Positions 1 through 64,000 of a stretch of 64,000 nt of DNA are shown here, in pieces; position 1 is the stretch's first letter, and each line of letters opens with the position of its first letter. Under the pieces are notes generated by a model, which saw only the letters and a list, made by a program, of their open reading frames with translations, was not told the origin of the DNA and searched no databases. The translations under genes and the position numbers were made by a program. This DNA comes from Anaerolineae bacterium (GTDB lineage Bacteria; Chloroflexota; Anaerolineae; Aggregatilineales; Aggregatilineaceae), in the NCBI GenBank assembly GCA_018432315.1, contig JAHDLB010000012.1:124001-188000 (forward strand), in the 5' to 3' direction.

Positions 1-1264
1 AGAAACCCGGCGCGGGGGCGTCTTCTGGCAAATTTGCACCGGTCTCCAGCCGGAAGCGCAGCCCGATCGCCTGCCCGCGGCACACGGCCAGGTCGATCGT
101 TCGCCGGTGCCAGCCCGCTACCAGCCCGGCCTGCCGGTCCACCGCGATCCACGAGGCGCCATCGTCGAAGCTGATGTCCACCGCGACGACGTCGCCGGGA
201 CCCAGCGCGCCCTGCTGCCAGAATGCCAACTGCGGCGCGAGCGCCGCCCGCAAATCGAGCGCCCCGGCGTAGGTGAGCGTGCTCACCTGGCCGCGCGCCG
301 CCGCGTCCGCGCGCCACCCCGCCCCGCTGAAAGACCCGGACGGGTCCATCACCCAGGCACCCGCAGCCTGCCAGCCGCCTTCATCGTCGAACGAATCGGC
401 AAACAGCGCGCCGTTCGCGGGCTGGGTGGGCACCTCGGTGGCCGGCTCCGGCTCAAGGGTCGGAACCGGGGTCACGGTCGGAGTCAGCGCCAGCATCTGG
501 AGCGCAACCTCACACGCGGGGTCGAAGTTCCCGGCCAGAATCGCCAGGTCGCTGGCATCCGTCAGGCCATCGCCGGTGATGTCGGTGGCGACGTCGGCGG
601 GGCTGGCGAAGCCGCGCAGCAGATGCGCGAGGTCCGCCGGGCCGATGCAGCCGTCCGCGTTCAAATCGCCGCCTTGCAGCGCGAACGGCGGGAGATCATC
701 GCCGGGCGCATACGTCGCTTCGGCGCGACGGTGCAGCGGCGCATCGGCCACGATCCGGTAGACTTCCGCACGTGGCACGGTCACCGCAAAAGCGCCGGAG
801 ACGGGATCGACACCGGCCCGGCCCAGCACCGCCCCCGATGCATCGAGGACGGTCACTTCCGCAGCAAGCGAATTGGCGCGCCGGTTCTGCAACTGGACCG
901 TGCCGCGAATCGCGATCTCAGAGCCCGGCGGGGCGGAAAATACGGTATCGTCCGGCTCGATGGCCGGCGTCGGCGTCGCCGTTGCCCGAACGTCGATCGC
1001 CACGGTCGGCAGCGCGTTGATTGGCGGCTCGTCGTTGAAACCCGGATTGTCGGCGAATGGTGGCGGGGTGGGCGAGAGGGGGAGGGCCGGGGCGGGAGGA
1101 AGAATGACGGGATCGTCGTCGAGCGTGGCCCTGGCGGTGGGCCGGATGTCGCCACCCTGTGAAAAGGCGCGCGGCCCGCTCGCGGCAAACGACAGCAGAG
1201 TAAGCGCAACAGTCACAAAAAGTAAACATGTTCGATATTTGAAACAAAAACGGAAGTGGCGCAC
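1..1264 (-). CDS. Secreted dockerin-containing protein, 3' part outside the window
   Basis: The minus-strand frame is open from a GTG at 1264 to the window edge (about 421 residues). I chose GTG 1264 because an AAGGGG ribosome site precedes it by about 10 bases and the product then starts with a basic N-region and a hydrophobic core (LLFVTVALTLLSFAA) ending near SGPRAFSQ, a good signal peptide. A Pro/Thr-rich stretch follows. Around residues 195-250 there is a type I dockerin-like pair of calcium loops (GDLNADGCIGPADL, then DITGDGLTDASDLAIL). A Thr/Pro linker leads into a beta-sandwich-like domain (VDISFDDGASW, GLRFRLETGAN) like those in secreted hydrolases. I cannot name an enzymatic function; any catalytic part would lie beyond the edge. 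It is divergent from gatB. Confidence 0.75.
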   Translation of the reverse strand, partial: MRHFRFCFKYRTCLLFVTVALTLLSFAASGPRAFSQGGDIRPTARATLDDDPVILPPAPALPLSPTPPPFADNPGFNDEPPINALPTVAIDVRATATPTPAIEPDDTVFSAPPGSEIAIRGTVQLQNRRANSLAAEVTVLDASGAVLGRAGVDPVSGAFAVTVPRAEVYRIVADAPLHRRAEATYAPGDDLPPFALQGGDLNADGCIGPADLAHLLRGFASPADVATDITGDGLTDASDLAILAGNFDPACEVALQMLALTPTVTPVPTLEPEPATEVPTQPANGALFADSFDDEGGWQAAGAWVMDPSGSFSGAGWRADAAARGQVSTLTYAGALDLRAALAPQLAFWQQGALGPGDVVAVDISFDDGASWIAVDRQAGLVAGWHRRTIDLAVCRGQAIGLRFRLETGANLPEDAPAPGF

Positions 1265-1311
1265 CGCCGTTACCAGCCCCTTTTTAGACCGGTTCCCCCT
1301 ACGTAGGTCAA

Positions 1312-1339
1312 TTTATCACGTATGTTGTTCAAAAGTCAA
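1312..1339 (-). promoter_or_regulatory. Candidate promoter of the dockerin protein
   Basis: On the minus strand, TTGACT (1339-1334) and GATAAA (1317-1312) are separated by 16 bases, 48 bases upstream of the GTG start. The region is AT-rich compared with its surroundings. This is sequence resemblance only. Confidence 0.4.
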
Positions 1340-1410
1340 TAATCCATTGATGCCGATCGCACCCTCTTAACAATGTTTGAGTTCAATTTCACAATATTTC
1401 CCGGCGATTT

Positions 1411-1439
1411 TTTACAAGATTTTACATGTGCGCTATCCT
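1411..1439 (+). promoter_or_regulatory. Candidate sigma-70-type promoter of gatB
   Basis: TTTACA (1411-1416), a 17-base spacer and TATCCT (1434-1439) lie 45 bases upstream of the gatB ATG. It shares the AT-rich divergent region 1265-1483 with the promoter of the dockerin gene. Confidence 0.45.
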
Positions 1440-1483
1440 CGACTCACGATCCGACGCCCTTACCCAACAGGTGAAACACGCCG

Positions 1484-2938
1484 ATGGTTGCCTACGAACC
1501 CGTGATTGGCCTCGAAGTCCACGCCGAACTCCTCACCGAATCGAAGATGTTCTGCACCTGTGCCGTGGTCGACAGCACGTCCGCCGAGCCGAATACGGTC
1601 GTTTGCCCGGTCTGCCTGGCGATGCCCGGCGTCCTGCCGGTGATCAACCGGAAGGCCGTCGAGTTCGGGCTGATGGTCGGGCTGGCGCTGAACTGCGAGA
1701 TCCCCGCGTTCAACCAGTTCGCCCGCAAGAGCTATTTCTATCCGGACCTGCCCAAAGGCTACCAGATCAGCCAGTACGAATACCCGCTGGCGATCAACGG
1801 CTGGCTGGAGATCGACCTGCCGGATGGCTCGACCAAGCGGATCGGCATCCGGCGCGCGCATCTCGAAGAGGACACCGGCAAGCTGACTCACGTCGACGGG
1901 CACAGCCTGGTCGATCTCAACCGCGCCGGGGTGCCCCTGCTGGAGATCGTGTCGGAGGCCGACATCCGCAGCGCGGAAGAGGCCGAAGCCTACGCCCGTA
2001 AGCTCCGCGCCATCCTGCAATACCTGGGCGTCAACAGCGGCGACATGAGCAAAGGCGTGCTGCGCATGGAGCCGAATATCAGCGTGAGGCCGGTTGGCTC
2101 TGACGACCTGCGCACGCGCACCGAGATCAAGAACCTGAACAGCATCCGGAGCCTGGCGCGCGCGTCGGCCTACGAGATCGAGCGGCAGATCGCGCTGTAC
2201 GAAGCGGGCGAGAGCGTCCAGCAGGCGACGATGGGCTGGGACGAGGCCCGGCAGGTCACGGTTACCCAGCGCGTCAAGGAAAGCTCGGAGGACTACCGCT
2301 ACTTCCCGGAGCCGGACCTGCCCGTGCTGGAGCTCGATCGCGCCTGGATCGAGGCGGTGCGGGCGGGCCTGCCCGAGCTGCCCGACGCCAAACGTGACCG
2401 GCTGATGGCCGAACACGGCCTGAGCCGCTACGATGCCTCGGTGCTGGTCGCGCAGCGCGCCGTCGCGGATTATTACGAGCAGGCGCTCGCCGCGGGCGGC
2501 GATCCCAAGCAGGTCGCCAACTACCTGATCGGGGACGTGTTCCGCCAGATGAACCTCGAAGGCCGCGAGCGCGACGACATCGGCGCGATCTTGCTCACGC
2601 CGCAAGCCCTGGCCGAGCTGGTGACGCTGGTCCGGCAGGGGGCGATCAACCACGGCGTCGCCAAGCAGTTGATCGAGACGCTGTACGCGGAAGGCGGCAG
2701 CCCGGCGCGGCTGGTCGAACAGCGCGGGCTGGCCCAGGTGTCGGACGAATCTGTGATCGGCGAGGCCGTCGCCACGGTGCTGGACGAGCACCCGGACGAG
2801 GTCGCGCGCTACCTGGCCGGTGAGGAGAAGCTGATCAAGTTCCTGATGGGGATGGTCATGCGCGCGCTGAAGGGCAAAGGCGATGCCCAGGTCGTGCAGC
2901 GCCAGCTCGCCGCCCAGCTCGAAGCGCGGCGCAAGTAG
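1484..2938 (+). CDS. gatB: Asp-tRNA(Asn)/Glu-tRNA(Gln) amidotransferase subunit B
   Basis: 484 residues, the usual GatB length. GatB is the tRNA-binding, ATP-dependent kinase/transamidation subunit of GatCAB, which converts misacylated Glu-tRNA(Gln) or Asp-tRNA(Asn) to the correct amide in the cytoplasm. The N terminus shows the typical [13 protein letters not shown] and the cysteine-containing metal site ([17 protein letters not shown]). The kinase-like cradle contains ISQYEYPLA and [11 protein letters not shown], and the C terminus is a YqeY-like helical tail ([12 protein letters not shown]). gatA and gatC are not in the window, so the subunits are dispersed. The chosen ATG is the first in frame; the upstream GGTGAAA is a modest ribosome site. 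Confidence 0.96.
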
Positions 2939-2967
2939 GCCGCCAGCCCGACGCACGCGGGCGCAAT

Positions 2968-2996
2968 TTGAACATCCGTTCTAATTGTGCTATAAT
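2968..2996 (+). promoter_or_regulatory. Promoter of ssb
   Basis: TTGAAC (2968-2973), a 17-base spacer and TATAAT (2991-2996), preceded by TGC, which makes an extended -10. It is the closest match to the sigma-70 consensus in the window and lies about 70 bases upstream of the ssb start. Confidence 0.7.
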
Positions 2997-3065
2997 CTTT
3001 TGACACGCCAGAGTCGATCACGTATCATCGATTCCAATACCCCCACAACACAAGGAGCGACAAAG

Positions 3066-3458
3066 ATGGCCGGTTACCAGTACACGATCATTATCGGCAA
3101 TGTTGGCCGCGAACCCGAACTCCGCTATACCCAAAGCGGTGTGGCCGTCTGCGATTTCAGCGTCGCCGTCTCGCGCCGGTGGACGGACCGGAACAGCAAC
3201 GAACAACGCGAAGATACCACCTGGTTCCGCGTATCCGCGTGGCGCGGGCTGGCCGAAACCGCCAACCAGTACGTCCACAAAGGGATGCAGATCATGGTGG
3301 CGGGGCGGATCGGCGCGTCGGCGTTCATCGGCCAGGACGGCGAGGCGCGCGCCTCGCTGGAGCTGACGGCGCTCGACATCCAGTTCCTGGGCCGGCGCGG
3401 CGAAACGTCGGAAGACTACCAGGATTACCCGAGCGAGCCGGAAGACCTGCCCTTCTAG
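3066..3458 (+). CDS. ssb: Single-stranded DNA-binding protein
   Basis: 130 residues. SSB coats single-stranded DNA in replication, repair and recombination. An OB fold fills about residues 1-108 (TIIIGNVGREPELRYT, GVAVCDFSVAVSRRW, TTWFRVSAWRGLAE, VAGRI). A short acidic tail ends in EPEDLPF, the DxPF-type tip that recruits partner proteins. ATG 3066 is preferred over in-frame codons further upstream because AAGGAG sits 8 bases before it. The gene is shorter than E. coli SSB because the Gly-rich linker is nearly absent. It has its own strong promoter, so it is probably monocistronic. Confidence 0.95.
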   Translation: MAGYQYTIIIGNVGREPELRYTQSGVAVCDFSVAVSRRWTDRNSNEQREDTTWFRVSAWRGLAETANQYVHKGMQIMVAGRIGASAFIGQDGEARASLELTALDIQFLGRRGETSEDYQDYPSEPEDLPF

Positions 3459-3508
3459 CCCGCCAACCCGCCGCAAATGCGGTATCATAATAGGGTCACG
3501 ACCAAGAC

Positions 3509-3548
3509 AACAGCCGGTCCGAGGACGCGCTCGCGGCTGTTTCTTGTA
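3509..3548 (+). terminator. Hairpin after ssb, candidate terminator
   Basis: Arms AACAGCCG (3509-3516) and CGGCTGTT (3534-3541) are followed by TCTTGT. It lies in the 122-base gap between ssb and the DUF3467 gene. A long loop and weak T-run make it moderate at best. It could instead be a leader hairpin of the next gene. Confidence 0.4.
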
Positions 3549-3580
3549 GTTCCCAGACAGCCAAGGAGACACGATCGATC

Positions 3581-3943
3581 ATGGTGGCGCCCCAAAAGCC
3601 TCAGACCCGACGACTCAATCTCGAAATTCCCGCCGACCTCGCGGCAAATTACGCCAACTTCGCGATCATCACCCACTCACCGTGGGAGGTCTTCATCGAT
3701 TTCGCCCAGATTCTGCCCAACCTGCCCAAAGCGCGGGTGAGCACGCGCATCGTGCTCACGCCGACCAATGCCAAGATGCTGCTGACGGCGCTGCAGGACA
3801 ACATCACCCGCTACGAGGCGCAGCACGGCGAGATCAACCTGCCGGCGCGCCCGCAGTCGCTGGCCGACCACTTGTTCAGCAGCATTCGTGGCGACGAACC
3901 CGACGAGCCGGAAGGGGACGACAAGGAAGACAAGGATGAGTAA
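3581..3943 (+). CDS. DUF3467 family protein
   Basis: 120 residues. The body matches the small uncharacterised family DUF3467: YANFAIITHSPWEVFIDFAQ, then TRIVLTPTNAKMLLTALQDNI, then a helical end. The C-terminal 20 residues are almost entirely acidic (DEPDEPEGDDKEDKDE). No membrane segment or signal peptide is visible, so it is probably cytoplasmic. AAGGAGA lies 11 bases upstream of the ATG. Its stop codon overlaps the start of the translin-family gene (ATGAGTAA), which implies translational coupling and perhaps a shared role. The family function is unknown to me. Confidence 0.85.
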   Translation: MVAPQKPQTRRLNLEIPADLAANYANFAIITHSPWEVFIDFAQILPNLPKARVSTRIVLTPTNAKMLLTALQDNITRYEAQHGEINLPARPQSLADHLFSSIRGDEPDEPEGDDKEDKDE

Positions 3944-4637
3944 CCTGGAACGGCTCGACGGCATGGCGGAGCGCATCCGCGAGGCATTCGAGGCGAAAAG
4001 CGCCGCTCGCGACGCGGCGATCAGCCAGTCGCGCGCGCTGATCGGCCACTGCGCCAACGCCATCCGCGCGGTGCACCGCCACGAGTGGGGCACTGCCCAG
4101 GCGCGGCTCGAAACGGCGCGACAGGCTGCCGACGAGATACGCGCCCAGGTGGCGGACTATCCCGATCTGTACCACAGCGGCTATACTCAAGATGCGCTCA
4201 AGGAGTACGTCGAGGCGTATATTACCTACGCGCTGGTACGCGGTGAAGCGCTGCCCGCGCCCGACGCACTCCAGGTCGAAGACTCGACCTACCTCAACGG
4301 GCTGGCCGAGGCGGCGAGCGAGCTGCGCCGCCAGATTCTCGACATCATCCGCAAGGGTCACTCCGCCGAAGCCGAGCGGCTGCTCGAGGAGATGGACGAG
4401 ATCTACGGCGTGCTGATCGCCTTCGACTTTCACGACGCGATCACCGGCGGGCTGCGTCGCCGCCTGGACCAACTGCGCGGCGTGCTCGAGCGCACGCGCG
4501 GCGACGTGACGACCAGCCTGCGCCAGCAGCAGCTCCGGCAGGCGCTGCTCGACCTGGAACAGCGGGCTGGGCTGGCTGCCGATCCGGACCTGCCGGTTGA
4601 GCCGGGCGACGACGACACAGACGACGCCACCGGTTGA
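3936..4637 (+). CDS. Prokaryotic translin-family protein
   Basis: 233 residues, almost all alpha-helical. The core (YPDLYHSGYTQDALKEYVEA, then YITYALVRGEALP, then DSTYLNGLAEAASELRRQIL, then FHDAITGGLRRRLDQLRGVL) resembles the translin/TRAX fold. In eukaryotes this family forms RNA- and DNA-binding octamers, and TRAX is an endoribonuclease. I chose ATG 3936, which overlaps the stop of the preceding gene and has AAGG just upstream, instead of an in-frame ATG at 3888 lying deep inside that gene. Coupling to the DUF3467 protein suggests a joint role. Nucleic-acid binding is inferred from the family, and I did not confirm the acidic residues of a TRAX active site. Confidence 0.75.
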   Translation: MSNLERLDGMAERIREAFEAKSAARDAAISQSRALIGHCANAIRAVHRHEWGTAQARLETARQAADEIRAQVADYPDLYHSGYTQDALKEYVEAYITYALVRGEALPAPDALQVEDSTYLNGLAEAASELRRQILDIIRKGHSAEAERLLEEMDEIYGVLIAFDFHDAITGGLRRRLDQLRGVLERTRGDVTTSLRQQQLRQALLDLEQRAGLAADPDLPVEPGDDDTDDATG

Positions 4638-4695
4638 GCGAACCGGGTTATGTCGAGTTTATCGGAGCAGTGTGGATTTGTGAGCCAAGAGAACC

Positions 4696-5352
4696 ATGCC
4701 ATCAGTACAACGCTTACTTATTCAAGAGGGAATCCAGGCCGGGAAAGCGATTGAGCTGCACGCCTTTCCCTTCACGATTGGCCGCTCGCGCGATTGTATG
4801 CTGGTGCTGGACTCGTCGTCAATTTCGCGGCTGCACGCCCGCTGCACGCGCGATCACCTCAACATCTTTGTGGAGGATGTGGGCAGCACCAACGGCACCT
4901 TCGTCAACGGGCGCCGCCTGGATCACGGCGAAGCCTACCGCCTGCGCGCCGGTGACGTGATCAGCTTCGCCCAGGTGTGCACGGCGATCTTCGACGACCC
5001 GGCCACCACGCTGCAAATCGACGCGGTGCAGTTCCCCAAGCCGGGCCTGGAGATCGACGTCGCCGCGGCCCGCGTGATGGTCGCCGGTCGCCTGCTGTAT
5101 CCCCCGCTCAGCCCGAACCAGTTCAGCCTGCTGTCGCTGCTGGTGGACAACGCCGGGCGCATCGTCACCCGCGAGGAGATCATGAGCCACGTGTGGGGGC
5201 CGGACGAGCCGGTGAACGACCAGACGATCGACGCGCTGGTGAGCCGGCTGCGCAAGCGGCTGATCGAGGCCGATCCCGGCCACGAGTACCTGGTCACGCG
5301 GCGTGGCTTCGGCTTGATGTTTCAAGATCGCAAACCCACCCTATCAGGCTGA
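4696..5352 (+). CDS. FHA domain fused to an OmpR-type winged helix
   Basis: 218 residues in two domains. The FHA domain (about residues 8-95) has the phosphothreonine-binding signature: FTIGRSRDCMLVLD, SSSISRLHARC, then DVGSTNGTFVNGRRL. The C-terminal Trans_reg_C winged helix (about 118-212) reads LSPNQFSLLSLLVDNAGRIV, then REEIMSHVWG, then IDALVSRLRKRLIE. There is no receiver domain. It is therefore probably a transcription factor controlled by Ser/Thr phosphorylation, either by binding a phosphorylated partner or through its own modification. No kinase is in the window and the target genes are unknown. The order is the reverse of mycobacterial EmbR, which has the winged helix first. The upstream ribosome site is weak. 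Confidence 0.85.
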   Translation: MPSVQRLLIQEGIQAGKAIELHAFPFTIGRSRDCMLVLDSSSISRLHARCTRDHLNIFVEDVGSTNGTFVNGRRLDHGEAYRLRAGDVISFAQVCTAIFDDPATTLQIDAVQFPKPGLEIDVAAARVMVAGRLLYPPLSPNQFSLLSLLVDNAGRIVTREEIMSHVWGPDEPVNDQTIDALVSRLRKRLIEADPGHEYLVTRRGFGLMFQDRKPTLSG

Positions 5353-5357
5353 GCCTC

Positions 5358-6035
5358 ATGCCCACTCCCGACCACCGGCGCCTCATCCTGGCATCAGGCT
5401 CGCCCCGGCGCCGCGAGCTGCTCGCCCTGACCGGCCTGACATTCGAGATCGCCACCGCCGACATCGACGAAACGCCCCACCCTGGCGAGCCCGCCGCCGC
5501 CTACACGATCCGCCTCAGCCAGTCGAAAGCGGAGGCCGTCGCGCGGAGCATTTCCGGCGGCGCGCTCGTGCTGGCCGCCGATACGACCGTGGCCGATGGC
5601 GACACGATCCTCGGCAAGCCAGCCGATCCCGCCGAGGCGCGGGCCATGCTGGTCCGGCTGCGCGGGCGCACCCACCAGGTCTACACAGCGCTCACCGTCA
5701 TCGACGCGGACTCCGGGCAGCGTCTCACCGATGCCGCCGTGACGGACGTGCCGATGCGCGCCTATTCCGACGCCGAGATCGAGGCGTACATCGCCAGCGG
5801 CGATCCCTTCGACAAGGCGGGCGGCTACGCGATCCAGAACAGCGGGTTCCGCCCGGTGAACCTGACGGAAGGCTGTTTCGCCAACGTCGTCGGCCTGCCG
5901 CTGTGCCACCTGCTGCGCACGCTGCGCCGGTTCGGTGTCCGGCCCGCCGCCGACGTGCCCCGGCTGTGCCAGGATCATCACGATTACCTCTGCACGGTCG
6001 CGCAGGCCATTCTGGAGGGCGAGCCATCAGCCTAG
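5358..6035 (+). CDS. maf: Maf-like nucleoside triphosphate pyrophosphatase
   Basis: 225 residues. Maf proteins hydrolyse non-canonical or specific NTPs (dTTP/UTP, or m7GTP) to monophosphates and prevent their misincorporation. Seen here: N-terminal LILASGSPRRRELLALTGL, the ADIDETPHPGE loop, KAEAVAR, and LVLAADTTVADGDTILGKP, whose Asp residues are the catalytic/metal site. Also present are RTHQVYTALTV and FDKAGGYAIQ. The start lies 5 bases after the stop of the FHA regulator, so the two are probably cotranscribed. An in-frame open stretch upstream inside the regulator is not part of the protein, because homology begins at this ATG. The C terminus has an extra cysteine/histidine-containing tail of about 25 residues. 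Confidence 0.93.
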   Translation: MPTPDHRRLILASGSPRRRELLALTGLTFEIATADIDETPHPGEPAAAYTIRLSQSKAEAVARSISGGALVLAADTTVADGDTILGKPADPAEARAMLVRLRGRTHQVYTALTVIDADSGQRLTDAAVTDVPMRAYSDAEIEAYIASGDPFDKAGGYAIQNSGFRPVNLTEGCFANVVGLPLCHLLRTLRRFGVRPAADVPRLCQDHHDYLCTVAQAILEGEPSA

Positions 6036-6052
6036 CGGCGGGCGCGCGCCAC

Positions 6053-6081
6053 TCGACGCTCATCCGGTGTGGCGTTATAAT
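6053..6081 (+). promoter_or_regulatory. Candidate promoter of the class B PBP gene
   Basis: TATAAT at 6076-6081 with a weak TCGACG -35 (6053-6058) at 17-base spacing, about 95 bases upstream of the start. The -10 is consensus; the -35 is poor. Confidence 0.4.
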
Positions 6082-6176
6082 GAGGCTGGCTATAAAACGA
6101 AATAAGGGGGGTAAAGGTTGGGTCAGCGGTTGCCGCCCGGCGCTTTGCCTCTCGTCTTATTTATGTAAGGGCTTGC

Positions 6177-8438
6177 ATGATGAAACGCACATTCCGGATG
6201 ACCTCAATCGTGCCGGCGCTGGTGATCGTTTCGCTGATCCTGGCCGCGTGCGGCGACGCCCTGCCCGGATCGTCCGGCTCACTGAGCGGCGCCAACCCAT
6301 CGCCCCAGCTCAAGCTCGAAGAGGCCGACCAGGTCGCGCAGACGTTCCTCACGGCGTGGCAGGACGCCGACTATCCGGCGATGTACGGCCTGATCTCGCC
6401 CAACAGCCGCGACGCGTACAACGAGGAATCCTTCGCCAGCGAGTACCAGTCGATCGCGACGACGATGACCCTCACCGGACTGAGCGCCACCATCACCAAC
6501 TCTCTGCGGCAGGGCACGACCGCCGCCATCATGCACGATATCGTGTTCGAAACCGAGTTGTTCGGCCAGATCACCGACACGGGCCGGACGCTGCGCCTGA
6601 TCGAGACGCCGGAAGGCTGGCGCGTGGCGTGGTCGCGCATGGACATCTTCGCCGAGCTGGCCGAAGGCGCGCGCCTGGAGTTCTCGCGCACGATGCCGGG
6701 GCGTGGCAACATCTACGACCGGGACGGTGACGTGCTGGTCGCGCAGAATGGCCGCACGGTGACGCTGTACCTGGTCAAGCAGAATATCCCAAATGAGGCC
6801 GAGTGCATCGACGCGCTGTCGCTCATTCTGCGCAAGGAACGCGACAGCCTGGAGGCTATGTTCGCCCAGTTTTATCCCGAAACGCGTTTCCTGGTGGGCG
6901 AGCTCGATCCCGAAACGTATCAGGCCCAGGAACCGACCCTGCTGCAACTGTGCGCGGTCGAGGCGGGCACCCGCAACACGCGGCGATACGTGGGCGAGCT
7001 GGCGCCGCACGTGGTCGGCTACGTCGGGCAGATTCAGCCCGATCAGGTCGCCGAATACGAGGCGCGCGGCTATGACGCGGGCGCGCTGATCGGCCAGGAA
7101 GGCATCGAGCGCGCCTTCGAGCGCGAGCTGGCGGGCAAGATCGGCGGGCGGCTGGTGATCACGGCACCCACCGGCGAGACGCTCCGCCTGCTGGGCGAGG
7201 CGCCCGCCGAGCCGGGCCAGAGCGTTTACCTGACGCTCGACCGCGATCTCCAGGCGGCGGTGCAGGATGCGTTCATCGAAGCCTACAACCAGGCCGGGCC
7301 AACGTGGGCCCAGACCTCGCCGGGCGGGGCCGCCGTCGTGATGAACGTCAAAACCGGCGAGATCCTGGCGATGGTCAGCTATCCCTGGTTCGATCCGAGC
7401 CTGTTCAACCCGGACTCGCCGGTGCTCAACCGGGGCGACGCGATCACCGCGCTGCGCAACAGCCCGCGCACGCCCATGTTCAACCGCGCCATGCGCGGCC
7501 TGTACCCGCTGGGCTCGGTCTTCAAGCTCGTGTCGCTGGCGACGGCGCTCAGCAGCGGCGTCTACAGCCCGAACCAAACGACCATGTGCACCGGCACGTG
7601 GTACGGCGGCGAGCGCGGCGACGCGCTGCCCTACCGCACCGACTGGAACCCCAGCGGTCACGGGCTGGTGAACGCGTCGACGGGGCTAACCTATTCGTGC
7701 AACCCGTACTTCTGGGATATCGGGATCGCGCTGCACAACGCCGACCCGGAGATGCTGCCCACCTATACCGAAATGATGGGCCTGGGCGTGCCCACCGGCC
7801 AGGAAGTGCTGCCCGAAGACACCGGCTACATTCCCGACCCGGAGATGCACTTCCGCCTCAACGGAACGCGCTGGACGATGGCCGACACACTAAACCTGGT
7901 GATCGGCCAGGGGCAGATGCAGATCACGCCGCTGCAGGTCGTGCGCATGACGGCGGCCATCGCCAACGGCGGCACGCTCTACGAGCCGCAGTTCGTGAGC
8001 AAAGTCCAGCTCATCGGCGAGCAGCCCAGCTACGTTGCCCAGCCAACCGCCTCGGGAGTGCTGGATTTCGACCCGTCCGTCTTCGAGCTGATCCAGGAAG
8101 CGATGTGCAACGTCACGCTCGACCCGAACGGCACGGCGCGCTACATCTACGACACGTGGTACGAATACCAGGCGTCGAACGGGTTCAACGTCACGGTCTG
8201 CGGCAAGACCGGCACCGCCCAGACCGGTTCCGAAGGCGTCAAGCCGCAGGCCTGGTTCACCGCGTTCGTCCCGCGCGAAGACCCGGAGATCGCCATCACG
8301 GTGATCGTCGAGAACTCGTGCGAGGGGTCCGAGGTGGCCTCGCCCATCGTGCGGCGCATCGTCGAGGACTATTACGGCATGCCCCACTCCACGTGGCCCG
8401 AGCTGTGGCAGACCGGCTGCCTGAACCTGGGCGAATGA
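6177..8438 (+). CDS. Lipoprotein-type class B penicillin-binding protein (transpeptidase)
   Basis: 753 residues. A signal peptide with a lipobox (LAAC, Cys25) suggests a lipid anchor on the outer face of the membrane instead of the usual N-terminal helix. An NTF2/MecA_N-like domain follows (about 48-150: ADQVAQTFLTAWQDADYPAM), then a PBP dimerisation domain (about 160-340: GRGNIYDRDGDVLV), then the transpeptidase. Active-site motifs are all present: SxxK at Ser447 (LGSVFKLVS), SxN (YSCNP) and KTGT (CGKTGTAQTG). It crosslinks peptidoglycan stem peptides. The MecA_N plus transpeptidase layout resembles low-affinity PBPs such as PBP2a and PBP3 of Gram-positives, but beta-lactam resistance cannot be read from sequence. 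A second ATG follows the first immediately. Confidence 0.88.
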   Translation: MMKRTFRMTSIVPALVIVSLILAACGDALPGSSGSLSGANPSPQLKLEEADQVAQTFLTAWQDADYPAMYGLISPNSRDAYNEESFASEYQSIATTMTLTGLSATITNSLRQGTTAAIMHDIVFETELFGQITDTGRTLRLIETPEGWRVAWSRMDIFAELAEGARLEFSRTMPGRGNIYDRDGDVLVAQNGRTVTLYLVKQNIPNEAECIDALSLILRKERDSLEAMFAQFYPETRFLVGELDPETYQAQEPTLLQLCAVEAGTRNTRRYVGELAPHVVGYVGQIQPDQVAEYEARGYDAGALIGQEGIERAFERELAGKIGGRLVITAPTGETLRLLGEAPAEPGQSVYLTLDRDLQAAVQDAFIEAYNQAGPTWAQTSPGGAAVVMNVKTGEILAMVSYPWFDPSLFNPDSPVLNRGDAITALRNSPRTPMFNRAMRGLYPLGSVFKLVSLATALSSGVYSPNQTTMCTGTWYGGERGDALPYRTDWNPSGHGLVNASTGLTYSCNPYFWDIGIALHNADPEMLPTYTEMMGLGVPTGQEVLPEDTGYIPDPEMHFRLNGTRWTMADTLNLVIGQGQMQITPLQVVRMTAAIANGGTLYEPQFVSKVQLIGEQPSYVAQPTASGVLDFDPSVFELIQEAMCNVTLDPNGTARYIYDTWYEYQASNGFNVTVCGKTGTAQTGSEGVKPQAWFTAFVPREDPEIAITVIVENSCEGSEVASPIVRRIVEDYYGMPHSTWPELWQTGCLNLGE

Positions 8439-8463
8439 GTCCAGCCCCCCACGCGAGTCCTGA

Positions 8464-8489
8464 GGACGGGCGCCGCTGCCCGTCCTTTT
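8464..8489 (+). terminator. Rho-independent terminator after the PBP gene
   Basis: Perfect 8-bp stem GGACGGGC (8464-8471) with GCCCGTCC (8478-8485), a 6-base loop, then TTTTCGTTTT. It starts 26 bases after the PBP stop codon. Confidence 0.8.
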
Positions 8490-8549
8490 CGTTTTCCGCT
8501 GAGCGGTATTACGGTATAGTAGCAGCCACGACGAGCTCACACACCGGGG

Positions 8550-10253
8550 GTGTCCATGCGCCTGCTACTACCTACACTGCTCGATCACGACCAGGGACTG
8601 CTGGCGATCATCGCGAGCCGCTGGGATGTCGACCTGGAATCGCTCGACCGGCGGCAGGCAGCCGAGGCGCTGGCCGCGACGATGTTGGACCCGGAGCGCG
8701 CCGCTGCCGAGTGGGCGCGCCTGACAGACGTCGAGCGCGGGGCCATGCAAACGCTGCTCGGCGCGCCCGATCATAAGCTGGCCGAGGCGCAGTTCAGCCG
8801 CTTCTTTGGCGACATCCGGCAGATGGGCCCGGCGCGACGCGAGCGCGAGAAACCCCACCTGAACCCGGCCAACGTGACGGAGACGCTGTATTTCCGCGGG
8901 CTGATCGCGCTGGCCGCCGACGAGGGCAAGGCCGGGATGCAGTCGTTCGTCTACGTGCCCGCGGACCTGGCCGCCGCGCTGCCCGCTCACGAAACCGGCT
9001 TCGATCTGAGCGCGGACGAGGACAACCCCGCGGCGTGGCGTGGCGCGGACAGCTTCGAGCCCAACACCGTCACGCCCGCCACGACGGCCATCGTCGACGA
9101 CATGACCACCCTGCTGGCCTATCTCCAGATCGCCCAGGCGCCGTCCGACAAAGACGCGCTCTACCAGCAGGTCGGCGACGCGTTGGGGCCCTACTGGTTC
9201 GGCGAGGCCGATCCCGCGCGGCAGGCGCTGCTGATTGCCCTGGCCGGCAGCATGGGCCTCGCCAGCGTGGACGAGGGGCTGTTCAAGCCGGTGCCGGCCC
9301 GCGCCCGCCAGTGGCTCGAAGACTCGCGGCCCCGCCAGGTGCGCGCCCTGGCCGAAGCGTGGCGCAACTGCACGCTGTTCAACGACCTGTGGCACGTCCC
9401 CGGCCTGCGGCCCGAAGACACCGGCTGGCGCAACGACCCGCTGCTGGCCCGGCAGACGGTGCTGACCTACCTGGAGATGGTCCCGCCCGCCGACTGGTGG
9501 CCCATCGCCGACCTGATCGCGCTGGTCAAGGCCGAAGAGCCGGACTTCCAGCGGCCCGCCGGCGATTACGATAGCTGGTACATCCGCGACGCCGAAACGG
9601 GCGATTACCTGCGCGGCTTCGAAACCTGGGACCGGGTCGATGGGCTGGTGCTGTGGTTCATCCTCGTTGGGCCGATGCACTGGCTCGGTTTGGTCGATCT
9701 GGGCGATGATGGTACACTGTGCCGCCTGACCGTATATGGACGCGCATTGTGCGGCGAGACGGACTGGCCCGATCCTCCTGCCGAGCAGGTTCACGCCACG
9801 CTGCAGCCGGATGGGATCATCCTCGCGCCGCGCACGCTCAGCCGGTACGAACGTTTCCAGGTGGCGCGCATCACCGAATGGGGCGCGCCGGGCGATCCGT
9901 ACGAGTACAAGCTCAGCGCCGCCAGCCTGCGCCGGGCCTCCGAACAGGGTATCAAGCCGGACACCATCGCCGCCTTCCTGCGCCGGGTGAGCGGCGACAC
10001 CCTGCCGGACTCGCTGGCGAGCGCGCTGGAACAATGGCAGCAGGCCGGGAGCACCGACGCCTGGCTGACCCAGGCGGTCATCCTGCGCACGAGCACCGAC
10101 GACGCGCTGACCGCCATCCTGGAAACGCCCGAACTGCGCCGCTACCTGGGCGCCGTGCTCGGCCCGACCGCCGTGATCGTCCGTCCCGGTCAGGAAGATG
10201 ATCTGGCAGCCGCCCTACACCAACACGGGATTCTGGTTGACACCGATGATTAA
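8550..10253 (+). CDS. Helicase-C-like (XPB/Ssl2 N-terminal type) domain protein
   Basis: 567 residues with GTG or the ATG two codons later as start. No Walker motif, membrane segment or signal peptide is seen. The C-terminal third has the pattern of the Helicase_C_3 / XPB N-terminal-like domain: a beta segment (VHATLQPDGIILAPRTL), an F-x-V-A-R-I-T-E-W strand, YKLSAASLRRASEQGI, then an LLxRxSxxxLPxxL-type helix (FLRRVSGDTLPDSLASALEQW). The N-terminal part is helical (LTDVERGAMQTLLGAP) and may be a winged-helix array. The function is unknown; homologous domains sit next to DNA helicases, but no helicase is encoded nearby. A TATAGT -10-like box is at 8515-8520. Confidence 0.6.
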   Translation: MSMRLLLPTLLDHDQGLLAIIASRWDVDLESLDRRQAAEALAATMLDPERAAAEWARLTDVERGAMQTLLGAPDHKLAEAQFSRFFGDIRQMGPARREREKPHLNPANVTETLYFRGLIALAADEGKAGMQSFVYVPADLAAALPAHETGFDLSADEDNPAAWRGADSFEPNTVTPATTAIVDDMTTLLAYLQIAQAPSDKDALYQQVGDALGPYWFGEADPARQALLIALAGSMGLASVDEGLFKPVPARARQWLEDSRPRQVRALAEAWRNCTLFNDLWHVPGLRPEDTGWRNDPLLARQTVLTYLEMVPPADWWPIADLIALVKAEEPDFQRPAGDYDSWYIRDAETGDYLRGFETWDRVDGLVLWFILVGPMHWLGLVDLGDDGTLCRLTVYGRALCGETDWPDPPAEQVHATLQPDGIILAPRTLSRYERFQVARITEWGAPGDPYEYKLSAASLRRASEQGIKPDTIAAFLRRVSGDTLPDSLASALEQWQQAGSTDAWLTQAVILRTSTDDALTAILETPELRRYLGAVLGPTAVIVRPGQEDDLAAALHQHGILVDTDD

Positions 10254-11463
10254 GGCCAATTCCACCCCGATGATCGAATCGACCGCCGTACTGCAAACGC
10301 TGCTCGACACATTCCGCGAGACCTACCCGCACCACCAATTGCCCGACCTCGTGGCCCGCGCGCCGGGGCGCGTCAACCTGCTGGGCGGGCACGTGGACTT
10401 TCAGGATGGTCTCGTGCTCAATATCGCGATCGACCGCGAAATCTGGCTCGCCGCCGCCGCCGGAGCGGATGGTCACCTCCAGGTGCATGCCGCCGACCTG
10501 CGAGAATCCGCGGCAGTCGCGCTCGACCGGCTCGACGCGCGCGCCGACGTGAACGGCGTGGACCTGCCGCGCTGGGCGCAGTATCCCGCCGGGGTGGCGT
10601 GGGCGCTGCGGCGGCGGGACCTGCCGCTGCCGGGCCTCGCCGCGGTCTTCAGCGGCAACGTGATCATGCGCGCCGGGCTGAGTTCCTCGGCGGCGGTCGA
10701 AGAGGCATTCGCCATCGCGTGGCAGGCGCTGGGCGGCTGGAGCCTGTCAGCGAACGAGCTGGCCCAGGTGGGCCGCGAAGCTGAGCGCGAATACATGAAG
10801 CTCGGCACCGGCATTCAGGACCAGTTCACCGCGCTGCACGGGCTGCGCGATCACACGCTGCTGATCGACTGCCGCACGCTCGAACACCGGCACATCGCCC
10901 TGCCGCCCCAGGTGCGAGTCGTGGCGTGCGACACCAACACGCGCCGCGAGTTGGCCGGGTCCAGCTACAACTCTCGCGCGCGGGACACGCACGCCACCGT
11001 CGCGCTAATTCGCCAGGAGCGCCCGCAGATCAAAACGCTGCGCGACGTGTCACTCGACGAGTTGAACGCCTTCCGCCCACGACTGACGGAGAGCCAGTTT
11101 CGCCGGTCGCGGCACGTCGTCACCGAAATCGCGCGGGTGGAAGCCGGCGTCGAGACGCTGGCCACGGGGGACCTCGCGGCGTTCGGCGCGCTGATGAACG
11201 ACTCGTATCGCAGCGCCCGCGACGACTACGGGAGCAGCTCGCCCGCGCTCGACGCCATGTGGGACGCCGCCACCAATCACGCTGCCTGTTACGGCGCGCG
11301 GTACAGCGGCGGCGGCGAAGCGGGCGCGGTGGTGGCGCTGGTCGACGCGGATGCCGTGGACGATTTCATCGCGGGCACCGCCGAGCGGTACACCGCCACG
11401 ACGGGGCGCACCGGCGAGTTTTTCCCCGTCGAACCGGCGGACGGCGCGAGCGTGATACGCTGA
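10246..11463 (+). CDS. galK: GHMP sugar kinase, galactokinase-like
   Basis: About 405 residues. The three GHMP motifs are present: motif 1 (ARAPGRVNLLGGHVDFQDG), motif 2 (MRAGLSSSAAVEEAF, the phosphate loop) and motif 3 (YSGGGEAGAVVALV). The catalytic Asp is in TGIQDQFTALHG. Galactokinase transfers the ATP gamma-phosphate to C1 of galactose in the Leloir pathway; a galE gene lies at 40 kb. The odd point is that the galactokinase signature GEHxDY reads GGHVDF here, so the sugar-contacting Glu is Gly, and another substrate is possible. ATG 10246 overlaps the end of the previous gene by 8 bases; ATG 10270 is an alternative. Neither has a strong ribosome site. Confidence 0.75.
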   Translation: MIKANSTPMIESTAVLQTLLDTFRETYPHHQLPDLVARAPGRVNLLGGHVDFQDGLVLNIAIDREIWLAAAAGADGHLQVHAADLRESAAVALDRLDARADVNGVDLPRWAQYPAGVAWALRRRDLPLPGLAAVFSGNVIMRAGLSSSAAVEEAFAIAWQALGGWSLSANELAQVGREAEREYMKLGTGIQDQFTALHGLRDHTLLIDCRTLEHRHIALPPQVRVVACDTNTRRELAGSSYNSRARDTHATVALIRQERPQIKTLRDVSLDELNAFRPRLTESQFRRSRHVVTEIARVEAGVETLATGDLAAFGALMNDSYRSARDDYGSSSPALDAMWDAATNHAACYGARYSGGGEAGAVVALVDADAVDDFIAGTAERYTATTGRTGEFFPVEPADGASVIR

Positions 11464-11514
11464 CCGGGTTCGCCGCGCACGCCGGCAGCCCGCCTTCAGG
11501 GGGAGGATATACCG

Positions 11515-12243
11515 GTGCCGCAGGATGCCACGCCGTACGTGAAACAGTTCCGGAAAACCTGGAAGAAGTTCACCCGGCTCGATGTGACGGAGGACTCGCT
11601 CGCGAACGACCGGCGTTCTCTGCGGCGCTGGCGGCTGCTGCCGTATATCGCGTTTCTGATTCCCATCGACGATCCGGCAATAGTCGACCAGCTCACCGAG
11701 TGGCAGACCGCCTTCCGGCCCTGGCTGGCGTACGACGCGCAGCCCGCCGAGCGCCTGCACATCACGCTGCACCACGTGGGGATGCTGCGCCGCAGCCCGT
11801 GGATGCTGTTCCCCAACACGTGGAAGCGCGATACGCTGTTCGCTCTCGCGGATCGCGCGCGCGATGCGATCGAGTCGTGCGCCCCGTTTGACATTGGGAT
11901 TGGCCCGCTGAACGCGTTCCCCAACGCGCTGATTGCCGAGATTCACGACCCGCACCGCTGTCTGCGACTCCTGCGGGCGCGCATCCGGCGAGCGCTGCCG
12001 CTGCGCGCGCGCCCGCCCGCGCAGTGGAACTACCTCCCCCACGTCACGCTCGGGTTCTGGGGCCAGCAGGACGCGCCCCCCCTGGCCGGCAGGCTGCGCC
12101 TCTTTCGCGACGTGGAACCGCAGGCTGTGCGTGTGGATCGCGTCAAGTTCACGGTCTATTCGCGCGATATGCTGTCCCCCAAGCGCGATATCCTCATCAG
12201 CGCCGAGGAAGACGTCATCGCGCGGTTTTCGCTGCAAGGCTGA
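11515..12243 (+). CDS. 2H phosphoesterase / 2'-5' RNA ligase superfamily protein
   Basis: 242 residues with a GTG start; GGGGGAGG sits 8 bases upstream, which decides the start. The two HxT/S signatures of the 2H (LigT-like) fold are present: LHITLHHVGML near residue 81 and LPHVTLGFW near residue 175. Each supplies one catalytic His to a bilobal active site that acts on 2',3'-cyclic phosphates or 2'-5' bonds in RNA or nucleotides. The substrate cannot be told from sequence. An N-terminal basic segment (VKQFRKTWKKFTRLDV) and an internal Arg-rich stretch could contact nucleic acid. It follows the kinase by 51 bases. Confidence 0.8.
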   Translation: MPQDATPYVKQFRKTWKKFTRLDVTEDSLANDRRSLRRWRLLPYIAFLIPIDDPAIVDQLTEWQTAFRPWLAYDAQPAERLHITLHHVGMLRRSPWMLFPNTWKRDTLFALADRARDAIESCAPFDIGIGPLNAFPNALIAEIHDPHRCLRLLRARIRRALPLRARPPAQWNYLPHVTLGFWGQQDAPPLAGRLRLFRDVEPQAVRVDRVKFTVYSRDMLSPKRDILISAEEDVIARFSLQG

Positions 12244-12464
12244 GCACGGTTCACCCGGCCAGTTCAGAGTTTTTATCCCCCCACGCCGGGCCGCGTTTTT
12301 ACACCTTTTTTTGAGTTTCTCGCCAAGTTTGAAACACTCTTGCGATATAAACAGGGTGATTACGTTATTTCGCTCAGTGCCGGTTCGAGCGGATAACGTG
12401 CAGGCAACAGACACATACGGGATCGCTATCCGTTTATAACGGAAGACAAACCAAAGAGCTCCAC

Positions 12465-13148
12465 ATGGACCGGATCATTCCAGAGAAGCTGGGCCACAAC
12501 GCCATGTCTCAGGTCACCACCCGCGAGTCGCATGATGAACGACTCTACTTCATTGGCAAACGAGTCATGGATATTGTCCTCGCCGGGGCGCTGCTGGTGA
12601 TCCTCGGCCCCCTGCTGGTCGTCATCTCGATCGCCATCACGCTCGACTCGCCAGGGCCGATCCTCACGGCGCAGGAGCGCGTCGGCGCGCGGCGGCGCAC
12701 CATCGGCGGCCAGACGGCTTGGGATGTGCGCAATTTCCGCGTGTACCGGTTCCGAACGTTGAATTTCTCGATCCCCAACACCCTGGCCCACGGCACGCAC
12801 CACCCTGCCGCCGACGCGCGATTCACGCGGGTGGGCCGCGTGCTGTCCCGCACGTACCTGGATGAGCTTCCCCAGTTGTTCAATGTGCTGGGCGGCACGA
12901 TGAGCCTGGTCGGGCCGCGCCCGGTCCCCACCTACGAAGCCGCCGAATACCAGGACTGGCACCGCGAGCGCCTCAGGGCCATTCCGGGAATCGTGGGACT
13001 CTGGCACGTCAGCCAGCATTTGAACACCTCGTTCGATGATCAGGTCCGGGTCGATATCGCCTACGTGCGCAGCCGGTCTCTTTGGCTCGACGTAAAAATC
13101 CTGTTCCTGACCATCCCCACCCTGTTGATCGGACGCATCCACAACTGA
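12465..13148 (+). CDS. Bacterial sugar transferase (polyprenyl-phosphate phosphoglycosyltransferase)
   Basis: 227 residues. This is the minimal monotopic phosphoglycosyltransferase type (PglC/WcaJ catalytic domain). It transfers a sugar-1-phosphate from a UDP-sugar to undecaprenyl phosphate at the inner face of the membrane, starting glycan or exopolysaccharide synthesis. One hydrophobic re-entrant helix is at about residues 27-55 (VMDIVLAGALLVILGPLLVV). It is followed by SPGPILTAQERVG, the FRTL segment, YLDELPQLFNVLGGTMSLVG (the conserved Asp-Glu pair) and RPVPTYEA. It has no N-terminal four-helix WbaP-type extension. There is no sugar-assembly cluster next to it. A small palindrome CCGTT-TAT-AACGG (12430-12442) lies in its leader. 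Confidence 0.88.
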   Translation: MDRIIPEKLGHNAMSQVTTRESHDERLYFIGKRVMDIVLAGALLVILGPLLVVISIAITLDSPGPILTAQERVGARRRTIGGQTAWDVRNFRVYRFRTLNFSIPNTLAHGTHHPAADARFTRVGRVLSRTYLDELPQLFNVLGGTMSLVGPRPVPTYEAAEYQDWHRERLRAIPGIVGLWHVSQHLNTSFDDQVRVDIAYVRSRSLWLDVKILFLTIPTLLIGRIHN

Positions 13149-13231
13149 ACTCGCCGGCCCTGCCCCCCCTGCCCGCTGCCGCGTATGCGCCGCAACCACA
13201 CCACCTTTGTTAGTCACCGTGTCGAGCCTAT

Positions 13232-13239
13232 GATACAAT
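13232..13239 (+). promoter_or_regulatory. Candidate extended -10 promoter of phnD
   Basis: TGA followed by TACAAT (13234-13239), an extended -10 element, 68 bases upstream of the chosen phnD start. No convincing -35 is seen. Confidence 0.35.
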
Positions 13240-13306
13240 ACGCGTGAAGTCACACGTCACTGCCACTCCAGTGATAATGTGTTTATTCTCAGACACGAGG
13301 AGACAA

Positions 13307-14353
13307 ATGATGTTGCTTAGGAAAATCGTTCCGATTCTTTTCGTTGCGGTGCTCGCCCTATCGTCTGTGCTGGTACCGTCCAGGGCGCTCGCCCAGGACG
13401 GGCTGGGTTCCGAAGACAATCCCATCCAGGTCTTTTTCGTGCCGTCGGTCGATGCTCAGGTGATCGTCTCGGGCGGCGAAATCCTGGCCAATGCGCTCGA
13501 AACCGCCACCGGCCTGAACTTCGAAGTTGCAGTCCCGACGTCCTACGCCGCCACCATCGAGGCGATGTGCGCGTCACCGGAGAACTCGATGGGCTTCATC
13601 CCGGCGGCGGGTTACGTGCTCGCCAATAACCGCTGCGGCGTCGAGGTTGGCGGCGCGGCTGTCCGCTTTGGCTGGCCGGTGTACTGGGCTGAGTACATCG
13701 TCCGCCGCGATGCCCCGATCTACACCTTCGGCGATCTGGCCGGCAAGACCTGGGGCTACGGCGATCCGACCTCCACGTCGGGCTACATCGTGCCGTCGGT
13801 CGAGATGCAGGCAGCCGGCATCGAACCCAGCGCGACCGTCGAAACCGGCGGGCATAACCAGACCGTGCTGGCCGTCTACAACGGCGAAGTGGACTTCGGC
13901 ACCGTGTTCTTCAGCCCGCCGTTGATGCCCGAAGGCCACGCCCCGTGGAGCCACGGCGACCTGTCCGAGCCGTACGACCTGACGGTTGATGAATCGTTCA
14001 TCGGCGAAGATGGCCGCCTGTACGTGGGCGACATCCGCCCGATGGATGCCCGGACCGCGGTGCGCGACACGGCCCCCGACGTGATCGACCAGGTGCGCAT
14101 TCTGCGCCTCAGCGAAGCGATCCCGAACGATACGCTGAGCTTCGGCCCCGAATTCCCGGTCGAGCTGCGCGAACAGATCGTCGACGCGATCATCGCCTTC
14201 TCCGAAACCGAGGAATGGAACGAATCGCTCGGTAGTGAAGACTTCTACACCTGGAGCACCATCGCTCCGATCGGCGACGACGCATTCGACCCGGTGCGTC
14301 TCCAGTTCGAAATCCTGGGGCTTACCGAAGAGGATGTCTTCGCCGAAGGGTAA
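13307..14353 (+). CDS. phnD: Phosphate/phosphonate ABC transporter substrate-binding protein, PhnD family
   Basis: 348 residues. ATG 13307 (or 13310) has GAGGAGA directly upstream; in-frame codons as far as 13244 lack a ribosome site. The signal peptide ends in ALA-Q (cleavage near residue 29) and has no lipobox Cys, so the mature protein is apparently not lipid-anchored. The PhnD/TauA-type fold is indicated by VFFVPSVDAQVIVSGGEIL, IEAMCASPENSMGFIPAAGY, FGDLAGKTWGYGDPTSTSGY and VYNGEVDFGTVFFSPP. Family members bind phosphonate, phosphite or phosphate outside the membrane and deliver it to PhnE. It leads the phnDCE operon. The ligand is inferred from the family only. Confidence 0.87.
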   Translation: MMLLRKIVPILFVAVLALSSVLVPSRALAQDGLGSEDNPIQVFFVPSVDAQVIVSGGEILANALETATGLNFEVAVPTSYAATIEAMCASPENSMGFIPAAGYVLANNRCGVEVGGAAVRFGWPVYWAEYIVRRDAPIYTFGDLAGKTWGYGDPTSTSGYIVPSVEMQAAGIEPSATVETGGHNQTVLAVYNGEVDFGTVFFSPPLMPEGHAPWSHGDLSEPYDLTVDESFIGEDGRLYVGDIRPMDARTAVRDTAPDVIDQVRILRLSEAIPNDTLSFGPEFPVELREQIVDAIIAFSETEEWNESLGSEDFYTWSTIAPIGDDAFDPVRLQFEILGLTEEDVFAEG

Positions 14354-14383
14354 ACCCGGGAACGGATAGTGTGCGTGCAAAGA

Positions 14384-14416
14384 CAGGCAGAGTGAGCCCT
14401 CTCCTCTGCCTGTTTT
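14384..14416 (+). terminator. Hairpin with T-run between phnD and phnC (attenuator)
   Basis: Perfect 9-bp stem CAGGCAGAG (14384-14392) with CTCTGCCTG (14404-14412), followed by TTTTCTT. Its position inside the operon suggests partial termination, giving more binding protein than ATPase and permease, as in many ABC operons. Confidence 0.7.
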
Positions 14417-14435
14417 CTTAAATGCGGAGACATAC

Positions 14436-15194
14436 ATGCTCAAGATTGAACACCTGACCAAAGTATACGAAAATGGCGTCGTCGCGCTGCGTGACATCAG
14501 CTTCGAAGTGCCGGATGGGCAGTTCGTCGTCGTCATTGGGTTGAGCGGCTCGGGCAAATCGACCCTGCTGCGCTGCATCAACCGGCTGATCGATCCCACC
14601 GAGGGGCGCATCATCTGGAACGGGATCGACATCACCGCCGCCAACGACGAGGAACTCCGGCTGATCCGGCGCCGCATCGGGATGATCTTCCAGCAGTTCA
14701 ACCTGGTGAAGCGCTCGAAGGTCATCACCAACGTGCTGGCCGGTCGGCTCGGCTACACCAATCCGATGTGGAGCCTGATCAACCGTTTTTCACCGCACGA
14801 CCGGCAGATGGCGCTGGCGAAGCTGGAACGCGTCGGTATCCGCGAGAAGGCGTTCACGCGCGCCGACGAGCTCAGCGGCGGCCAGCAGCAGCGCGTCGGC
14901 ATCGCCCGCGCGTTGATGCAGGACCCCGAGCTGATGCTGGCCGATGAGCCGGTCGCCAGCCTGGACCCGGCCACGTCCCATTCGGTCATGAAGTATCTCG
15001 AACTGCTGAACAAGGAAGACGGCATCACGATCCTCTGCAGCCTGCACTTCCTGAGCCTGGCCCGGGCGTATGCCGACCGGATCATCGCGCTCAAAGACGG
15101 GCTGCTCGAATTCGACGGCGACCCCGCAGACATCGACGAGCAGCGGTTCAAAGACATTTATGGCGAAGACGCCGTGCGTGTGGAAATAGCGTAG
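14436..15194 (+). CDS. phnC: Phosphonate-type ABC transporter ATP-binding protein
   Basis: 252 residues, normal PhnC length. It hydrolyses ATP to power import through PhnE. Visible motifs: Walker A GLSGSGKST, Q-loop in IGMIFQQFNLV, signature LSGGQQQRVGIARAL, Walker B LMLADEPVASLD, and the H-loop in LCSLHFLSLARAY. The segment TNVLAGRLGYTNPMWSL is typical of PhnC. The ribosome site GGAGA precedes the ATG. It is followed 9 bases later by phnE. Confidence 0.92.
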   Translation: MLKIEHLTKVYENGVVALRDISFEVPDGQFVVVIGLSGSGKSTLLRCINRLIDPTEGRIIWNGIDITAANDEELRLIRRRIGMIFQQFNLVKRSKVITNVLAGRLGYTNPMWSLINRFSPHDRQMALAKLERVGIREKAFTRADELSGGQQQRVGIARALMQDPELMLADEPVASLDPATSHSVMKYLELLNKEDGITILCSLHFLSLARAYADRIIALKDGLLEFDGDPADIDEQRFKDIYGEDAVRVEIA

Positions 15195-15203
15195 GAGAGA
15201 AAC

Positions 15204-17273
15204 GTGAACAACAACCAGTTTCCCACGTCGCGGGGGGCGCTGCGCAAGCTCTTGCTCGTGCTGGCCGTGGTCGCCGGCGTGCTGCTGTACGCGTATGGCT
15301 GGCGGGTGACCGACATCAGCCTCGACGAAACCCAGGACCAGACTCGCCAGACTTCCGTTACGCGCGCCTTGCGCGAGCTGCTCTCGCCCAACGTTTTCGA
15401 CCAGGACCGCGATTCCGAATTCGCCGACGCCTATTTCGCGATCGGGTGTCCCGACGATGGCGAGCCGATTCCCCAGCCCGAGCGGGCCGAGGGAGAGCCG
15501 TATATTGAGATCTCGCCCGACTGCGGCGAGCGTGACGACGCCGTCACCGTCACCGGCCACCATTTCCACGCCAACGCCGATGCATTCGTCCGGTGGATCC
15601 CGCCAAACGGGCAAAGCCGCCCGATGGTCCGGACAGACGTCGACGCCAACGGCTATTTCCAGACGACGATCAGCGTGCCCAGCCTGCGCGGCGGTGGGGA
15701 CGAATTTCACACCATCGAGGTCGAGGGAAGCTGGCCCGTCGGCCTGCCTCATTTGAGCAAGACCACCGAAACCGTGATCGAAAAGATGGTCGAAACCATC
15801 TTCCTGGCGCTGATGGCGACGACGCTGGCCGTGCCCATCGCGTTCGTGCTGAGCTTCTTCGCGGCCCGCAACCTGATGCGCCAGGTCCGGATGCCGGCGG
15901 GCGACGTTTTGATCGCGTTCATCCTGCTGCCCATCGGTTGGGCGCTCGGTGACCTGCTGGTCGGCCCGATCGGTGAGTTGGGCGTCGACTGGGGCAAGGA
16001 CCTCGTGCTGGGCATTGTCGGGCCGGCCATCGCCATGGTCGCCTATGGCGGCATCGCCCGCGCCGCCGCGACGGCGGGGCTGCAGGAGGGCACGGTCGGG
16101 CATCGCGCCCGCAAGATCGGGCTGAACGTCCTGCTGGTCGCGGTGATCATCTTCACGCTGGGCGCGGTGGGCGGCATCGGGATCTGGATTGGGGACAAGC
16201 TCGAAGACACCCTGCTCTCGGACCTGGGCAATTTCGTCAACACGCTGGGCACGCTGGTCGACCTGAGCATTTCGGTCGCGGCGGCTCTGGCCGGGGCGCT
16301 GCTCGTTTCCTCGGTCGGGACGAGTCTGGTACGCGGCGGCCTGCGGTACTTCGAGGGACCGGCGGATCACATTGTCGGCGCGGTGTTGGGTGTGGCGAGC
16401 GGCACGCTGCTGATGGCAATGATGGCGGTGATCGCCAACCAGGCGGCATGGTTCGGCCTGCTGCCGCTGTTGGTGGTCGTCATCCTCGCCATGCAAGACC
16501 TAGGCCTGATCTACAACCGGCTCACCGGCGCGGGCCACCGCGACGAAGCCAACACCCACGCGACGCTGCGCCTGGCGCTGCAAGTCGCCGTTGCCGTGGT
16601 GGCGTTCTACTTCGCGTATCGCTTCCTCGACTCGGGGCGCCTGATCGTGGACGGGCGGCTGCCCTCCGCGCTGAAGACGGAGATCGGCCCGTTCAGCGTC
16701 AAGACGTACACCTTCCGCGCCATGCTGATGGGCGCGGTGCTGGGCGGGATCGGCGGCTGGCTGCTGGGCATTCACCGCAACTTCCCGCTGGGCATGACCG
16801 TCTACAACACGACGCGGACCATCCTCAACGCGCTGCGCTCGATCGAGCCGCTGATCATGGGTATCGTGTTCGTGATCTGGGTGGGCATCGGCCCCTTCGC
16901 GGGCGTGCTCGCGCTGATGCTGCACTCCATCGCCGCGCTGGGCAAGCTCTACTCCGAACAGGTCGAGAACATCGACCCCGGCCCGAGCGAAGCCGTCCAG
17001 GCGACGGGCGCCACCCGCCTGCAGATGATCGCGTACGGCGTGGTGCCGCAGATCGTGCCACCGTACATCGCCTTTACCATGTACCGCTGGGACATCAACG
17101 TCCGCATGTCGACCATCATCGGTTTCGTGGGCGGCGGCGGCATCGGGTTCCTGCTCCAGCAGCAGATCAACCTGCTGCGCTACCGCGAGGCCGGGGTGGC
17201 CGTGCTGGCGATCGCGATCGTGGTGTCGGTGCTGGATTTCGCCAGCGCCAGCATCCGCGAGCGGATGATCTAG
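15204..17273 (+). CDS. phnE: PhnE-family permease with external Ig-like domain and large insertion
   Basis: 689 residues, against about 260-290 for ordinary PhnE. The GTG start is set by TAGGAGAGA just upstream. In order: one membrane helix (about 12-30); an external segment with an Ig-like beta-sandwich (about 100-178: YIEISPDCGERDDAV, TVTGHHFHANADAFVRW); the first PhnE core (TIFLALMATTLAVPIAF, FFAARNLM, about 198-226). Then comes an insertion of about 300 residues with several extra hydrophobic helices, and the second PhnE core from about 532 (VYNTTRTILNALRSIEPLIM). The ATPase-coupling EAA loop (EAVQATGATRLQMIAYGVVP) and FVGGGGIGFLL are intact. It should pair with PhnC and PhnD. The role of the extra parts is unknown. 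Confidence 0.85.
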   Translation: MNNNQFPTSRGALRKLLLVLAVVAGVLLYAYGWRVTDISLDETQDQTRQTSVTRALRELLSPNVFDQDRDSEFADAYFAIGCPDDGEPIPQPERAEGEPYIEISPDCGERDDAVTVTGHHFHANADAFVRWIPPNGQSRPMVRTDVDANGYFQTTISVPSLRGGGDEFHTIEVEGSWPVGLPHLSKTTETVIEKMVETIFLALMATTLAVPIAFVLSFFAARNLMRQVRMPAGDVLIAFILLPIGWALGDLLVGPIGELGVDWGKDLVLGIVGPAIAMVAYGGIARAAATAGLQEGTVGHRARKIGLNVLLVAVIIFTLGAVGGIGIWIGDKLEDTLLSDLGNFVNTLGTLVDLSISVAAALAGALLVSSVGTSLVRGGLRYFEGPADHIVGAVLGVASGTLLMAMMAVIANQAAWFGLLPLLVVVILAMQDLGLIYNRLTGAGHRDEANTHATLRLALQVAVAVVAFYFAYRFLDSGRLIVDGRLPSALKTEIGPFSVKTYTFRAMLMGAVLGGIGGWLLGIHRNFPLGMTVYNTTRTILNALRSIEPLIMGIVFVIWVGIGPFAGVLALMLHSIAALGKLYSEQVENIDPGPSEAVQATGATRLQMIAYGVVPQIVPPYIAFTMYRWDINVRMSTIIGFVGGGGIGFLLQQQINLLRYREAGVAVLAIAIVVSVLDFASASIRERMI

Positions 17274-17303
17274 GCCCACCCAGTTTCATCACGCGCCATC
17301 AAA

Positions 17304-17338
17304 AAAACCGCCAGTCCTGGCCGAGGGCTGGCGGTTTT
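17304..17338. terminator. Bidirectional terminator between phnE and the exporter operon
   Basis: Perfect 11-bp stem AAAACCGCCAG (17304-17314) with CTGGCGGTTTT (17328-17338). The T-run on one strand and A-run on the other serve both converging transcripts. Confidence 0.85.
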
Positions 17339-17358
17339 GATATCTGTCGAGCGGGCGC

Positions 17359-19179
17359 TCATGCCGCGCTGGTGATCTCGTGCGAACGCTCGATGTACTC
17401 CAGGCTCTGGTGCCGGAAGTAGGTGTTGTACAGCTCCGCGTAGTGACCGCCCTGGGCGAGCAGTTCGTCGTGATTGCCTTGCTCGATGATCTTTCCCTCA
17501 CGCAGCACGATGATCCGGTCGGCGTTGCGAATGGTCGACAGCCGGTGCGCGATCACGATCGACGTGCGGCGGGCCATCACCGCGTCCAGCCCTTCCTGGA
17601 TCAGCGTTTCGGTCAGCGGATCGACGCTGGCGGTCGCCTCGTCGAGGATGAAGATCGACGGGTCTTGCAGCAGCACGCGCGCCAGGGCGACCAACTGCCG
17701 CTGGCCCATCGACAGGCTGCTGCCGCGCTCGCCGACCTCGGTGTGTAGCCCGTGCGGCAGGCTGGCGATCCAGTCGCCGCCGCCGATGCGCTGCGCCGCG
17801 GCCATCACTTCCTCGTCGGTCGCGTCCTGCACGCCGTAGCGGATGTTGTCCATCACGGTGCCGTCGAACAGAAACGGCGACTGGGTGACGATGCCCAGGT
17901 GGTGGCGGTACTGCTGCAGATCGAGGGTGCGAATGTCGCGCCCGTCGACCAGGATGCGCCCGCCCTGGAACTCGTAGAAGCGCGCGATCAGCCGGGCGAT
18001 GCTCGACTTGCCGGAGCCGGTGTGACCGACCAGCGCCAGCGTCTCGCCCGCGTGGATGGTCAGCGAGAAGTCCTCGAGCACCGGCTCGTCATCCTTGTAA
18101 CGAAAATCGACGTGGTCGAAGGTGATCTCACCCAGCAGCAGGTCCAGCCCCTGTTCGTCGTGCTGGATCACCTTCGGGTCGGCATCGATGAGCGCGAACA
18201 CCCGCTCGCCCGCCGCCAGCCCAAGCTGGAACTGGCTCCAGAACGAGGCGATGCTGGTGAGCGGGAACCAGAACATCGCCACACCCTGAATGAACAGGAA
18301 CCAGTCCCCGGCGCTCATGCCGGTGTCGCGCACCATCTCGCCGCCGAAGTACACCAGCGCCGCCGTGCCTCCCCCCGCGATCAGGTTGAGGATCGGGAAG
18401 ATGGCGTTGAACACGTAGCCCGTGCGCAGGTTGATGCCATACGACTTGGCGTTCACGTCCAGGAACTCGTCGTAGATCGTGTGCTCCTGGCGGAACGCCT
18501 TCGCCACACCGATCCCACTGACCGTCTCCTGGATGTGCGAGTTGACCTCGGCCAGCACGCGCCGCGACTGGGTCACCGTTTCGCGCGCGATCTTGCGGAA
18601 GGCCAGCGCCGTCACGGTGATGAACGGCGCCAGCGCCAGCGTCATGAGCGTCAGCCGCACATTGACCGTGAACAAGTAGCCGAGCAGCAGCACGACAAGC
18701 AGGATCTGGCTCATCAGGTCCATGGTGAGCGTTACCACCTGCGAGAAAGCCTGCGTGTCCGACGTGACGCGGGTGACGATCTTGCCCGACGAATACGTGT
18801 CGTAGAACGACAGGTCGCGCTTGAGCACCGCGTCGAAGCCGTCTTCGCGCAGCTTGAGCACGACGTTGCCCACCGCCGTGGCCGAATTCCACTGGCGAAT
18901 GGCGTTGAACACCCAGCCCAGGCTGCCCAGCGCGATTGTCACCAGCGCGATCACGACGATCGTCGAGGTGGACGAATCTTCCTGCAGGCGATCGAGGCTG
19001 CGCGAGATGAAGATCGGCAGGCCGGTGTTCATCAGCGAGGTCGCCAGGATCATGAACGCAACGGCCAGCATCCGCCCGAGCTGCGGGCGAAAATAGGTGG
19101 CGATTCGCTTGACCAGGTCGCGGTCGCGGTACGTGCGATCGTATTCCTCGGCATCGAGGCCATCCATAATGAAGCCCAT
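17359..19179 (-). CDS. Heterodimeric ABC exporter subunit (MsbA/BmrA-type), noncanonical signature
   Basis: 606 residues: a six-helix exporter domain (about 30-330) and a nucleotide-binding domain (about 350-590). Motifs: Walker A GHTGSGKSS, Q-loop IVTQSPFLF, signature LSMGQRQLVALAR (Met instead of the second Gly of LSGGQ), Walker B IFILDEATASVD with the catalytic Glu, H-loop VIAHRLST. AAGGAGG precedes the ATG by 9 bases and overlaps the stop of the upstream partner gene, so the two are coupled. Together the pair probably exports a lipid, drug or peptide; the substrate is unknown. Confidence 0.9.
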   Translation of the reverse strand: MGFIMDGLDAEEYDRTYRDRDLVKRIATYFRPQLGRMLAVAFMILATSLMNTGLPIFISRSLDRLQEDSSTSTIVVIALVTIALGSLGWVFNAIRQWNSATAVGNVVLKLREDGFDAVLKRDLSFYDTYSSGKIVTRVTSDTQAFSQVVTLTMDLMSQILLVVLLLGYLFTVNVRLTLMTLALAPFITVTALAFRKIARETVTQSRRVLAEVNSHIQETVSGIGVAKAFRQEHTIYDEFLDVNAKSYGINLRTGYVFNAIFPILNLIAGGGTAALVYFGGEMVRDTGMSAGDWFLFIQGVAMFWFPLTSIASFWSQFQLGLAAGERVFALIDADPKVIQHDEQGLDLLLGEITFDHVDFRYKDDEPVLEDFSLTIHAGETLALVGHTGSGKSSIARLIARFYEFQGGRILVDGRDIRTLDLQQYRHHLGIVTQSPFLFDGTVMDNIRYGVQDATDEEVMAAAQRIGGGDWIASLPHGLHTEVGERGSSLSMGQRQLVALARVLLQDPSIFILDEATASVDPLTETLIQEGLDAVMARRTSIVIAHRLSTIRNADRIIVLREGKIIEQGNHDELLAQGGHYAELYNTYFRHQSLEYIERSHEITSAA

Positions 19180-19193
19180 TGTTTACAGCCTCC

Positions 19194-21011
19194 TTATGAC
19201 ATTGCGGGCGCGGATTCGGGTTCTTCCAGCGGCGGAAGCTCGACGTCGTAACGCGCGAAGATGCGGCGGTAGTGCTGCGAGGTGCGCAGCAGGTCGTCGT
19301 GCGTGCCGGACGCGACCAGGTGCCCGTGATCCAGCACGAGGATCTTGTCCGCCCACCGGATCTGTGACAGGCGGTGCGTGATCAGCAGCGTGGTGCGGCC
19401 CTCCTGCGCGCGGCGGATGGCCCGTTGGATCTCGTCCTCGGTCGCGCTGTCGATGGCGCTGGTCGAGTCGTCCAGGATCAGGATGCGCGGATCGCTCAGG
19501 AAGGCGCGCGCCAGGGCGATCCGCTGGCGCTGGCCGCCGGAGAGGGTGACGCCGCGCTCGCCGATCTTGGTCTGGTAGCCTTCCGCGAACGACAGGATGA
19601 AGTCGTGCGCCTGGGCCTCGCGCGCGGCGAACTCGATCTTCTCCAGGGGTGTATCGGGCGCGCCGAACGCGATGTTTTCGGCGACCGTGCGCGAGAACAG
19701 GAACACGTCCTGCTCGATCTTCGAGATCTGCGAGCGCAGCACGGTCAGGTCCCATTCACGGACGTCCACGCCATCGATCAGGATGCGCCCCGACGTGGCG
19801 TCATACGTCCGGTTGATCAACTGGGTGAGCGTGCTCTTGCCGGAGCCGGTCTGCCCGACCACGGCCACCGTTTGGCCCGGCTCGATGTGGAACGACACAT
19901 CCTCGATTACCGGCTGCTCGCACTCGCCCTCGTAGCAGAAGGTCACGTTCTCGAAAACGATGCCGCCCTGGATCGGCGCGGCATAGCCCCCGGCGTTCTC
20001 GTCCAGCTCCGTTTCGGCGCGAATGATGCTCAGCAGGCGATCCCCGCTGGCGATGCCCAACTGGACCAGCGAGAACGAGAAGATCGAGATGAAGGTCGGG
20101 AAGCGCAGCACGTTCATCAGGCCCATGATCGCGATGATCTCGGGAATGTCCATGCTGCCGCGCTGGTAGAGCACCATCGTGTGCAGGAACGTCAGGCCGA
20201 GCGCGATCCCGTACAGCAGCAGCGGCAGGTAGCGGGCTTCGATGCGTCCCTGGTCGACGAAGTAATCGCGGAACAGGCGCGCATTCCGCCGGAACCGGGT
20301 GCGCTCGAACGACTCCTGCACGCTGGCCTTGACGATCTCGATGCCGGAGAGGACCTCTTCCAGCCCGGCATTCATGACGCCGAACTGCTCGCGCTGGCTG
20401 CGCATGACGGGATTCAGGCGGCGGGTGTAGCCGCGCACCACGTAGATATACGAGGCGACGAACAGCAGCGGCACCAGCAGCAGGCTGGGCCGGATCGTCG
20501 CGATGTAGATCAGGGGCACCGCGATGCCCATCACCGTCTCGTAGATGAAACGCAGGCCGGGACTCAGCATGAAGTTGAGCTGGCGCACGTCGTCGGTGGC
20601 GCGCGCCATGATATCGCCGACGCGCTGCCGGTCGTGGAAGGTCTGGCTCTTGCCGAGCAGGCTGACGTACAGCTCCTGGCGCGAGTCGACCTCGAAACGC
20701 TGGGCGATCGTCTCGATCAGCAGGCTGCCGAACAGGAAGGCAACGCTGCTCAGCGTCAGGACGCCCAGCACGCCGAGCGCCAGCTCCAGCAGCCGATTGC
20801 CGCCGGTCGGGTTGAGGATCTCGTCGGCGGCCTTCCCGATCAGGACCGGGCTTTGTGAGTAGGCGAAAAAGTCGATGGCGCTGAAAATCACGGCCAGGAT
20901 GAACAGCCACTTATAGCGCCAGATGTGCGACAGGATCCAGCGGACGGAAGACGACTGGTTGTACTGGTACGCGTTCTTGACGGTGAACTCGCTTTTGACG
21001 GACGCGGTCAT
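19194..21011 (-). CDS. Heterodimeric ABC exporter subunit, degenerate Walker B
   Basis: 605 residues from ATG 21011, chosen because GGAG lies 6 bases upstream; an in-frame ATG at 21035 has no comparable site. Exporter transmembrane domain (about 30-330), then nucleotide-binding domain with Walker A GQTGSGKST, signature [13 protein letters not shown] and H-loop LITHRLSQ. Walker B reads ILILDDSTSAID, so the catalytic Glu is Asp. With the partner's LSMGQ signature this gives one degenerate and one consensus ATP site, the normal pattern in heterodimeric exporters such as TM287/288 or BmrCD. First gene of the two-gene operon. Confidence 0.9.
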   Translation of the reverse strand: MTASVKSEFTVKNAYQYNQSSSVRWILSHIWRYKWLFILAVIFSAIDFFAYSQSPVLIGKAADEILNPTGGNRLLELALGVLGVLTLSSVAFLFGSLLIETIAQRFEVDSRQELYVSLLGKSQTFHDRQRVGDIMARATDDVRQLNFMLSPGLRFIYETVMGIAVPLIYIATIRPSLLLVPLLFVASYIYVVRGYTRRLNPVMRSQREQFGVMNAGLEEVLSGIEIVKASVQESFERTRFRRNARLFRDYFVDQGRIEARYLPLLLYGIALGLTFLHTMVLYQRGSMDIPEIIAIMGLMNVLRFPTFISIFSFSLVQLGIASGDRLLSIIRAETELDENAGGYAAPIQGGIVFENVTFCYEGECEQPVIEDVSFHIEPGQTVAVVGQTGSGKSTLTQLINRTYDATSGRILIDGVDVREWDLTVLRSQISKIEQDVFLFSRTVAENIAFGAPDTPLEKIEFAAREAQAHDFILSFAEGYQTKIGERGVTLSGGQRQRIALARAFLSDPRILILDDSTSAIDSATEDEIQRAIRRAQEGRTTLLITHRLSQIRWADKILVLDHGHLVASGTHDDLLRTSQHYRRIFARYDVELPPLEEPESAPAMS

Positions 21012-21069
21012 GACAGTCTCCATGTCGAATAACACGAGGGTACTCGCACATTCGTTCGCCAGTCAGGAA

Positions 21070-21103
21070 AGTATACACGTCTTACCTGACATCTTGTGTC
21101 AGG
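21070..21103 (-). promoter_or_regulatory. Promoter of the exporter operon with overlapping palindrome
   Basis: On the minus strand a TATACT -10 lies at 21075-21070. A perfect inverted repeat CCTGACA-TCTTG-TGTCAGG (21085-21103) covers the position where the -35 would be, and a further TCAGGA half-site is at 21063-21068. It looks like a repressor operator. The cognate regulator is unknown. Confidence 0.5.
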
Positions 21104-21416
21104 AATAGCGGGCGGGAGGCAAGAGAGAGGAAAAGCGCCGGCAACCGAGCAGATTTTAGAATTCGGGATGCATGAGCATGGTCGTGGTTACCTATCACAC
21201 CTTTTTGGAAGGTTAACGGCTGTGATACAGCGGCTGGGTATTATACAGGATGCCGCGCCAGGCTTCAACCCCGAACATGACCCGTTATGGCGCGTATAAT
21301 GACGATTGACACTTGTTAAATTCGGCACCTGTACCGGAAGATAAAGGGTATGTTCCGGCATAGACTTCCCGATCGGTCGCCACAGCGTTACAGTTATCTA
21401 AGAGAGACAAGGACCT
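21104..21416. other. Intergenic region upstream of the Wood-Ljungdahl cluster
   Basis: No convincing gene. On the plus strand a TATAAT lies at 21295-21300 and a TTGACA at 21306-21311, but neither has a good partner box at 16-18 bases, so the cluster's promoter is unresolved. A short open frame at 21096-21299 has no ribosome site and no recognisable product. Confidence 0.4.
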
Positions 21417-21812
21417 ATGGAAAAAATTACGCTCTCGGTCCCTGCCATGTTCGGGGATCACCACGTTCTAGAAGTCCGGCGCTTGCTCTCCGGACTGGCT
21501 GGCGTTGAACACATCTATGCCAGCAGCAGTTTCCAGCTCGTCGATGTGACCTACGATCCTGCCCAAGTTGATCCCGAAGCGATCACCGTCACGCTGAGAG
21601 ACGCAGGATACATGGACCCGTTCGACATCCCCCTCGAACCCGAAACAGCGCCCTACCAATCTTCCGTATCCACGCTGTCATTACGTCACACCGCCGCCTA
21701 CCGTCAAACCGGCAAAACCGTCACCTTCGCGCGCAACGTCGCTTACGCAGGACGCCCCCTATGGCCGTGCCCCGGCATGGGACCGCTCAGCACAGACAAC
21801 GAAGGGGAATAA
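21417..21812 (+). CDS. Small HMA-like protein preceding cooS
   Basis: 131 residues. The first about 70 residues have the beta-alpha-beta-beta-alpha-beta pattern of heavy-metal-associated (HMA) domains: KITLSVPAMFGDHHVLEVRR, LAGVEHIYASSSFQLVDVTY, PEAITVTLRDAGY. The metal-binding GMxCxxC loop is replaced by PAMFGDHH, which has two His and no Cys. The C-terminal half is unstructured-looking and ends with RPLWPCPGMGPLS, holding the only Cys. It is 3 bases upstream of cooS and so almost certainly cotranscribed. A role in nickel delivery or CODH/ACS maturation is a guess from context. Confidence 0.65.
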   Translation: MEKITLSVPAMFGDHHVLEVRRLLSGLAGVEHIYASSSFQLVDVTYDPAQVDPEAITVTLRDAGYMDPFDIPLEPETAPYQSSVSTLSLRHTAAYRQTGKTVTFARNVAYAGRPLWPCPGMGPLSTDNEGE

Positions 21813-21815
21813 CCC

Positions 21816-23828
21816 ATGGCAAAAAAACGCAGCCCTGAAGAACACAGCATCGATCCCGCCGCGCAACAGATGATCATCCGCGCCGATCAACTCGGCATCA
21901 GCACGGCATTCAGCCGCGCTGACGATATGGCACCGTGCAACATCGGCTCGGCGGGCATGTGCTGCAAGCTGTGCGGCATGGGCCCCTGCCGGCTGACGAA
22001 AGACGGGCAAACCGGGATCTGTGGCGCAACGCTCGACACGATCCAGGCCCGCAATTTGATCCGCGCCATCGCCGCCGGCGCCGCCGCGCACTCCGATCAC
22101 GGGCGCGACATGGCCTTCACGCTCAAGGCAGTCGCCAACGGCGAGGCGGAAGGCTACGTGATCCGCGACGTTGCCAAGCTGCGCGTGGTCGCCGCGCGGT
22201 ACAACATCCCGATCGAGGGCCGCGCCCCCGAAGAGATCGCCAACGATCTGGCCGACCTGTACATCGCGCAGTTCGGACAGCAGCGCGGCGAGGTCGCCCC
22301 GGCTATCCGCGCGCCCAAAAAGCGCCAGGAAGTCTGGAGGCAACACGGCGTCATGCCGCGCGGCGTCGATCGCGAAGTGGTCGAATCGCTGCACCGCACG
22401 CACATCGGCGACGACCAGGATCCGGAACACATCCTCGAGCACGCCATCCGGACGGCGCTCTCGGACGGCTGGGGCGGCAGCATGATCGCGACCGACGTGT
22501 CCGATATCCTGTTCGGCACGCCGGCCCCAGTGCTCGGCCAGGCGAACCTGGGCGTGCTGAAAGAGGACATGGTGAACGTGGTCGTTCACGGCCACGAGCC
22601 GACGCTCAGCGAGATGATTGTCGCCGCCTCGCAGGACCCGGAGATCATCGAGTACGCCAAGGCAGCCGGCGCCAACGGCATCAACCTGTCCGGCATTTGC
22701 TGCACGGCCAACGAAATCCTGATGCGCCAGGGCATCCCGGCGGCGGGCAACTTCTTGCAGCAAGAGCTGGCGATCCTGACCGGGGCCGTCGAGGCGATGG
22801 TCGTGGACGTCCAGTGCATCATGCAGGCGCTGGTCGAGCTGGCGCGCAATTTCCACACCGAGATCATCACCACCTCGGCCAAGGTGAAGCTCAAAGGCGC
22901 CACGCACATCCAGTTCGACGAGCACAAGGCCCTGACCATCGCCAAAGACATCTTGCGCCACGCCATCGACAACTACAAGAACCGCGGCGAAACCCAGATC
23001 CCCGATATACGCGAAGACCTCGTCCCCGGCTTCTCGCACGAGTACATCAGCTACATGCTGGGCGGCAGCTATCGCGCGTCGTTCCGCCCGCTCAACGACG
23101 CCATCATGACCGGGCGCATTCGCGGCGTGGCGGCCGTCGTCGGCTGCAACAACCCGCGCAGCCAGCACGACTACCTGCATACGCACGTCACGCGGGAACT
23201 GCTCAAGCAGGATGTGCTGGTCGTCGAAACCGGCTGCGGCGCCATCGCCAGCGCCAAGCTCGGCTTGCTGCTCGGCGAGGCCGGCCTGGACCAGGTGGGC
23301 CCCGGCCTGCGCGAGATCTGCGAGACGGTCGGCATCCCGCCCGTGCTGCACATGGGGTCGTGCGTGGACAACACGCGCATTCTCACCGTACTGACCGAAA
23401 TGGTCGAGGAAGGCGGGCTGGGCGACGACATCGACCAGATCCCCGCGGTGGGCCTGGCGCCGGAATGGATGAGCGAGAAGGCGCTGTCGATCGGGACGTA
23501 CTGCGTGGCCTCTGGCGCGTATGTGATCTTCGGCGGATCGTCGCCCGTCAGCGGCATGCCGGACCGCGTCGCCGACAGCGACATCGTCCAGCGCTATATC
23601 AGCGAAGGGTGGGAGAAACTTTACGGCGGCAAGCTCGAATTCGTGGCGGAACCGGACGAGATGATCCGGCTCACCCTGGAGCACATCGACAAGAAACGGG
23701 CCGCGCTGGGCCTGCCCGAATACGATCCGAATCGCTTTGGCCGCAGCGGCGACGCCCGCATGCTGGCGCTTGAAGCCTTACCCTTAGAAGAACGCCAGGC
23801 CGCGCTGTACGGCGCGCCGAACCAGTAG
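21816..23828 (+). CDS. cooS: Anaerobic Ni-Fe carbon monoxide dehydrogenase catalytic subunit
   Basis: 670 residues, full length (also called acsA). It interconverts CO2 and CO at a Ni-4Fe-5S C-cluster and, with AcsB, feeds CO to acetyl-CoA synthesis. Near the N terminus are the D- and B-cluster cysteines (CNIGSAGMCCKLCGMGPCRL, then GICGA). Further on are NLSGICCTANEIL and GCNNPR, and VETGCGAIASAKLG and HMGSCVDNTR, typical of the C-cluster ligand regions. The sequence begins directly as a CooS/AcsA monomer, the bacterial type. GGGGAAT lies upstream. It is 11 bases from acsB. Confidence 0.96.
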   Translation: MAKKRSPEEHSIDPAAQQMIIRADQLGISTAFSRADDMAPCNIGSAGMCCKLCGMGPCRLTKDGQTGICGATLDTIQARNLIRAIAAGAAAHSDHGRDMAFTLKAVANGEAEGYVIRDVAKLRVVAARYNIPIEGRAPEEIANDLADLYIAQFGQQRGEVAPAIRAPKKRQEVWRQHGVMPRGVDREVVESLHRTHIGDDQDPEHILEHAIRTALSDGWGGSMIATDVSDILFGTPAPVLGQANLGVLKEDMVNVVVHGHEPTLSEMIVAASQDPEIIEYAKAAGANGINLSGICCTANEILMRQGIPAAGNFLQQELAILTGAVEAMVVDVQCIMQALVELARNFHTEIITTSAKVKLKGATHIQFDEHKALTIAKDILRHAIDNYKNRGETQIPDIREDLVPGFSHEYISYMLGGSYRASFRPLNDAIMTGRIRGVAAVVGCNNPRSQHDYLHTHVTRELLKQDVLVVETGCGAIASAKLGLLLGEAGLDQVGPGLREICETVGIPPVLHMGSCVDNTRILTVLTEMVEEGGLGDDIDQIPAVGLAPEWMSEKALSIGTYCVASGAYVIFGGSSPVSGMPDRVADSDIVQRYISEGWEKLYGGKLEFVAEPDEMIRLTLEHIDKKRAALGLPEYDPNRFGRSGDARMLALEALPLEERQAALYGAPNQ

Positions 23829-23839
23829 GAGAGCCGCCC

Positions 23840-26128
23840 ATGTCTCGTTATATTGCGACTCGCGCCATTCGCGGCGCGAATGCGCTCGTCACGGAAGCGG
23901 AGCTGATGCTGCGCCGGGCCATCGCCGAAAAGGGGCCGGACACGCCGGTGGCCTTCCCCAACACGGCTTACTACCTGCCCACGATCCTGGGCATGACCGG
24001 GATCCAGGTGGAGACGATCGGCCAGTTGGAGCCGGCGTTGGCCCACGCGCGCGAGCTGCTCCACCCCCTCCCCTCCCGCTCGCACTGGACCCCATATCTC
24101 GGTGAAACGCTCGACAGCGGCATGGCGACCCTGCTGGCCGCCGAGACGATCGAGGCGGTCCGCTATTCGTACGGGCTCCAACCGGAGCCGATGCCCGGCT
24201 TTCAACTGGCGGGCGGCACAGCCTTCACCAGCCCGGACAACGGCCACGGTGGCGACGGCCTGGACGGCCACCTGAACGGGCCAATCGACGACATTCAGCT
24301 TCGCTCGTGGGGCATCCAGCTCGTGGACGGGCGCATGCCCGGCTTCGCGGCCATCGTCGGCGCGGCCAAGTCGAACGAAGTCGCCGTCAAGATCGTGCGC
24401 GAGCTCCAGCGGCGCAACATCCTGTGTTTCCTGTCCGGCAACGTCAACGGGCGCAGCATCATCCACCAGTTGATCGAAGAGGGCGTCGAGCTGGGATACG
24501 ACACCTACACCGTCCCCTTCGGCACCGACACGATCAGCGCGATCTATGCGCTGGGCTTCGCCACGCGCTCGGCGCTGACCTTCGGCGGTCTGAAGGCTGG
24601 CATGGCGCGCGACATCCTGCTGTACAACCGCGAGCGCGTGTTCGCGTTTGTGCTGGCCCTGGGCGAAGTGGACGATCTGAAATACGCGGCGGCAGCCGGC
24701 GCGATCAACTTCGGCTTCCCCGTCATCGCCGATACGGTCATTCCGGAAATTCTGCCGACCGGCGTCACCACCTACGAGCACGTCGTCAGCATGCCGTTCA
24801 ACGAAATCGACGGCGCGGACGATCTGGAGCGCGCCGAGCTTCTCGTGCAGAAGTGCATCGAAGTGCGCGGCGTGAAAGTCCGGGTGGCGGACGTGCCGGT
24901 GCCGGTGCCGTACGGCTCCGCTTTCGAGGGCGAAGTGGTCCGCAAGGCCGACATGCGCATCGAGTTCGGCGGCAAATACTCGCGCTGTTTCGAGTACCTG
25001 TACATGGACGCGCTCGACAACGTCACCGATGGTAAGATCGACATCGTCGGGCCGGGCATGGACGAAGTCGAGCCCCAGGGACACATGGACCTGGGCATCG
25101 TGATCAAGGTCGCCGGGCGCCAGATGCAGACCGATTTCGAGCCGGTCCTCGAACGCCAGGTTCACTACTTCGTGAACGGCGCTTCGGGCATCCAGCACAT
25201 CGGCCAGCGTGACATCGCGTGGATCCGCATCTCGAACAATGCCGCCGACAAGGGCTTCAACCTGGAGCACCTGGGCAAGATCCTGCACGCCCGCTTCCAC
25301 GCGGACTTCGGCGCCATCGTCGATAAGGTGCAGGTGACGATCTACACCGATCCCGACCAGATCCAGACGTGGCTGGAAAAAGCCCGCGAGGCTTACGACT
25401 TTCGCAACAAGCGCCTGGCCGACCTGACCGACAACGCCGTCGACGAGTTCTACTCGTGCACGCTGTGCCAGTCGTTCGCGCCGGACCACGTCTGCATCGT
25501 CAGCCCGCAGCGCCTGGGGCTGTGCGGCGCTTACAACTGGCTGGACTGCAAGGCGTCGTTCAGCATCAACCCGACCGGCCCCAATCAGCCGATCAAGCTA
25601 GGCACGATGATCGACGGGCACAAAGGCTATTGGAGCGGTATCAACGAGTACGCCAAGTCGGCCTCGCACGGCACGGTCGAAGAGGTGACCATGTACTCGA
25701 TCATGGAAAACCCGATGACCGCCTGCGGCTGTTTCGAGTGCATCGTGATGCTGATCCCGGAGGCCAACGGCGTGATGGTCGTCAGCCGCGAGGACACCAG
25801 CATGACCCCGGCGGGCATGACCTTCAGCACCCTGGCAGGCATGGCCGGCGGCGGGCTGCAAACGCCCGGCGTGATGGGCGTGGGCAAATTCTACCTGGTC
25901 AGCCCCAAGTTCATCTCGGCGGATGGCGGCTTCAAGCGCGTGGTGTGGATGAGCAGCATTCTGAAAGACACCATGGCCGACGAATTCCAGGCGGTGGCCG
26001 AACGTGAAGGCGACCCGGACCTGCTCGGCAAAATCGCCGACGAGCGCCAGATCACCGACGTCGAGCAACTGCTGGCCTGGATGGAGGAACACAATCACCC
26101 GGCGCTGATCATGGATCCGATCTTCTAA
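23840..26128 (+). CDS. acsB: Acetyl-CoA synthase (CODH/ACS alpha subunit)
   Basis: 762 residues. It condenses CO, the methyl group of the corrinoid protein and CoA into acetyl-CoA at the Ni-Ni-4Fe-4S A-cluster. The A-cluster cysteines fall at 540, 543, 552, 562, 629 and 631 (CTLCQSFAPDHVC, LGLC, ACGCFE). Their spacing is identical to the Moorella enzyme with a constant offset of 34. The N-terminal domain that contacts CODH and forms the CO tunnel is present, as in bacterial AcsB and unlike archaeal CdhC. GGAG precedes the ATG. Confidence 0.96.
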   Translation: MSRYIATRAIRGANALVTEAELMLRRAIAEKGPDTPVAFPNTAYYLPTILGMTGIQVETIGQLEPALAHARELLHPLPSRSHWTPYLGETLDSGMATLLAAETIEAVRYSYGLQPEPMPGFQLAGGTAFTSPDNGHGGDGLDGHLNGPIDDIQLRSWGIQLVDGRMPGFAAIVGAAKSNEVAVKIVRELQRRNILCFLSGNVNGRSIIHQLIEEGVELGYDTYTVPFGTDTISAIYALGFATRSALTFGGLKAGMARDILLYNRERVFAFVLALGEVDDLKYAAAAGAINFGFPVIADTVIPEILPTGVTTYEHVVSMPFNEIDGADDLERAELLVQKCIEVRGVKVRVADVPVPVPYGSAFEGEVVRKADMRIEFGGKYSRCFEYLYMDALDNVTDGKIDIVGPGMDEVEPQGHMDLGIVIKVAGRQMQTDFEPVLERQVHYFVNGASGIQHIGQRDIAWIRISNNAADKGFNLEHLGKILHARFHADFGAIVDKVQVTIYTDPDQIQTWLEKAREAYDFRNKRLADLTDNAVDEFYSCTLCQSFAPDHVCIVSPQRLGLCGAYNWLDCKASFSINPTGPNQPIKLGTMIDGHKGYWSGINEYAKSASHGTVEEVTMYSIMENPMTACGCFECIVMLIPEANGVMVVSREDTSMTPAGMTFSTLAGMAGGGLQTPGVMGVGKFYLVSPKFISADGGFKRVVWMSSILKDTMADEFQAVAEREGDPDLLGKIADERQITDVEQLLAWMEEHNHPALIMDPIF

Positions 26129-26140
26129 GGTGCTTCAACG

Positions 26141-26650
26141 ATGCCCGACGTCCGGCTGGTCCGCGATCTGATGACGATCGGTGTGCCGACGTGCCCTGTC
26201 GGTACGCCTTTCGTCGATCTCGCCCGGCTGTTCCTGAATGCCGGGCTGGAGGCGATCGTCGTGCTCGACCGCGAAGGGCACGCCGTGGGCGTGGTCGGCC
26301 AGGATGAGCTGGTGCGGGCCTACGCTTACGAGGACTGGCCGAACCTGACGGCGGACGCCATCATGCGCGAGGAATTGGTCGAGGTCCCGCCGGAGATCCC
26401 GATCACGGCTGCCGCCCAGATCATGCTCGACCGGGGCGCGCGCGTGGCCTACGCCATGCACAACTCGGAAGGGATGCGGTATCCCGCCGCCATGCTGTCG
26501 TACCAGCATCTGCTGCGCTACATGGCGGCCACCAACGATGACGAACTGGCCGACCTGGGCATCCGCGCCCGGCGGCAGTCTCCGATCGACGTATTCAAAG
26601 CCAAGCGCGACGCGGCGCGACGACACGCACCGCGCCACTATGAGGAGTAG
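26141..26650 (+). CDS. CBS-domain-pair protein within the Wood-Ljungdahl cluster
   Basis: 169 residues. Two CBS motifs form one Bateman module: residues about 6-60 (VRDLMTIGVPTCPVGTPFVD, AIVVLDREGHAVGVVGQDEL) and 68-130 (ADAIMREELVEVPPEIPITA, AAQIMLDRGARVAYAM). A basic tail follows (FKAKRDAARRHAPRHYEE). Such modules bind adenine nucleotides, AdoMet or related ligands and regulate partners. There is no catalytic domain. Its place between acsB and acsD, with gaps of 12 and 6 bases, suggests a regulatory or energy-sensing role for the complex, which is inference. Confidence 0.85.
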   Translation: MPDVRLVRDLMTIGVPTCPVGTPFVDLARLFLNAGLEAIVVLDREGHAVGVVGQDELVRAYAYEDWPNLTADAIMREELVEVPPEIPITAAAQIMLDRGARVAYAMHNSEGMRYPAAMLSYQHLLRYMAATNDDELADLGIRARRQSPIDVFKAKRDAARRHAPRHYEE

Positions 26651-26656
26651 AGATTT

Positions 26657-27631
26657 ATGCCAGTTGAGATCCCGAAAGATACATGGACCGGCGCCGTGCG
26701 CGAGGTGACCATCGGCGCGACGGCGGCAGAAGGCGGCACCCGCGCCACGACGGTCACGATCGGCGGCGCGACAACCATGCCGTTCATGCACTTCGAGGGC
26801 AGCATCCCCCACCGTCCGGTGATCGCGGTCGAGATCGTGAATCACCGGCCCGATGACTGGTCGCACCTGCTGCTGGATGCCTGGGGCGACGCCGCCAACG
26901 ATCCCGCCGCGTGGGCCAAAGCTGCCGAACAGGCCGGGGCCGACTTGATCCAGCTCTCGCTGAACCAGACTGGCGCGGACGGCAATCCTATCACCCCGGA
27001 GAGCGCGGTGACCGCCACAAAGGCGGTCCTGGAGGCGAGCGGTCTGCCGCTGCTGGTCTTCGCGCCCGGCCAGGCGGAGCTCGACAACGAGCTGCTGGTG
27101 CCGATCGCGGAGGCGACCAAAGGCGAGCGCATCGTGCTGGGCATCGCCGAGGACAAGAACTACCGGACCATCGTCGCGGCGGCGCTCGCCAACGATCACC
27201 TCGTCAGCGCGCGGACGGCGATGGACGTCAACCTCGCCAAGCAGCTCAACATCCTGATCGGGGACATGGGGCTGCCGCTCGACCGAGTGATCATGGACCC
27301 CACGACCGGCGCGTTGGGGTACGGGATCGAGTACGGTTACTCGGTCATGGAGCGGCTGCGTCTGGCGGCGCTCCAGGGCGACGCCATGACCCAACTCCCC
27401 ATGCTGGTCACCGCCGGGTACGAAACCTGGAAGACCAAAGAGGCCAAAGTGGGCGAAGGCGTGCCCCAGGAGTGGGGCGACTGGACAGCGCGCGCCATCA
27501 ACTGGGAAGTCGTGACGGCGGTTGCCCTGCTGGAGTCCGGCGCGGATATCGTCGTGCTGCGCCACCCCGAGAGCATCGCGCGCGTCCGGGCCGCGATTGA
27601 CGAACTGATGGCCGTCCCCGCAGCGGGTTAG
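26657..27631 (+). CDS. acsD: Corrinoid/iron-sulfur protein small subunit (delta)
   Basis: 324 residues, normal for AcsD/CdhD. A TIM-barrel subunit that with AcsC binds the cobamide carrying the methyl group between AcsE and AcsB. Recognised by HFEGSIPHRPVIAVEIVNHR, WAKAAEQAGADLIQLSLN, VLGIAEDKNYRTIVAAALA, DMGLPLDRVIMDPTTGALGY and YEYGYSVMERL-like IEYGYSVMERLRLAAL. The stop is 22 bases before acsC. AGGAG lies upstream of the ATG. Confidence 0.95.
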   Translation: MPVEIPKDTWTGAVREVTIGATAAEGGTRATTVTIGGATTMPFMHFEGSIPHRPVIAVEIVNHRPDDWSHLLLDAWGDAANDPAAWAKAAEQAGADLIQLSLNQTGADGNPITPESAVTATKAVLEASGLPLLVFAPGQAELDNELLVPIAEATKGERIVLGIAEDKNYRTIVAAALANDHLVSARTAMDVNLAKQLNILIGDMGLPLDRVIMDPTTGALGYGIEYGYSVMERLRLAALQGDAMTQLPMLVTAGYETWKTKEAKVGEGVPQEWGDWTARAINWEVVTAVALLESGADIVVLRHPESIARVRAAIDELMAVPAAG

Positions 27632-27653
27632 CGGTAAGGAGATAAGTTACGGA

Positions 27654-28988
27654 ATGGCACTGACTGGAATTCAAATCTACAAACTGCTGCCGCAGACCAA
27701 CTGCAAGGACTGCGGTTTCCCCACCTGCCTGGCTTTCGCCATGAAACTGGCTGCCAAGCAGGTCGAACTGTCGTCGTGCCCGCACGTGAGCGAAGAGGCC
27801 CAGGCCCAACTGGCCGAATCGGCGGCGCCGCCCATCCGGCTGGTCACGCTGAAGGCAAACGGCCACGAGGTGAAGGCGGGCAACGAAACCGTGATGTTCC
27901 GCCACGAGAAGACGTTTTACCACAAAACCGGGCTGTTCGTGCGCGTGCGCGACGACGAGGGCCCGGACGCGATCAAGGCGCGCGTCGCGCCCGCCGATGC
28001 CTACGCGGTGAACTACGTCGGCATGGACCTGACGCTCGACGGGTTCGCGGTCGAATCGGCCAGCAACGACCCGGCGCAGTTCGAGGCCGCGATCGCCGCC
28101 GTGCGGTCCGCCAGCCAGCGCCCGATCATCCTGATCAGCCGCGACCCGGCAGTGATGGCCGCGGGCTTGAAAGCGCTCGACGGCGAGTCCCCGCTGATCT
28201 ACGGCGCCGACGCGGCCAACTGGGAAGCGATGGCCGCCCTGGCTGGGCAGCATTCGGCCCCGCTGGCGGTCATCGGGGCGACGCTCGATGAGCTGGCCGA
28301 CCTGACACAGAAGATTCAGGGCGCGGGTGTGGAAGACATGGTGCTGCACCCGGTCGCCACCACGCTCGGCGCATCCCTGGCGCTGAACACCCAGATTCGC
28401 CGCCTGGCGCTCAAGAAGAATTTCCGTCCGCTGGGATATCCCCTGATCGCGTTCGCCGGGAACGACCCGGTCGGCGAGACGATCGCGGCGACCCAGGCCA
28501 TCGCCAAATATGCCGGGTTCGTCGTGCTCGACCACTTCGCGCCGGAGACAGTCTATTCGCTGCTGGTCTTGCGCGAGAACATCTACACCGACCCGCAGAA
28601 ACCGATCCAGGTCCAGCCGGGGGTGTACGAGATCAACAATCCGAAGCCCGAAGACCCGGTGATGGTGACGACGAACTTCAGCATCACCTACTTCAGCGTC
28701 GCGAACGAGATCGAGGGCGCGGGGCTGCCGGGCTGGCTGTTGGTCACCGACGCCGAGGGGATGAGCGTCCTCACCGCCTGGGCGGCGGGCAAATTCGACG
28801 CCGAGCGGATCGCCAAAGCGGTGAAGCAGTTCAGCATCGCGGACAAGGTCAGCAAGAAACGGATCGTCCTGCCCGGCCACGTGGCCGTTTTGTCGGGCGA
28901 GCTGGAAGAGGAACTGCCCGACTGGGAAGTGCGCGTTGGCCCGCGCGAGGCGGTCGATCTGCCCGCCTTCATGAAACAGGCGCTTTAA
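27654..28988 (+). CDS. acsC: Corrinoid/iron-sulfur protein large subunit (gamma)
   Basis: 444 residues. The N-terminal 4Fe-4S domain shows C-x2-C-x4-C-x16-C (TNCKDCGFPTCLAFAMKL, then SSCP). This cluster passes the electron that rescues oxidised Co(II) to Co(I). It is followed by a TIM barrel and the C-terminal corrinoid-binding domain (EDPVMVTTNFSITYFSV, GLPGWLLVTDAEGMSVLTAW, LPGHVAVLSGELEEELPDW). The domain order matches AcsC/CdhE. Cotranscribed with acsD. Confidence 0.95.
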   Translation: MALTGIQIYKLLPQTNCKDCGFPTCLAFAMKLAAKQVELSSCPHVSEEAQAQLAESAAPPIRLVTLKANGHEVKAGNETVMFRHEKTFYHKTGLFVRVRDDEGPDAIKARVAPADAYAVNYVGMDLTLDGFAVESASNDPAQFEAAIAAVRSASQRPIILISRDPAVMAAGLKALDGESPLIYGADAANWEAMAALAGQHSAPLAVIGATLDELADLTQKIQGAGVEDMVLHPVATTLGASLALNTQIRRLALKKNFRPLGYPLIAFAGNDPVGETIAATQAIAKYAGFVVLDHFAPETVYSLLVLRENIYTDPQKPIQVQPGVYEINNPKPEDPVMVTTNFSITYFSVANEIEGAGLPGWLLVTDAEGMSVLTAWAAGKFDAERIAKAVKQFSIADKVSKKRIVLPGHVAVLSGELEEELPDWEVRVGPREAVDLPAFMKQAL

Positions 28989-29037
28989 CGGAGCCGCCCC
29001 AAGCACATCAATCCGGTGACAAGAAAGGTTACCGCTT

Positions 29038-29268
29038 ATGACGCAGCCTATCGAACGCCAACCCCGCCTGCTATGCCGCGCCAGCGAGTCCCGCTGCGCG
29101 TCCTGCCCGCCCGACCGCGTGTGTGCCTGGGCGTGCATCCAGGGCACCGGCGTGGAAGATATCGTGATTGGGGCGATGCTGGAGCAAAGCCAAAACTGGA
29201 CGCTGCGCACATCCGACCCGGAGAGCGCGACAGTCCAGCAGGCGTTATGGGATACCTACAACTTGTAA
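29038..29268 (+). CDS. Small cysteine-rich protein between acsC and acsV
   Basis: 76 residues. AAAGG is about 10 bases upstream of the ATG and the stop is 4 bases before acsV, so it looks like a real coupled gene. Five of the first about 35 residues are cysteines: LLCRASESRCASCPPDRVC, then AWACIQGTG. The spacing C-x6-C-x2-C-x5-C-x3-C could hold a zinc ion or Fe-S cluster. The C-terminal half is a probable helix with an acidic and aromatic end. I do not recognise the family. Context suggests an accessory role for corrinoid protein reactivation or cluster assembly; this is inference. Confidence 0.6.
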   Translation: MTQPIERQPRLLCRASESRCASCPPDRVCAWACIQGTGVEDIVIGAMLEQSQNWTLRTSDPESATVQQALWDTYNL

Positions 29269-29272
29269 CCAG

Positions 29273-31186
29273 ATGGCAAAACACATAGTGACCTTCACCG
29301 GTTATCGAACCCTGCACGTGCCGACCGGAACGCTGCTCAGCGAAGCAGCGCAAATGGCCGACATCGAGATACAACAGCCGTGCGGCGGGCAGGGACGCTG
29401 CGGGCGCTGCGTCGTCCAGGTTACCAATGGGACGGTGCGCCGCCGCAGCACCCTGCGCCTGACGCCAGAAGATGTGGGGGCCGGCTACGCGCTGGCCTGC
29501 CAGACGATTGTCGAGCACGACGTGACGATCGCCATACCGCCGCAGGAGAAGATCGAGCGCCGCCTGGCGACCGACCGCATCGCGTCGGATGTGACCGCGC
29601 CGCTCGGCTACACGCCGCTCGGACAACCGCTGCACCGCCTGCCGCTCGACCTGCCGCCGCCGTCCATGTCCGACCAGACCGATGACTGGAGCCGGCTGCA
29701 AACCGCGCTGCGCCAACAGACGGGCGTCGATTCGTTCCGAATCGACCTGCCGCTCCTGCGGCGCGCGGGGCGGATCATGCGCGAGGGCGAGTGGCAGGTC
29801 ACCGCCCTGGTCGAAACCGACACCTGGGATCGGCTCGATGGCCCGGCGCGCGTAGTCGCGCTGTGGCCGGGGCACGTGCCGGACGACGAGCCGCTGTGGA
29901 CGGTGGCCATCGACATCGGCACGACCACCGTCACGCTGTGGCTGGTGGACCTGCTCACGGGGCGCGTGCGCGCCCAGGCCGCCGAATATAACGCGCAGAT
30001 CGCTCGCGGCGAGGACGTCATCTCGCGCATCATCTACGCCACCAAGAACAGCGGCAGCACCGAACTGCGCAACCTGGTGCTGGAGACGATCAACACGCTG
30101 CTCGAACGCGCCTGCAAAATCGTGCAGATCGCGCCCGAGGAGGTCTTCAAAGCGACCGTGTCTGGCAACAGCACGATGATGCACCTGCTGCTCGACATCC
30201 CGGCGGAGAGCATCCGCCTGTCGCCGTTCATCACCGCGGTGAATCACGTCCCTACCCTGCTGGCCGAGGATGTCGGGGTGGCGATCTATCCCCACGCCAC
30301 GGTAGACTGCCTGCCCGGCGTTGCCAGCTACGTCGGCGCGGACATCACCGCGGGGGTGCTATCCTCCGGGCTGGACGACGCCGAGCCGGTCACCCTGTTT
30401 CTGGACGTGGGCACCAATGGCGAGATCGTCCTGGGCAACCGCGAATGGCTGGCGACCGTCGCGTGCTCGGCGGGTCCGGCCTTCGAGGGAGCGGGCGTGC
30501 TGCACGGGATGCGCGCCACGCAAGGCGCCATCGAAGAGACGTGGATCAACGGGGAATCCTTCGACACCAGCTTTCGTGTGATTGGCGGGACCAAACCGCG
30601 CGGCATCTGCGGCAGCGGGTTGATCTCGCTGGTGGCCGAGATGTTCCTGACCGGCGTGATCGACAAGAGCGGCAACATCGACCTGGACCTCCCAACCGCT
30701 CGCGTGCGCTACGGGACTCACGGGCCGGAGTACGTCGTGGCGTGGGGCGACGAGACGCATGACGGGCGCGACATCGTGATCTCGCGCACCGATATCGACA
30801 ACCTGCTGCGCGCCAAAGCTGCGATCTACGCCGGGTTCACCGTCCTGGCGGACAGCGTGGGCGTCCCGCTGGAAACCGTCGAGCAGGTGTATATCGGCGG
30901 ATCGTTCGGCAAGTACATCAACGTCGAGAAGGCGGTCCAGATCGGCCTGCTGCCCGACATGCCCTGGGACCGGTTTCACTTCCTGGGCAATACCTCGGTT
31001 CGCGGCGCCTATCTCGCCTTGCTCAGCCGCGAGGACCGCGCGCGCATTGCGGACATTGCCTCGCGCATGACCTACATTGAGCTATCCGCCGACAATACGT
31101 TTTTCGACGCATTTACCTCGGCGCTGTTTCTGCCCCACACCGACCTCGCGCGCTTTCCGACGGTGCAGGCAGCCATACAACGATAG
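29273..31186 (+). CDS. acsV: Reductive activator of corrinoid/iron-sulfur protein (RACo/AcsV)
   Basis: 637 residues from ATG 29273; the open frame extends upstream but homology begins here. An N-terminal plant-type 2Fe-2S ferredoxin domain (QQPCGGQGRCGRCVVQV, later LACQT) is followed by a linker and middle domain. A large ASKHA-type ATPase domain comes next (VAIDIGTTTVTLWLVDLLTG, SGNSTMMHLLL, FLDVGTNGEIVLGN, GICGSGLISLVAEMFLTG, YIGGSFGKYIN). RACo uses ATP to push an electron onto inactive Co(II) of AcsCD. It begins 4 bases after the small Cys-rich gene, with no own ribosome site, consistent with translational coupling. Confidence 0.94.
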   Translation: MAKHIVTFTGYRTLHVPTGTLLSEAAQMADIEIQQPCGGQGRCGRCVVQVTNGTVRRRSTLRLTPEDVGAGYALACQTIVEHDVTIAIPPQEKIERRLATDRIASDVTAPLGYTPLGQPLHRLPLDLPPPSMSDQTDDWSRLQTALRQQTGVDSFRIDLPLLRRAGRIMREGEWQVTALVETDTWDRLDGPARVVALWPGHVPDDEPLWTVAIDIGTTTVTLWLVDLLTGRVRAQAAEYNAQIARGEDVISRIIYATKNSGSTELRNLVLETINTLLERACKIVQIAPEEVFKATVSGNSTMMHLLLDIPAESIRLSPFITAVNHVPTLLAEDVGVAIYPHATVDCLPGVASYVGADITAGVLSSGLDDAEPVTLFLDVGTNGEIVLGNREWLATVACSAGPAFEGAGVLHGMRATQGAIEETWINGESFDTSFRVIGGTKPRGICGSGLISLVAEMFLTGVIDKSGNIDLDLPTARVRYGTHGPEYVVAWGDETHDGRDIVISRTDIDNLLRAKAAIYAGFTVLADSVGVPLETVEQVYIGGSFGKYINVEKAVQIGLLPDMPWDRFHFLGNTSVRGAYLALLSREDRARIADIASRMTYIELSADNTFFDAFTSALFLPHTDLARFPTVQAAIQR

Positions 31187-31196
31187 GAAGGGTTAC

Positions 31197-32120
31197 ATGT
31201 ATATCATCGGCGAAAATATTCATATTATTTCCGAGAAAGTGAAAATCGCGCTGGCCGAGCGCGACGCGAAATTCTTCCAGGATCTGGCCGTTCGGCAGGT
31301 GGAAGCCGGGGCGCAGGCGCTGGACCTGAACCTGGGTCCGCGCAAGAAAGACGGCGAAGAGGTGTTCCCCTGGATGGTCGAGATTGTCGAGGCCGTCGTC
31401 GATGTCCCGCTCAGCTTCGACAGCACCAACCTGGCCGGCATCGAGGCCGGGCTCAAGAAGGTCACCAAGGCCCAGCCGATCATCAATTCCACGTCCGCCG
31501 AGCCGGAGCGGCTGGAGAAGGTGCCGCTGGTCGCCAAGCAGTATAACAGCCGCCTCGTCGCCCTGACGATGGGCAAGAGCGGCATTCCGGTCGGCGCCGA
31601 CGAGCGCGTGACCATCGCCATCGAGCAGTTGATCCCGCGCGCGCTGGAGATCGATTTTCCCGTCAGCGACCTGATCATCGACCCGCTGGTGTTGACCGTG
31701 TCCGGCTGCCAGGAATACTGCCCGGAACTGATCGAGGCCGTGCGCACGCTCCAGGTGGCGTGGGACCCGCCGCCGCCGATCTCCGTCGGCCTGTCGAACG
31801 TATCAAACGCTGTCCCGCGCGAAAACCGCCCGCTGATCAACCGCGTCTACGGCGCCATGTTGATGGGCGCCGGGCTTCAGATGATGATCGCCGACCCGAT
31901 GGACGATGACCTGAAGAACGTGATCCGGATCATCGAACAGCGCGACGCCAGCACCCCGGTGGGCCGCCTGTACCTGACGCTGCACGATCGCATCGCGGCC
32001 ATGGAGGAGCTGACTCCCGACGACGTGGACATGAGCGATCCCGAACAGGCTGCCATCTGGAAGACCGTGCAGATCCTGCTCAACCGGGTCATCTACGCGG
32101 ACTCGTACCTGCAGCAATAG
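31197..32120 (+). CDS. acsE: Methyl-THF:corrinoid/iron-sulfur protein methyltransferase
   Basis: 307 residues from ATG 31197, with AGGAAGG upstream. It moves the N5-methyl of methyl-tetrahydrofolate to Co(I) of AcsCD. TIM-barrel pterin-binding features: MYIIGENIHIISEKVKIAL, AGAQALDLNLGPRKKDG, PLSFDSTNLAGIEAGL, PIINSTSAEPERL, LIIDPLVLTVSGCQEY and VGLSNVSNAVPRENR. It is about 45 residues longer than the Moorella protein, with a helical C-terminal extension. It follows acsV by 10 bases. Confidence 0.94.
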   Translation: MYIIGENIHIISEKVKIALAERDAKFFQDLAVRQVEAGAQALDLNLGPRKKDGEEVFPWMVEIVEAVVDVPLSFDSTNLAGIEAGLKKVTKAQPIINSTSAEPERLEKVPLVAKQYNSRLVALTMGKSGIPVGADERVTIAIEQLIPRALEIDFPVSDLIIDPLVLTVSGCQEYCPELIEAVRTLQVAWDPPPPISVGLSNVSNAVPRENRPLINRVYGAMLMGAGLQMMIADPMDDDLKNVIRIIEQRDASTPVGRLYLTLHDRIAAMEELTPDDVDMSDPEQAAIWKTVQILLNRVIYADSYLQQ

Positions 32121-32253
32121 GAGCAGTCCGGCGGCTGGCGCTAAAAGTGATGTTTTGGTGAGGAATATCTGAATATCCACACTGAGCACAGGCTGTGGGC
32201 TGCGCTACACTCTAAGGAAGAATGAACACCTAGCTCTCAAAGGGAGCATCTCG

Positions 32254-33735
32254 ATGCCTATTTTTACACCGGGACGCCGGTGGCAACCCCCCTTCTACCC
32301 GTTCAAGCGCGAGCCGCTCGGCAGCCGCTTGCTGGCCCGTGTGGAACGTATGGTGAAGGGCCCGCTGTTTGGCTGCCGCATGTGTGGCAACTGTATGCTG
32401 CAAGAAACGGCGTTCATCTGCCCGATGGAATGCCCCAAGGGCATCCGAAACGGCCCCTGCGGCGGGTCGACCGAGGCGCACTGCTACGTCGACGAAACGC
32501 GCCCGTGCATCTGGTACCGCATCTACGACCGGGCCTTTACAATGGGCCGCCAGGAAAAACTGCTCGAAGTGCTTCCCCCGCTGGACTGGGACAAGGTGGG
32601 CACCGAGACATGGGGCGACGTGGTCAAACAGGTCCGCAAGGTGGGCGTCCGCACGTTCGCGGGCGGGATACTCTCGCGCGACCCGGCCACGCGCGCCCAC
32701 CACTGGGACGCCGTGTTCCAGCCCGTGCGCCAGCCGGACTGGTGGCAGGGTGACGCCGAATACCATCCCCCGGCCTATACCGAGCCGATCTCCGAGCTGG
32801 AACGGCGCCTGCAGGCGGGCGAGTTCGTGGTCACTGCCGAGGTCGCGCCGCCGCTGAGCACCGCGACGGGTAAGCTGACGCGCAATATCGAGCTGGTCAA
32901 GCCGTACGTGGCCGCGGTGAATTTCACCGACAACCCATCGGCCACGGCGCGCATGTCCAGCCTGGCGTGCAGCATGATGGCGCTGCAGGCGGGCGCCGAG
33001 CCGGTGATGCAGGTCGCCGCCCGCGACCGCACCCGCGCCGGGCTGCAATCCGAAGTGCTGGGCGCCAGCGCGGTCGGCATTCGCAACGTCCTGTGCCTGT
33101 CCGGCGACAGCGGGCGCATGGGCCCGGCGCCGATGGGCCGCCTGGACGTGGTCGATATCGACTCGATCCAGATGCTCTGGATTTTGCGGCGGATGCGCGA
33201 CGAGGGCACGTACCTGGACGGGCGCAGCATCAAGTTCCCGCCCCAGGTGTTCCTGGGCGCGGCGGGCGCGCCGTTCGCCTCGCGGCCCGAATTCCAGGCC
33301 ATCCGCGAGCACAAGAAGGTGAACGCCGGCGCGCAGTACCTGCAAACGAACCTGGTGTACGATGCCGACGGGTTGGACATGTGGCTCAATGAGCTGGCGA
33401 AGCGGAACATCCTCGACAAGGTCTACATCCTGATCGGCATCACCCCGCTCAAGTCGCTCAAGATGGCCCAATACATGGACCGCGAAGTGCCGGGTGTGTT
33501 CATCCCGGAACGCCTGCTCAAGCGGCTGGAAGCGGCGGGCGACGGCGTCGAAGAGGAGGCCATCACCATCACGCTCGAACTGATCGAGGCCATCCGCGCC
33601 AAACAAGGCGTGAACGGCTTCCACATCATGGCCGTGGGCTGGGAAGAAGTCGTCCCGCGGATCGTCACCGAAGGCGGGCTGCTGCCAGCCGGTTTTGTCG
33701 AACCGAAACACGAAGAACAGTCGAAAAGCGCATGA
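32254..33735 (+). CDS. metF: Fused MetV-MetF methylene-THF reductase
   Basis: 493 residues. The N-terminal part (about 25-100) is the MetV/MTHFR_C zinc or Fe-S domain: FGCRMCGNCML, TAFICPMECPKGIRNGPCGG, CYVDETRPCIWYRIYDRA. The C-terminal part (about 185-485) is a MetF flavin TIM barrel: FVVTAEVAPPLSTATG, VNFTDNPSATARMSS, IRNVLCLSGDSG. It should reduce methylene-THF to methyl-THF, the methyl donor for AcsE. In many acetogens metV and metF are separate genes; here they are one polypeptide. No metal or Rnf-type partner is adjacent, so the electron donor is unknown. A 133-base gap before it may contain a weak promoter. Confidence 0.9.
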   Translation: MPIFTPGRRWQPPFYPFKREPLGSRLLARVERMVKGPLFGCRMCGNCMLQETAFICPMECPKGIRNGPCGGSTEAHCYVDETRPCIWYRIYDRAFTMGRQEKLLEVLPPLDWDKVGTETWGDVVKQVRKVGVRTFAGGILSRDPATRAHHWDAVFQPVRQPDWWQGDAEYHPPAYTEPISELERRLQAGEFVVTAEVAPPLSTATGKLTRNIELVKPYVAAVNFTDNPSATARMSSLACSMMALQAGAEPVMQVAARDRTRAGLQSEVLGASAVGIRNVLCLSGDSGRMGPAPMGRLDVVDIDSIQMLWILRRMRDEGTYLDGRSIKFPPQVFLGAAGAPFASRPEFQAIREHKKVNAGAQYLQTNLVYDADGLDMWLNELAKRNILDKVYILIGITPLKSLKMAQYMDREVPGVFIPERLLKRLEAAGDGVEEEAITITLELIEAIRAKQGVNGFHIMAVGWEEVVPRIVTEGGLLPAGFVEPKHEEQSKSA

Positions 33736-34514
33736 AACTCGCAATCAGTGGAAAAGGCGGCGTCGGCAAAACGACGCTGGCGGCGCTGCTGGCGCAGGTC
33801 TTCGCCGATGCCGGGCGCGACGTGCTGGCCGTCGATGCCGATCCCGCCCCTTGTCTGGCCGGCGCGCTGGGCTTCCCGTCCGATCTACGCGCCCAACTGC
33901 ACCCCATCGCCGAGATGGAAGAACTCATCGAGGAGCGAACCGGTGCCAAGCCGGGGACCGTCGGCGGTTTTTTCACGCTCAATCCCCGCGTCGATGATCT
34001 GCCGGAACGCTTCAGCGTCACGCACCGGAACGTGCGGCTGCTCGAAATGGGCTCCGTCGACCTGGGCGGGTCGGGCTGCATCTGCCCGGAGAGCGCCATG
34101 CTCAAGACGCTGTTCACGCACCTGCTGTTCCGCAAGGACGACGTGCTGATCCTCGACATGTACGCCGGAGTCGAGCACCTGGGCCGGGCGACGGTCGATT
34201 TCGTCGACGCCATGGTGATCGTCGTCGAGCCGACGCGGCGCAGCCTGGGCACTGCCGCCCAGATCAAGAAGCTGGCCGCCGACATCGGCCTGACCCGCCT
34301 GTGGCTGGTCGGGAACAAGGTGCGCGGCGAGGATGAAGCGGCCTTCCTGCGCGCGGAAACGCCGGGCCTGCCGGTCCTGGGCATGCTGCCCGCCGATCTG
34401 GCCGTGCAGGAAGCGGACCGGCTGGGCATCGCGGTCTACGACCACGTGCCCGCGCTGCGCCAGGCCGCCGAGCAGATGGCCGCGACGCTCGCGGCGGAAG
34501 GAACGGCATCATGA
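33732..34514 (+). CDS. cooC: CooC/AcsF-type nickel-insertion ATPase, first copy
   Basis: 260 residues, overlapping the end of metVF by 4 bases. MinD-like P-loop ATPase: deviant Walker A SGKGGVGKTTLAAL, switch I around AVDADPAPCLAGALG, and switch II LDMYAGVEHLGRA. A CxC pair (SGCICPES, about residue 117) matches the Ni-binding CxC of CooC. It also carries a second Cys in DADPAPC. Members dimerise on ATP and metal and load nickel into CODH or ACS. It may serve one enzyme and the neighbour the other. Confidence 0.88.
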   Translation: MKLAISGKGGVGKTTLAALLAQVFADAGRDVLAVDADPAPCLAGALGFPSDLRAQLHPIAEMEELIEERTGAKPGTVGGFFTLNPRVDDLPERFSVTHRNVRLLEMGSVDLGGSGCICPESAMLKTLFTHLLFRKDDVLILDMYAGVEHLGRATVDFVDAMVIVVEPTRRSLGTAAQIKKLAADIGLTRLWLVGNKVRGEDEAAFLRAETPGLPVLGMLPADLAVQEADRLGIAVYDHVPALRQAAEQMAATLAAEGTAS

Positions 34515-35296
34515 CGACGATAGCACTGGCCGGAAAAGGCGGCGTCGGCAAGACGACGATCGCCGCGATGGTGATCAAGCACCTGGCACAGACCCGGTCG
34601 GGAGCCATTCTCGCCATCGACGCCGACCCGAGCAGCAACCTCAATATGGTGCTCGGGCTGGACCTGGAATGGACGGTGGGCGAGATCCGCGAAGGGATGC
34701 TGGAGCAGGTCAAGCAGTCGCTGGGCGCGGGCGGCGCGGCGATGGGCGCGCTCTCCGGCGGAATGAGCAAGCGCGACTTTCTCGACTACGAGATCCGTTC
34801 CTCGGTGGCCGAGGGCGTGAAATTCGACCTGATCGCGATGGGCCGCTCCGAAGGACCGGGCTGTTACTGCGCGGTCAATCACAACCTGCGCGAGGTCATC
34901 GACAGCATCAGCCGCAATTACCGCTACGTGGTGATCGACAACGAGGCCGGGATGGAGCATCTCAGCCGGCGCACCACGCGCAACGTCGAAAAGCTGCTGG
35001 TCGTGACCGATCCGACGCAGCGCGGACTGGCTGCAGCGGCGCGCATCGCGGGTTTCCGCCACGAGCTGGACATCGAGATCGACGAGGCGTACCTGATCCT
35101 CAACGGGCTGGCGGGGGACGCTATCCCCGCGCCGCTGCAAGAGACGATCGATGCGCTGGACGTCCCGCTGCTGGGCACGGTGCCGCGCGACGACGAGCTG
35201 ATCGCGTTCGAGTTCAGCGGACGCCCGCTGGTCGAGCTGGGGGACGACTCGCCCGTATACCGGGCGGTCGCCGCCATGATCGACTCGATCCTCTAG
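34511..35296 (+). CDS. cooC: CooC/AcsF-type nickel-insertion ATPase, second copy
   Basis: 261 residues, overlapping the first copy by 4 bases (ATGA). Deviant Walker A AGKGGVGKTTIAAM, AIDADPSSNLNMVLGL, and switch II IDNEAGMEHLSRRT. The CxC pair is in EGPGCYCAVNHNLREV, which is closer to classical CooC than the first copy. It ends the Wood-Ljungdahl run and is followed by a strong hairpin. Confidence 0.9.
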   Translation: MTTIALAGKGGVGKTTIAAMVIKHLAQTRSGAILAIDADPSSNLNMVLGLDLEWTVGEIREGMLEQVKQSLGAGGAAMGALSGGMSKRDFLDYEIRSSVAEGVKFDLIAMGRSEGPGCYCAVNHNLREVIDSISRNYRYVVIDNEAGMEHLSRRTTRNVEKLLVVTDPTQRGLAAAARIAGFRHELDIEIDEAYLILNGLAGDAIPAPLQETIDALDVPLLGTVPRDDELIAFEFSGRPLVELGDDSPVYRAVAAMIDSIL

Positions 35297-35302
35297 ACCA
35301 TC

Positions 35303-35336
35303 ACGGGCCGGGCGGCAGGATGAGCGCCCGGCCCGT
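35303..35336 (+). terminator. GC-rich hairpin closing the Wood-Ljungdahl cluster
   Basis: Perfect 12-bp stem ACGGGCCGGGCG (35303-35314) with CGCCCGGCCCGT (35325-35336), 7 bases after the last CooC stop. It has no T-run, so it may stabilise the mRNA end or work with Rho. Confidence 0.55.
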
Positions 35337-35372
35337 ATTCACTGCTCCGCAATACGAAGATCCCCGGTTTCT

Positions 35373-35381
35373 TGCTATAAT
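35373..35381 (+). promoter_or_regulatory. Extended -10 promoter of the sortase gene
   Basis: TGC-TATAAT (TATAAT at 35376-35381), the same extended -10 as in the ssb promoter, 33 bases before the sortase ATG. The -35 is poor. Confidence 0.5.
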
Positions 35382-35413
35382 CTCGTCTATCTTTACCGGG
35401 ATATCGAGTCGTT

Positions 35414-36079
35414 ATGAGTCTGTTGCGTCGTCGCCGTTATCTACCCACACGCCGGGGCTGTATGATGCTCGGCGTAGAGATTGTCGTCCTCGTCCTGGCC
35501 GTGTACCGCCTGGGCGTCACCCTCATGCCGGAGCCAACCCAGGACCAGCCCTCCGCAACACAGCCCGTCGCGGAAACGTCCGACCGCCTGACGCGGGATG
35601 ACGTGCTCCCCACTCCCACCGACGATCCCCAGGCGCCGGCCCGCGTGATCGCGTTCCCCGGCGCGTCGATGAGCGCGCCGATCGTGCCCGCCGGGCGCAA
35701 CGGGGGCACCTGGGAAACGCGCCACCTGGGCGATTACGTCGGGCACCTGGTCGGGACGAGCTGGTTCGACGATCCGGGCGGCAACATCGTGCTGGCCGGG
35801 CACGTCGAGAGCGCCAGCGGGGCGCCCGGCCCCTTCGCGCACCTGTTCGAGGCCGATCCCGGCGATATGGTCGTGCTGCGCGAGGGCGAACGCGAGGAAC
35901 GTTTCACCGTGACGCTCATCCAGGAAGCGGAGCCGGACGAGGTCCGGTACCTCGCCCAGGACGGGCGCCGCCGCGTGACACTCGTCACCTGCACGGAATG
36001 GGACGTGGAATCCAAGACCTACCAGGGCCGACTGATCGTCGTCGCCGAGCCGGCGCCGGCCACCGCCCAAACACCCTGA
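35414..36079 (+). CDS. Class E/F-type sortase
   Basis: 221 residues. A basic N terminus and one membrane helix (about 16-36: CMMLGVEIVVLVLAVYRLGV) anchor it; an external Pro/Thr-rich linker follows. The sortase barrel carries the catalytic His (NIVLAGHVESASG), Cys (VTLVTCTEWDVE) and Arg (YQGRLIVVAE). Sortases cleave a C-terminal sorting signal and attach proteins to a cell-wall or other amine. No LPxTG-like substrate is visible in the window, so this could be a housekeeping enzyme or a class F transpeptidase of unknown target. Confidence 0.87.
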   Translation: MSLLRRRRYLPTRRGCMMLGVEIVVLVLAVYRLGVTLMPEPTQDQPSATQPVAETSDRLTRDDVLPTPTDDPQAPARVIAFPGASMSAPIVPAGRNGGTWETRHLGDYVGHLVGTSWFDDPGGNIVLAGHVESASGAPGPFAHLFEADPGDMVVLREGEREERFTVTLIQEAEPDEVRYLAQDGRRRVTLVTCTEWDVESKTYQGRLIVVAEPAPATAQTP

Positions 36080-36096
36080 CGCCGTCCAACAACAAA

Positions 36097-36120
36097 CGGG
36101 ATACCCTGCCGGATATCCCG
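36097..36120. terminator. Hairpin between convergent sortase and thioredoxin/NHL genes
   Basis: Stem CGGGATA (36097-36103) with TATCCCG (36114-36120) in the 72-base gap between two converging genes. No T-run. Confidence 0.4.
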
Positions 36121-36151
36121 CTGTGCGTACTGCGCCGGCAGAGTACCCGCC

Positions 36152-38245
36152 TCAGCCGAGCGTGTTCTCGATCGTGGGCGGCACCAGATCGCGCTGAAAG
36201 ACCGCGACATCGGTATCGCCGGTGGGGGCGACGGTCAGCGGCAGGACCAGCCGCGACCGGTCGACGAAGCAGAGCGTTTCGTTGATGGCTTCGCACCAGT
36301 AGATCGTCAGATCGACCGCCAGCTCGGTCTGGCCCTCCGCGAACGTGACCGGGATCTCGACCGGCAGATCGGGCAGCACCACGCGGTAATCGCGCGCGTC
36401 CGGCGCGACCTGCGCAACCGGGTCATCCGGCCAGATGGCGGTGAACGGCGCCAGGTCGTTCAGCTTGTACCCGTCCGGCATGTTCACCTCGATGCGGATC
36501 GTGCCCTCGCCGGGGCTGACCAACTGCACCGGCTGGACGATCGCGCCGTCTCCCGCATCCTGCTCCAGCGTCTCGACCGGCGGCGCGTCCTCAGCCGCGG
36601 CCAACCCGTCCCCGCCGGTCAACCGCTCGACGTTCGGGAAGGTAACCGTCGTGACCTCGCCGCTGCCGACATCCGCCACGCGGATCGCGTGGTTGTTCGT
36701 GTCGGCGATATACAGCTTGCCATCCGCGTAGTCGATCCCGCCCGGCTCGTAAAACTGCGACTGGTCGCCGTCCGCGAAGCCCTCCTCGCCCGTGCCGAGG
36801 AACGTCACACTCTCGCGGGTCTGCGGGTCGATGCGCTTGATCTTGTTGTTGTAGGTATCCGCCACGTACAGGTAGCCATCGTCGGCCACCGTGACGCCCA
36901 GCGCGTGCTGGAGCCGCACCTCGTCGCCGGTCCCATCCACGTCGCCAAAATCGAAAAGGCCGGTGCCGACGATCGTCCGGACCTCGCCATCCGGATCGAG
37001 GTCGGCGGTGCGGATCGCGCTCGCTTCCGGATCGGCGAAGACCAGCAGGCCGCCATCCGAATCGATGCCGCTGGGCTGGTTCATCCCCGCCTCGCGCAGC
37101 CTGCCATCGAGCAGCGCCTCGCGCCCCGAACCGGCGTAGGGCCCCACCTCGCCGCTGGCGATGTCGTAGACCCATAACTGGTGCGGCCCGGCCATAGCGA
37201 TATACACCCTGCCCTCGACCGCCACCACGTCCCACGGCGAGGCGAGCTGCATCTCCGTGCCCGGCCCGCTCTGGTCGCGGTTGAAGCCCTGCTCGCCCGT
37301 CCCGGCGACGGTCGCCACCGTTCGCGCGTCAAGGTCCACCGCCCGGATCGCGTGGTTGAGCGTATCGGCCACGTACAGCGTGCTCCCGTCCAGCGCCAGC
37401 CCCTGCGGCCCCGCAAACGCCGCGTCCGCATACACGCCATCGACCAACCCGGCCTCGCCGGAGCCGATCACGTCCAGCACCTCGAACGTGTCGAGCGCCG
37501 CCACCACAATCCGGTGGTGGTTGCTGTCGCTGATGAACAGACGATTGCCCGCCGGGTCGGCCAGCACCTTGCCCGGAAACCGCAGCGGCGTATCTTCTGC
37601 GACATCGGCGAGCACCGGGTCGATCTGCGGCAGCGGCTCCAGGTTCAGCGCGCCGTTCGCGCCGTATTCGCTGACCATCGTGTCGATGATCGGCTGGATG
37701 CGGCTGTACAGCGGCTCGCCGGAGAGCTGGCCGACCACTTTGCCGAAGGGATCGATCACCATGAAGGTCGGCCACGCCCGCACGCCGTACTCCTGCCACG
37801 TGACGAACTCGTTATCGTTCAGCACCGGGTGTTCGATCTCGTAGCGCTGCACGATCTGGCGGATGTTGCTCGTCTCGCCCTCGTTATCGAACTTGGCCGA
37901 GTGCACGCCGATCACGACCAGCGCGTCCGGATATTCGACCTCCAGCCGCTTGAGATCGGGGATCACGTGAATGCAGTTGATGCAGCCGTAGGTCCAGAAG
38001 TCGAGCAGCACCACCTTGCCGCGCAAATCCGCCATGCGGAGCGGCTCCGACACGTTGATCCAGTCCGCGCCGTCAGGGAAATCGGGCGCGTTGACGTCAC
38101 CCGACCAGGTATATTCCACGTCGCCTCCCTCGCCATCACCATCGCCGCCATCCTGGGCCCACACGCCCGTTGCGCCGAGCGCCAGCGCGCTCACCAGGAC
38201 GATCATTCCAATGCCGCCCACCAACAACCAACCTGTCCGTCTCAT
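36152..38245 (-). CDS. Exported thioredoxin-like / NHL-repeat protein (NHLRC2-like)
   Basis: 697 residues from ATG 38245, preferred because GGAAGGAAA lies just upstream; an ATG at 38281 lacks this. An N-terminal signal sequence or anchor (WLLVGGIGMIVLVSALALGA, then AQDGG) is followed by a TlpA/thioredoxin domain (about 55-190) with the redox pair FWTYGCINCIHVIPDLKRL. An NHL beta-propeller (about 210-540) has repeated FxxPxGIxxD-like units (LFISDSNHHRIVVA, LYVADTLNHAIRAVD, LYVADTYNNKIKRID, LYIADTNNHAIRVAD). A C-terminal beta domain ends the protein. This architecture matches NHLRC2-type proteins, whose substrate is unknown. Confidence 0.88.
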   Translation of the reverse strand: MRRTGWLLVGGIGMIVLVSALALGATGVWAQDGGDGDGEGGDVEYTWSGDVNAPDFPDGADWINVSEPLRMADLRGKVVLLDFWTYGCINCIHVIPDLKRLEVEYPDALVVIGVHSAKFDNEGETSNIRQIVQRYEIEHPVLNDNEFVTWQEYGVRAWPTFMVIDPFGKVVGQLSGEPLYSRIQPIIDTMVSEYGANGALNLEPLPQIDPVLADVAEDTPLRFPGKVLADPAGNRLFISDSNHHRIVVAALDTFEVLDVIGSGEAGLVDGVYADAAFAGPQGLALDGSTLYVADTLNHAIRAVDLDARTVATVAGTGEQGFNRDQSGPGTEMQLASPWDVVAVEGRVYIAMAGPHQLWVYDIASGEVGPYAGSGREALLDGRLREAGMNQPSGIDSDGGLLVFADPEASAIRTADLDPDGEVRTIVGTGLFDFGDVDGTGDEVRLQHALGVTVADDGYLYVADTYNNKIKRIDPQTRESVTFLGTGEEGFADGDQSQFYEPGGIDYADGKLYIADTNNHAIRVADVGSGEVTTVTFPNVERLTGGDGLAAAEDAPPVETLEQDAGDGAIVQPVQLVSPGEGTIRIEVNMPDGYKLNDLAPFTAIWPDDPVAQVAPDARDYRVVLPDLPVEIPVTFAEGQTELAVDLTIYWCEAINETLCFVDRSRLVLPLTVAPTGDTDVAVFQRDLVPPTIENTLG

Positions 38246-38369
38246 GTGCGTTTCCTTCCAACACCATCTGCGATGCCGCAATTTCTCGAATGGTTTTCTG
38301 TCTTATTATTATACGAAAAACCGGGGTGGACAGCCCCTTGTCTCTTGGATGCGGGCGGGGACGATCCGG

Positions 38370-39512
38370 TTACACGAGGCTTTCGTACACGGCGAGCGTG
38401 CCTTCGGCAGTCTGGCGCCACGAAAAATCGCGCGCGCGGGCCAGCCCCCGGTTGCGCATGGTCCCGGCGAGGTCCGGCTGGGTGATCAGCGAGAGGATCG
38501 CGCCGCCCATCGCCCGCGAGTCCGCCGGATCGACCAGGAAGGCCGCATCGCCGACCACTTCCGGCACCGACGAGGCTTCGCAGCCGACGACCGGCGTTCC
38601 GCAGGCCATCGCTTCGAGCGGCCCCAGGCCGAACCCCTCGTAGCGGCTGGGGAAGACGAACACGCTCGCCAGGCGGTAGAGCGAGGGCTTGTCGGCCTCG
38701 TCCACCGGGCCAATCCAGCGCACCACGTCGCCCACGCCAATCTCGTCGATGTAGGCGGGCAGATCGGGAAAGCGCGGCGTGCCCCACGTCGCGGGCGTGT
38801 GACCCGCCAGCACCAGCGGCACGTCCTGCCCCAGCGCCTGGGCCACGTAAGTATACGCCGCCAGCAGCAGCCGGACGTTCTTGTGGGCGACATACGAGCC
38901 GAGATACAGCACGAAATCGTCCAGGTCATCCAGGCCGTACCGCGCGCTCACGGCCCGGTCGCGCTCGCGGTCCGGCTCGTGATGGAAGGCCCGATCCGCC
39001 GCCAGGTAGGTGACCGCCACGCGCTCCGCCGGCACGCGAATGTGCCGGACGATGTCGCGCCGGGCATCCTCGGAGATCGTCAGCAGGCGCGCCGCGCCGC
39101 GCGCCGCCGCCACCACCAGGCTCGTATACAGCCGGTTGCGCACGCCCTGCCGGTAGGCGGGGATCACCAGCGGGATCACGTCCAGCACGCTGCACACCAC
39201 CGGCGCCGGTGAGCGGAGCGGCGGGCCCCAGTACGGCACATGCGCGACATCCGCCCCCAGCCGCCCGACGGCGCGCGGAAAGGCCCGCTGCTCGAACCAC
39301 ACTTTGCCCAGGTGACCGCCCAGCCGCATGCGGACCGGCAGCACGTCCACATCCGGCGGCAAATGGTCGAGCGTCCGGGCGTGGGGCGGGACCACCAGCG
39401 AATAGCGGTGCTGCGGCGCCCGCTGGACCAGCGCCGTCAGCAGGCCGCGCAGATACTGGCCGCTGCCGGTGTGTGGTTGGTCCCAGAACCACCCGTTGAA
39501 CGCGATGTGCAT
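38370..39512 (-). CDS. GT4-type glycosyltransferase
   Basis: 380 residues, GT-B fold. N-terminal domain begins MHIAFNGWFWDQPHTGSGQY (acceptor side). The C-terminal donor domain has VLYLGSYVAHKNVRLLL and the E-x7-E motif region FPSRYEGFGLGPLEAMACG. It transfers a sugar from an NDP-sugar to a glycan or lipid; donor and acceptor are unknown. It lies 15 bases downstream of galE, so the two probably form an operon and may share a UDP-hexose pool. Confidence 0.9.
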   Translation of the reverse strand: MHIAFNGWFWDQPHTGSGQYLRGLLTALVQRAPQHRYSLVVPPHARTLDHLPPDVDVLPVRMRLGGHLGKVWFEQRAFPRAVGRLGADVAHVPYWGPPLRSPAPVVCSVLDVIPLVIPAYRQGVRNRLYTSLVVAAARGAARLLTISEDARRDIVRHIRVPAERVAVTYLAADRAFHHEPDRERDRAVSARYGLDDLDDFVLYLGSYVAHKNVRLLLAAYTYVAQALGQDVPLVLAGHTPATWGTPRFPDLPAYIDEIGVGDVVRWIGPVDEADKPSLYRLASVFVFPSRYEGFGLGPLEAMACGTPVVGCEASSVPEVVGDAAFLVDPADSRAMGGAILSLITQPDLAGTMRNRGLARARDFSWRQTAEGTLAVYESLV

Positions 39513-39527
39513 GCCGTGTTTGACTCG

Positions 39528-40538
39528 CTAGCCTGCCGGCGCGTCGCCGTAGCCGTTCGGGTGCGCGGTGTGCCACGCCCACGCCGACGCGATGATCTCG
39601 CGCAGGTCGGTGTAGCGCGGCTTCCAGTCCAGGTCCGCCTGAATCCGGCCCGACGATGCGACCAGCCGGTCGGCGTCACCGGGGCGCCGCTCGGTTTCGA
39701 CGGCGGGGAAATCCACGCCCGTCACCTCGCGGGCGATATCGATCACTTCGCGCACGCTGTAGCCGCGCCCGTTGCCCAGGTTGTAGACCAGCCTGCCCTC
39801 GCCCGCGCCGAGCGCATCCAGCGCCAGCACGTGCGCCGAGGCCAGGTCTTCGATGTGCACGTAATCGCGGATGCAGGTGCCGTCCGGCGTGTTGTAGTCC
39901 GTGCCGTAGATCAGGATCGCGTCGCGCTGGCCGAGCGGGACTTGCAGCGTCAGCGGGATGAGGTGCGTTTCGGGGTGGTGATCCTCGCCGCGAATGGGCG
40001 TCCCGTCCGCGTCGAGCATGGCGCCGCACGCGTTGAAGTAGCGCAGCGCGGCGTAGCGCATCCCAACCGTCTGGTGATACCAGTGCAGCATCCGCTCCAT
40101 CATCAGCTTCGTCTCGCCGTAGACGGAAGCCGGGCCGGTCGGATCGTCCTCGACCAGCGGCGTGTCCTTGCTGGCGTAGACGCCCGCCGACGACGAGAAG
40201 ATCAGCCGCCTGACGCCGTGCCGGACCATCACCTCCAGCAGGTTGCGCGTATTCGAGACGTTGTTGAGGAAGTACTTGCCGGGAAGCTGCATCGACTCGC
40301 CGGCCTCGATGAACGCGGCGAAATGCACGACGGCGTCGAAATGTTGCGCCTGGAACAACACGTCCAGCCCCGCGACGTCGGCCAGGTCGCCCTGCACGAA
40401 GGCCGCGCCCGCCGGGATCGCGGCGCGATGGCCTTTCACCAGGCTGTCGAACACGGCCACCGAATGGCCCGCCGCCAGAAAATGGGCCGCCGCGGCTGAT
40501 CCCACGTAGCCCGCTCCACCGGTCACAAGGATATGCAT
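39528..40538 (-). CDS. galE: UDP-glucose 4-epimerase
   Basis: 336 residues. It interconverts UDP-glucose and UDP-galactose with bound NAD. Short-chain dehydrogenase features: ILVTGGAGYVGSAAAAHFL (Rossmann loop), FDAVVHFAAFIEAGES, the catalytic Ser in FSSSAGVYA and YxxxK in SVYGETKLMMERML, then YFNACGAMLD and TPDGTCIRDYVHIEDLASAH. A full-length, ordinary GalE. Divergent from lepB; a TACAAT -10-like box for it lies at 40706-40701. Confidence 0.93.
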   Translation of the reverse strand: MHILVTGGAGYVGSAAAAHFLAAGHSVAVFDSLVKGHRAAIPAGAAFVQGDLADVAGLDVLFQAQHFDAVVHFAAFIEAGESMQLPGKYFLNNVSNTRNLLEVMVRHGVRRLIFSSSAGVYASKDTPLVEDDPTGPASVYGETKLMMERMLHWYHQTVGMRYAALRYFNACGAMLDADGTPIRGEDHHPETHLIPLTLQVPLGQRDAILIYGTDYNTPDGTCIRDYVHIEDLASAHVLALDALGAGEGRLVYNLGNGRGYSVREVIDIAREVTGVDFPAVETERRPGDADRLVASSGRIQADLDWKPRYTDLREIIASAWAWHTAHPNGYGDAPAG

Positions 40539-40852
40539 GTCGACTGTCTCCCCAGCATGATCTACAGGAATCGATTCGGGCGCCGTGCACGTCGTGTCGA
40601 ATGGTCCCCGGGCGATGCCGTAGGGCAGCCGCGCACGGACCGGCGACCAGCCGTCGAGCAGCGATCCTCAGGTGCACGAACAATGTTGGCATGGGCCCGG
40701 ATTGTACCCGCAAGTGCTCGCGCCGCACAGTCAGATACACGGTCACATGAGAATTCGCTTAGTGTTGCCCGACGGGCCGGCAAACCGGAGTACAATATGG
40801 GTGGTTTTAACCTGCACGTCTATCGTATCGCCTGACCAAAGTGACGCGAATC
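40539..40852. other. Divergent intergenic region between galE and lepB
   Basis: About 310 bases with no convincing gene. TACAAT at 40791-40796 (plus) is a candidate lepB -10 and its mirror TACAAT at 40706-40701 (minus) a candidate galE -10; both lack clear -35 boxes. Confidence 0.35.
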
Positions 40853-41443
40853 ATGGATACCTGGACACCCCTACCCCAAACGCCCGATCACGAACCCGTC
40901 GGCCGCCCGAGCCGGGGCCGGGCGACGCGCTTCCTCAAGGACGTCATCCAACTGGTGCTGCTCGTCGTGCTGCTGCGCGTCGGGATGGACACGCTGGTGC
41001 CGCGCTACGTGGTGGATGGCGCCAGCATGGAGCCGAGCTTCCACACCGCCGAGCGCGTCATCGTGGACCGGTTCACCATGCTGGTGTCGGGCGCGTCGCG
41101 CGGGGATGTCGTCGTGCTCGATTCGCCCACCACCGCGGACGATCTGCTAATCAAGCGCGTGATCGGCCTGCCCAACGAGCAGATCGCGCTGCGCGAAGGG
41201 CGCGTATTCATCAACGGCGTCCTGCTCGACGAGCCGTACATCACCGAGTTCTGTACCTCGCGCGCCTGCAACGGCGAATGGCAGCTCGGCCCGGATGAAT
41301 ACTTCGTGCTGGGCGACAACCGCAACCACAGCCTGGACAGCCACAACTTCGGCCCGGTGCCGGAGTCCTCGATCGTGGGGATCGCCCGCGTGCGCTACTG
41401 GCCGCCCACCCAGGCCGATCTGCTCAGCGCGCCGGACTATTGA
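40853..41443 (+). CDS. lepB: Signal peptidase I
   Basis: 196 residues from ATG 40853 (an in-frame GTG at 40841 has no ribosome site). It cleaves signal peptides outside the membrane. One N-terminal membrane helix (FLKDVIQLVLLVVLLRVGMD) is followed by the catalytic Ser in VDGASMEPSF and the Lys base in DLLIKRVIGLPNEQI. Also seen are the conserved LGDNRNHSLDSHNFGPVPES and an extra Cys pair (FCTSRACNGEW) in an external loop. The stop codon region overlaps the converging L,D-transpeptidase gene by 7 bases. Confidence 0.93.
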   Translation: MDTWTPLPQTPDHEPVGRPSRGRATRFLKDVIQLVLLVVLLRVGMDTLVPRYVVDGASMEPSFHTAERVIVDRFTMLVSGASRGDVVVLDSPTTADDLLIKRVIGLPNEQIALREGRVFINGVLLDEPYITEFCTSRACNGEWQLGPDEYFVLGDNRNHSLDSHNFGPVPESSIVGIARVRYWPPTQADLLSAPDY

Positions 41444-43116
41444 CCGCGCACCTCGACCACCACGCCCTCCTCGGCCCAGTTGAACAGCGTCTCGGCGTTT
41501 TCCAGGCTGAGCAGCACGCAGCCATAGGTCACCGGGCGGCCCAGGTCGCCGGTCCACAACAGGTAACCGCCGCCGCGCGTGGGGAAGCCGTGGAAGCCGT
41601 TCATCAGGTCCATGTTCGGGCCCGGATGGTAGAAGCCCATGAAATGGGGCATGTACAGATTCCACTGCTGGGCATAGGCGTTTTCTTCGTGGGACTGTAC
41701 CTGGAACACGCCCAGCGCCGTCGGGCTGGACGGCAGGCCGGTGGAGATCACCCAGTCGAACACAACCTGCCCGTTCTCGTAAGCCCAGAGGTGCTGCTGT
41801 CCCCGGCTGATGACGATCCGCTTGTGCGGCACCGGCGGCAGCGGGACGAGCACATCCTTCGAGGGCAGCGTCAGCGTCTGGCCCACGCTCAGCGCATCCA
41901 CGTTCACGCCGGGATTGACCGCCTGGATGTACGGGTACGGGATGCCGACCTCCTCCGCAATCGCGGCCAGCGTCTGGCCGGGGCGGACGCTGTAGGTCGT
42001 TTCGCGGTGCCAGACGCGCACGGTAGCCTCCGTAGCGTTTTGGGCCAGTGCTTCCTGCATGGCGGTCACAGCCTCGTCGATCTCGATGTAGCGCTCGTCG
42101 GCGAAGTGCGCTGCGCTCTCCAGGAAGCCCGACGGGCCATCCGCCGCCAGCGACAGCAGCAGGCCCGTCCCGCTGGCCGGGTCGGGCGCGGCGGCCAGCC
42201 AGGCGGCCCACATTTCCGGCGGCGCGGACCACGTGTGCCACTCGTCGCGGATCGGATCGTAGCCGCGCACGTCGAACGGGCTGGACAGCAGCGCGTTGGC
42301 CTGGGCCACCAGCGGCGAGGCATCGGTCACCGCCGGCTGGACCGGGCTCATCACCAGGTCGAGCGCGCCATCGGCCAGCTCCCCGGCGCCATCGACGCGC
42401 ATCCGCTCGACCGTCGCCGCGACGTTCAACTCGCGCCCTTCGGCAGCGGGCGCGGCGACTGCCTGCCCGTTCACCAGCCGGACGCCCGCGTTCGTCGCCG
42501 GGATGTCGATGTGGGACCGGTTCTCCTCGAAATAGGCCATCACGCGCGACAGGTCCAAGTCGAGCACCGGCTCGATCTCCACCCCGCCGGCCAGGCTTTG
42601 CAGCGCGCCGGAGATCCCGCCATCGGACCGTCCCCACGACTGCGCCGCCGCCGCCGTCGCCCCGGCATCCAGGCCGATGCCCAGCTCCGCCGGGGGCACC
42701 TGCCACGACCGGTCGCCATCGCGCAGCAGCACGCCCCGCGATTCCCACGCCGACGCCAACGCGCGCGCGGCTTCGGCCTCGTCCATGCCGCCCAGGTCCA
42801 CACCCACCGAGCTGACTCCCGGCAGCACCTGCCCGGAACCGAGCAGCAAGCCGAATCCGCCCACCACCGCAAGCAGGCACAATCCGATCGCCACGAAGGT
42901 GACCGCCGTTCCAGCCATCAGGATGCTGCGCGTCCGCCAGCGCCGGACGCGGCGGCGAGCGGGTCGCGGCGGGGCCTGGGTGCGGCCCGCAGCGATAGCT
43001 TGCGGCGGCTGGGGGACCGGGTATGGCGCGCGCTGGCCTCCCGGAACGGGACGCGGCGGGCGGCGGGAAACCTGGCGCCGGCGAGGTTGTGGTCTGCGAC
43101 GAGAGGACGGCTGCAT
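41437..43116 (-). CDS. L,D-transpeptidase (YkuD) with LysM and PG-binding domains
   Basis: 559 residues. A basic, Pro-rich cytoplasmic N terminus (about 1-65), one membrane helix (about 68-92), two PG_binding_4/VanW-type repeats (about 95-330), a LysM domain (about 350-395: YSVRPGQTLAAIAEEVGI), then a YkuD catalytic domain (about 405-555). It would make 3-3 crosslinks or attach proteins to peptidoglycan. The catalytic Cys lies in RPVTYGCVLLS and the first His in GFHGFPTRGG. The usual SHGC reads TYGC, so the second conserved His is Tyr. Its activity should still be possible because the Cys and the upstream His remain. Confidence 0.88.
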   Translation of the reverse strand: MQPSSRRRPQPRRRQVSRRPPRPVPGGQRAPYPVPQPPQAIAAGRTQAPPRPARRRVRRWRTRSILMAGTAVTFVAIGLCLLAVVGGFGLLLGSGQVLPGVSSVGVDLGGMDEAEAARALASAWESRGVLLRDGDRSWQVPPAELGIGLDAGATAAAAQSWGRSDGGISGALQSLAGGVEIEPVLDLDLSRVMAYFEENRSHIDIPATNAGVRLVNGQAVAAPAAEGRELNVAATVERMRVDGAGELADGALDLVMSPVQPAVTDASPLVAQANALLSSPFDVRGYDPIRDEWHTWSAPPEMWAAWLAAAPDPASGTGLLLSLAADGPSGFLESAAHFADERYIEIDEAVTAMQEALAQNATEATVRVWHRETTYSVRPGQTLAAIAEEVGIPYPYIQAVNPGVNVDALSVGQTLTLPSKDVLVPLPPVPHKRIVISRGQQHLWAYENGQVVFDWVISTGLPSSPTALGVFQVQSHEENAYAQQWNLYMPHFMGFYHPGPNMDLMNGFHGFPTRGGGYLLWTGDLGRPVTYGCVLLSLENAETLFNWAEEGVVVEVRGQ

Positions 43117-43248
43117 GGGTCTTCGTTCCTGGGCTAGTGGATCGTGAACTGATTATAGTGCGTTCAGAATCGTAGTTCCAGCCCAGGCGACAAGCCGCCG
43201 GGATACAGCCCGGCAGGCGTAGGGGATGCGGCAAAATGCACAAAGCGC

Positions 43249-43277
43249 TTGACAACCGCCCGCTTCCCTGCTACCTT
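43249..43277 (+). promoter_or_regulatory. Promoter of the trp operon leader
   Basis: TTGACA (43249-43254), a 17-base spacer and TACCTT (43272-43277). Transcription would start near 43284, at the beginning of the T-box leader. Confidence 0.55.
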
Positions 43278-43521
43278 TTTAAGCACCAATTGCAGATACA
43301 AATACTGTGATCTGGAATAGTACACGCTCAAGCGGTGTTCAGAGAGCCGCCGGTGGCTGCGAAGGCGGTACAGGCGCGGGCGTGGAATGGGCCAGGGAGT
43401 TGTGCAGTCGAACGCGCGCCGCGCCATTAGCCTGCACCGGAGACACCACCGTTATCAGGGTGAAGGGTATCGACGCTCCGGCGTCCGTACCTGACAATGA
43501 GTGAGGCTGGCTTCTCCGTTC

Positions 43522-43553
43522 AAAAATCTGCGCGCACCGTAGATTTTTTGTTT
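43522..43553 (+). terminator. Additional AU-rich hairpin inside the T-box leader
   Basis: Stem AAAAATCT (43522-43529) with AGATTTTT (43541-43548), then T and GTTTTC. It could be stem III of the T-box or a second, earlier terminator. Confidence 0.5.
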
Positions 43554-43590
43554 TCTGGAGAGGGATGCTTAACCAAGGTGGCACCGCGGG

Positions 43591-43629
43591 AATCTCTCTT
43601 CTCGTCCTTGACTGGAAGAGAGATTTTTT
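43591..43629 (+). terminator. T-box-controlled terminator
   Basis: Perfect 11-bp stem AATCTCTCTTC (43591-43601) with GAAGAGAGATT (43615-43625) and a T-run (43624-43629). The left arm directly follows the T-box core with which the antiterminator competes. Confidence 0.85.
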
Positions 43630-43657
43630 GTTGGCAGACACCGACGGGAGAGCACGC

Positions 43658-45181
43658 ATGGCCTTATCACCGAGCACACTACGCACCCGCACGCACGCCA
43701 CGCCCGACCGCGCCACCGCCCGCCGCCTGTTCGAGCAGGGCGACCTGGTGCCCGTCTACCGGACGCTGCTGGCCGACCTCGAAACGCCGGTATCGGTGTA
43801 CCTCAAGCTCGCCCAGACGAGCGCGATCTCGTTTCTGCTGGAGAGCGTCGAAGGCGGCGAGCAAGTCGGGCGCTATTCGTTCCTGGGCGTGAACCCCAAA
43901 GGGCTGATCACGGTGCAGGACGATGCCGTGACCGTCACGCGCCATGGACAAACCACCAGCCGCCCCCTGGCCCCGGACGAAGACCCGCTGGCCGTGATCG
44001 AGCGCGAGTTCGACCGCGTGCGCCCCGTCCCGATCGATGGGCTGCCGCGCTTCATCGGCGGCGCGGTGGGCTATCTCAGCTACGACATCGTGCGCAGCAT
44101 CGAGCACCTGCCCGACACGGCCATCGACGATCTGCACCTGCCGGATGCCGCGTTCATGCTGGCCGATACGCTGGTCATCTTCGACCATGCCAAGCACCAA
44201 CTGATCATCCTGGCGAACGCGCACGACACCGGCGATCCCGACGCGGCGTATGACGACGCGCTGCGCCGCATCGACGCGATCACCGACGCGCTGGGCGCGC
44301 CCCTGCCGTACATCGATCGGGCCGATCCCGCGCCGCAGGACGGCGAACTCGTCTCGAACGTGAGCCGCGCGCAGTTCGAGGCCAACGTCCGCGCGGCCAA
44401 AGAGTACATCGCCGCCGGCGACGCCTTCCAGATCGTGCTCTCGCAGCGTTTCAGCCGCGAGACCAGCGCCCCGCCCTTCGCCATCTACCGGGCGCTGCGG
44501 GCGTTGAATCCCTCGCCGTACATGTTCTTCCTGCGCTTCAGCGACGACTTCAGCCTGATCGGCGCGTCGCCGGAGATGATGGTCCGCCTGGAGGACGGCA
44601 TCGCCACCGTGCGGCCCATCGCCGGGACGCGCCCGCGCGGCGCCGACGAGCAGCAGGACGACGCGCTGGCCGAGGAACTGCTGGCCGACGAGAAAGAGCG
44701 CGCCGAGCACGTGATGCTGGTCGACCTGGGGCGCAACGACCTGGGGCGCGTGTGCCAGTACGGCACGGTGCGCGTCCCCAAGATGATGTACGTCGAGCGC
44801 TATTCGCACGTGATGCACATCGTCAGCCAGGTCGAAGGCCGCCTGCGCGACGGCATGAACGCGTTCGACCTGCTGCGCGCCACCTTCCCCGCCGGGACGC
44901 TCAGCGGCGCGCCGAAGGTCCGCGCCATGGAGATCATCGAGGAGCTGGAAGGCACCCGGCGCGGCCCCTATGGCGGCGCGGTGGGCTATTTCAGCTTCGA
45001 CGGCTCGATGGACACCTGCATCACGATTCGCACGCTGGTGATGCGTGGCTCGACGATCTACTGCCAGTCCGGCGCGGGCATCGTGGCAGACAGCGATCCC
45101 GCCCGCGAATACGAAGAGACGGTCAACAAGGCGCGCGCCGTCGCCGTCGCCATCCAAAACGCTGAAGACGGGCTGCTGTGA
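43658..45181 (+). CDS. trpE: Anthranilate synthase component I
   Basis: 507 residues from ATG 43658, with GGGAGAG upstream; an in-frame ATG at 43565 lies inside the T-box and is not a credible start. TrpE converts chorismate plus ammonia to anthranilate. The feedback element LLES ([10 protein letters not shown]) that binds tryptophan is intact, so end-product inhibition is expected in addition to T-box control. Chorismate-binding domain: [80 protein letters not shown]. Cofactor Mg sites are in this region. Confidence 0.95.
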
Positions 45182-45209
45182 CCGGCCCACACAGAGGAGC
45201 ACCCAAGCT

Positions 45210-45776
45210 ATGATCCTGGTCATCGACAACTACGACAGCTTCACCTACAACCTGGTCCAGTTGATGGGCGAGATGGGTGCCGATCTGCGCGTGGTGCGCA
45301 ACGACCGGGCCACCGTTGACGAGATCCGCGCCATGCAGCCCAGCCACATCGTGATCTCGCCGGGGCCGGGCACCCCCGACGATGCCGGCATCTCGCAGGA
45401 CGTGATCCGCGATCTGGGCCCCACCATCCCGACGCTGGGCGTGTGCCTGGGGCAGCAGTCCATCGGGCAGGTATACGGCGGGCGGGTGGTCCGCGCGCCG
45501 CGCCTGATGCACGGCAAGACCAGCATGATTTACCACAAGAACGCGGCGCTGTTCACCGGCGTGCCCAGCCCGTTCGAGGCGACGCGCTACCACAGCCTGA
45601 TCGTCGAGGAGCCGCTGCCCGACTGCCTGACCGTGACCGCGTTCACCGAGGCGGGCGAGGTGATGGCGCTCCGCCACGAGACTCACCCGGTGGCCGGCGT
45701 GCAGTTCCACCCGGAGAGCATCCTGACCCGGTTCGGCACGCGCATCCTGCAGAATTTCCTTGAAAACCGCCTGTAA
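45210..45776 (+). CDS. trpG: Anthranilate synthase component II (glutamine amidotransferase)
   Basis: 188 residues. It supplies ammonia from glutamine to TrpE. Class I amidotransferase triad: Cys in [12 protein letters not shown], His and Glu in [10 protein letters not shown]. Oxyanion loop [11 protein letters not shown]. It is a stand-alone TrpG, not fused to TrpD. GAGGAG lies upstream of the ATG. The partner trpE ends 28 bases before. Confidence 0.95.
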
Positions 45777-45803
45777 CCCTGTGCACACGAGCGAGGTGAT
45801 ACC

Positions 45804-46847
45804 ATGACCGACATCCAACGCGCGATCGAGATCATCAGCCGCTTCGGCCATCTCCAGCCGGAAGAAGCCGAAGCCGTCATGAACCAGATCATGGCCGGTG
45901 AGGCGACCGAAGCGCAGATCGGCGCCTACCTGATGGGGCTGCGCATGAAGGGCGAAACCGAGGCGGAGATCCTGGGCAGCGCCCGCGCCATGCGCGCCAA
46001 CGCGATCCGCGTGCCGACACGCCTCGACGGCGACCTGCTGGACACGTGCGGCACCGGCGGCGACAAGTCCGGCACGTTCAACATCAGCACGACGGTCGCG
46101 TTCGTCGCGGCGGGGGCCGGGCTGCGCATCGCCAAACACGGCAACCGCGCCTCGACCAGCCAGTGCGGCAGCGCGGACGTGCTGGCCGAGCTGGGCGTCA
46201 ACCTCGACCTGACGCCGGAACAGGTCGGCCAGTGCATCGACCAGATCGGGATCGGGTTCCTCTTCGCGCCCCGGCTGCACCCGGCCATGAAGCACGCCAT
46301 CGGCCCGCGCCGCCAGGTGGCCGTGCGGACGATCTTCAACATCCTGGGCCCGCTCACCAACCCGGCGGGCGCACAGCGCCAGTTGATGGGCGTCTTCGCG
46401 CCGGACCTGACGGAGTTCATCGCGCACGTGCTGCAGGGGCTGGGCTCCAAGAGCGCGATCGTGGTGTGCGGCTATGGCAACCTGGACGAGCTGACGACCA
46501 CCGGCCCCAACCGGATCAGCATCCTCCAGGATGGGCGGGTGCGCTCGGAGGACCTCAACCCGTTCGATTACGGACTCAAGCCCGCGCACATCTCGAACCT
46601 GCTGGGCGGCGATGCCGCCGAGAATGCGCGCATCCTGCGCGGCGTGCTGAGCGGCGAGGTGGACGGTGCCAAGCGTGACGTCGTGCTGCTCAACGCGGGG
46701 GCGGCATTGGTGGCGGGCGGCGCGGCGGATGACATCGCGGGCGGCATCGCGCAGGCGGCGCAAGTGCTGGACAGCGGCGCGGCGCTTGCTAAACTCGACG
46801 CGTTGATCGCGTATAGCCAGGAGTTGGCCCATGCCGGAACACTATAG
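45804..46847 (+). CDS. trpD: Anthranilate phosphoribosyltransferase
   Basis: 347 residues. It joins anthranilate and PRPP into phosphoribosyl-anthranilate. Features: the PRPP loop CGTGGDKSGTFNISTTVAFV, KHGNRASTSQCGSADVLAELG, FLFAPRLHPAMKHAIGPR and FNILGPLTNPAGAQRQLMGV. The C-terminal end overlaps trpC by 17 bases, a sign of translational coupling. Confidence 0.95.
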   Translation: MTDIQRAIEIISRFGHLQPEEAEAVMNQIMAGEATEAQIGAYLMGLRMKGETEAEILGSARAMRANAIRVPTRLDGDLLDTCGTGGDKSGTFNISTTVAFVAAGAGLRIAKHGNRASTSQCGSADVLAELGVNLDLTPEQVGQCIDQIGIGFLFAPRLHPAMKHAIGPRRQVAVRTIFNILGPLTNPAGAQRQLMGVFAPDLTEFIAHVLQGLGSKSAIVVCGYGNLDELTTTGPNRISILQDGRVRSEDLNPFDYGLKPAHISNLLGGDAAENARILRGVLSGEVDGAKRDVVLLNAGAALVAGGAADDIAGGIAQAAQVLDSGAALAKLDALIAYSQELAHAGTL

Positions 46848-47649
46848 ACGAACCCAGACCATCCTGGACACCATCCTGGATCACAAGGTGAGCGAGGTCG
46901 CCGCGCGCCAGAAACGCGTGCCGCTGCAGCACCTGCGCGACGCGGTCGCGTTCGTGACCCCGCCGCGCGACATGATCGCGGCGCTGCACCGCGACACCGT
47001 GGCGCTGATCGCCGAGGTCAAGCACGCGTCGCCCTCGAAAGGCGTGCTGATCGAGCCGTTCGACGCGACGCGCCTGGGCCGGTCCTACGCCCGCAACGGC
47101 GCGGCGGCGATCTCCGTGCTCACCGACGAGCGGTTCTTCCAGGGGCGGCTGGAAGACATGACCGCCGTCCGCAACCTGGTCGACGTGCCGGTGCTGCGCA
47201 AGGACTTCGTGATCGACGCGTACCAGGTGTACGAGGGCCGGGCGGCGGGCGCGGACGCGATCCTGCTGATCGTCGCAGCGCTTGAAGACGCCCAACTGCG
47301 CGACCTGCACGCCCTGATCCGCGAGCTGGGCATGGCCGCGCTGGTCGAGGTGCACAACGAGCGCGAGCTGGATCGCGCGCTGGCGGTCGAGCCGGCGCTG
47401 GTGGGCATCAACAACCGCGACCTGAAAACGTTCGAGGTCGATCTGGACACGACGACCCGGCTGGCCCGGCGCATGCCGGACGGCGTCACGCTGGTCGCCG
47501 AGAGCGGCATCCAGTCCCGCGAGGACGTGCGCGCAATGGGCCGGGCCGGGGCGCACGCCGTGCTGGTGGGCGAGGCACTCGTCCAGGCGACGGCGATTGG
47601 CCGGGCCGTGAAGGGCCTCAGCAGCCAGCGGCGGAGGGCGGCACGGTGA
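46831..47649 (+). CDS. trpC: Indole-3-glycerol phosphate synthase
   Basis: 272 residues, TIM barrel. It closes the indole ring from CdRP. Catalytic Lys and Glu regions are visible: LIAEVKHASPSKGVLIEPFD, TDERFFQGRLEDMTAVRN, VLRKDFVIDAYQVYEGRAAG, ALVEVHNERELDRAL, GINNRDLKTFEVDL, LVAESGIQSREDVRAM. It overlaps trpF by 4 bases. It is separate from TrpF, unlike the fused enterobacterial enzyme. Confidence 0.95.
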   Translation: MPEHYRRTQTILDTILDHKVSEVAARQKRVPLQHLRDAVAFVTPPRDMIAALHRDTVALIAEVKHASPSKGVLIEPFDATRLGRSYARNGAAAISVLTDERFFQGRLEDMTAVRNLVDVPVLRKDFVIDAYQVYEGRAAGADAILLIVAALEDAQLRDLHALIRELGMAALVEVHNERELDRALAVEPALVGINNRDLKTFEVDLDTTTRLARRMPDGVTLVAESGIQSREDVRAMGRAGAHAVLVGEALVQATAIGRAVKGLSSQRRRAAR

Positions 47650-48326
47650 CTCGCCAGGGACACATCCGCGTCAAGATCTGCGGCGTCACCACGCTGGACG
47701 ACGCGCTGGCCTGCGCGCGCGCCGGGGCCGACATGCTCGGCCTGAACTTTTACCCGAAAAGCCCGCGCTACCTGCCGCCGGAGCGGGCGCGGACGCTCGC
47801 CGAGGGGCTGCGAGCGGCGCTGGGGGACGGCTCCCCGCTGCTGGTCGGCGTGTTCGTCAACGAGAGCGCGCAGCACATCGCGGCAGTGATGGCGCTCGCC
47901 GGGCTGGACCTCGCGCAGTTGAGCGGCGACGAGCCGGAGGACGTCCTGGCCGGGCTGGCCGGGCGCGCGATCAAGGCGATCCGCCCGCGCAGCCGGGACG
48001 AGGCCACCGGGCAGGCGGCGCGCTTTCTCGTCCACGCCCCGCGCGAGGAAGGTCTTCCCGCGCTGCTGCTGGACGCGTACCACCCGGACCTCTACGGCGG
48101 GACCGGCGAGCAGGCCAGCGTCGAGGTAGCGCGCGCGGTGATGGCTGTCGCCCCGCGCGTGATGCTGGCGGGCGGGTTAGCGCCGGACAACGTGGCCGAC
48201 CGCGCCCGCGCGATCCGGCCCTGGGGCGTGGACGTCGCCAGCGGGGTCGAGGACGGCCAGCCGGGCCGCAAAGACCCGGCGCGGGTGCGGGCATTCATCG
48301 CTGCCGTGCGGGCGGCGGAGGGGTAG
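47646..48326 (+). CDS. trpF: Phosphoribosylanthranilate isomerase
   Basis: 226 residues with a GTG start in a GTGA overlap with trpC. The Amadori-rearrangement enzyme. Catalytic Cys in VKICGVTTLDDALACARAGA, conserved LNFYPKSPRYLPPERA, LVGVFVNESAQHIAAV, LAQLSGDEP, LLDAYHPDLYGGTG and the Asp-containing DVASGVEDGQPGRKDPARVR. The C terminus is as in other TrpF. Confidence 0.95.
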   Translation: MTRQGHIRVKICGVTTLDDALACARAGADMLGLNFYPKSPRYLPPERARTLAEGLRAALGDGSPLLVGVFVNESAQHIAAVMALAGLDLAQLSGDEPEDVLAGLAGRAIKAIRPRSRDEATGQAARFLVHAPREEGLPALLLDAYHPDLYGGTGEQASVEVARAVMAVAPRVMLAGGLAPDNVADRARAIRPWGVDVASGVEDGQPGRKDPARVRAFIAAVRAAEG

Positions 48327-48330
48327 CGCG

Positions 48331-48821
48331 ATGGGATACACGATCGAGCCGCTGCGCCCGTCCGACTGGCCCCAGGTGGCAGCGATCTTCGAAGAGGGGA
48401 TCGCCACCGGCAACGCGACGCTCGAAACCGAGACGCCGCCCTGGGAGAAATGGGACGCGGAACACCTGCAAGACTGCCGGCTGGTCGCGCGCGATGGCGA
48501 GGACATCCTCGGCTGGGCGGCGCTCACGCCGGTATCGGGCCGGTGCGTGTACGGGGGCGTGGCCGAGATCAGCGTGTACGTGGCGGCCCGGGCGCGCCGC
48601 CAGGGCGTAGGCCGGGCGCTGATCATGGCGATCATCGACGCGTCGGAGCAAGCCGGACTCTGGACGCTGCAAGGGCAGATCCTGCACGAGAACACGGTCA
48701 GCCTGGCCCTGATGGCGGCCTGTGGCTTCCGGCAGGTGGGTATTCGCGAGCGGCTCGGCAGGCTGCACGGCGTATGGCGCGATGTGGTTCTGGTCGAGCG
48801 GAGGAGTGACAGGGTAGGAAT

Positions 48822-48825
<4 letters not shown>
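48331..48825 (+). CDS. GNAT N-acetyltransferase (Pat-like) inserted in the trp operon
   Basis: 164 residues. A GCN5-related fold of the phosphinothricin acetyltransferase type: [40 protein letters not shown], the acetyl-CoA loop [20 protein letters not shown], and [20 protein letters not shown]. It is not part of the tryptophan pathway. It starts 4 bases after the trpF stop and overlaps trpB by 4 bases (ATGA), so it is translated within the operon. Members acetylate amino-acid-like amines; a function on an analogue or intermediate is possible but unproven. Confidence 0.85.
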
Positions 48826-50050
<1,225 letters not shown>

Positions 50051-50054
<4 letters not shown>

Positions 50055-50860
50055 ACCACACGACATACGCGACCGGGTTGGACGCGCTGGCGGCGATGTT
50101 CACCCGCGCGAAGGCCGCCGGGCGGGCGGCGTTCCTGCCCTATTTCCCGGTCGGCTTCCCAACCTACGACGAGTCGCTGGACATCATCGAGGCGATGGCC
50201 GCGGCGGGCGCGGACGGCTTCGAGATCGGCGTGCCGTTCAGCGACCCGCTGGCCGACGGCCCGATCATCCAGGCCGCGACTCAGGTCGCGCTGGAGAACG
50301 GCGTCACCGTCCAGCGCTGCCTCGATGCCGTGCGCGAGCTGCGATCGCGCGGGGTGCACCAGCCCATGCTGTTGATGGGCTACCTCAACCCGCTGCTGGC
50401 CTACGGGCCGGACGCGTTCGCCGAAGCCGCCCGGTCTGCCGGCGCGGACGGCGTGATCGTGCCCGACCTGCCCCCCGAAGAAGCGAGCCTGGTCGGTGAC
50501 GCCTGCGCGCGTCACGGCCTGGCGCTGACGGCGTTCCTGGCGCCGACGAGCAACGCCCAACGCGTCGCGCTGGTCGCCGAGCGCGCCACCGGCTTCATCT
50601 ACGTGGTGTCCGTCACGGGAGTGACGGGCGCGCGGTCGGCGCTGCCGCCCGGCCTGGAGGATTTCATCGCCAGGGTGCGCGCCCAGACGGACAAACCGCT
50701 GGTGCTGGGGTTCGGCATCAGCCAGCCAGAGCAGGCGCGCCGCGTGAATCCGCTGGTGGACGGGTTCATCGTCGGCAGCGCACTGGTCAAAGCCGGGCAG
50801 TCTGGGATACACTCGGTCCGCGATCTGGCGGCCAGTCTGCGCGCCGCCCTGGATGACTGA
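50051..50860 (+). CDS. trpA: Tryptophan synthase alpha subunit
   Basis: 269 residues, TIM barrel. It cleaves indole-3-glycerol phosphate to indole, which is channelled to TrpB. The catalytic Glu and Asp are in [20 protein letters not shown]. Other family segments are [44 protein letters not shown] and [13 protein letters not shown]. It overlaps trpB by 4 bases. Confidence 0.96.
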
Positions 50861-50885
50861 CGCGTACCGGAGTGGAAAGGCCAAC

Positions 50886-51554
50886 ATGATTCGGGGACTC
50901 ATCTTCGATTTCGACGGGCTGATTCTGGACACCGAACTGCCGGAATTCGACGCCTGGCAGTCGGTCTACGCCGATCACGGCGGGGCGCTCAGCCTGGATG
51001 CGTGGGCGATCTGCATCGGCACCGCGCCGGACGCCTTCGATCCTATCGCCGACCTGGAAAAGCAGATCGGGCGCTCGCTGGACCGGGCGGCGCTGCGCCG
51101 CCAGCACAAAGCGCGCAGCCTGTCGATGATCCACGCACAGCCGATCTTGCCCGGCGTGATCGACGTCCTGACCGACGCCAAAGCGCGCGGCCTGAAGCTA
51201 GGCGTGGCTTCGACCTCCAAACGGGCCTGGGTGGCGGGCCACCTGGACCGGCTGGGCCTGATCGGTTATTTCGACTGCATCCGCTGCGGCGACGACGTCG
51301 AGAACGTCAAGCCCGCGCCCGACCTCTACCTCGCCGCGCTGGACTGCCTGAACCTGGCGCCGGACGAAGCGATCGCCTTCGAGGATTCGCCCAACGGGGT
51401 GTTGGCCGCGACGCGCGCCGGGCTGTACTGCGTGGCCGTGCCCAACCCGGTCACGCGGCGGCTGTCGCTCGACCACGCCCACCGCCAGATCGCGTCGTTG
51501 GCCGATCTGTCGCTGGGCCGCCTGCTGGCCGAGCTGGACAATCACCGGGACTGA
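50886..51554 (+). CDS. HAD-family phosphatase / phosphomutase-like
   Basis: 222 residues from ATG 50886, with AAAGG 6 bases upstream; an in-frame ATG at 50853 overlapping trpA is an alternative. Haloacid dehalogenase motifs: I, FDFDGLILDTE (nucleophile Asp); II, GVASTSKRAW; III, NVKPAPDLYLAAL with Lys; IV, FEDSPNG. A helical cap follows motif I. The motif I form DGLxxDTE is typical of the beta-phosphoglucomutase/phosphatase subgroup. The substrate is unknown. It lies immediately after trpA, so it is read with the trp operon. Confidence 0.85.
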   Translation: MIRGLIFDFDGLILDTELPEFDAWQSVYADHGGALSLDAWAICIGTAPDAFDPIADLEKQIGRSLDRAALRRQHKARSLSMIHAQPILPGVIDVLTDAKARGLKLGVASTSKRAWVAGHLDRLGLIGYFDCIRCGDDVENVKPAPDLYLAALDCLNLAPDEAIAFEDSPNGVLAATRAGLYCVAVPNPVTRRLSLDHAHRQIASLADLSLGRLLAELDNHRD

Positions 51555-51572
51555 GCGGCAAAGGAGCGCACC

Positions 51573-52565
51573 GTGCGAACCATCCGCTGGGGGATCATCG
51601 GGGCCGGCGATGTGACCGAGGTCAAGAGCGGCCCCGCTTTCCAACAGGCGACTCACTCACAGCTCGTCGCCGTCATGCGGCGCGACGGCGCGCGGGCCAG
51701 GGACTACGCGCAGCGCCACGGCGTCCCCCGCTGGACCGACGACGCCGACGCGCTGATCCACGATCCCGACGTCGACGCGGTATACATCGCCACCCCGCCC
51801 CACGTTCACATGGCGTACACGCTGCGCGTCGCCCAGGCGGGCAAGCCGGTCTACGTCGAGAAGCCGATGGCGCGCACCTACGACGAATGCCGGGCCATGA
51901 TCGACGCCTGCCGCGCGGCGGGGGTGCCGCTGTTTGTCGCGTACTACCGGCGCGCGCTGCCCCGCTTCGTGAAGATCAAGGCGCTGATCGACGAGGGCGC
52001 CATCGGGACGGTGCGCTCGGTCGCGATCGCGCTCCACCAGCCGCCGGCGCCCGCCGAGATGGACGCGGACAACCTGCCGTGGCGCGTCGTGCCGGAGATC
52101 GCCGGGGGCGGCAAGTTCGTCGATCTGGCGTCGCACATGCTCGACTTCCTCGACTATGCGCTGGGGCCGATCCTCCAGGCGCAGGGGTTCGCGGCCAACC
52201 AGGCAGGGCTTTACCCGGCAGAGGACATCGTGAGCGGCAGTTTCGTGTTCGAGTCGGGCGTGCAGGGGGTGGGAACGTGGTGCTTCACCAGCGGGCAGCC
52301 CGTCGACCGGATCGAGATCACCGGCACCGGCGGGCAGATCGCCTTCTCGTGCTTCGATACGTCACCGGTCACCGTCACAACCGCCCGCGAAACCACGGCG
52401 TTCCAGATTGACAACCCGCCGCACGTCCAGGCACCGCTGATCCAGATGGTGGTCGACGCGCTGAACGGCGAGGGGACCTGTCCCAGCACCGGGGAGAGCG
52501 CAGCGCGCACCAACTGGGTGATGGACCAGATGCTGGCCGGGTACCGGGCCGCACACCCGACGTGA
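51573..52565 (+). CDS. Gfo/Idh/MocA-family oxidoreductase
   Basis: 330 residues with a GTG start and AAAGGAG upstream. An N-terminal NAD(P)-binding Rossmann domain (IRWGIIGAGDVTEVKSGPAF) and the family EKP motif (VYVEKPMARTYDECRAMIDA) are present. A C-terminal alpha/beta domain ends it. These enzymes oxidise or reduce sugars and cyclitols. No sugar gene is adjacent. It is 18 bases downstream of the HAD gene and may be the last gene of the trp transcript. Confidence 0.87.
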   Translation: MRTIRWGIIGAGDVTEVKSGPAFQQATHSQLVAVMRRDGARARDYAQRHGVPRWTDDADALIHDPDVDAVYIATPPHVHMAYTLRVAQAGKPVYVEKPMARTYDECRAMIDACRAAGVPLFVAYYRRALPRFVKIKALIDEGAIGTVRSVAIALHQPPAPAEMDADNLPWRVVPEIAGGGKFVDLASHMLDFLDYALGPILQAQGFAANQAGLYPAEDIVSGSFVFESGVQGVGTWCFTSGQPVDRIEITGTGGQIAFSCFDTSPVTVTTARETTAFQIDNPPHVQAPLIQMVVDALNGEGTCPSTGESAARTNWVMDQMLAGYRAAHPT

Positions 52566-52889
52566 CGCCATTCCGGCGCCGAAAGGGGGGATTTGTCTAA
52601 AATTAACAAACGACAAAGCAATCGAGTCTGGGTATAGTTGGTGCCGCACTCGCAGCGCATTTCACCACCGACTACGCTCTCACCCGCTTGTTGTTGCGAC
52701 ACGCTTACTTTTTTGGTATTGTTGTGTCAACTAATGAGACCGCAATCACCCCATTTCGAGATTCCTTTATTTCAGTGCCTTTAGTCGCCTGTTTTCTGCC
52801 TGAGAAAGGAGCGGTTATCGGGTACGAATTAGTCACCTGTTCGTGTATTTTCGTGCACTAGAACCTATGGAGAGTAGAAGGGATTTAAC
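52566..52889 (+). promoter_or_regulatory. Long upstream region of the peptide-transport operon
   Basis: About 320 bases that are clearly more AT-rich than the flanking genes. A TATAGT (52633-52638) could be a -10 without a good -35. No open frame or strong hairpin is seen. The binding-protein start is set by AAGGG 7 bases upstream of its ATG. A long untranslated leader is likely, consistent with strong or regulated expression. Confidence 0.4.
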
Positions 52890-54533
52890 ATGAATAAGCG
52901 ACGTTACACCGTCCTATCGCTGCTGTTGGTTGCTGTGATGGCCCTGGCCGTCGTGTCGGTACCGAGTGGCGCCGAAGCCCAGGGCTTCGAGCCGATGTCG
53001 TACTCAGCGGAGAGCTGCGACTATGGCGGCGAGTTCCTGTCGATTGAAGCGCTCGACGAGTACACCGTGAAGTTCACGCTGTGCTATCCGGACCCGGCAT
53101 TCCCCTCGAAGGCCGCCTTCTCGGCCTTCGCGATCCACAGCGCCGAGTATCTGGAAGCGACCGGCGGCGGTGGTGACCTGGTAGATAACCCCATCGGCAC
53201 CGGCCCCTACATGATGGAATCGTGGACCCGTGGCGACAACCTGACCCTCAAGCGTTACGAGGACTACTGGGGAACCCCGGCCCTGACCGACACCGTCGTC
53301 TTCCGGTGGAACTCCGAGGGCGCGGCCCGTCTGACCGAGCTGCAGGCCGGCACCGTTGACGGCATCGACAACCCCAGCCCCGATGACTACGAGAAGATCC
53401 GTGACGACGAAAACCTGATCCTGTACGATCGTCCCGGCACCAACGTCTTCTACATCGGCTTCAACAACTGGTACGAGCCGGTGGACGATGTCCAGGTGCG
53501 CCAGGCCCTGGCGATGGCAATCGACCGCCAGCGCATCGTCGACAACTTCTACCCGGCTGGCTCGATCGTGGCGACGCAGTTCATGCCGCCGGTCATCTTC
53601 GGTTATACGCCTGAGGTGTCGTGGTACGACTTCGATCCGGAAGCCGCCCGCGCCCTGCTGGCCGAAGCCGGTTATCCCGATGGATTCGAGATCACGCTGA
53701 ACTACCGCGATGTGTTCCGCTCGTACCTGCCCGAACCGGGTCGCGTGGCCGAGGACATCCAGGCCCAGCTCGCTGAGAACCTGAACGTGACCGTCAACAT
53801 CGAGGTCATGGAATCGGGCGCTTTCATCGACGCGAGTGACGCCGGTGAACTGGCGATGTACCTGTTGGGTTGGGGCGCGGACTATCCGGATGCGACCAAC
53901 TTCCTCGACTACCACTTTGGTCTGGGTGCATCGGACCAGTTCGGTGACACGTTCGAGAGCATCACGACCCCGCTGCGCGCCGCTGCGCAGATCGCTGACC
54001 CGGCTGAGCGCCTGACGCTCTACGTCGAGGCCAACCAGGCCATCAAGGACAACGTCCCGATGATCCCCGTGGCGCACGGCGCTTCGGCGACCGCCTTCAA
54101 GGCCACTGTCGAGGGCGCGCACGCCAGCCCGCTGGGCAACGAAATGTTCATGGTGATGCAGGTGCCGGGCCAGGACACCCTGGTGTGGATGCAGAACGCC
54201 GAGCCGATCGGCCTGTACTGCGCTGACGAGACCGACGGCGAATCGCTGCGCGGTTGCGAGCAAATCAACGAATCGCTGCTGGCCTTCGAGGTGGGCGGCA
54301 CCGCTGTCCAACCCAGCCTGGCCGAGAGCTACGAAGCCAACGAAGACGGCACCGAGTGGACCTTCAATCTGCGCGAAGGCGTCACCTTCCACGATGGTTC
54401 GTCGCTCGACGCGAATGACGTCGTGCTGTCCTTCGTGGTTCAGTGGGATGCGTCGCACCCGCTGCACGTGGGTCGCAACGGCAGCTTCGCTTACTTCCCC
54501 GGCCTGTTCGGAGCTTTCTTGAACGCCGAGTAA
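52890..54533 (+). CDS. Family 5 (oligopeptide-type) ABC binding protein, apparently circularly permuted
   Basis: 547 residues. Signal peptide (MNKRRYTVLSLLLVAVMALA, cleavage near AEA-Q31), no lipobox. Right after it the protein opens with segments that lie well inside normal SBP_bac_5 proteins: SIEALDEYTVKFTLCYPDPA, IGTGPYMMESWTRGDN, DVQVRQALAMAIDRQRIVDN. The segments that normally come first sit at the C terminus: DTLVWMQNAEPIGLYCADET (about 430), SLAESYEANEDGTEWTFNLR, EGVTFHDGSSLDANDVVLSF. It ends at FGAFLNAE. The order is thus rotated, with an intact signal peptide and one continuous frame. It should deliver peptides or similar ligands to the downstream permeases. Confidence 0.85.
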   Translation: MNKRRYTVLSLLLVAVMALAVVSVPSGAEAQGFEPMSYSAESCDYGGEFLSIEALDEYTVKFTLCYPDPAFPSKAAFSAFAIHSAEYLEATGGGGDLVDNPIGTGPYMMESWTRGDNLTLKRYEDYWGTPALTDTVVFRWNSEGAARLTELQAGTVDGIDNPSPDDYEKIRDDENLILYDRPGTNVFYIGFNNWYEPVDDVQVRQALAMAIDRQRIVDNFYPAGSIVATQFMPPVIFGYTPEVSWYDFDPEAARALLAEAGYPDGFEITLNYRDVFRSYLPEPGRVAEDIQAQLAENLNVTVNIEVMESGAFIDASDAGELAMYLLGWGADYPDATNFLDYHFGLGASDQFGDTFESITTPLRAAAQIADPAERLTLYVEANQAIKDNVPMIPVAHGASATAFKATVEGAHASPLGNEMFMVMQVPGQDTLVWMQNAEPIGLYCADETDGESLRGCEQINESLLAFEVGGTAVQPSLAESYEANEDGTEWTFNLREGVTFHDGSSLDANDVVLSFVVQWDASHPLHVGRNGSFAYFPGLFGAFLNAE

Positions 54534-54567
54534 GCGCGGAATACCGTCCCTCGACGGGTTTGACCAA

Positions 54568-54594
54568 CAGGGGGCACGAAACAGGTGCCCCCTG
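54568..54594 (+). terminator. Strong intra-operon hairpin after the binding-protein gene
   Basis: Perfect 10-bp stem CAGGGGGCAC (54568-54577) with GTGCCCCCTG (54585-54594), loop GAAACAG. No T-run. It probably protects the binding-protein mRNA 3' end or attenuates transcription into dppB. Confidence 0.6.
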
Positions 54595-54705
54595 ACTGTT
54601 ATGGGGTATACTCGGGGGTGCTGTCACGCCAAAATCAAACCATCAGCCCGGCTATCGAGTAAATAAAACAGCACATTCCGAGACACAATTGAGGCAATCG
54701 AATCG

Positions 54706-55779
54706 ATGGCAAGTTATCTTGCGCGGCGTCTGACGCTGGCTATCCCGGTTCTGCTGGGGATTTTGTTTGTAACCTTCTCGCTGACGCGCCTGTTGCCGGG
54801 GGATCCGTGCCGGTCTGCCCTGGGCGAAAAGGCGACTGATGAGATCTGTGATGCATTCAACGACCGTTACGGACTCAACGACCCGATTTACGAACAGTTT
54901 CGTATTTACATCAGCGACGTGCTGCATGGCAATTTGGGCGAATCACTCAAGTTTGGCCGCCCCGTCACCGAGCTGATGGTCGAGCGGCTGCCGGTCACGC
55001 TAGAGCTGAGCTTTTTCGCCATGCTGTTTGCCGTCACGGTGGGCATTCCGCTGGGCGTTATCTCGGCCTATTATCACAACTCGTCGATCGACGTCGGCAC
55101 GATGATCTGGGCCAATATCGGCGTGTCGATGCCGGTATTCTGGCTGGGATTGATGCTATCGTACGTCTTCGGCGTGGTCCTCAAAGACACGCCGTTCTGG
55201 CTGCCCCCGACCGGGCGCCTGACCGCCGGCCAGTCGATCGAGCCATTTTACGTCGCCTGGGGCCTGAATGTCGATGGCGACGCGCTCACGCTGCCGGGCT
55301 TCATCGCCAACATCAACACCCTCAACGCCTTGCTGGTCCGCGACTGGGATGGGTTCGTCGACGCGTTCAAGCACATGGTCCTGCCCGCCATCGCCGTCGG
55401 GACCATTCCGCTGTCGATCATCGCGCGCATGACGCGCTCCAGCCTGCTGGAAGTGCTGGGGCTCAATTACATCCGCACGGCGCGCGCCAAAGGCGTGCGC
55501 GAAATGGGCGTGGTCGTCAAACACGGCCTGCGCAACGCGCTGCTGCCGGTCGTGACCATCATCGGGCTGTCGCTCGGTTCGCTGTTGAGTGGGGCTGTCC
55601 TCACCGAAACGGTCTTCGGGCTGTCTGGCGTGGGGCGCATTCTGTACGATTCAATCACAGGCCGCGATTACACCGTGGTCCAGGCGTTTACGTTGATCAT
55701 TGCCGTCTTCTTCGTCTTCATCAATCTCATTGTGGACGCCCTATATGCCTATCTTGATCCGCGCATTCGACTTGAGTAA
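54706..55779 (+). CDS. dppB: Peptide ABC transporter permease, DppB type
   Basis: 357 residues. An integral membrane permease of the DppB/OppB type. N-terminal helix (YLARRLTLAIPVLLGILFVT, FSLTRLLPGDPC), then FGRPVTELMVERLPVTLELS, then the main permease core. The ATPase-coupling loop is YIRTARAKGVREMGVVVKHG and is followed by LRNALLPVVTIIGLSLG. The end YAYLDPRIRLE is the typical C terminus. An enlarged external loop lies at about 150-215 (FWLPPTGRLTAGQSIEP, FYVAWGLNVDGDALT). It follows the hairpin by 112 bases. Confidence 0.94.
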   Translation: MASYLARRLTLAIPVLLGILFVTFSLTRLLPGDPCRSALGEKATDEICDAFNDRYGLNDPIYEQFRIYISDVLHGNLGESLKFGRPVTELMVERLPVTLELSFFAMLFAVTVGIPLGVISAYYHNSSIDVGTMIWANIGVSMPVFWLGLMLSYVFGVVLKDTPFWLPPTGRLTAGQSIEPFYVAWGLNVDGDALTLPGFIANINTLNALLVRDWDGFVDAFKHMVLPAIAVGTIPLSIIARMTRSSLLEVLGLNYIRTARAKGVREMGVVVKHGLRNALLPVVTIIGLSLGSLLSGAVLTETVFGLSGVGRILYDSITGRDYTVVQAFTLIIAVFFVFINLIVDALYAYLDPRIRLE

Positions 55780-55787
55780 GAGCCATT

Positions 55788-57716
55788 ATGGAATCCACCG
55801 ATCAATCTCCTGAAGTTCAGTTAGCCGCTGCAGACGCAACGGTCATCTCGCGGCCCCCGAAAAGCCTCTGGCGCGAAACGCTCGAACGACTGCTCCGCAA
55901 ACCCTCGGCTGTGGTCGGCCTGGTGATCCTCGGAACGCTGTTGTTCATCGCCATCTTCGCCCCGGTGCTCGCCACGCACGACCCCCTGCAGGTGCTGTTG
56001 GACGTCCCCGAAGAAGGCGTCGGCAAACGCGACAAACCCTGCATTCACCTGTTCGGCTGTCCGGGCGCGGGCGACAGCCTGTTCGACGCGACAGCGGCCT
56101 CGGACATTCAGATGGCCGCCCTCAGCGCGACCAACTCGCTGATCTCAGCGACGAGCGGCAACACGATCACGATCTGGAACCGTGGCTCGGGCAAAAAGCT
56201 GATGGACCTTCAGGCCGATCAGCCGATTTTCGCCATCGATTGGAGTCCCAACGACCAGAAAATTCTCGGCATCACGGAAGACGAGGTGATCGTTTGGGAC
56301 GTCAACCGCCGCCAGATCGATCGCACGCTGGAAAACCCAGGCGGGGCCACACTGGTGAAATGGAACGCTGACGGCACCCGGTTCCTGACCGCCAGCGACC
56401 GGCGGGTCGATTTGTGGGATACGCTGTCGTGGGGCGTGGTGAGCACAATCGAGCTTGAATCCGACCTGACCGAAGTAGCCTGGAACGGCAACGGCACCCT
56501 GGTCATGACCGCCGCCGGGCGGCAGGTGCAGCTCTGGAACGTGTTCACCGGGACAGCCGTCACCACCCTGGAACACGAAAACCCGGTGACCAGCGCACGC
56601 TTCAACCGGGGCAGCACCCGCATCGTGACGACTGCCGGCACGACGCTGCACGTGTGGAACGCGGCGAGCTTCGCCGAGGAACGCGTGATCGAATACGACC
56701 AGCCGCTCGACAACGCCGCCTGGAGCGACGATCTCTCGCGCGGGGTGGAGCGCGTCATGGCGACCAGCGGCAATACCGGCCTGATGTGGAGTTCTCGAAG
56801 CGGCGAACTGCTGCACGAATTCGACCACGGGGCGCCCATCGAGCAGATCGCCAGCAGCCCGCTCGCGACGCGCATTTTCACCAAAAGCGAGCAGTTGCTG
56901 CGGGTGTGGGACGCTACGAATGGCGAGCACATCTTGTCGCAAGAAACGGACGGCGTGTTGACCAGCACGGCCTGGCAGACCAACGGCGGCGGGATTCTCG
57001 TCGCGGATGGGGACGCGGTCAACATCCTCAAGACGTCGGATAGGCAGTACATCATGGGCATCGACGGCAATGTGCGCGACCAGTTCAGCCGGGTGATCTA
57101 CGGGACGCGGCTCTCGCTGCTGGTCGGCCTGACGACCGTCACGCTGGCGGTGATCGTCGGCACGATCTCCGGCGCGATTGCGGGCTTCCTCGGGGGCTGG
57201 GTGGACAACGTGATCATGCGCATCATGGACGTGATGCTCGCCTTCCCGTCGCTGATCCTGGCGATCGCCGTGGTCACCGTGTTGGGTCCCGGTTTGATCA
57301 ACGCCCTGACCGCCATTTCGATCGTGTTCATTCCGGCCTATGCACGCGTGGCCCGGTCCGGCGTGCTGTCCGTCAAGGAAGAAGACTTCGTCACCGCCGA
57401 CCGCGCGCTGGGCGTCAGCCAGGTTCGCATTCTGTTCCGCCGCGTGCTGCCCAACGCGATGGCGCCGCTGATCGTGCAGGCCACGCTGGGCATCGGCACC
57501 GCGATTCTGGACGCTGCCGCGCTGTCGTTCCTGGGCCTGGGCGCGCAGCCCCCTACCCCGGAATGGGGCGCCATGTTGGGTGCCGAGCGCAACCAGGTCT
57601 TCACCGCGCCGCACCTGGTCTTTTATCCGGGCATCGCCATTATGATCACGGTGCTGGCCTTCAACCTGCTGGGCGACGGCCTGCGCGATGCGCTCGATCC
57701 GCGCCTGGATCGCTGA
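55788..57716 (+). CDS. dppC: DppC-type permease with inserted WD40-like propeller
   Basis: 642 residues, against about 290-310 for ordinary DppC. Residues about 38-62 form the first membrane helix (SAVVGLVILGTLLFIAIFAP). The conserved loop motif that normally reads H-P-F-G-T-D-x-x-G-R-D begins as HLFGCPGAGD at about 86. It is interrupted by about 330 residues and resumes as GNVRDQFSRVIYGTRLSLLV at about 426. The insert has about eight WD40-like units with Trp-Asn/Asp ends (TITIWNRGSG, EVIVWDVNRR, RVDLWDTLSW, QVQLWNVFTG, LHVWNAASF, LLRVWDATNG). The rest is a normal permease with the coupling loop DFVTADRALGVSQVRILFRR. The insert should be on the external side. Its function is unknown. Confidence 0.9.
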   Translation: MESTDQSPEVQLAAADATVISRPPKSLWRETLERLLRKPSAVVGLVILGTLLFIAIFAPVLATHDPLQVLLDVPEEGVGKRDKPCIHLFGCPGAGDSLFDATAASDIQMAALSATNSLISATSGNTITIWNRGSGKKLMDLQADQPIFAIDWSPNDQKILGITEDEVIVWDVNRRQIDRTLENPGGATLVKWNADGTRFLTASDRRVDLWDTLSWGVVSTIELESDLTEVAWNGNGTLVMTAAGRQVQLWNVFTGTAVTTLEHENPVTSARFNRGSTRIVTTAGTTLHVWNAASFAEERVIEYDQPLDNAAWSDDLSRGVERVMATSGNTGLMWSSRSGELLHEFDHGAPIEQIASSPLATRIFTKSEQLLRVWDATNGEHILSQETDGVLTSTAWQTNGGGILVADGDAVNILKTSDRQYIMGIDGNVRDQFSRVIYGTRLSLLVGLTTVTLAVIVGTISGAIAGFLGGWVDNVIMRIMDVMLAFPSLILAIAVVTVLGPGLINALTAISIVFIPAYARVARSGVLSVKEEDFVTADRALGVSQVRILFRRVLPNAMAPLIVQATLGIGTAILDAAALSFLGLGAQPPTPEWGAMLGAERNQVFTAPHLVFYPGIAIMITVLAFNLLGDGLRDALDPRLDR

Positions 57717-57728
57717 TAGGGTAACGTC

Positions 57729-58751
57729 ATGACCAAACACCAGCACGACTTCCAACCTTCCACAAATTCCCAGCCCTTGCTGGAAATCCACGACCTGCGC
57801 ACCTACTTCTTCACGCGCGACGGCACCGTCAAAGCGGTTGATGGCGTCTCACTGACCGTCGAGCGCGGCCAGATTCACGGCCTCGTCGGCGAGTCGGGCT
57901 GCGGCAAGAGCATGACGGCCATGTCGATCCTGCGCCTGGTCGACAAGCCGGGCCGGATCGTGTCCGGCGAGGTCCTGTTCAAGGGCGAAGACCTGCTCAA
58001 GAAAACGCGCCACGAGATGACGGCCATTCGCGGCAAGCAGATCTCGGTCATCTTCCAGGAGCCGAAATCCTCGTTGAACCCGGTGCTCCGCGTGGGCACC
58101 CAGCTCATCGAAGTGCTCAGGATTCACGAGGGCAAGCAGCGCACCATCAAGCGAAAAGATGCCGTCGAACAACTCCGCAGCGTGGGCATCCCCGACCCGG
58201 ACCGGCGCGTGGAGAACTACCCGCACGAAATGTCGGGCGGCATGGCACAGCGCGTCATGATCGCGATGGGGATGGCCTGCGCGCCGGACCTGCTGATCGC
58301 GGACGAGCCGACGACCGCGCTCGACGTGACCATCCAGGCCCAGGTGCTGGACCTGATCCGCAAGCTGCGCGACGAGCACGAGATGGGCGTCATCCTGATC
58401 ACCCACGACATGGGCATCGTCGCCGAGATGGCCGACATCGTGACCGTGATGTACGCGGGCACCGCCGTCGAGGAAGCGCCGACGGTCGAGCTGTTCGAGA
58501 CGCCGCTCCACCCCTACACCCAGGGATTGATCGCGTCGATCCCGGTGATGGGCCAGGTCAAAGAGCGGCTGGAAGTCATCCCCGGCAACGTTCCGAACCT
58601 GATCGACATGCCGCCCGGCTGCCGGTTTGCGCCGCGCTGCAAGGCGCGGATCGAGCATGGGCTGACCCGCTGCGAGGTCGAGGAGCCGCACATGATCGAG
58701 GCCAAACCCAACCATTTCGTTCGCTGCTGGCTATACGAAGGTGAGTCATGA
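57729..58751 (+). CDS. dppD: Peptide ABC transporter ATP-binding protein, DppD type
   Basis: 340 residues. Motifs: Walker [15 protein letters not shown]-loop in [13 protein letters not shown], signature [14 protein letters not shown] (the usual LSGGQ is MSGGM, common in DppD), Walker [14 protein letters not shown]-loop [13 protein letters not shown]. The C-terminal oligopeptide-ABC extension has the cysteines of the recently recognised Fe-S-like site ([16 protein letters not shown], then TRCEVEEPH). It pairs with DppF and binds the coupling loops of DppB/DppC. It overlaps dppF by 4 bases. Confidence 0.95.
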
Positions 58752-59749
58752 CCGAAGAAAACCTGCTCGAAATCCGCGACCTGAAAGTGCACTTCGAAAT
58801 CAAGAGCGGCATTCTCAAACGCACTGCCGGCGTCGTGAAAGCGGTCGATGGCGTGGACCTGGACATCCGGCGCGGCGAGATCCTGGGCCTGGTTGGTGAA
58901 TCGGGCTGCGGCAAAACCACGGTGGGGCGCGCGATTCTGCGGCTGGTCGAGGCGACGTCCGGCTCGGTGAAGTTCAAGGGGCGCGACATCTTCAAGCTGA
59001 GCAGCACGGAAATGAAGCCGCTGCGCCGGGAGATGCAGTTGGTGTTTCAGGACCCGTACTCCTCGCTCGACCCGCGCTCGAAGGTGGGCGACATCGTGGG
59101 CGAGGGCCTGCGCGTGCACGGCGTCACCGATCGCAAGGAGCGCTATCGCCGCGTGCTCGAGGCGCTCGAAATGGTCGGGCTGCAAGAGCCGCACATGCGC
59201 CGCTTCCCGCACGAATTCTCCGGCGGCCAGCGCCAGCGTATCGGGATCGCGCGCGCGCTGGTGGTCAAGCCGAGCTTCATCGTGTGCGACGAGCCTGTTT
59301 CGGCGCTCGACGTGTCGATCCAGTCGCAGGTGCTCAACCTGCTCAAGGACCTCCAGCAGGAGCTGGACCTGACGCTGCTGTTCATCGCGCACGATATGAG
59401 CGTGGTCGAGCATCTCTGCAACCGGGTGGCGGTGATGTACCTGGGCAAAATCGTCGAGGTCGCCGAGCGCGAGGAATTGTTCGGCAACCCGCAGCACCCC
59501 TACACCCAGGCGCTGATGTCCGCCATCCCGATCGCCGATCCGAAAGTGAAGCGCGAGCGCATCATCCTGCCGGGGGATCCGCCCAGCCCGCTGCGCCCGC
59601 CGCCCGGCTGCCGGTTCCACACTCGCTGCCCCGAGGCGATCGACATCTGCTCGCAGGAAATCCCGCAGCAGATCGACCTGGGCCGGCAGCATCTGTGTGC
59701 GTGCCACCTGCGCCAGCCGGAGCCGGACGCCGTCCAACAGCCCGCGTGA
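58748..59749 (+). CDS. dppF: Peptide ABC transporter ATP-binding protein, DppF type
   Basis: 333 residues. Walker [17 protein letters not shown]-loop [13 protein letters not shown], signature [15 protein letters not shown], Walker [14 protein letters not shown]-loop [14 protein letters not shown]. The C-terminal extension [20 protein letters not shown] carries the conserved cysteines. The N-terminal insertion ([20 protein letters not shown]) is typical of DppF/OppF. It closes the five-gene operon. Confidence 0.95.
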
Positions 59750-59796
59750 CGTCGGACCGCGCGGCACGAGGCACAGTCACCGCGCGTTCAGGCACA

Positions 59797-61086
59797 CTAC
59801 ATCGACGGCGCCAGGGCATGCCCCTGGCGCGTTTCGCGCCGCGCCACCCACAGCGTCCACGGGAACGCCAGTGCCAGCACGACCGTTGCCGCCCAGAACA
59901 GCCCGCTGAGGTCGATCAGGGGGATCAACGCGTAGGCCAGCAGCGGCCCGGCGGCGCTGCCGAGATCGCCCACCGTGTTGAGCACGCCCAGCACGCGGCC
60001 CCGCCGGTTCCTGTCGGTGTAGTCGCCGGTCAGAGTCATCACCTGGGTTTGCAGCACGCTGGTCGCCACGGCGCTCGCCATGATCGCGACCACGATCACG
60101 CCCCCCGCCCCGGTCGCGGTGAGCGCCAGCGCGCCGACGCCCAACATCATCGCGAAGACGACCAGCCCCCACCGGTTGCCGCCCCTGTCGGACAGCCACC
60201 CGGCCACCGGCGAGGTCACCAGGCTGATGGCTTGCTGGGACGCCGACAGCGCGCCCGTGAACGACGCGAGCGGGATCATCAACCCGATGATCACGACCGA
60301 TTCCCCGATACGCTCTTCGAGCAGCAAGGGCAGCGTCGCGCCGAGAATACCCAGGAAGATCAGCCAGTTGAGGCCGAGCAGCAGCACCGCCGTTCCCAGG
60401 GGAATCCACCGGAACGGCAGCGCGGGACTCCCCGGTGCCGGCGGCGGTGACTCGTCCGCGCCGCCCCCGACCGGGTCGCCGGACGCGCTGGCCGGCTGCG
60501 GGCGGGTTTCCGGCAGAAACAGAAACCACGCCAGCGCCATCGCCAGGGTGACGGCAGCGCACACGCGGAACGCCGCCGAATAGCCGAGCCAGTCGGTGAG
60601 CACGCCGCCTACCAGCGCGCTCCCGCCCCCGCCGATGAAATACCACATCTGGTAGCGCCCGATGAAGCGCCCGCGATTCTGATCGGTCGCGATGTCCAGG
60701 ACCGCCGTGCTGCCGCCCAGCCAGATCCCCGCCCAGGCCGTGCCCCACATCAGGCGCCCGATCAGCAGCGGCCAGAACCCCGGAACGGTGTACAGCAGCG
60801 ACGAGAAACCGCCCAGGAACAGCGAGGGGACCATCATCCGGCGGCGCGGGATGCGCTCCACCAGCACGCCGTAGGGGCTGTTCAGGAAGATGCGGATCAG
60901 GCGGTTGGCCGAGAGCATCAGGCCGACGTCGCCCAGCGCGATCCCCGCCTGCTGGGTATGGGTGGGCAGCACGATGTACAGCCCGACGTCCCCCAGCAGC
61001 GACACAGCCACGCCCAGCCCGATGAGCCAGAGTGTCCGCCCCGGCGAAAAGCTCTGGCGCCACGCGACGAGCGCGGTGTCAGCCAT
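59797..61086 (-). CDS. Major facilitator superfamily transporter
   Basis: 429 residues with about twelve hydrophobic segments. Loop motif A-like GVLVERIPRRRMMVPSLFLG is present between helices 2 and 3, and again between helices 8 and 9 as AGWLSDRGGNRWGLVVFAM. A Gly/Ser/Pro-rich central loop (PQPASASGDPVGGGADES) divides the halves. Substrate unknown. It begins within the end of the phosphodiesterase gene (8-base overlap), so they are coupled. Confidence 0.87.
   Translation of the reverse strand: MADTALVAWRQSFSPGRTLWLIGLGVAVSLLGDVGLYIVLPTHTQQAGIALGDVGLMLSANRLIRIFLNSPYGVLVERIPRRRMMVPSLFLGGFSSLLYTVPGFWPLLIGRLMWGTAWAGIWLGGSTAVLDIATDQNRGRFIGRYQMWYFIGGGGSALVGGVLTDWLGYSAAFRVCAAVTLAMALAWFLFLPETRPQPASASGDPVGGGADESPPPAPGSPALPFRWIPLGTAVLLLGLNWLIFLGILGATLPLLLEERIGESVVIIGLMIPLASFTGALSASQQAISLVTSPVAGWLSDRGGNRWGLVVFAMMLGVGALALTATGAGGVIVVAIMASAVATSVLQTQVMTLTGDYTDRNRRGRVLGVLNTVGDLGSAAGPLLAYALIPLIDLSGLFWAATVVLALAFPWTLWVARRETRQGHALAPSM
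59808..59830 (+). terminator. Possible dppF terminator inside the MFS gene end
   Basis: Perfect 9-bp stem GCGCCAGGG (59808-59816) with CCCTGGCGC (59822-59830), 58 bases after the dppF stop, followed by GTTTC. It lies within the C-terminal codons of the converging MFS gene, so it may be a coding coincidence. Confidence 0.35.
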
Positions 61087-61882
61087 TCAGCGCGTCCAGG
61101 ACCGGGCGCCCTTCCCACACCTCAGGGCGCGGCAGGTCGAGCAGGTGGGCGATGGTGGCCGCGGTGTCCATGATGATCACCGGCGACTGGATGGCATGGC
61201 CCTGCCTGACGCCGGGACCGTTGAGCAGCCAGGGGATCGTCAGATCGTCGGCGCGGTCCGATCCGTGCTCGTGGTCGTGCCCACCGTGATCGGCCAGCGC
61301 CAGGAAGGTGAACGAGTCGCGCAGGCCGGCGCGCTCCAGGGCCGCGACGACATCGCCGACCGCGCCGTCCAGGTTCTCGATGCCGCGAATGTACGGCGCG
61401 GACATCCAGCCATCGGCATGGCCGATCAGGTCCACGCTGCCCAGGTAAAGGAACGTCAGGTCCGGCTGCGCCGTCACGATGGTGTCGGCGGCAGCGCGCG
61501 CGACGATCCGGTCGGTGTCCTCGTGCGGGCTCAGCGCGCGGCAGTAGCTCAACGCCAGGCTACCCGGCGCGGCCAGGTCGCGCAGTTCTTCCCAGCTATA
61601 GAACATGACGGTGCGCAGCCCGGCCCGCCCGGCCAGCTCGAACACGCTCGGATACGTCGCGGCGGCGGGGTTGAAGGTGTTGCTCGCCACGCCGTGACGC
61701 TGGGGCGAAACGCCCCGGAACATCGACGTATGGGTAGGCAGACTCAGGCTCGGCGCCACCGAACGCGCCTGCCACGTATACGCGCCCGTTTGCCAGAGGC
61801 AATCGAGATGAGGCGTGCGGGCCTGCGCCAACGCGTCGGGCCGGCAGCCGTCCAGCACCACAACGATAACTTTCGTACGCAC
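61079..61882 (-). CDS. Alkaline phosphatase superfamily phosphodiesterase
   Basis: 267 residues. Nucleotide pyrophosphatase/phosphodiesterase-type metal sites: VIVVVLDGCRPDAL, the Thr nucleophile in SLSLPTHTSMFRGVSPQRHG, then LGSVDLIGHADG and LADHGGHDHEHGSDRADD. Short and without a signal peptide, so probably cytoplasmic. It likely hydrolyses a phosphodiester or phosphonate, substrate unknown. It sits between the DeoR regulator and the MFS gene and may be regulated with them. Confidence 0.87.
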   Translation of the reverse strand: MRTKVIVVVLDGCRPDALAQARTPHLDCLWQTGAYTWQARSVAPSLSLPTHTSMFRGVSPQRHGVASNTFNPAAATYPSVFELAGRAGLRTVMFYSWEELRDLAAPGSLALSYCRALSPHEDTDRIVARAAADTIVTAQPDLTFLYLGSVDLIGHADGWMSAPYIRGIENLDGAVGDVVAALERAGLRDSFTFLALADHGGHDHEHGSDRADDLTIPWLLNGPGVRQGHAIQSPVIIMDTAATIAHLLDLPRPEVWEGRPVLDALNG

Positions 61883-61916
61883 CCAACTTTCTCCTCAATT
61901 GCGCACATAGAACAGG

Positions 61917-62705
61917 TTACGACCCGGTTGCAGCGCGTGGCACGGCGTAGACGGTGATCCCCATCTCGGTCAGCGCGGCACGGTAGGTTTCGTCCAGGCC
62001 GTCATCCGTCACCACGGCGTTGAGCACCGACAGCGGCGCCACGCTGGCGAACGTTTTACGGCCAAATTTCGAGCTGTCGGTGAGCAGGATGCAGCTCCGG
62101 CAGTTCTCGATCATCCGGCGTTTGACCTCGGCGTCTTCGAGGTTGTACTCGGTCAGCCCGGCGGTCAGGTCCACGCCGCCGATGCCGATGAACGCCTTGT
62201 CGATGTAGAAGCGGCTGAACGTGTATTCGGCGACCGGGCCGATCAGCGAGTGCTCGCCGGGCCGGACGATGCCCCCGGACAGCATCAGGCGGATGCCGGG
62301 CTGATCGGTCAGGAGATTCGCGATCGGCAGGCAGTTGGTCAGCACCGTGATGTCGCGCAGGCGCGTGATATTGTGCGCCAGCTCCAGCGTCGTGGTGCCG
62401 ATGTCCAGCGCGATGCTGTCGCCCTCGTGGACTAACGTGGCCGCGAACGCACCGATCGCCTGCTTGGACGACCGCGACTCCTGCACCCGGCTCAAGACCG
62501 GCGGCTCGTAACTGCGCCCGCGCGCGCTCACCGCGCCGCCATGAATCCGGCGCAGCAGGCTGGCCCGCTCCAGCGCCGAGAGATCGCGCCGGATGGTCAT
62601 ATCGGACACGTCGAACCGGTGGCTCAGGTCCGCGACCGTGACGGCGCCTTGCTCGGCGATGATCTGGAGAATCCGATTCTGTCGTTCGACTGCTTTCATG
62701 TGCAT
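61917..62705 (-). CDS. DeoR-family transcriptional regulator
   Basis: 262 residues (ATG 62705, or 62699 two codons in). The N-terminal winged HTH reads RILQIIAEQGAVTVADLSHR, then FDVSDMTIRRDLSALERASL, then LRRIHGGAVSARG. The C-terminal DeoR sensor domain binds a phosphorylated sugar: SIALDIGTTTLELAHNITRL, VLTNCLPIANLL, MLSGGIVRPGEHSLIGPVAE. Usually a repressor of sugar catabolism. A repeated motif upstream of this gene and of the amidotransferase/AOR region is a probable operator. Confidence 0.93.
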   Translation of the reverse strand: MHMKAVERQNRILQIIAEQGAVTVADLSHRFDVSDMTIRRDLSALERASLLRRIHGGAVSARGRSYEPPVLSRVQESRSSKQAIGAFAATLVHEGDSIALDIGTTTLELAHNITRLRDITVLTNCLPIANLLTDQPGIRLMLSGGIVRPGEHSLIGPVAEYTFSRFYIDKAFIGIGGVDLTAGLTEYNLEDAEVKRRMIENCRSCILLTDSSKFGRKTFASVAPLSVLNAVVTDDGLDETYRAALTEMGITVYAVPRAATGS

Positions 62706-62755
62706 CGCCCAAAATATGTTATAATGCCAACAAATTGTGTTTATTTTTCGTGTTG

Positions 62756-62769
62756 GTTTGTGTTAGAAT
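62756..62769 (+). promoter_or_regulatory. Candidate DeoR operator, copy 1
   Basis: GTTTGTGTTAGAAT at 62756-62769, upstream of the DeoR gene, near further GTGTT repeats at 62737-62741 and 62750-62754. A nearly identical GTTTGTGTTCAGAAT is found at 63708-63722. The region also contains the DeoR gene's own promoter on the minus strand. Confidence 0.5.
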
Positions 62770-62782
62770 ACGCACAAACGCG

Positions 62783-63643
62783 TTAGCGCCGCACGGACGG
62801 CTTCACCAGGAAATCGATCCAGTTGCGCAGTTCGGCTTCGCGGATCTCCGGGTCGATGATGTCCGGCCCCACCGAGAACCGCTCGCGCAGGGCGGGATCG
62901 TCGGGATGAGCGGCCAGCGCGAACATATCATTCGCATAGGCTTGAACCGCGTCCACGTCGTCGAAGAAACCCTCTTTCACCAGCGGTTCGGCGCGCGCCT
63001 GGATCAAACGGGCCATCTCGTAGAAGTTGTATTCCGGATGGTACTGGGTCGCCCAGAAGGTGCCCTTCTGATGTTTGACTTCAATCGCCTGCACGTGAGT
63101 ATGGTCGTTCACCGCCAGCAGAGTCGCGCCGGGGGGCAGCGTGACGACCTCGTCCAGGTGCATGATGAACCCGTCATAGACATCCGGCTTGCCGCGCAGC
63201 AGCAGCGACTCGCGCCCGGCGTCCGTGCGGCGGATGGTCCGCGCAATGCTCCACTCGCGCCCGCGCGGGTTTTTGCGGACCTCGCCGCCGGCGGCCACCG
63301 CCGCCATCTGGACGCCCCAGCAGCTTCCATAGCACGGCACGCCCGCCGCGAAGATCGCGCGCGACAGCTCGATCTGGCGGGTGACGCGCTCGTCATCGGT
63401 GTGATAGATGGTCAGGTCCGAGCCGGTCCAGACGTACCCATCATACGAGGTCAGGTTGGTGCCGGACGGCAGCGCCGTCCCCAGGTCGGCGATGAACAGC
63501 ACGTCGAGCGTGATGGAGGGAACGTAGCGGCGCAGAAAGTCGGCGTACATGTCGTGCGGATGGCCCACGTTGGCCGCGTCGAACCGCTCGCGGCTGGTCT
63601 TGGGGTAACCATTCAGAATAGCAATTTTCAAGTCGCTAACCAT
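62783..63643 (-). CDS. Class I glutamine amidotransferase-like protein
   Basis: 286 residues from ATG 63643, with AAAGGG upstream. GMP-synthase-type amidotransferase fold: KIAILNGYPKTSRERFDAAN, GYVWTGSDLTIYHTDDE, nucleophile Cys in VPCYGSCWGVQMAAVAAGGE, His/Glu in FWATQYHPEYNFYEM. No synthetase partner is fused. It may release ammonia from glutamine or hydrolyse another gamma-glutamyl compound. The gap to the DeoR gene is 77 bases. It is divergent from the AOR gene. Confidence 0.85.
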   Translation of the reverse strand: MVSDLKIAILNGYPKTSRERFDAANVGHPHDMYADFLRRYVPSITLDVLFIADLGTALPSGTNLTSYDGYVWTGSDLTIYHTDDERVTRQIELSRAIFAAGVPCYGSCWGVQMAAVAAGGEVRKNPRGREWSIARTIRRTDAGRESLLLRGKPDVYDGFIMHLDEVVTLPPGATLLAVNDHTHVQAIEVKHQKGTFWATQYHPEYNFYEMARLIQARAEPLVKEGFFDDVDAVQAYANDMFALAAHPDDPALRERFSVGPDIIDPEIREAELRNWIDFLVKPSVRR

Positions 63644-63707
63644 GCAGGCATCCCTTTCGTGAAAGAAAATGTTCCATTATGCTAATCCGAACAAAGAAAA
63701 GATGCTA

Positions 63708-63722
63708 GTTTGTGTTCAGAAT
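63708..63722 (+). promoter_or_regulatory. Candidate DeoR operator, copy 2
   Basis: GTTTGTGTTCAGAAT, differing from copy 1 only by one inserted C, in the divergent region between the amidotransferase (-) and AOR (+) genes. Confidence 0.5.
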
Positions 63723-63744
63723 CGCTCAAAAAGGAAGGCCAGCC

Positions 63745-64000
63745 ATGCCCTACGGTTATCACGGAAGAGTGTTACACGTCAATCTCAGCACCGGCGGCAT
63801 CACCGTCGAAGAGCCGGATGAGCGTTTCTACCGCCACTACATGGGCGGCAGCGCCATGGGGCTGTACTACCTGCTCAAGAACACGCCGCCCGGCACCGAT
63901 CCGCTTGGCCCGGCGAACACGCTCGCGTTGATGGTCAGCCCGCTGACGGGCGTGCCGATCTCGGGCCAGAGCCGCATGACGGCGACCACGCGCTCGCCGC
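63745..64000 (+). CDS. Aldehyde ferredoxin oxidoreductase, N-terminal part
   Basis: The first 85 residues are in the window; the rest lies beyond it. ATG 63745 has AAGGAAGG upstream. The N terminus (MPYGYHGRVLHVNLSTGGIT, then GGSAMGLYYLLKN, then SPLTGVPISGQSRMTATTRS) is the AOR N-terminal domain that binds the tungsto- or molybdopterin cofactor. AOR oxidises aldehydes to acids with ferredoxin. Together with the Wood-Ljungdahl genes it supports an anaerobic metabolism. The exact subfamily cannot be told from this part. Confidence 0.88.
   Translation, partial: MPYGYHGRVLHVNLSTGGITVEEPDERFYRHYMGGSAMGLYYLLKNTPPGTDPLGPANTLALMVSPLTGVPISGQSRMTATTRSP

Follow-up and report, generated by a model that had tools for sequence, protein, structure and literature searches.

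A DppC/OppC-type permease with a predicted WD40 β-propeller in its first external loop in Anaerolineae

The operon and its permease gene

The window, by which we denote the whole analysed stretch of 64,000 nucleotides of Anaerolineae DNA (contig JAHDLB010000012.1), harbours an operon which comprises the genes of a family-5 substrate-binding protein, the permease subunits DppB and DppC, and two oligo_HPY ATPases. Its features, including the parts of the permease gene considered below, are the following:

52890..54533, + strand: family-5 substrate-binding protein, circularly permuted, signal peptide without lipobox
54706..55779, + strand: partner permease DppB, ordinary architecture
55788..57716, + strand: DppC-type permease with inserted, predicted eight-bladed WD40 propeller, 642 aa (open reading frame, Pfam, AlphaFold2, PDB superposition)
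55788..56060, + strand: N-terminal permease part, residues 1-91, with OppC_N, TM1 and the loop ending in PCIHLFGC (Pfam, alignments)
56061..57044, + strand: inserted segment, residues 92-419 (328 aa; alignment, phylum-sample relatives having 5 residues here)
56076..57032, + strand: propeller core, residues 97-415, predicted 32 strands and eight blades (AlphaFold2 model, PDB superpositions)
57045..57713, + strand: C-terminal permease part, residues 420-642, with QYIMGIDGNVRDQFSR, the remaining membrane helices and BPD_transp_1 (Pfam, alignment to E. coli DppC)
57729..58751, + strand: ATPase of the DppD/OppD type
58748..59749, + strand: ATPase of the DppF/OppF type

The open reading frame at 55788-57716 (+) is uninterrupted and encodes 642 residues. 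Pfam assigns OppC_N to residues 26-67 (46.2 bits versus a cut-off of 23.9) and BPD_transp_1 to residues 458-641 (119.6 bits versus a cut-off of 26.4); both permease halves are present in frame within one intact gene, as a previous sequence-only reading of this DNA had maintained. The region between the two domains is matched by WD40-type models, the generic WD40 model reaching 54 bits versus a cut-off of 27 (E = 1.7e-14). The C part aligns to residues 78-299 of E. coli DppC (8z1v_B, E = 5.3e-73). The protein reaches none of the NCBIfam equivalog cut-offs (PRK10913, for instance, 280.7 versus 483 bits), partly because only its C part matches, and we therefore call it a permease of the DppC/OppC type, not a proven dipeptide permease DppC in the strict sense. 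Judged from its domains and its operon, it is a DppC/OppC-type permease of a type I ABC importer.

Aligned to unfused orthologues, the permease sequence can be followed as far as HLFGCP (residues 87-92) and then again from QYIMGIDGNVRDQFSR at residue 420 onwards, not far from the positions of about 86 and about 426 which had been read from the sequence before. In an unfused orthologue the corresponding loop reads, for example, HLFGCP-QEQP-QHIMGIDGN. Comparison of the flanks with ordinary DppC, which the sequence-only reading had proposed as a check, shows the spacing between Cys91 and Gln420 to be 5 residues in 36/36 DppC rows of the phylum sample versus 328 in the window. These 36 are the rows with both flanks aligned; among the 40 loci, three lack DppC in the stretch, and L217, whose loop looks shorter, gives no N-terminal match. 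Cys85 and Cys91 are invariant in 22 aligned rows, fused and unfused alike. Among unfused rows of the window's order the loop length varies slightly, amounting to 3 residues in L018 and L041. In L043 (5530-6717), an unfused Caldilineales relative adjoining the fused clade, the stretch between the two loop cysteines is longer, so that the loop region is naturally variable in length. No insert upstream of the FSR motif is observed among the best 80 of at least 591 relatives in a scan of the genome contigs, the row of L048 being truncated by a contig end. Two further candidates for a fusion, G101 (687 codons from stop to stop) and G000:C61 (652 codons), turned out to be ordinary permeases in long frames.

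E. coli DppC possesses six membrane helices, and the region between TM1 and TM2 is termed periplasmic in the available passages of PMC12136057, which would place the propeller of the window's protein outside the membrane. By homology, its probable place is the outward-facing side of the translocator, to which the binding protein brings substrate. Chloroflexota are mostly single-membraned. Together with the borders obtained from the unfused orthologues, the homology to E. coli DppC agrees with the earlier assignment of the insertion to the first external loop. Cysteines are absent from the insert in nine of the ten fused proteins, which is consistent with, and lends weak support to, an outside location. 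The tenth, L152 (4253-6298, G062), is the most distant fusion; it has two cysteines, Cys210 and Cys219, situated in an extended propeller loop, and also shows extra residues in a later permease loop.

Fold of the inserted segment

With 22 aligned sequences as input, AlphaFold2 yields a good model of the insert (block pLDDT 83-97 across residues 101-410). The model contains 32 strands across residues 97-415, which follow each other as one strand, seven sets of four strands and a last set of three. We infer eight four-stranded blades, provided that strand 97-102 completes the last blade (strands 391-415) in the manner of other WD40 rings; this closure is read from the strand order and the PDB matches of a predicted, not a solved, structure. 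VIA-align superposes the insert on ODA16 (Z 37.6, 330 residues) and on the designed eight-bladed protein Tako8 (Z 31.7, 303 residues), and Foldseek agrees with VIA-align on the match to WD40 propellers. Hence, the insert combines repeats above the Pfam cut-off with a predicted closed ring of four-stranded blades, the characteristics of a WD40 β-propeller. The sequence-only reading had counted about eight repeats, considered them sufficient for a closed propeller and proposed a structure prediction; the single-chain model indeed gives a propeller whose 32 strands make up eight blades and which superposes over its full length on WD40 propellers. According to this model, the first outside loop of one membrane subunit of the importer carries a complete eight-bladed WD40 propeller. 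A folded domain in an outside permease loop, a trait reminiscent of MalF-P2, is thus found here, outside by homology and folded by prediction. The permease part is modelled weakly (block pLDDT 38-83, whole-model pTM 0.61), so that the AlphaFold2 model does not fix how the propeller is seated and oriented on the membrane.

The outside position on a moving subunit, itself deduced from homology, would suit a sensor which turns the importer into a receptor-transporter. Nothing else speaks in favour of this reading, and Pfam detects no signalling domain in the protein; we consider it highly improbable.

The propeller of L125 (6013-8331, G011) is distinguished by long acidic extensions between strands, its insert amounting to 455 aa with 74 Asp and Glu versus 22 Lys and Arg.

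Distribution and origin of the fusion

The full fusion occurs in 10 of 154 genomes of the window's order. Nine of these (G000, G002, G003, G007, G008, G009, G011, G013 and G017) belong to the window's family, which counts 18 genomes, and one (G062) to another family. OppC_N, BPD_transp_1 and WD40 are all matched at E<=1e-5 in 10/10 fused members. The sequence-only reading had proposed a search for further DppC proteins with WD40 matches and had named an assembly join as one finding that would refute it. Since the same in-frame fusion with the same borders recurs in ten genomes, an assembly join, a gene-calling artefact or a chance repeat is ruled out; nothing was found in favour of an assembly or gene-calling artefact, to which we assign a practically negligible probability.

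The other nine genomes of the family are devoid of the whole operon, not merely of the propeller, their best DppC matches reaching about 50-55% identity in the C part. When the insert serves as query, 1/396 genomes of the class sample is matched, the own one only (E<=1e-20), and 11/400 genomes of the phylum sample (E<=1e-15), the own one plus ten. At none of the 11 non-own places (21-31% identity) is a permease half present in the same reading frame. Both scans were restricted to five candidates per genome. None of the nine other known carriers surfaced, so the samples evidently did not draw them, and the scans show rarity of the fusion rather than absence. A donor of the propeller was not found, the nearest WD40 match in the own genome being 31-32% identical over about 150 residues.

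A DppC tree that excludes the insert and also comprises 24 unfused and 6 outgroup rows unites the ten fused rows in a single clade (100/99). This clade adjoins L043 (95/84) inside a group with L017, L019, L038 and L039. The fused rows likewise form one clade in the trees of the binding protein (97/92) and of DppB (100/97). As the three trees agree, a single insertion, inherited by one clade together with binding protein and DppB as part of the operon, is the most likely origin.

The identity of the insert to that of the window amounts to 50-57% in seven of the eight family partners, 40% in L125 and 37% in L152; for the C part it is 88-92% in the family partners and 78% in L152. We determined dN/dS in 7 of 45 pairs. 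In the closest pair the insert has a value of 0.063 and the C part one of 0.005; in the six more distant pairs, in several of which dS is near saturation, the values are 0.19-0.45 for the insert versus 0.04-0.17. The insert is under purifying selection, and its low dN/dS could be explained by folding constraint alone. A conserved interaction face was sought on the propeller and none was found; best conserved are the a-b turns, which could again be accounted for by folding.

With a single origin and a conservation consistent with folding constraint alone, the propeller might be a tolerated passenger, i.e. a compact domain with adjacent ends, inserted once into a permissive loop and kept without any specific task since its precise removal is unlikely. 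The loop region also tolerates other changes in length, as between the cysteines of L043 and, within the propeller, in the acidic extensions of L125. On the other hand, 328 residues are kept and folded in 10/10 carriers, which represent at least nine genera in one family and a single genus in a second, with no reversion seen. We hold a mere passenger to be distinctly unlikely.

The binding protein and the lipid anchor of its relatives

The circular permutation of the binding protein relative to DppA becomes evident from its alignment to 3m8u_A, in which its residues 437-539 match residues 11-120 and its residues 50-417 match residues 127-499; the model of the protein is good (pLDDT 84.8, pTM 0.80). 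Our literature search yielded no paper on circular permutation of such binding proteins. At E<=1e-110, permuted relatives, mostly matching along the full length, are present in 54 of 400 genomes of the phylum sample, and the permutation is therefore not special to the fusion. Within the window's family the binding protein is found in 9/9 genomes with the fusion and in 0/9 without it (E<=1e-60), and it is also present in G062; its co-occurrence with the fusion within the family is no more than expected for genes of one importer. In the near-identical fusion carriers L168 and L169 (G013 and G017) the binding-protein gene resides on a different contig from dppBCDF.

Arg277 and Asp331 of the binding protein are the counterparts of DppA Arg383 and Asp436 and are invariant in 21 aligned rows. 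In DppA these two residues bind the ends of the dipeptide, as stated in the accessible part of PMC12136057. From this correspondence, the substrate of the importer is likely a peptide.

Scored by our own pattern instead of a trained predictor, a lipobox is present in the binding protein of 0/10 fused genomes versus 36/40 phylum-sample relatives. The four phylum rows not scored as lipidated comprise L180 (extended frame), L204 (LSAAC motif below the hydrophobicity threshold), L205 (no readable signal) and L211 (signal without lipobox). Among unfused close relatives, a lipobox is also missing in 8/9 readable rows of the window's order and in 3/6 rows of the genome contigs, one species occurring in both. 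A replacement of the lipid anchor by the propeller as a strict rule is thereby ruled out. In a quick binding-protein tree of 43 rows, for which 20 of the 40 phylum loci were used, the lipidated rows are confined to one side of a branch (98), and the clade of fused rows (99) adjoins unlipidated, unfused rows. The loss of lipidation thus fits one change separate from the insertion of the propeller. The fusion is seen only with an unlipidated binding protein, yet unlipidated binding proteins exist without it, so that the link is no more than suggestive.

Relation to known systems

Both permease halves align with E. coli DppC/OppC (PDB 8z1v, 8z21), and the order SBP-DppB-DppC-DppD-DppF is common to both operons; compared to these permeases, the window's protein has an additional, predicted WD40 propeller of 328 residues between TM1 and TM2. 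The unfused Chloroflexota orthologues (e.g. L038, L126 and L179) are 66-79% identical in the C part in the rows seen and share the permuted binding protein and the PCIHLLGC loop, but possess a short loop where the window's protein carries the propeller.

Like the window's protein, MalF has an external loop that bears a large folded domain (P2, residues 91-271), with a possible role in docking of the binding protein, according to the portion of PMC3150292 at hand. The window's domain is found in a different loop and shows a different fold, and docking is, in its case, only proposed. MalF-P2 sits between TM3 and TM4 and is not a propeller. The fold of the insert is shared by Tako8, ODA16, Sif2 and Rsa4 (Z 31-38 over about 300-330 residues); these, however, are soluble proteins, not parts of a permease, and only 12-22% identical. 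The metallochaperone AztD of a zinc importer is likewise an extracytoplasmic propeller serving an ABC importer (PMC6689063, as far as available). In contrast to the window's propeller, AztD is a separate, soluble protein with a metal ligand and acts on another kind of binding protein.

The sequence-only reading knew of no described peptide permease with this architecture. In agreement with this, we found no description of a propeller within a permease in open-licence PMC full text. The component families are known; their combination seems to be undescribed. Type I peptide importers are generally regarded as having a common architecture. The loop of the fused permease accepts a domain of 328 residues without loss of the permease halves, which would make the protein a natural template for importer engineering. 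As a putative natural interaction platform at the landing site of the binding protein, it may also provide a test case for the membrane retention of unlipidated binding proteins.

Proposed function of the propeller

Among the roles which the sequence-only reading had suggested, namely docking of a binding protein, filtering of substrate and sensing of a ligand, we tentatively favour the first. By analogy to MalF-P2 and MalE, the propeller may be an integral part of the permease on which the binding protein of the same operon docks or is retained, a reading to which we give somewhat less than an even chance. On the outer face of the translocator, at the landing site of the binding protein, the propeller would hold a binding protein which is exported unlipidated. 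Both termini of the insert would be neighbours in blade 8, the blade completed by the first strand, enabling a rigid ring to hang from the loop without prising the membrane helices apart. In favour of docking we count that the propeller is situated where the binding protein would land, that WD40 proteins are described as interaction scaffolds in the passages available of PMC6689063, the precedent of MalF-P2, and the lipobox pattern. The co-occurrence of fusion and binding protein within the family, the agreement of the three trees and the purifying selection on the insert are likewise counted in its favour. Against it we count the fast divergence of the surface, the lack of a conserved face, and the separation of the binding-protein gene from dppB in 2 of the 10 fused genomes (G013 and G017). 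The unlipidated binding proteins of unfused relatives also count against it, indicating that a soluble binding protein needs no propeller.

Some of these observations would fit a different outside partner, such as an extracellular peptidase, a component of the cell wall or surface layer, or a neighbouring cell, by holding which the propeller would scaffold the importer in the envelope. WD40 propellers generally serve as scaffolds for interactions (PMC6689063, same passages), a fast-changing partner would fit the fast divergence of the surface, and unfused relatives with non-lipidated binding proteins do without a propeller. However, no candidate gene is conserved beside the operon, in a neighbourhood check targeted at the five operon proteins only. 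We regard such a partner as unlikely, albeit worth serious consideration.

If docking of the operon's own binding protein applies, the fused permease may represent a new importer design in which an outer interaction ring of the translocator captures a freely secreted, permuted binding protein and replaces the lipid anchor of most relatives. We consider this wider reading possible, if doubtful.

The propeller might, as a further possibility, capture or filter substrate at the mouth of the importer and pass the peptide on to the binding protein or the channel. A precedent is provided by the extracytoplasmic β-propeller AztD, which supplies the binding protein AztC with zinc (PMC6689063, in the part available). 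Furthermore, Phe276 and Ser278, which flank Arg277 (the counterpart of DppA Arg383) in the binding protein (52890-54533), are specific to the fused clade, making a shift of substrate handling in this clade possible. Yet, no conserved pocket or metal site was recognised in the propeller, nine of the ten inserts are free of cysteine, and the binding protein retains Arg277 and Asp331, so that it probably captures the substrate itself. We therefore judge a capturing or filtering propeller to be rather unlikely.

In total, 9 substitutions in the binding protein, 14 in DppB and 14 in DppC are specific to the fused clade, counts which are exploratory and uncontrolled for branch length. DppB (54706-55779) contains two cysteines in LPGDPCRSALGEKATDEIC, just after its first helix; the same region forms the scoop motif in E. 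coli DppB, as described in the available passages of PMC12136057.
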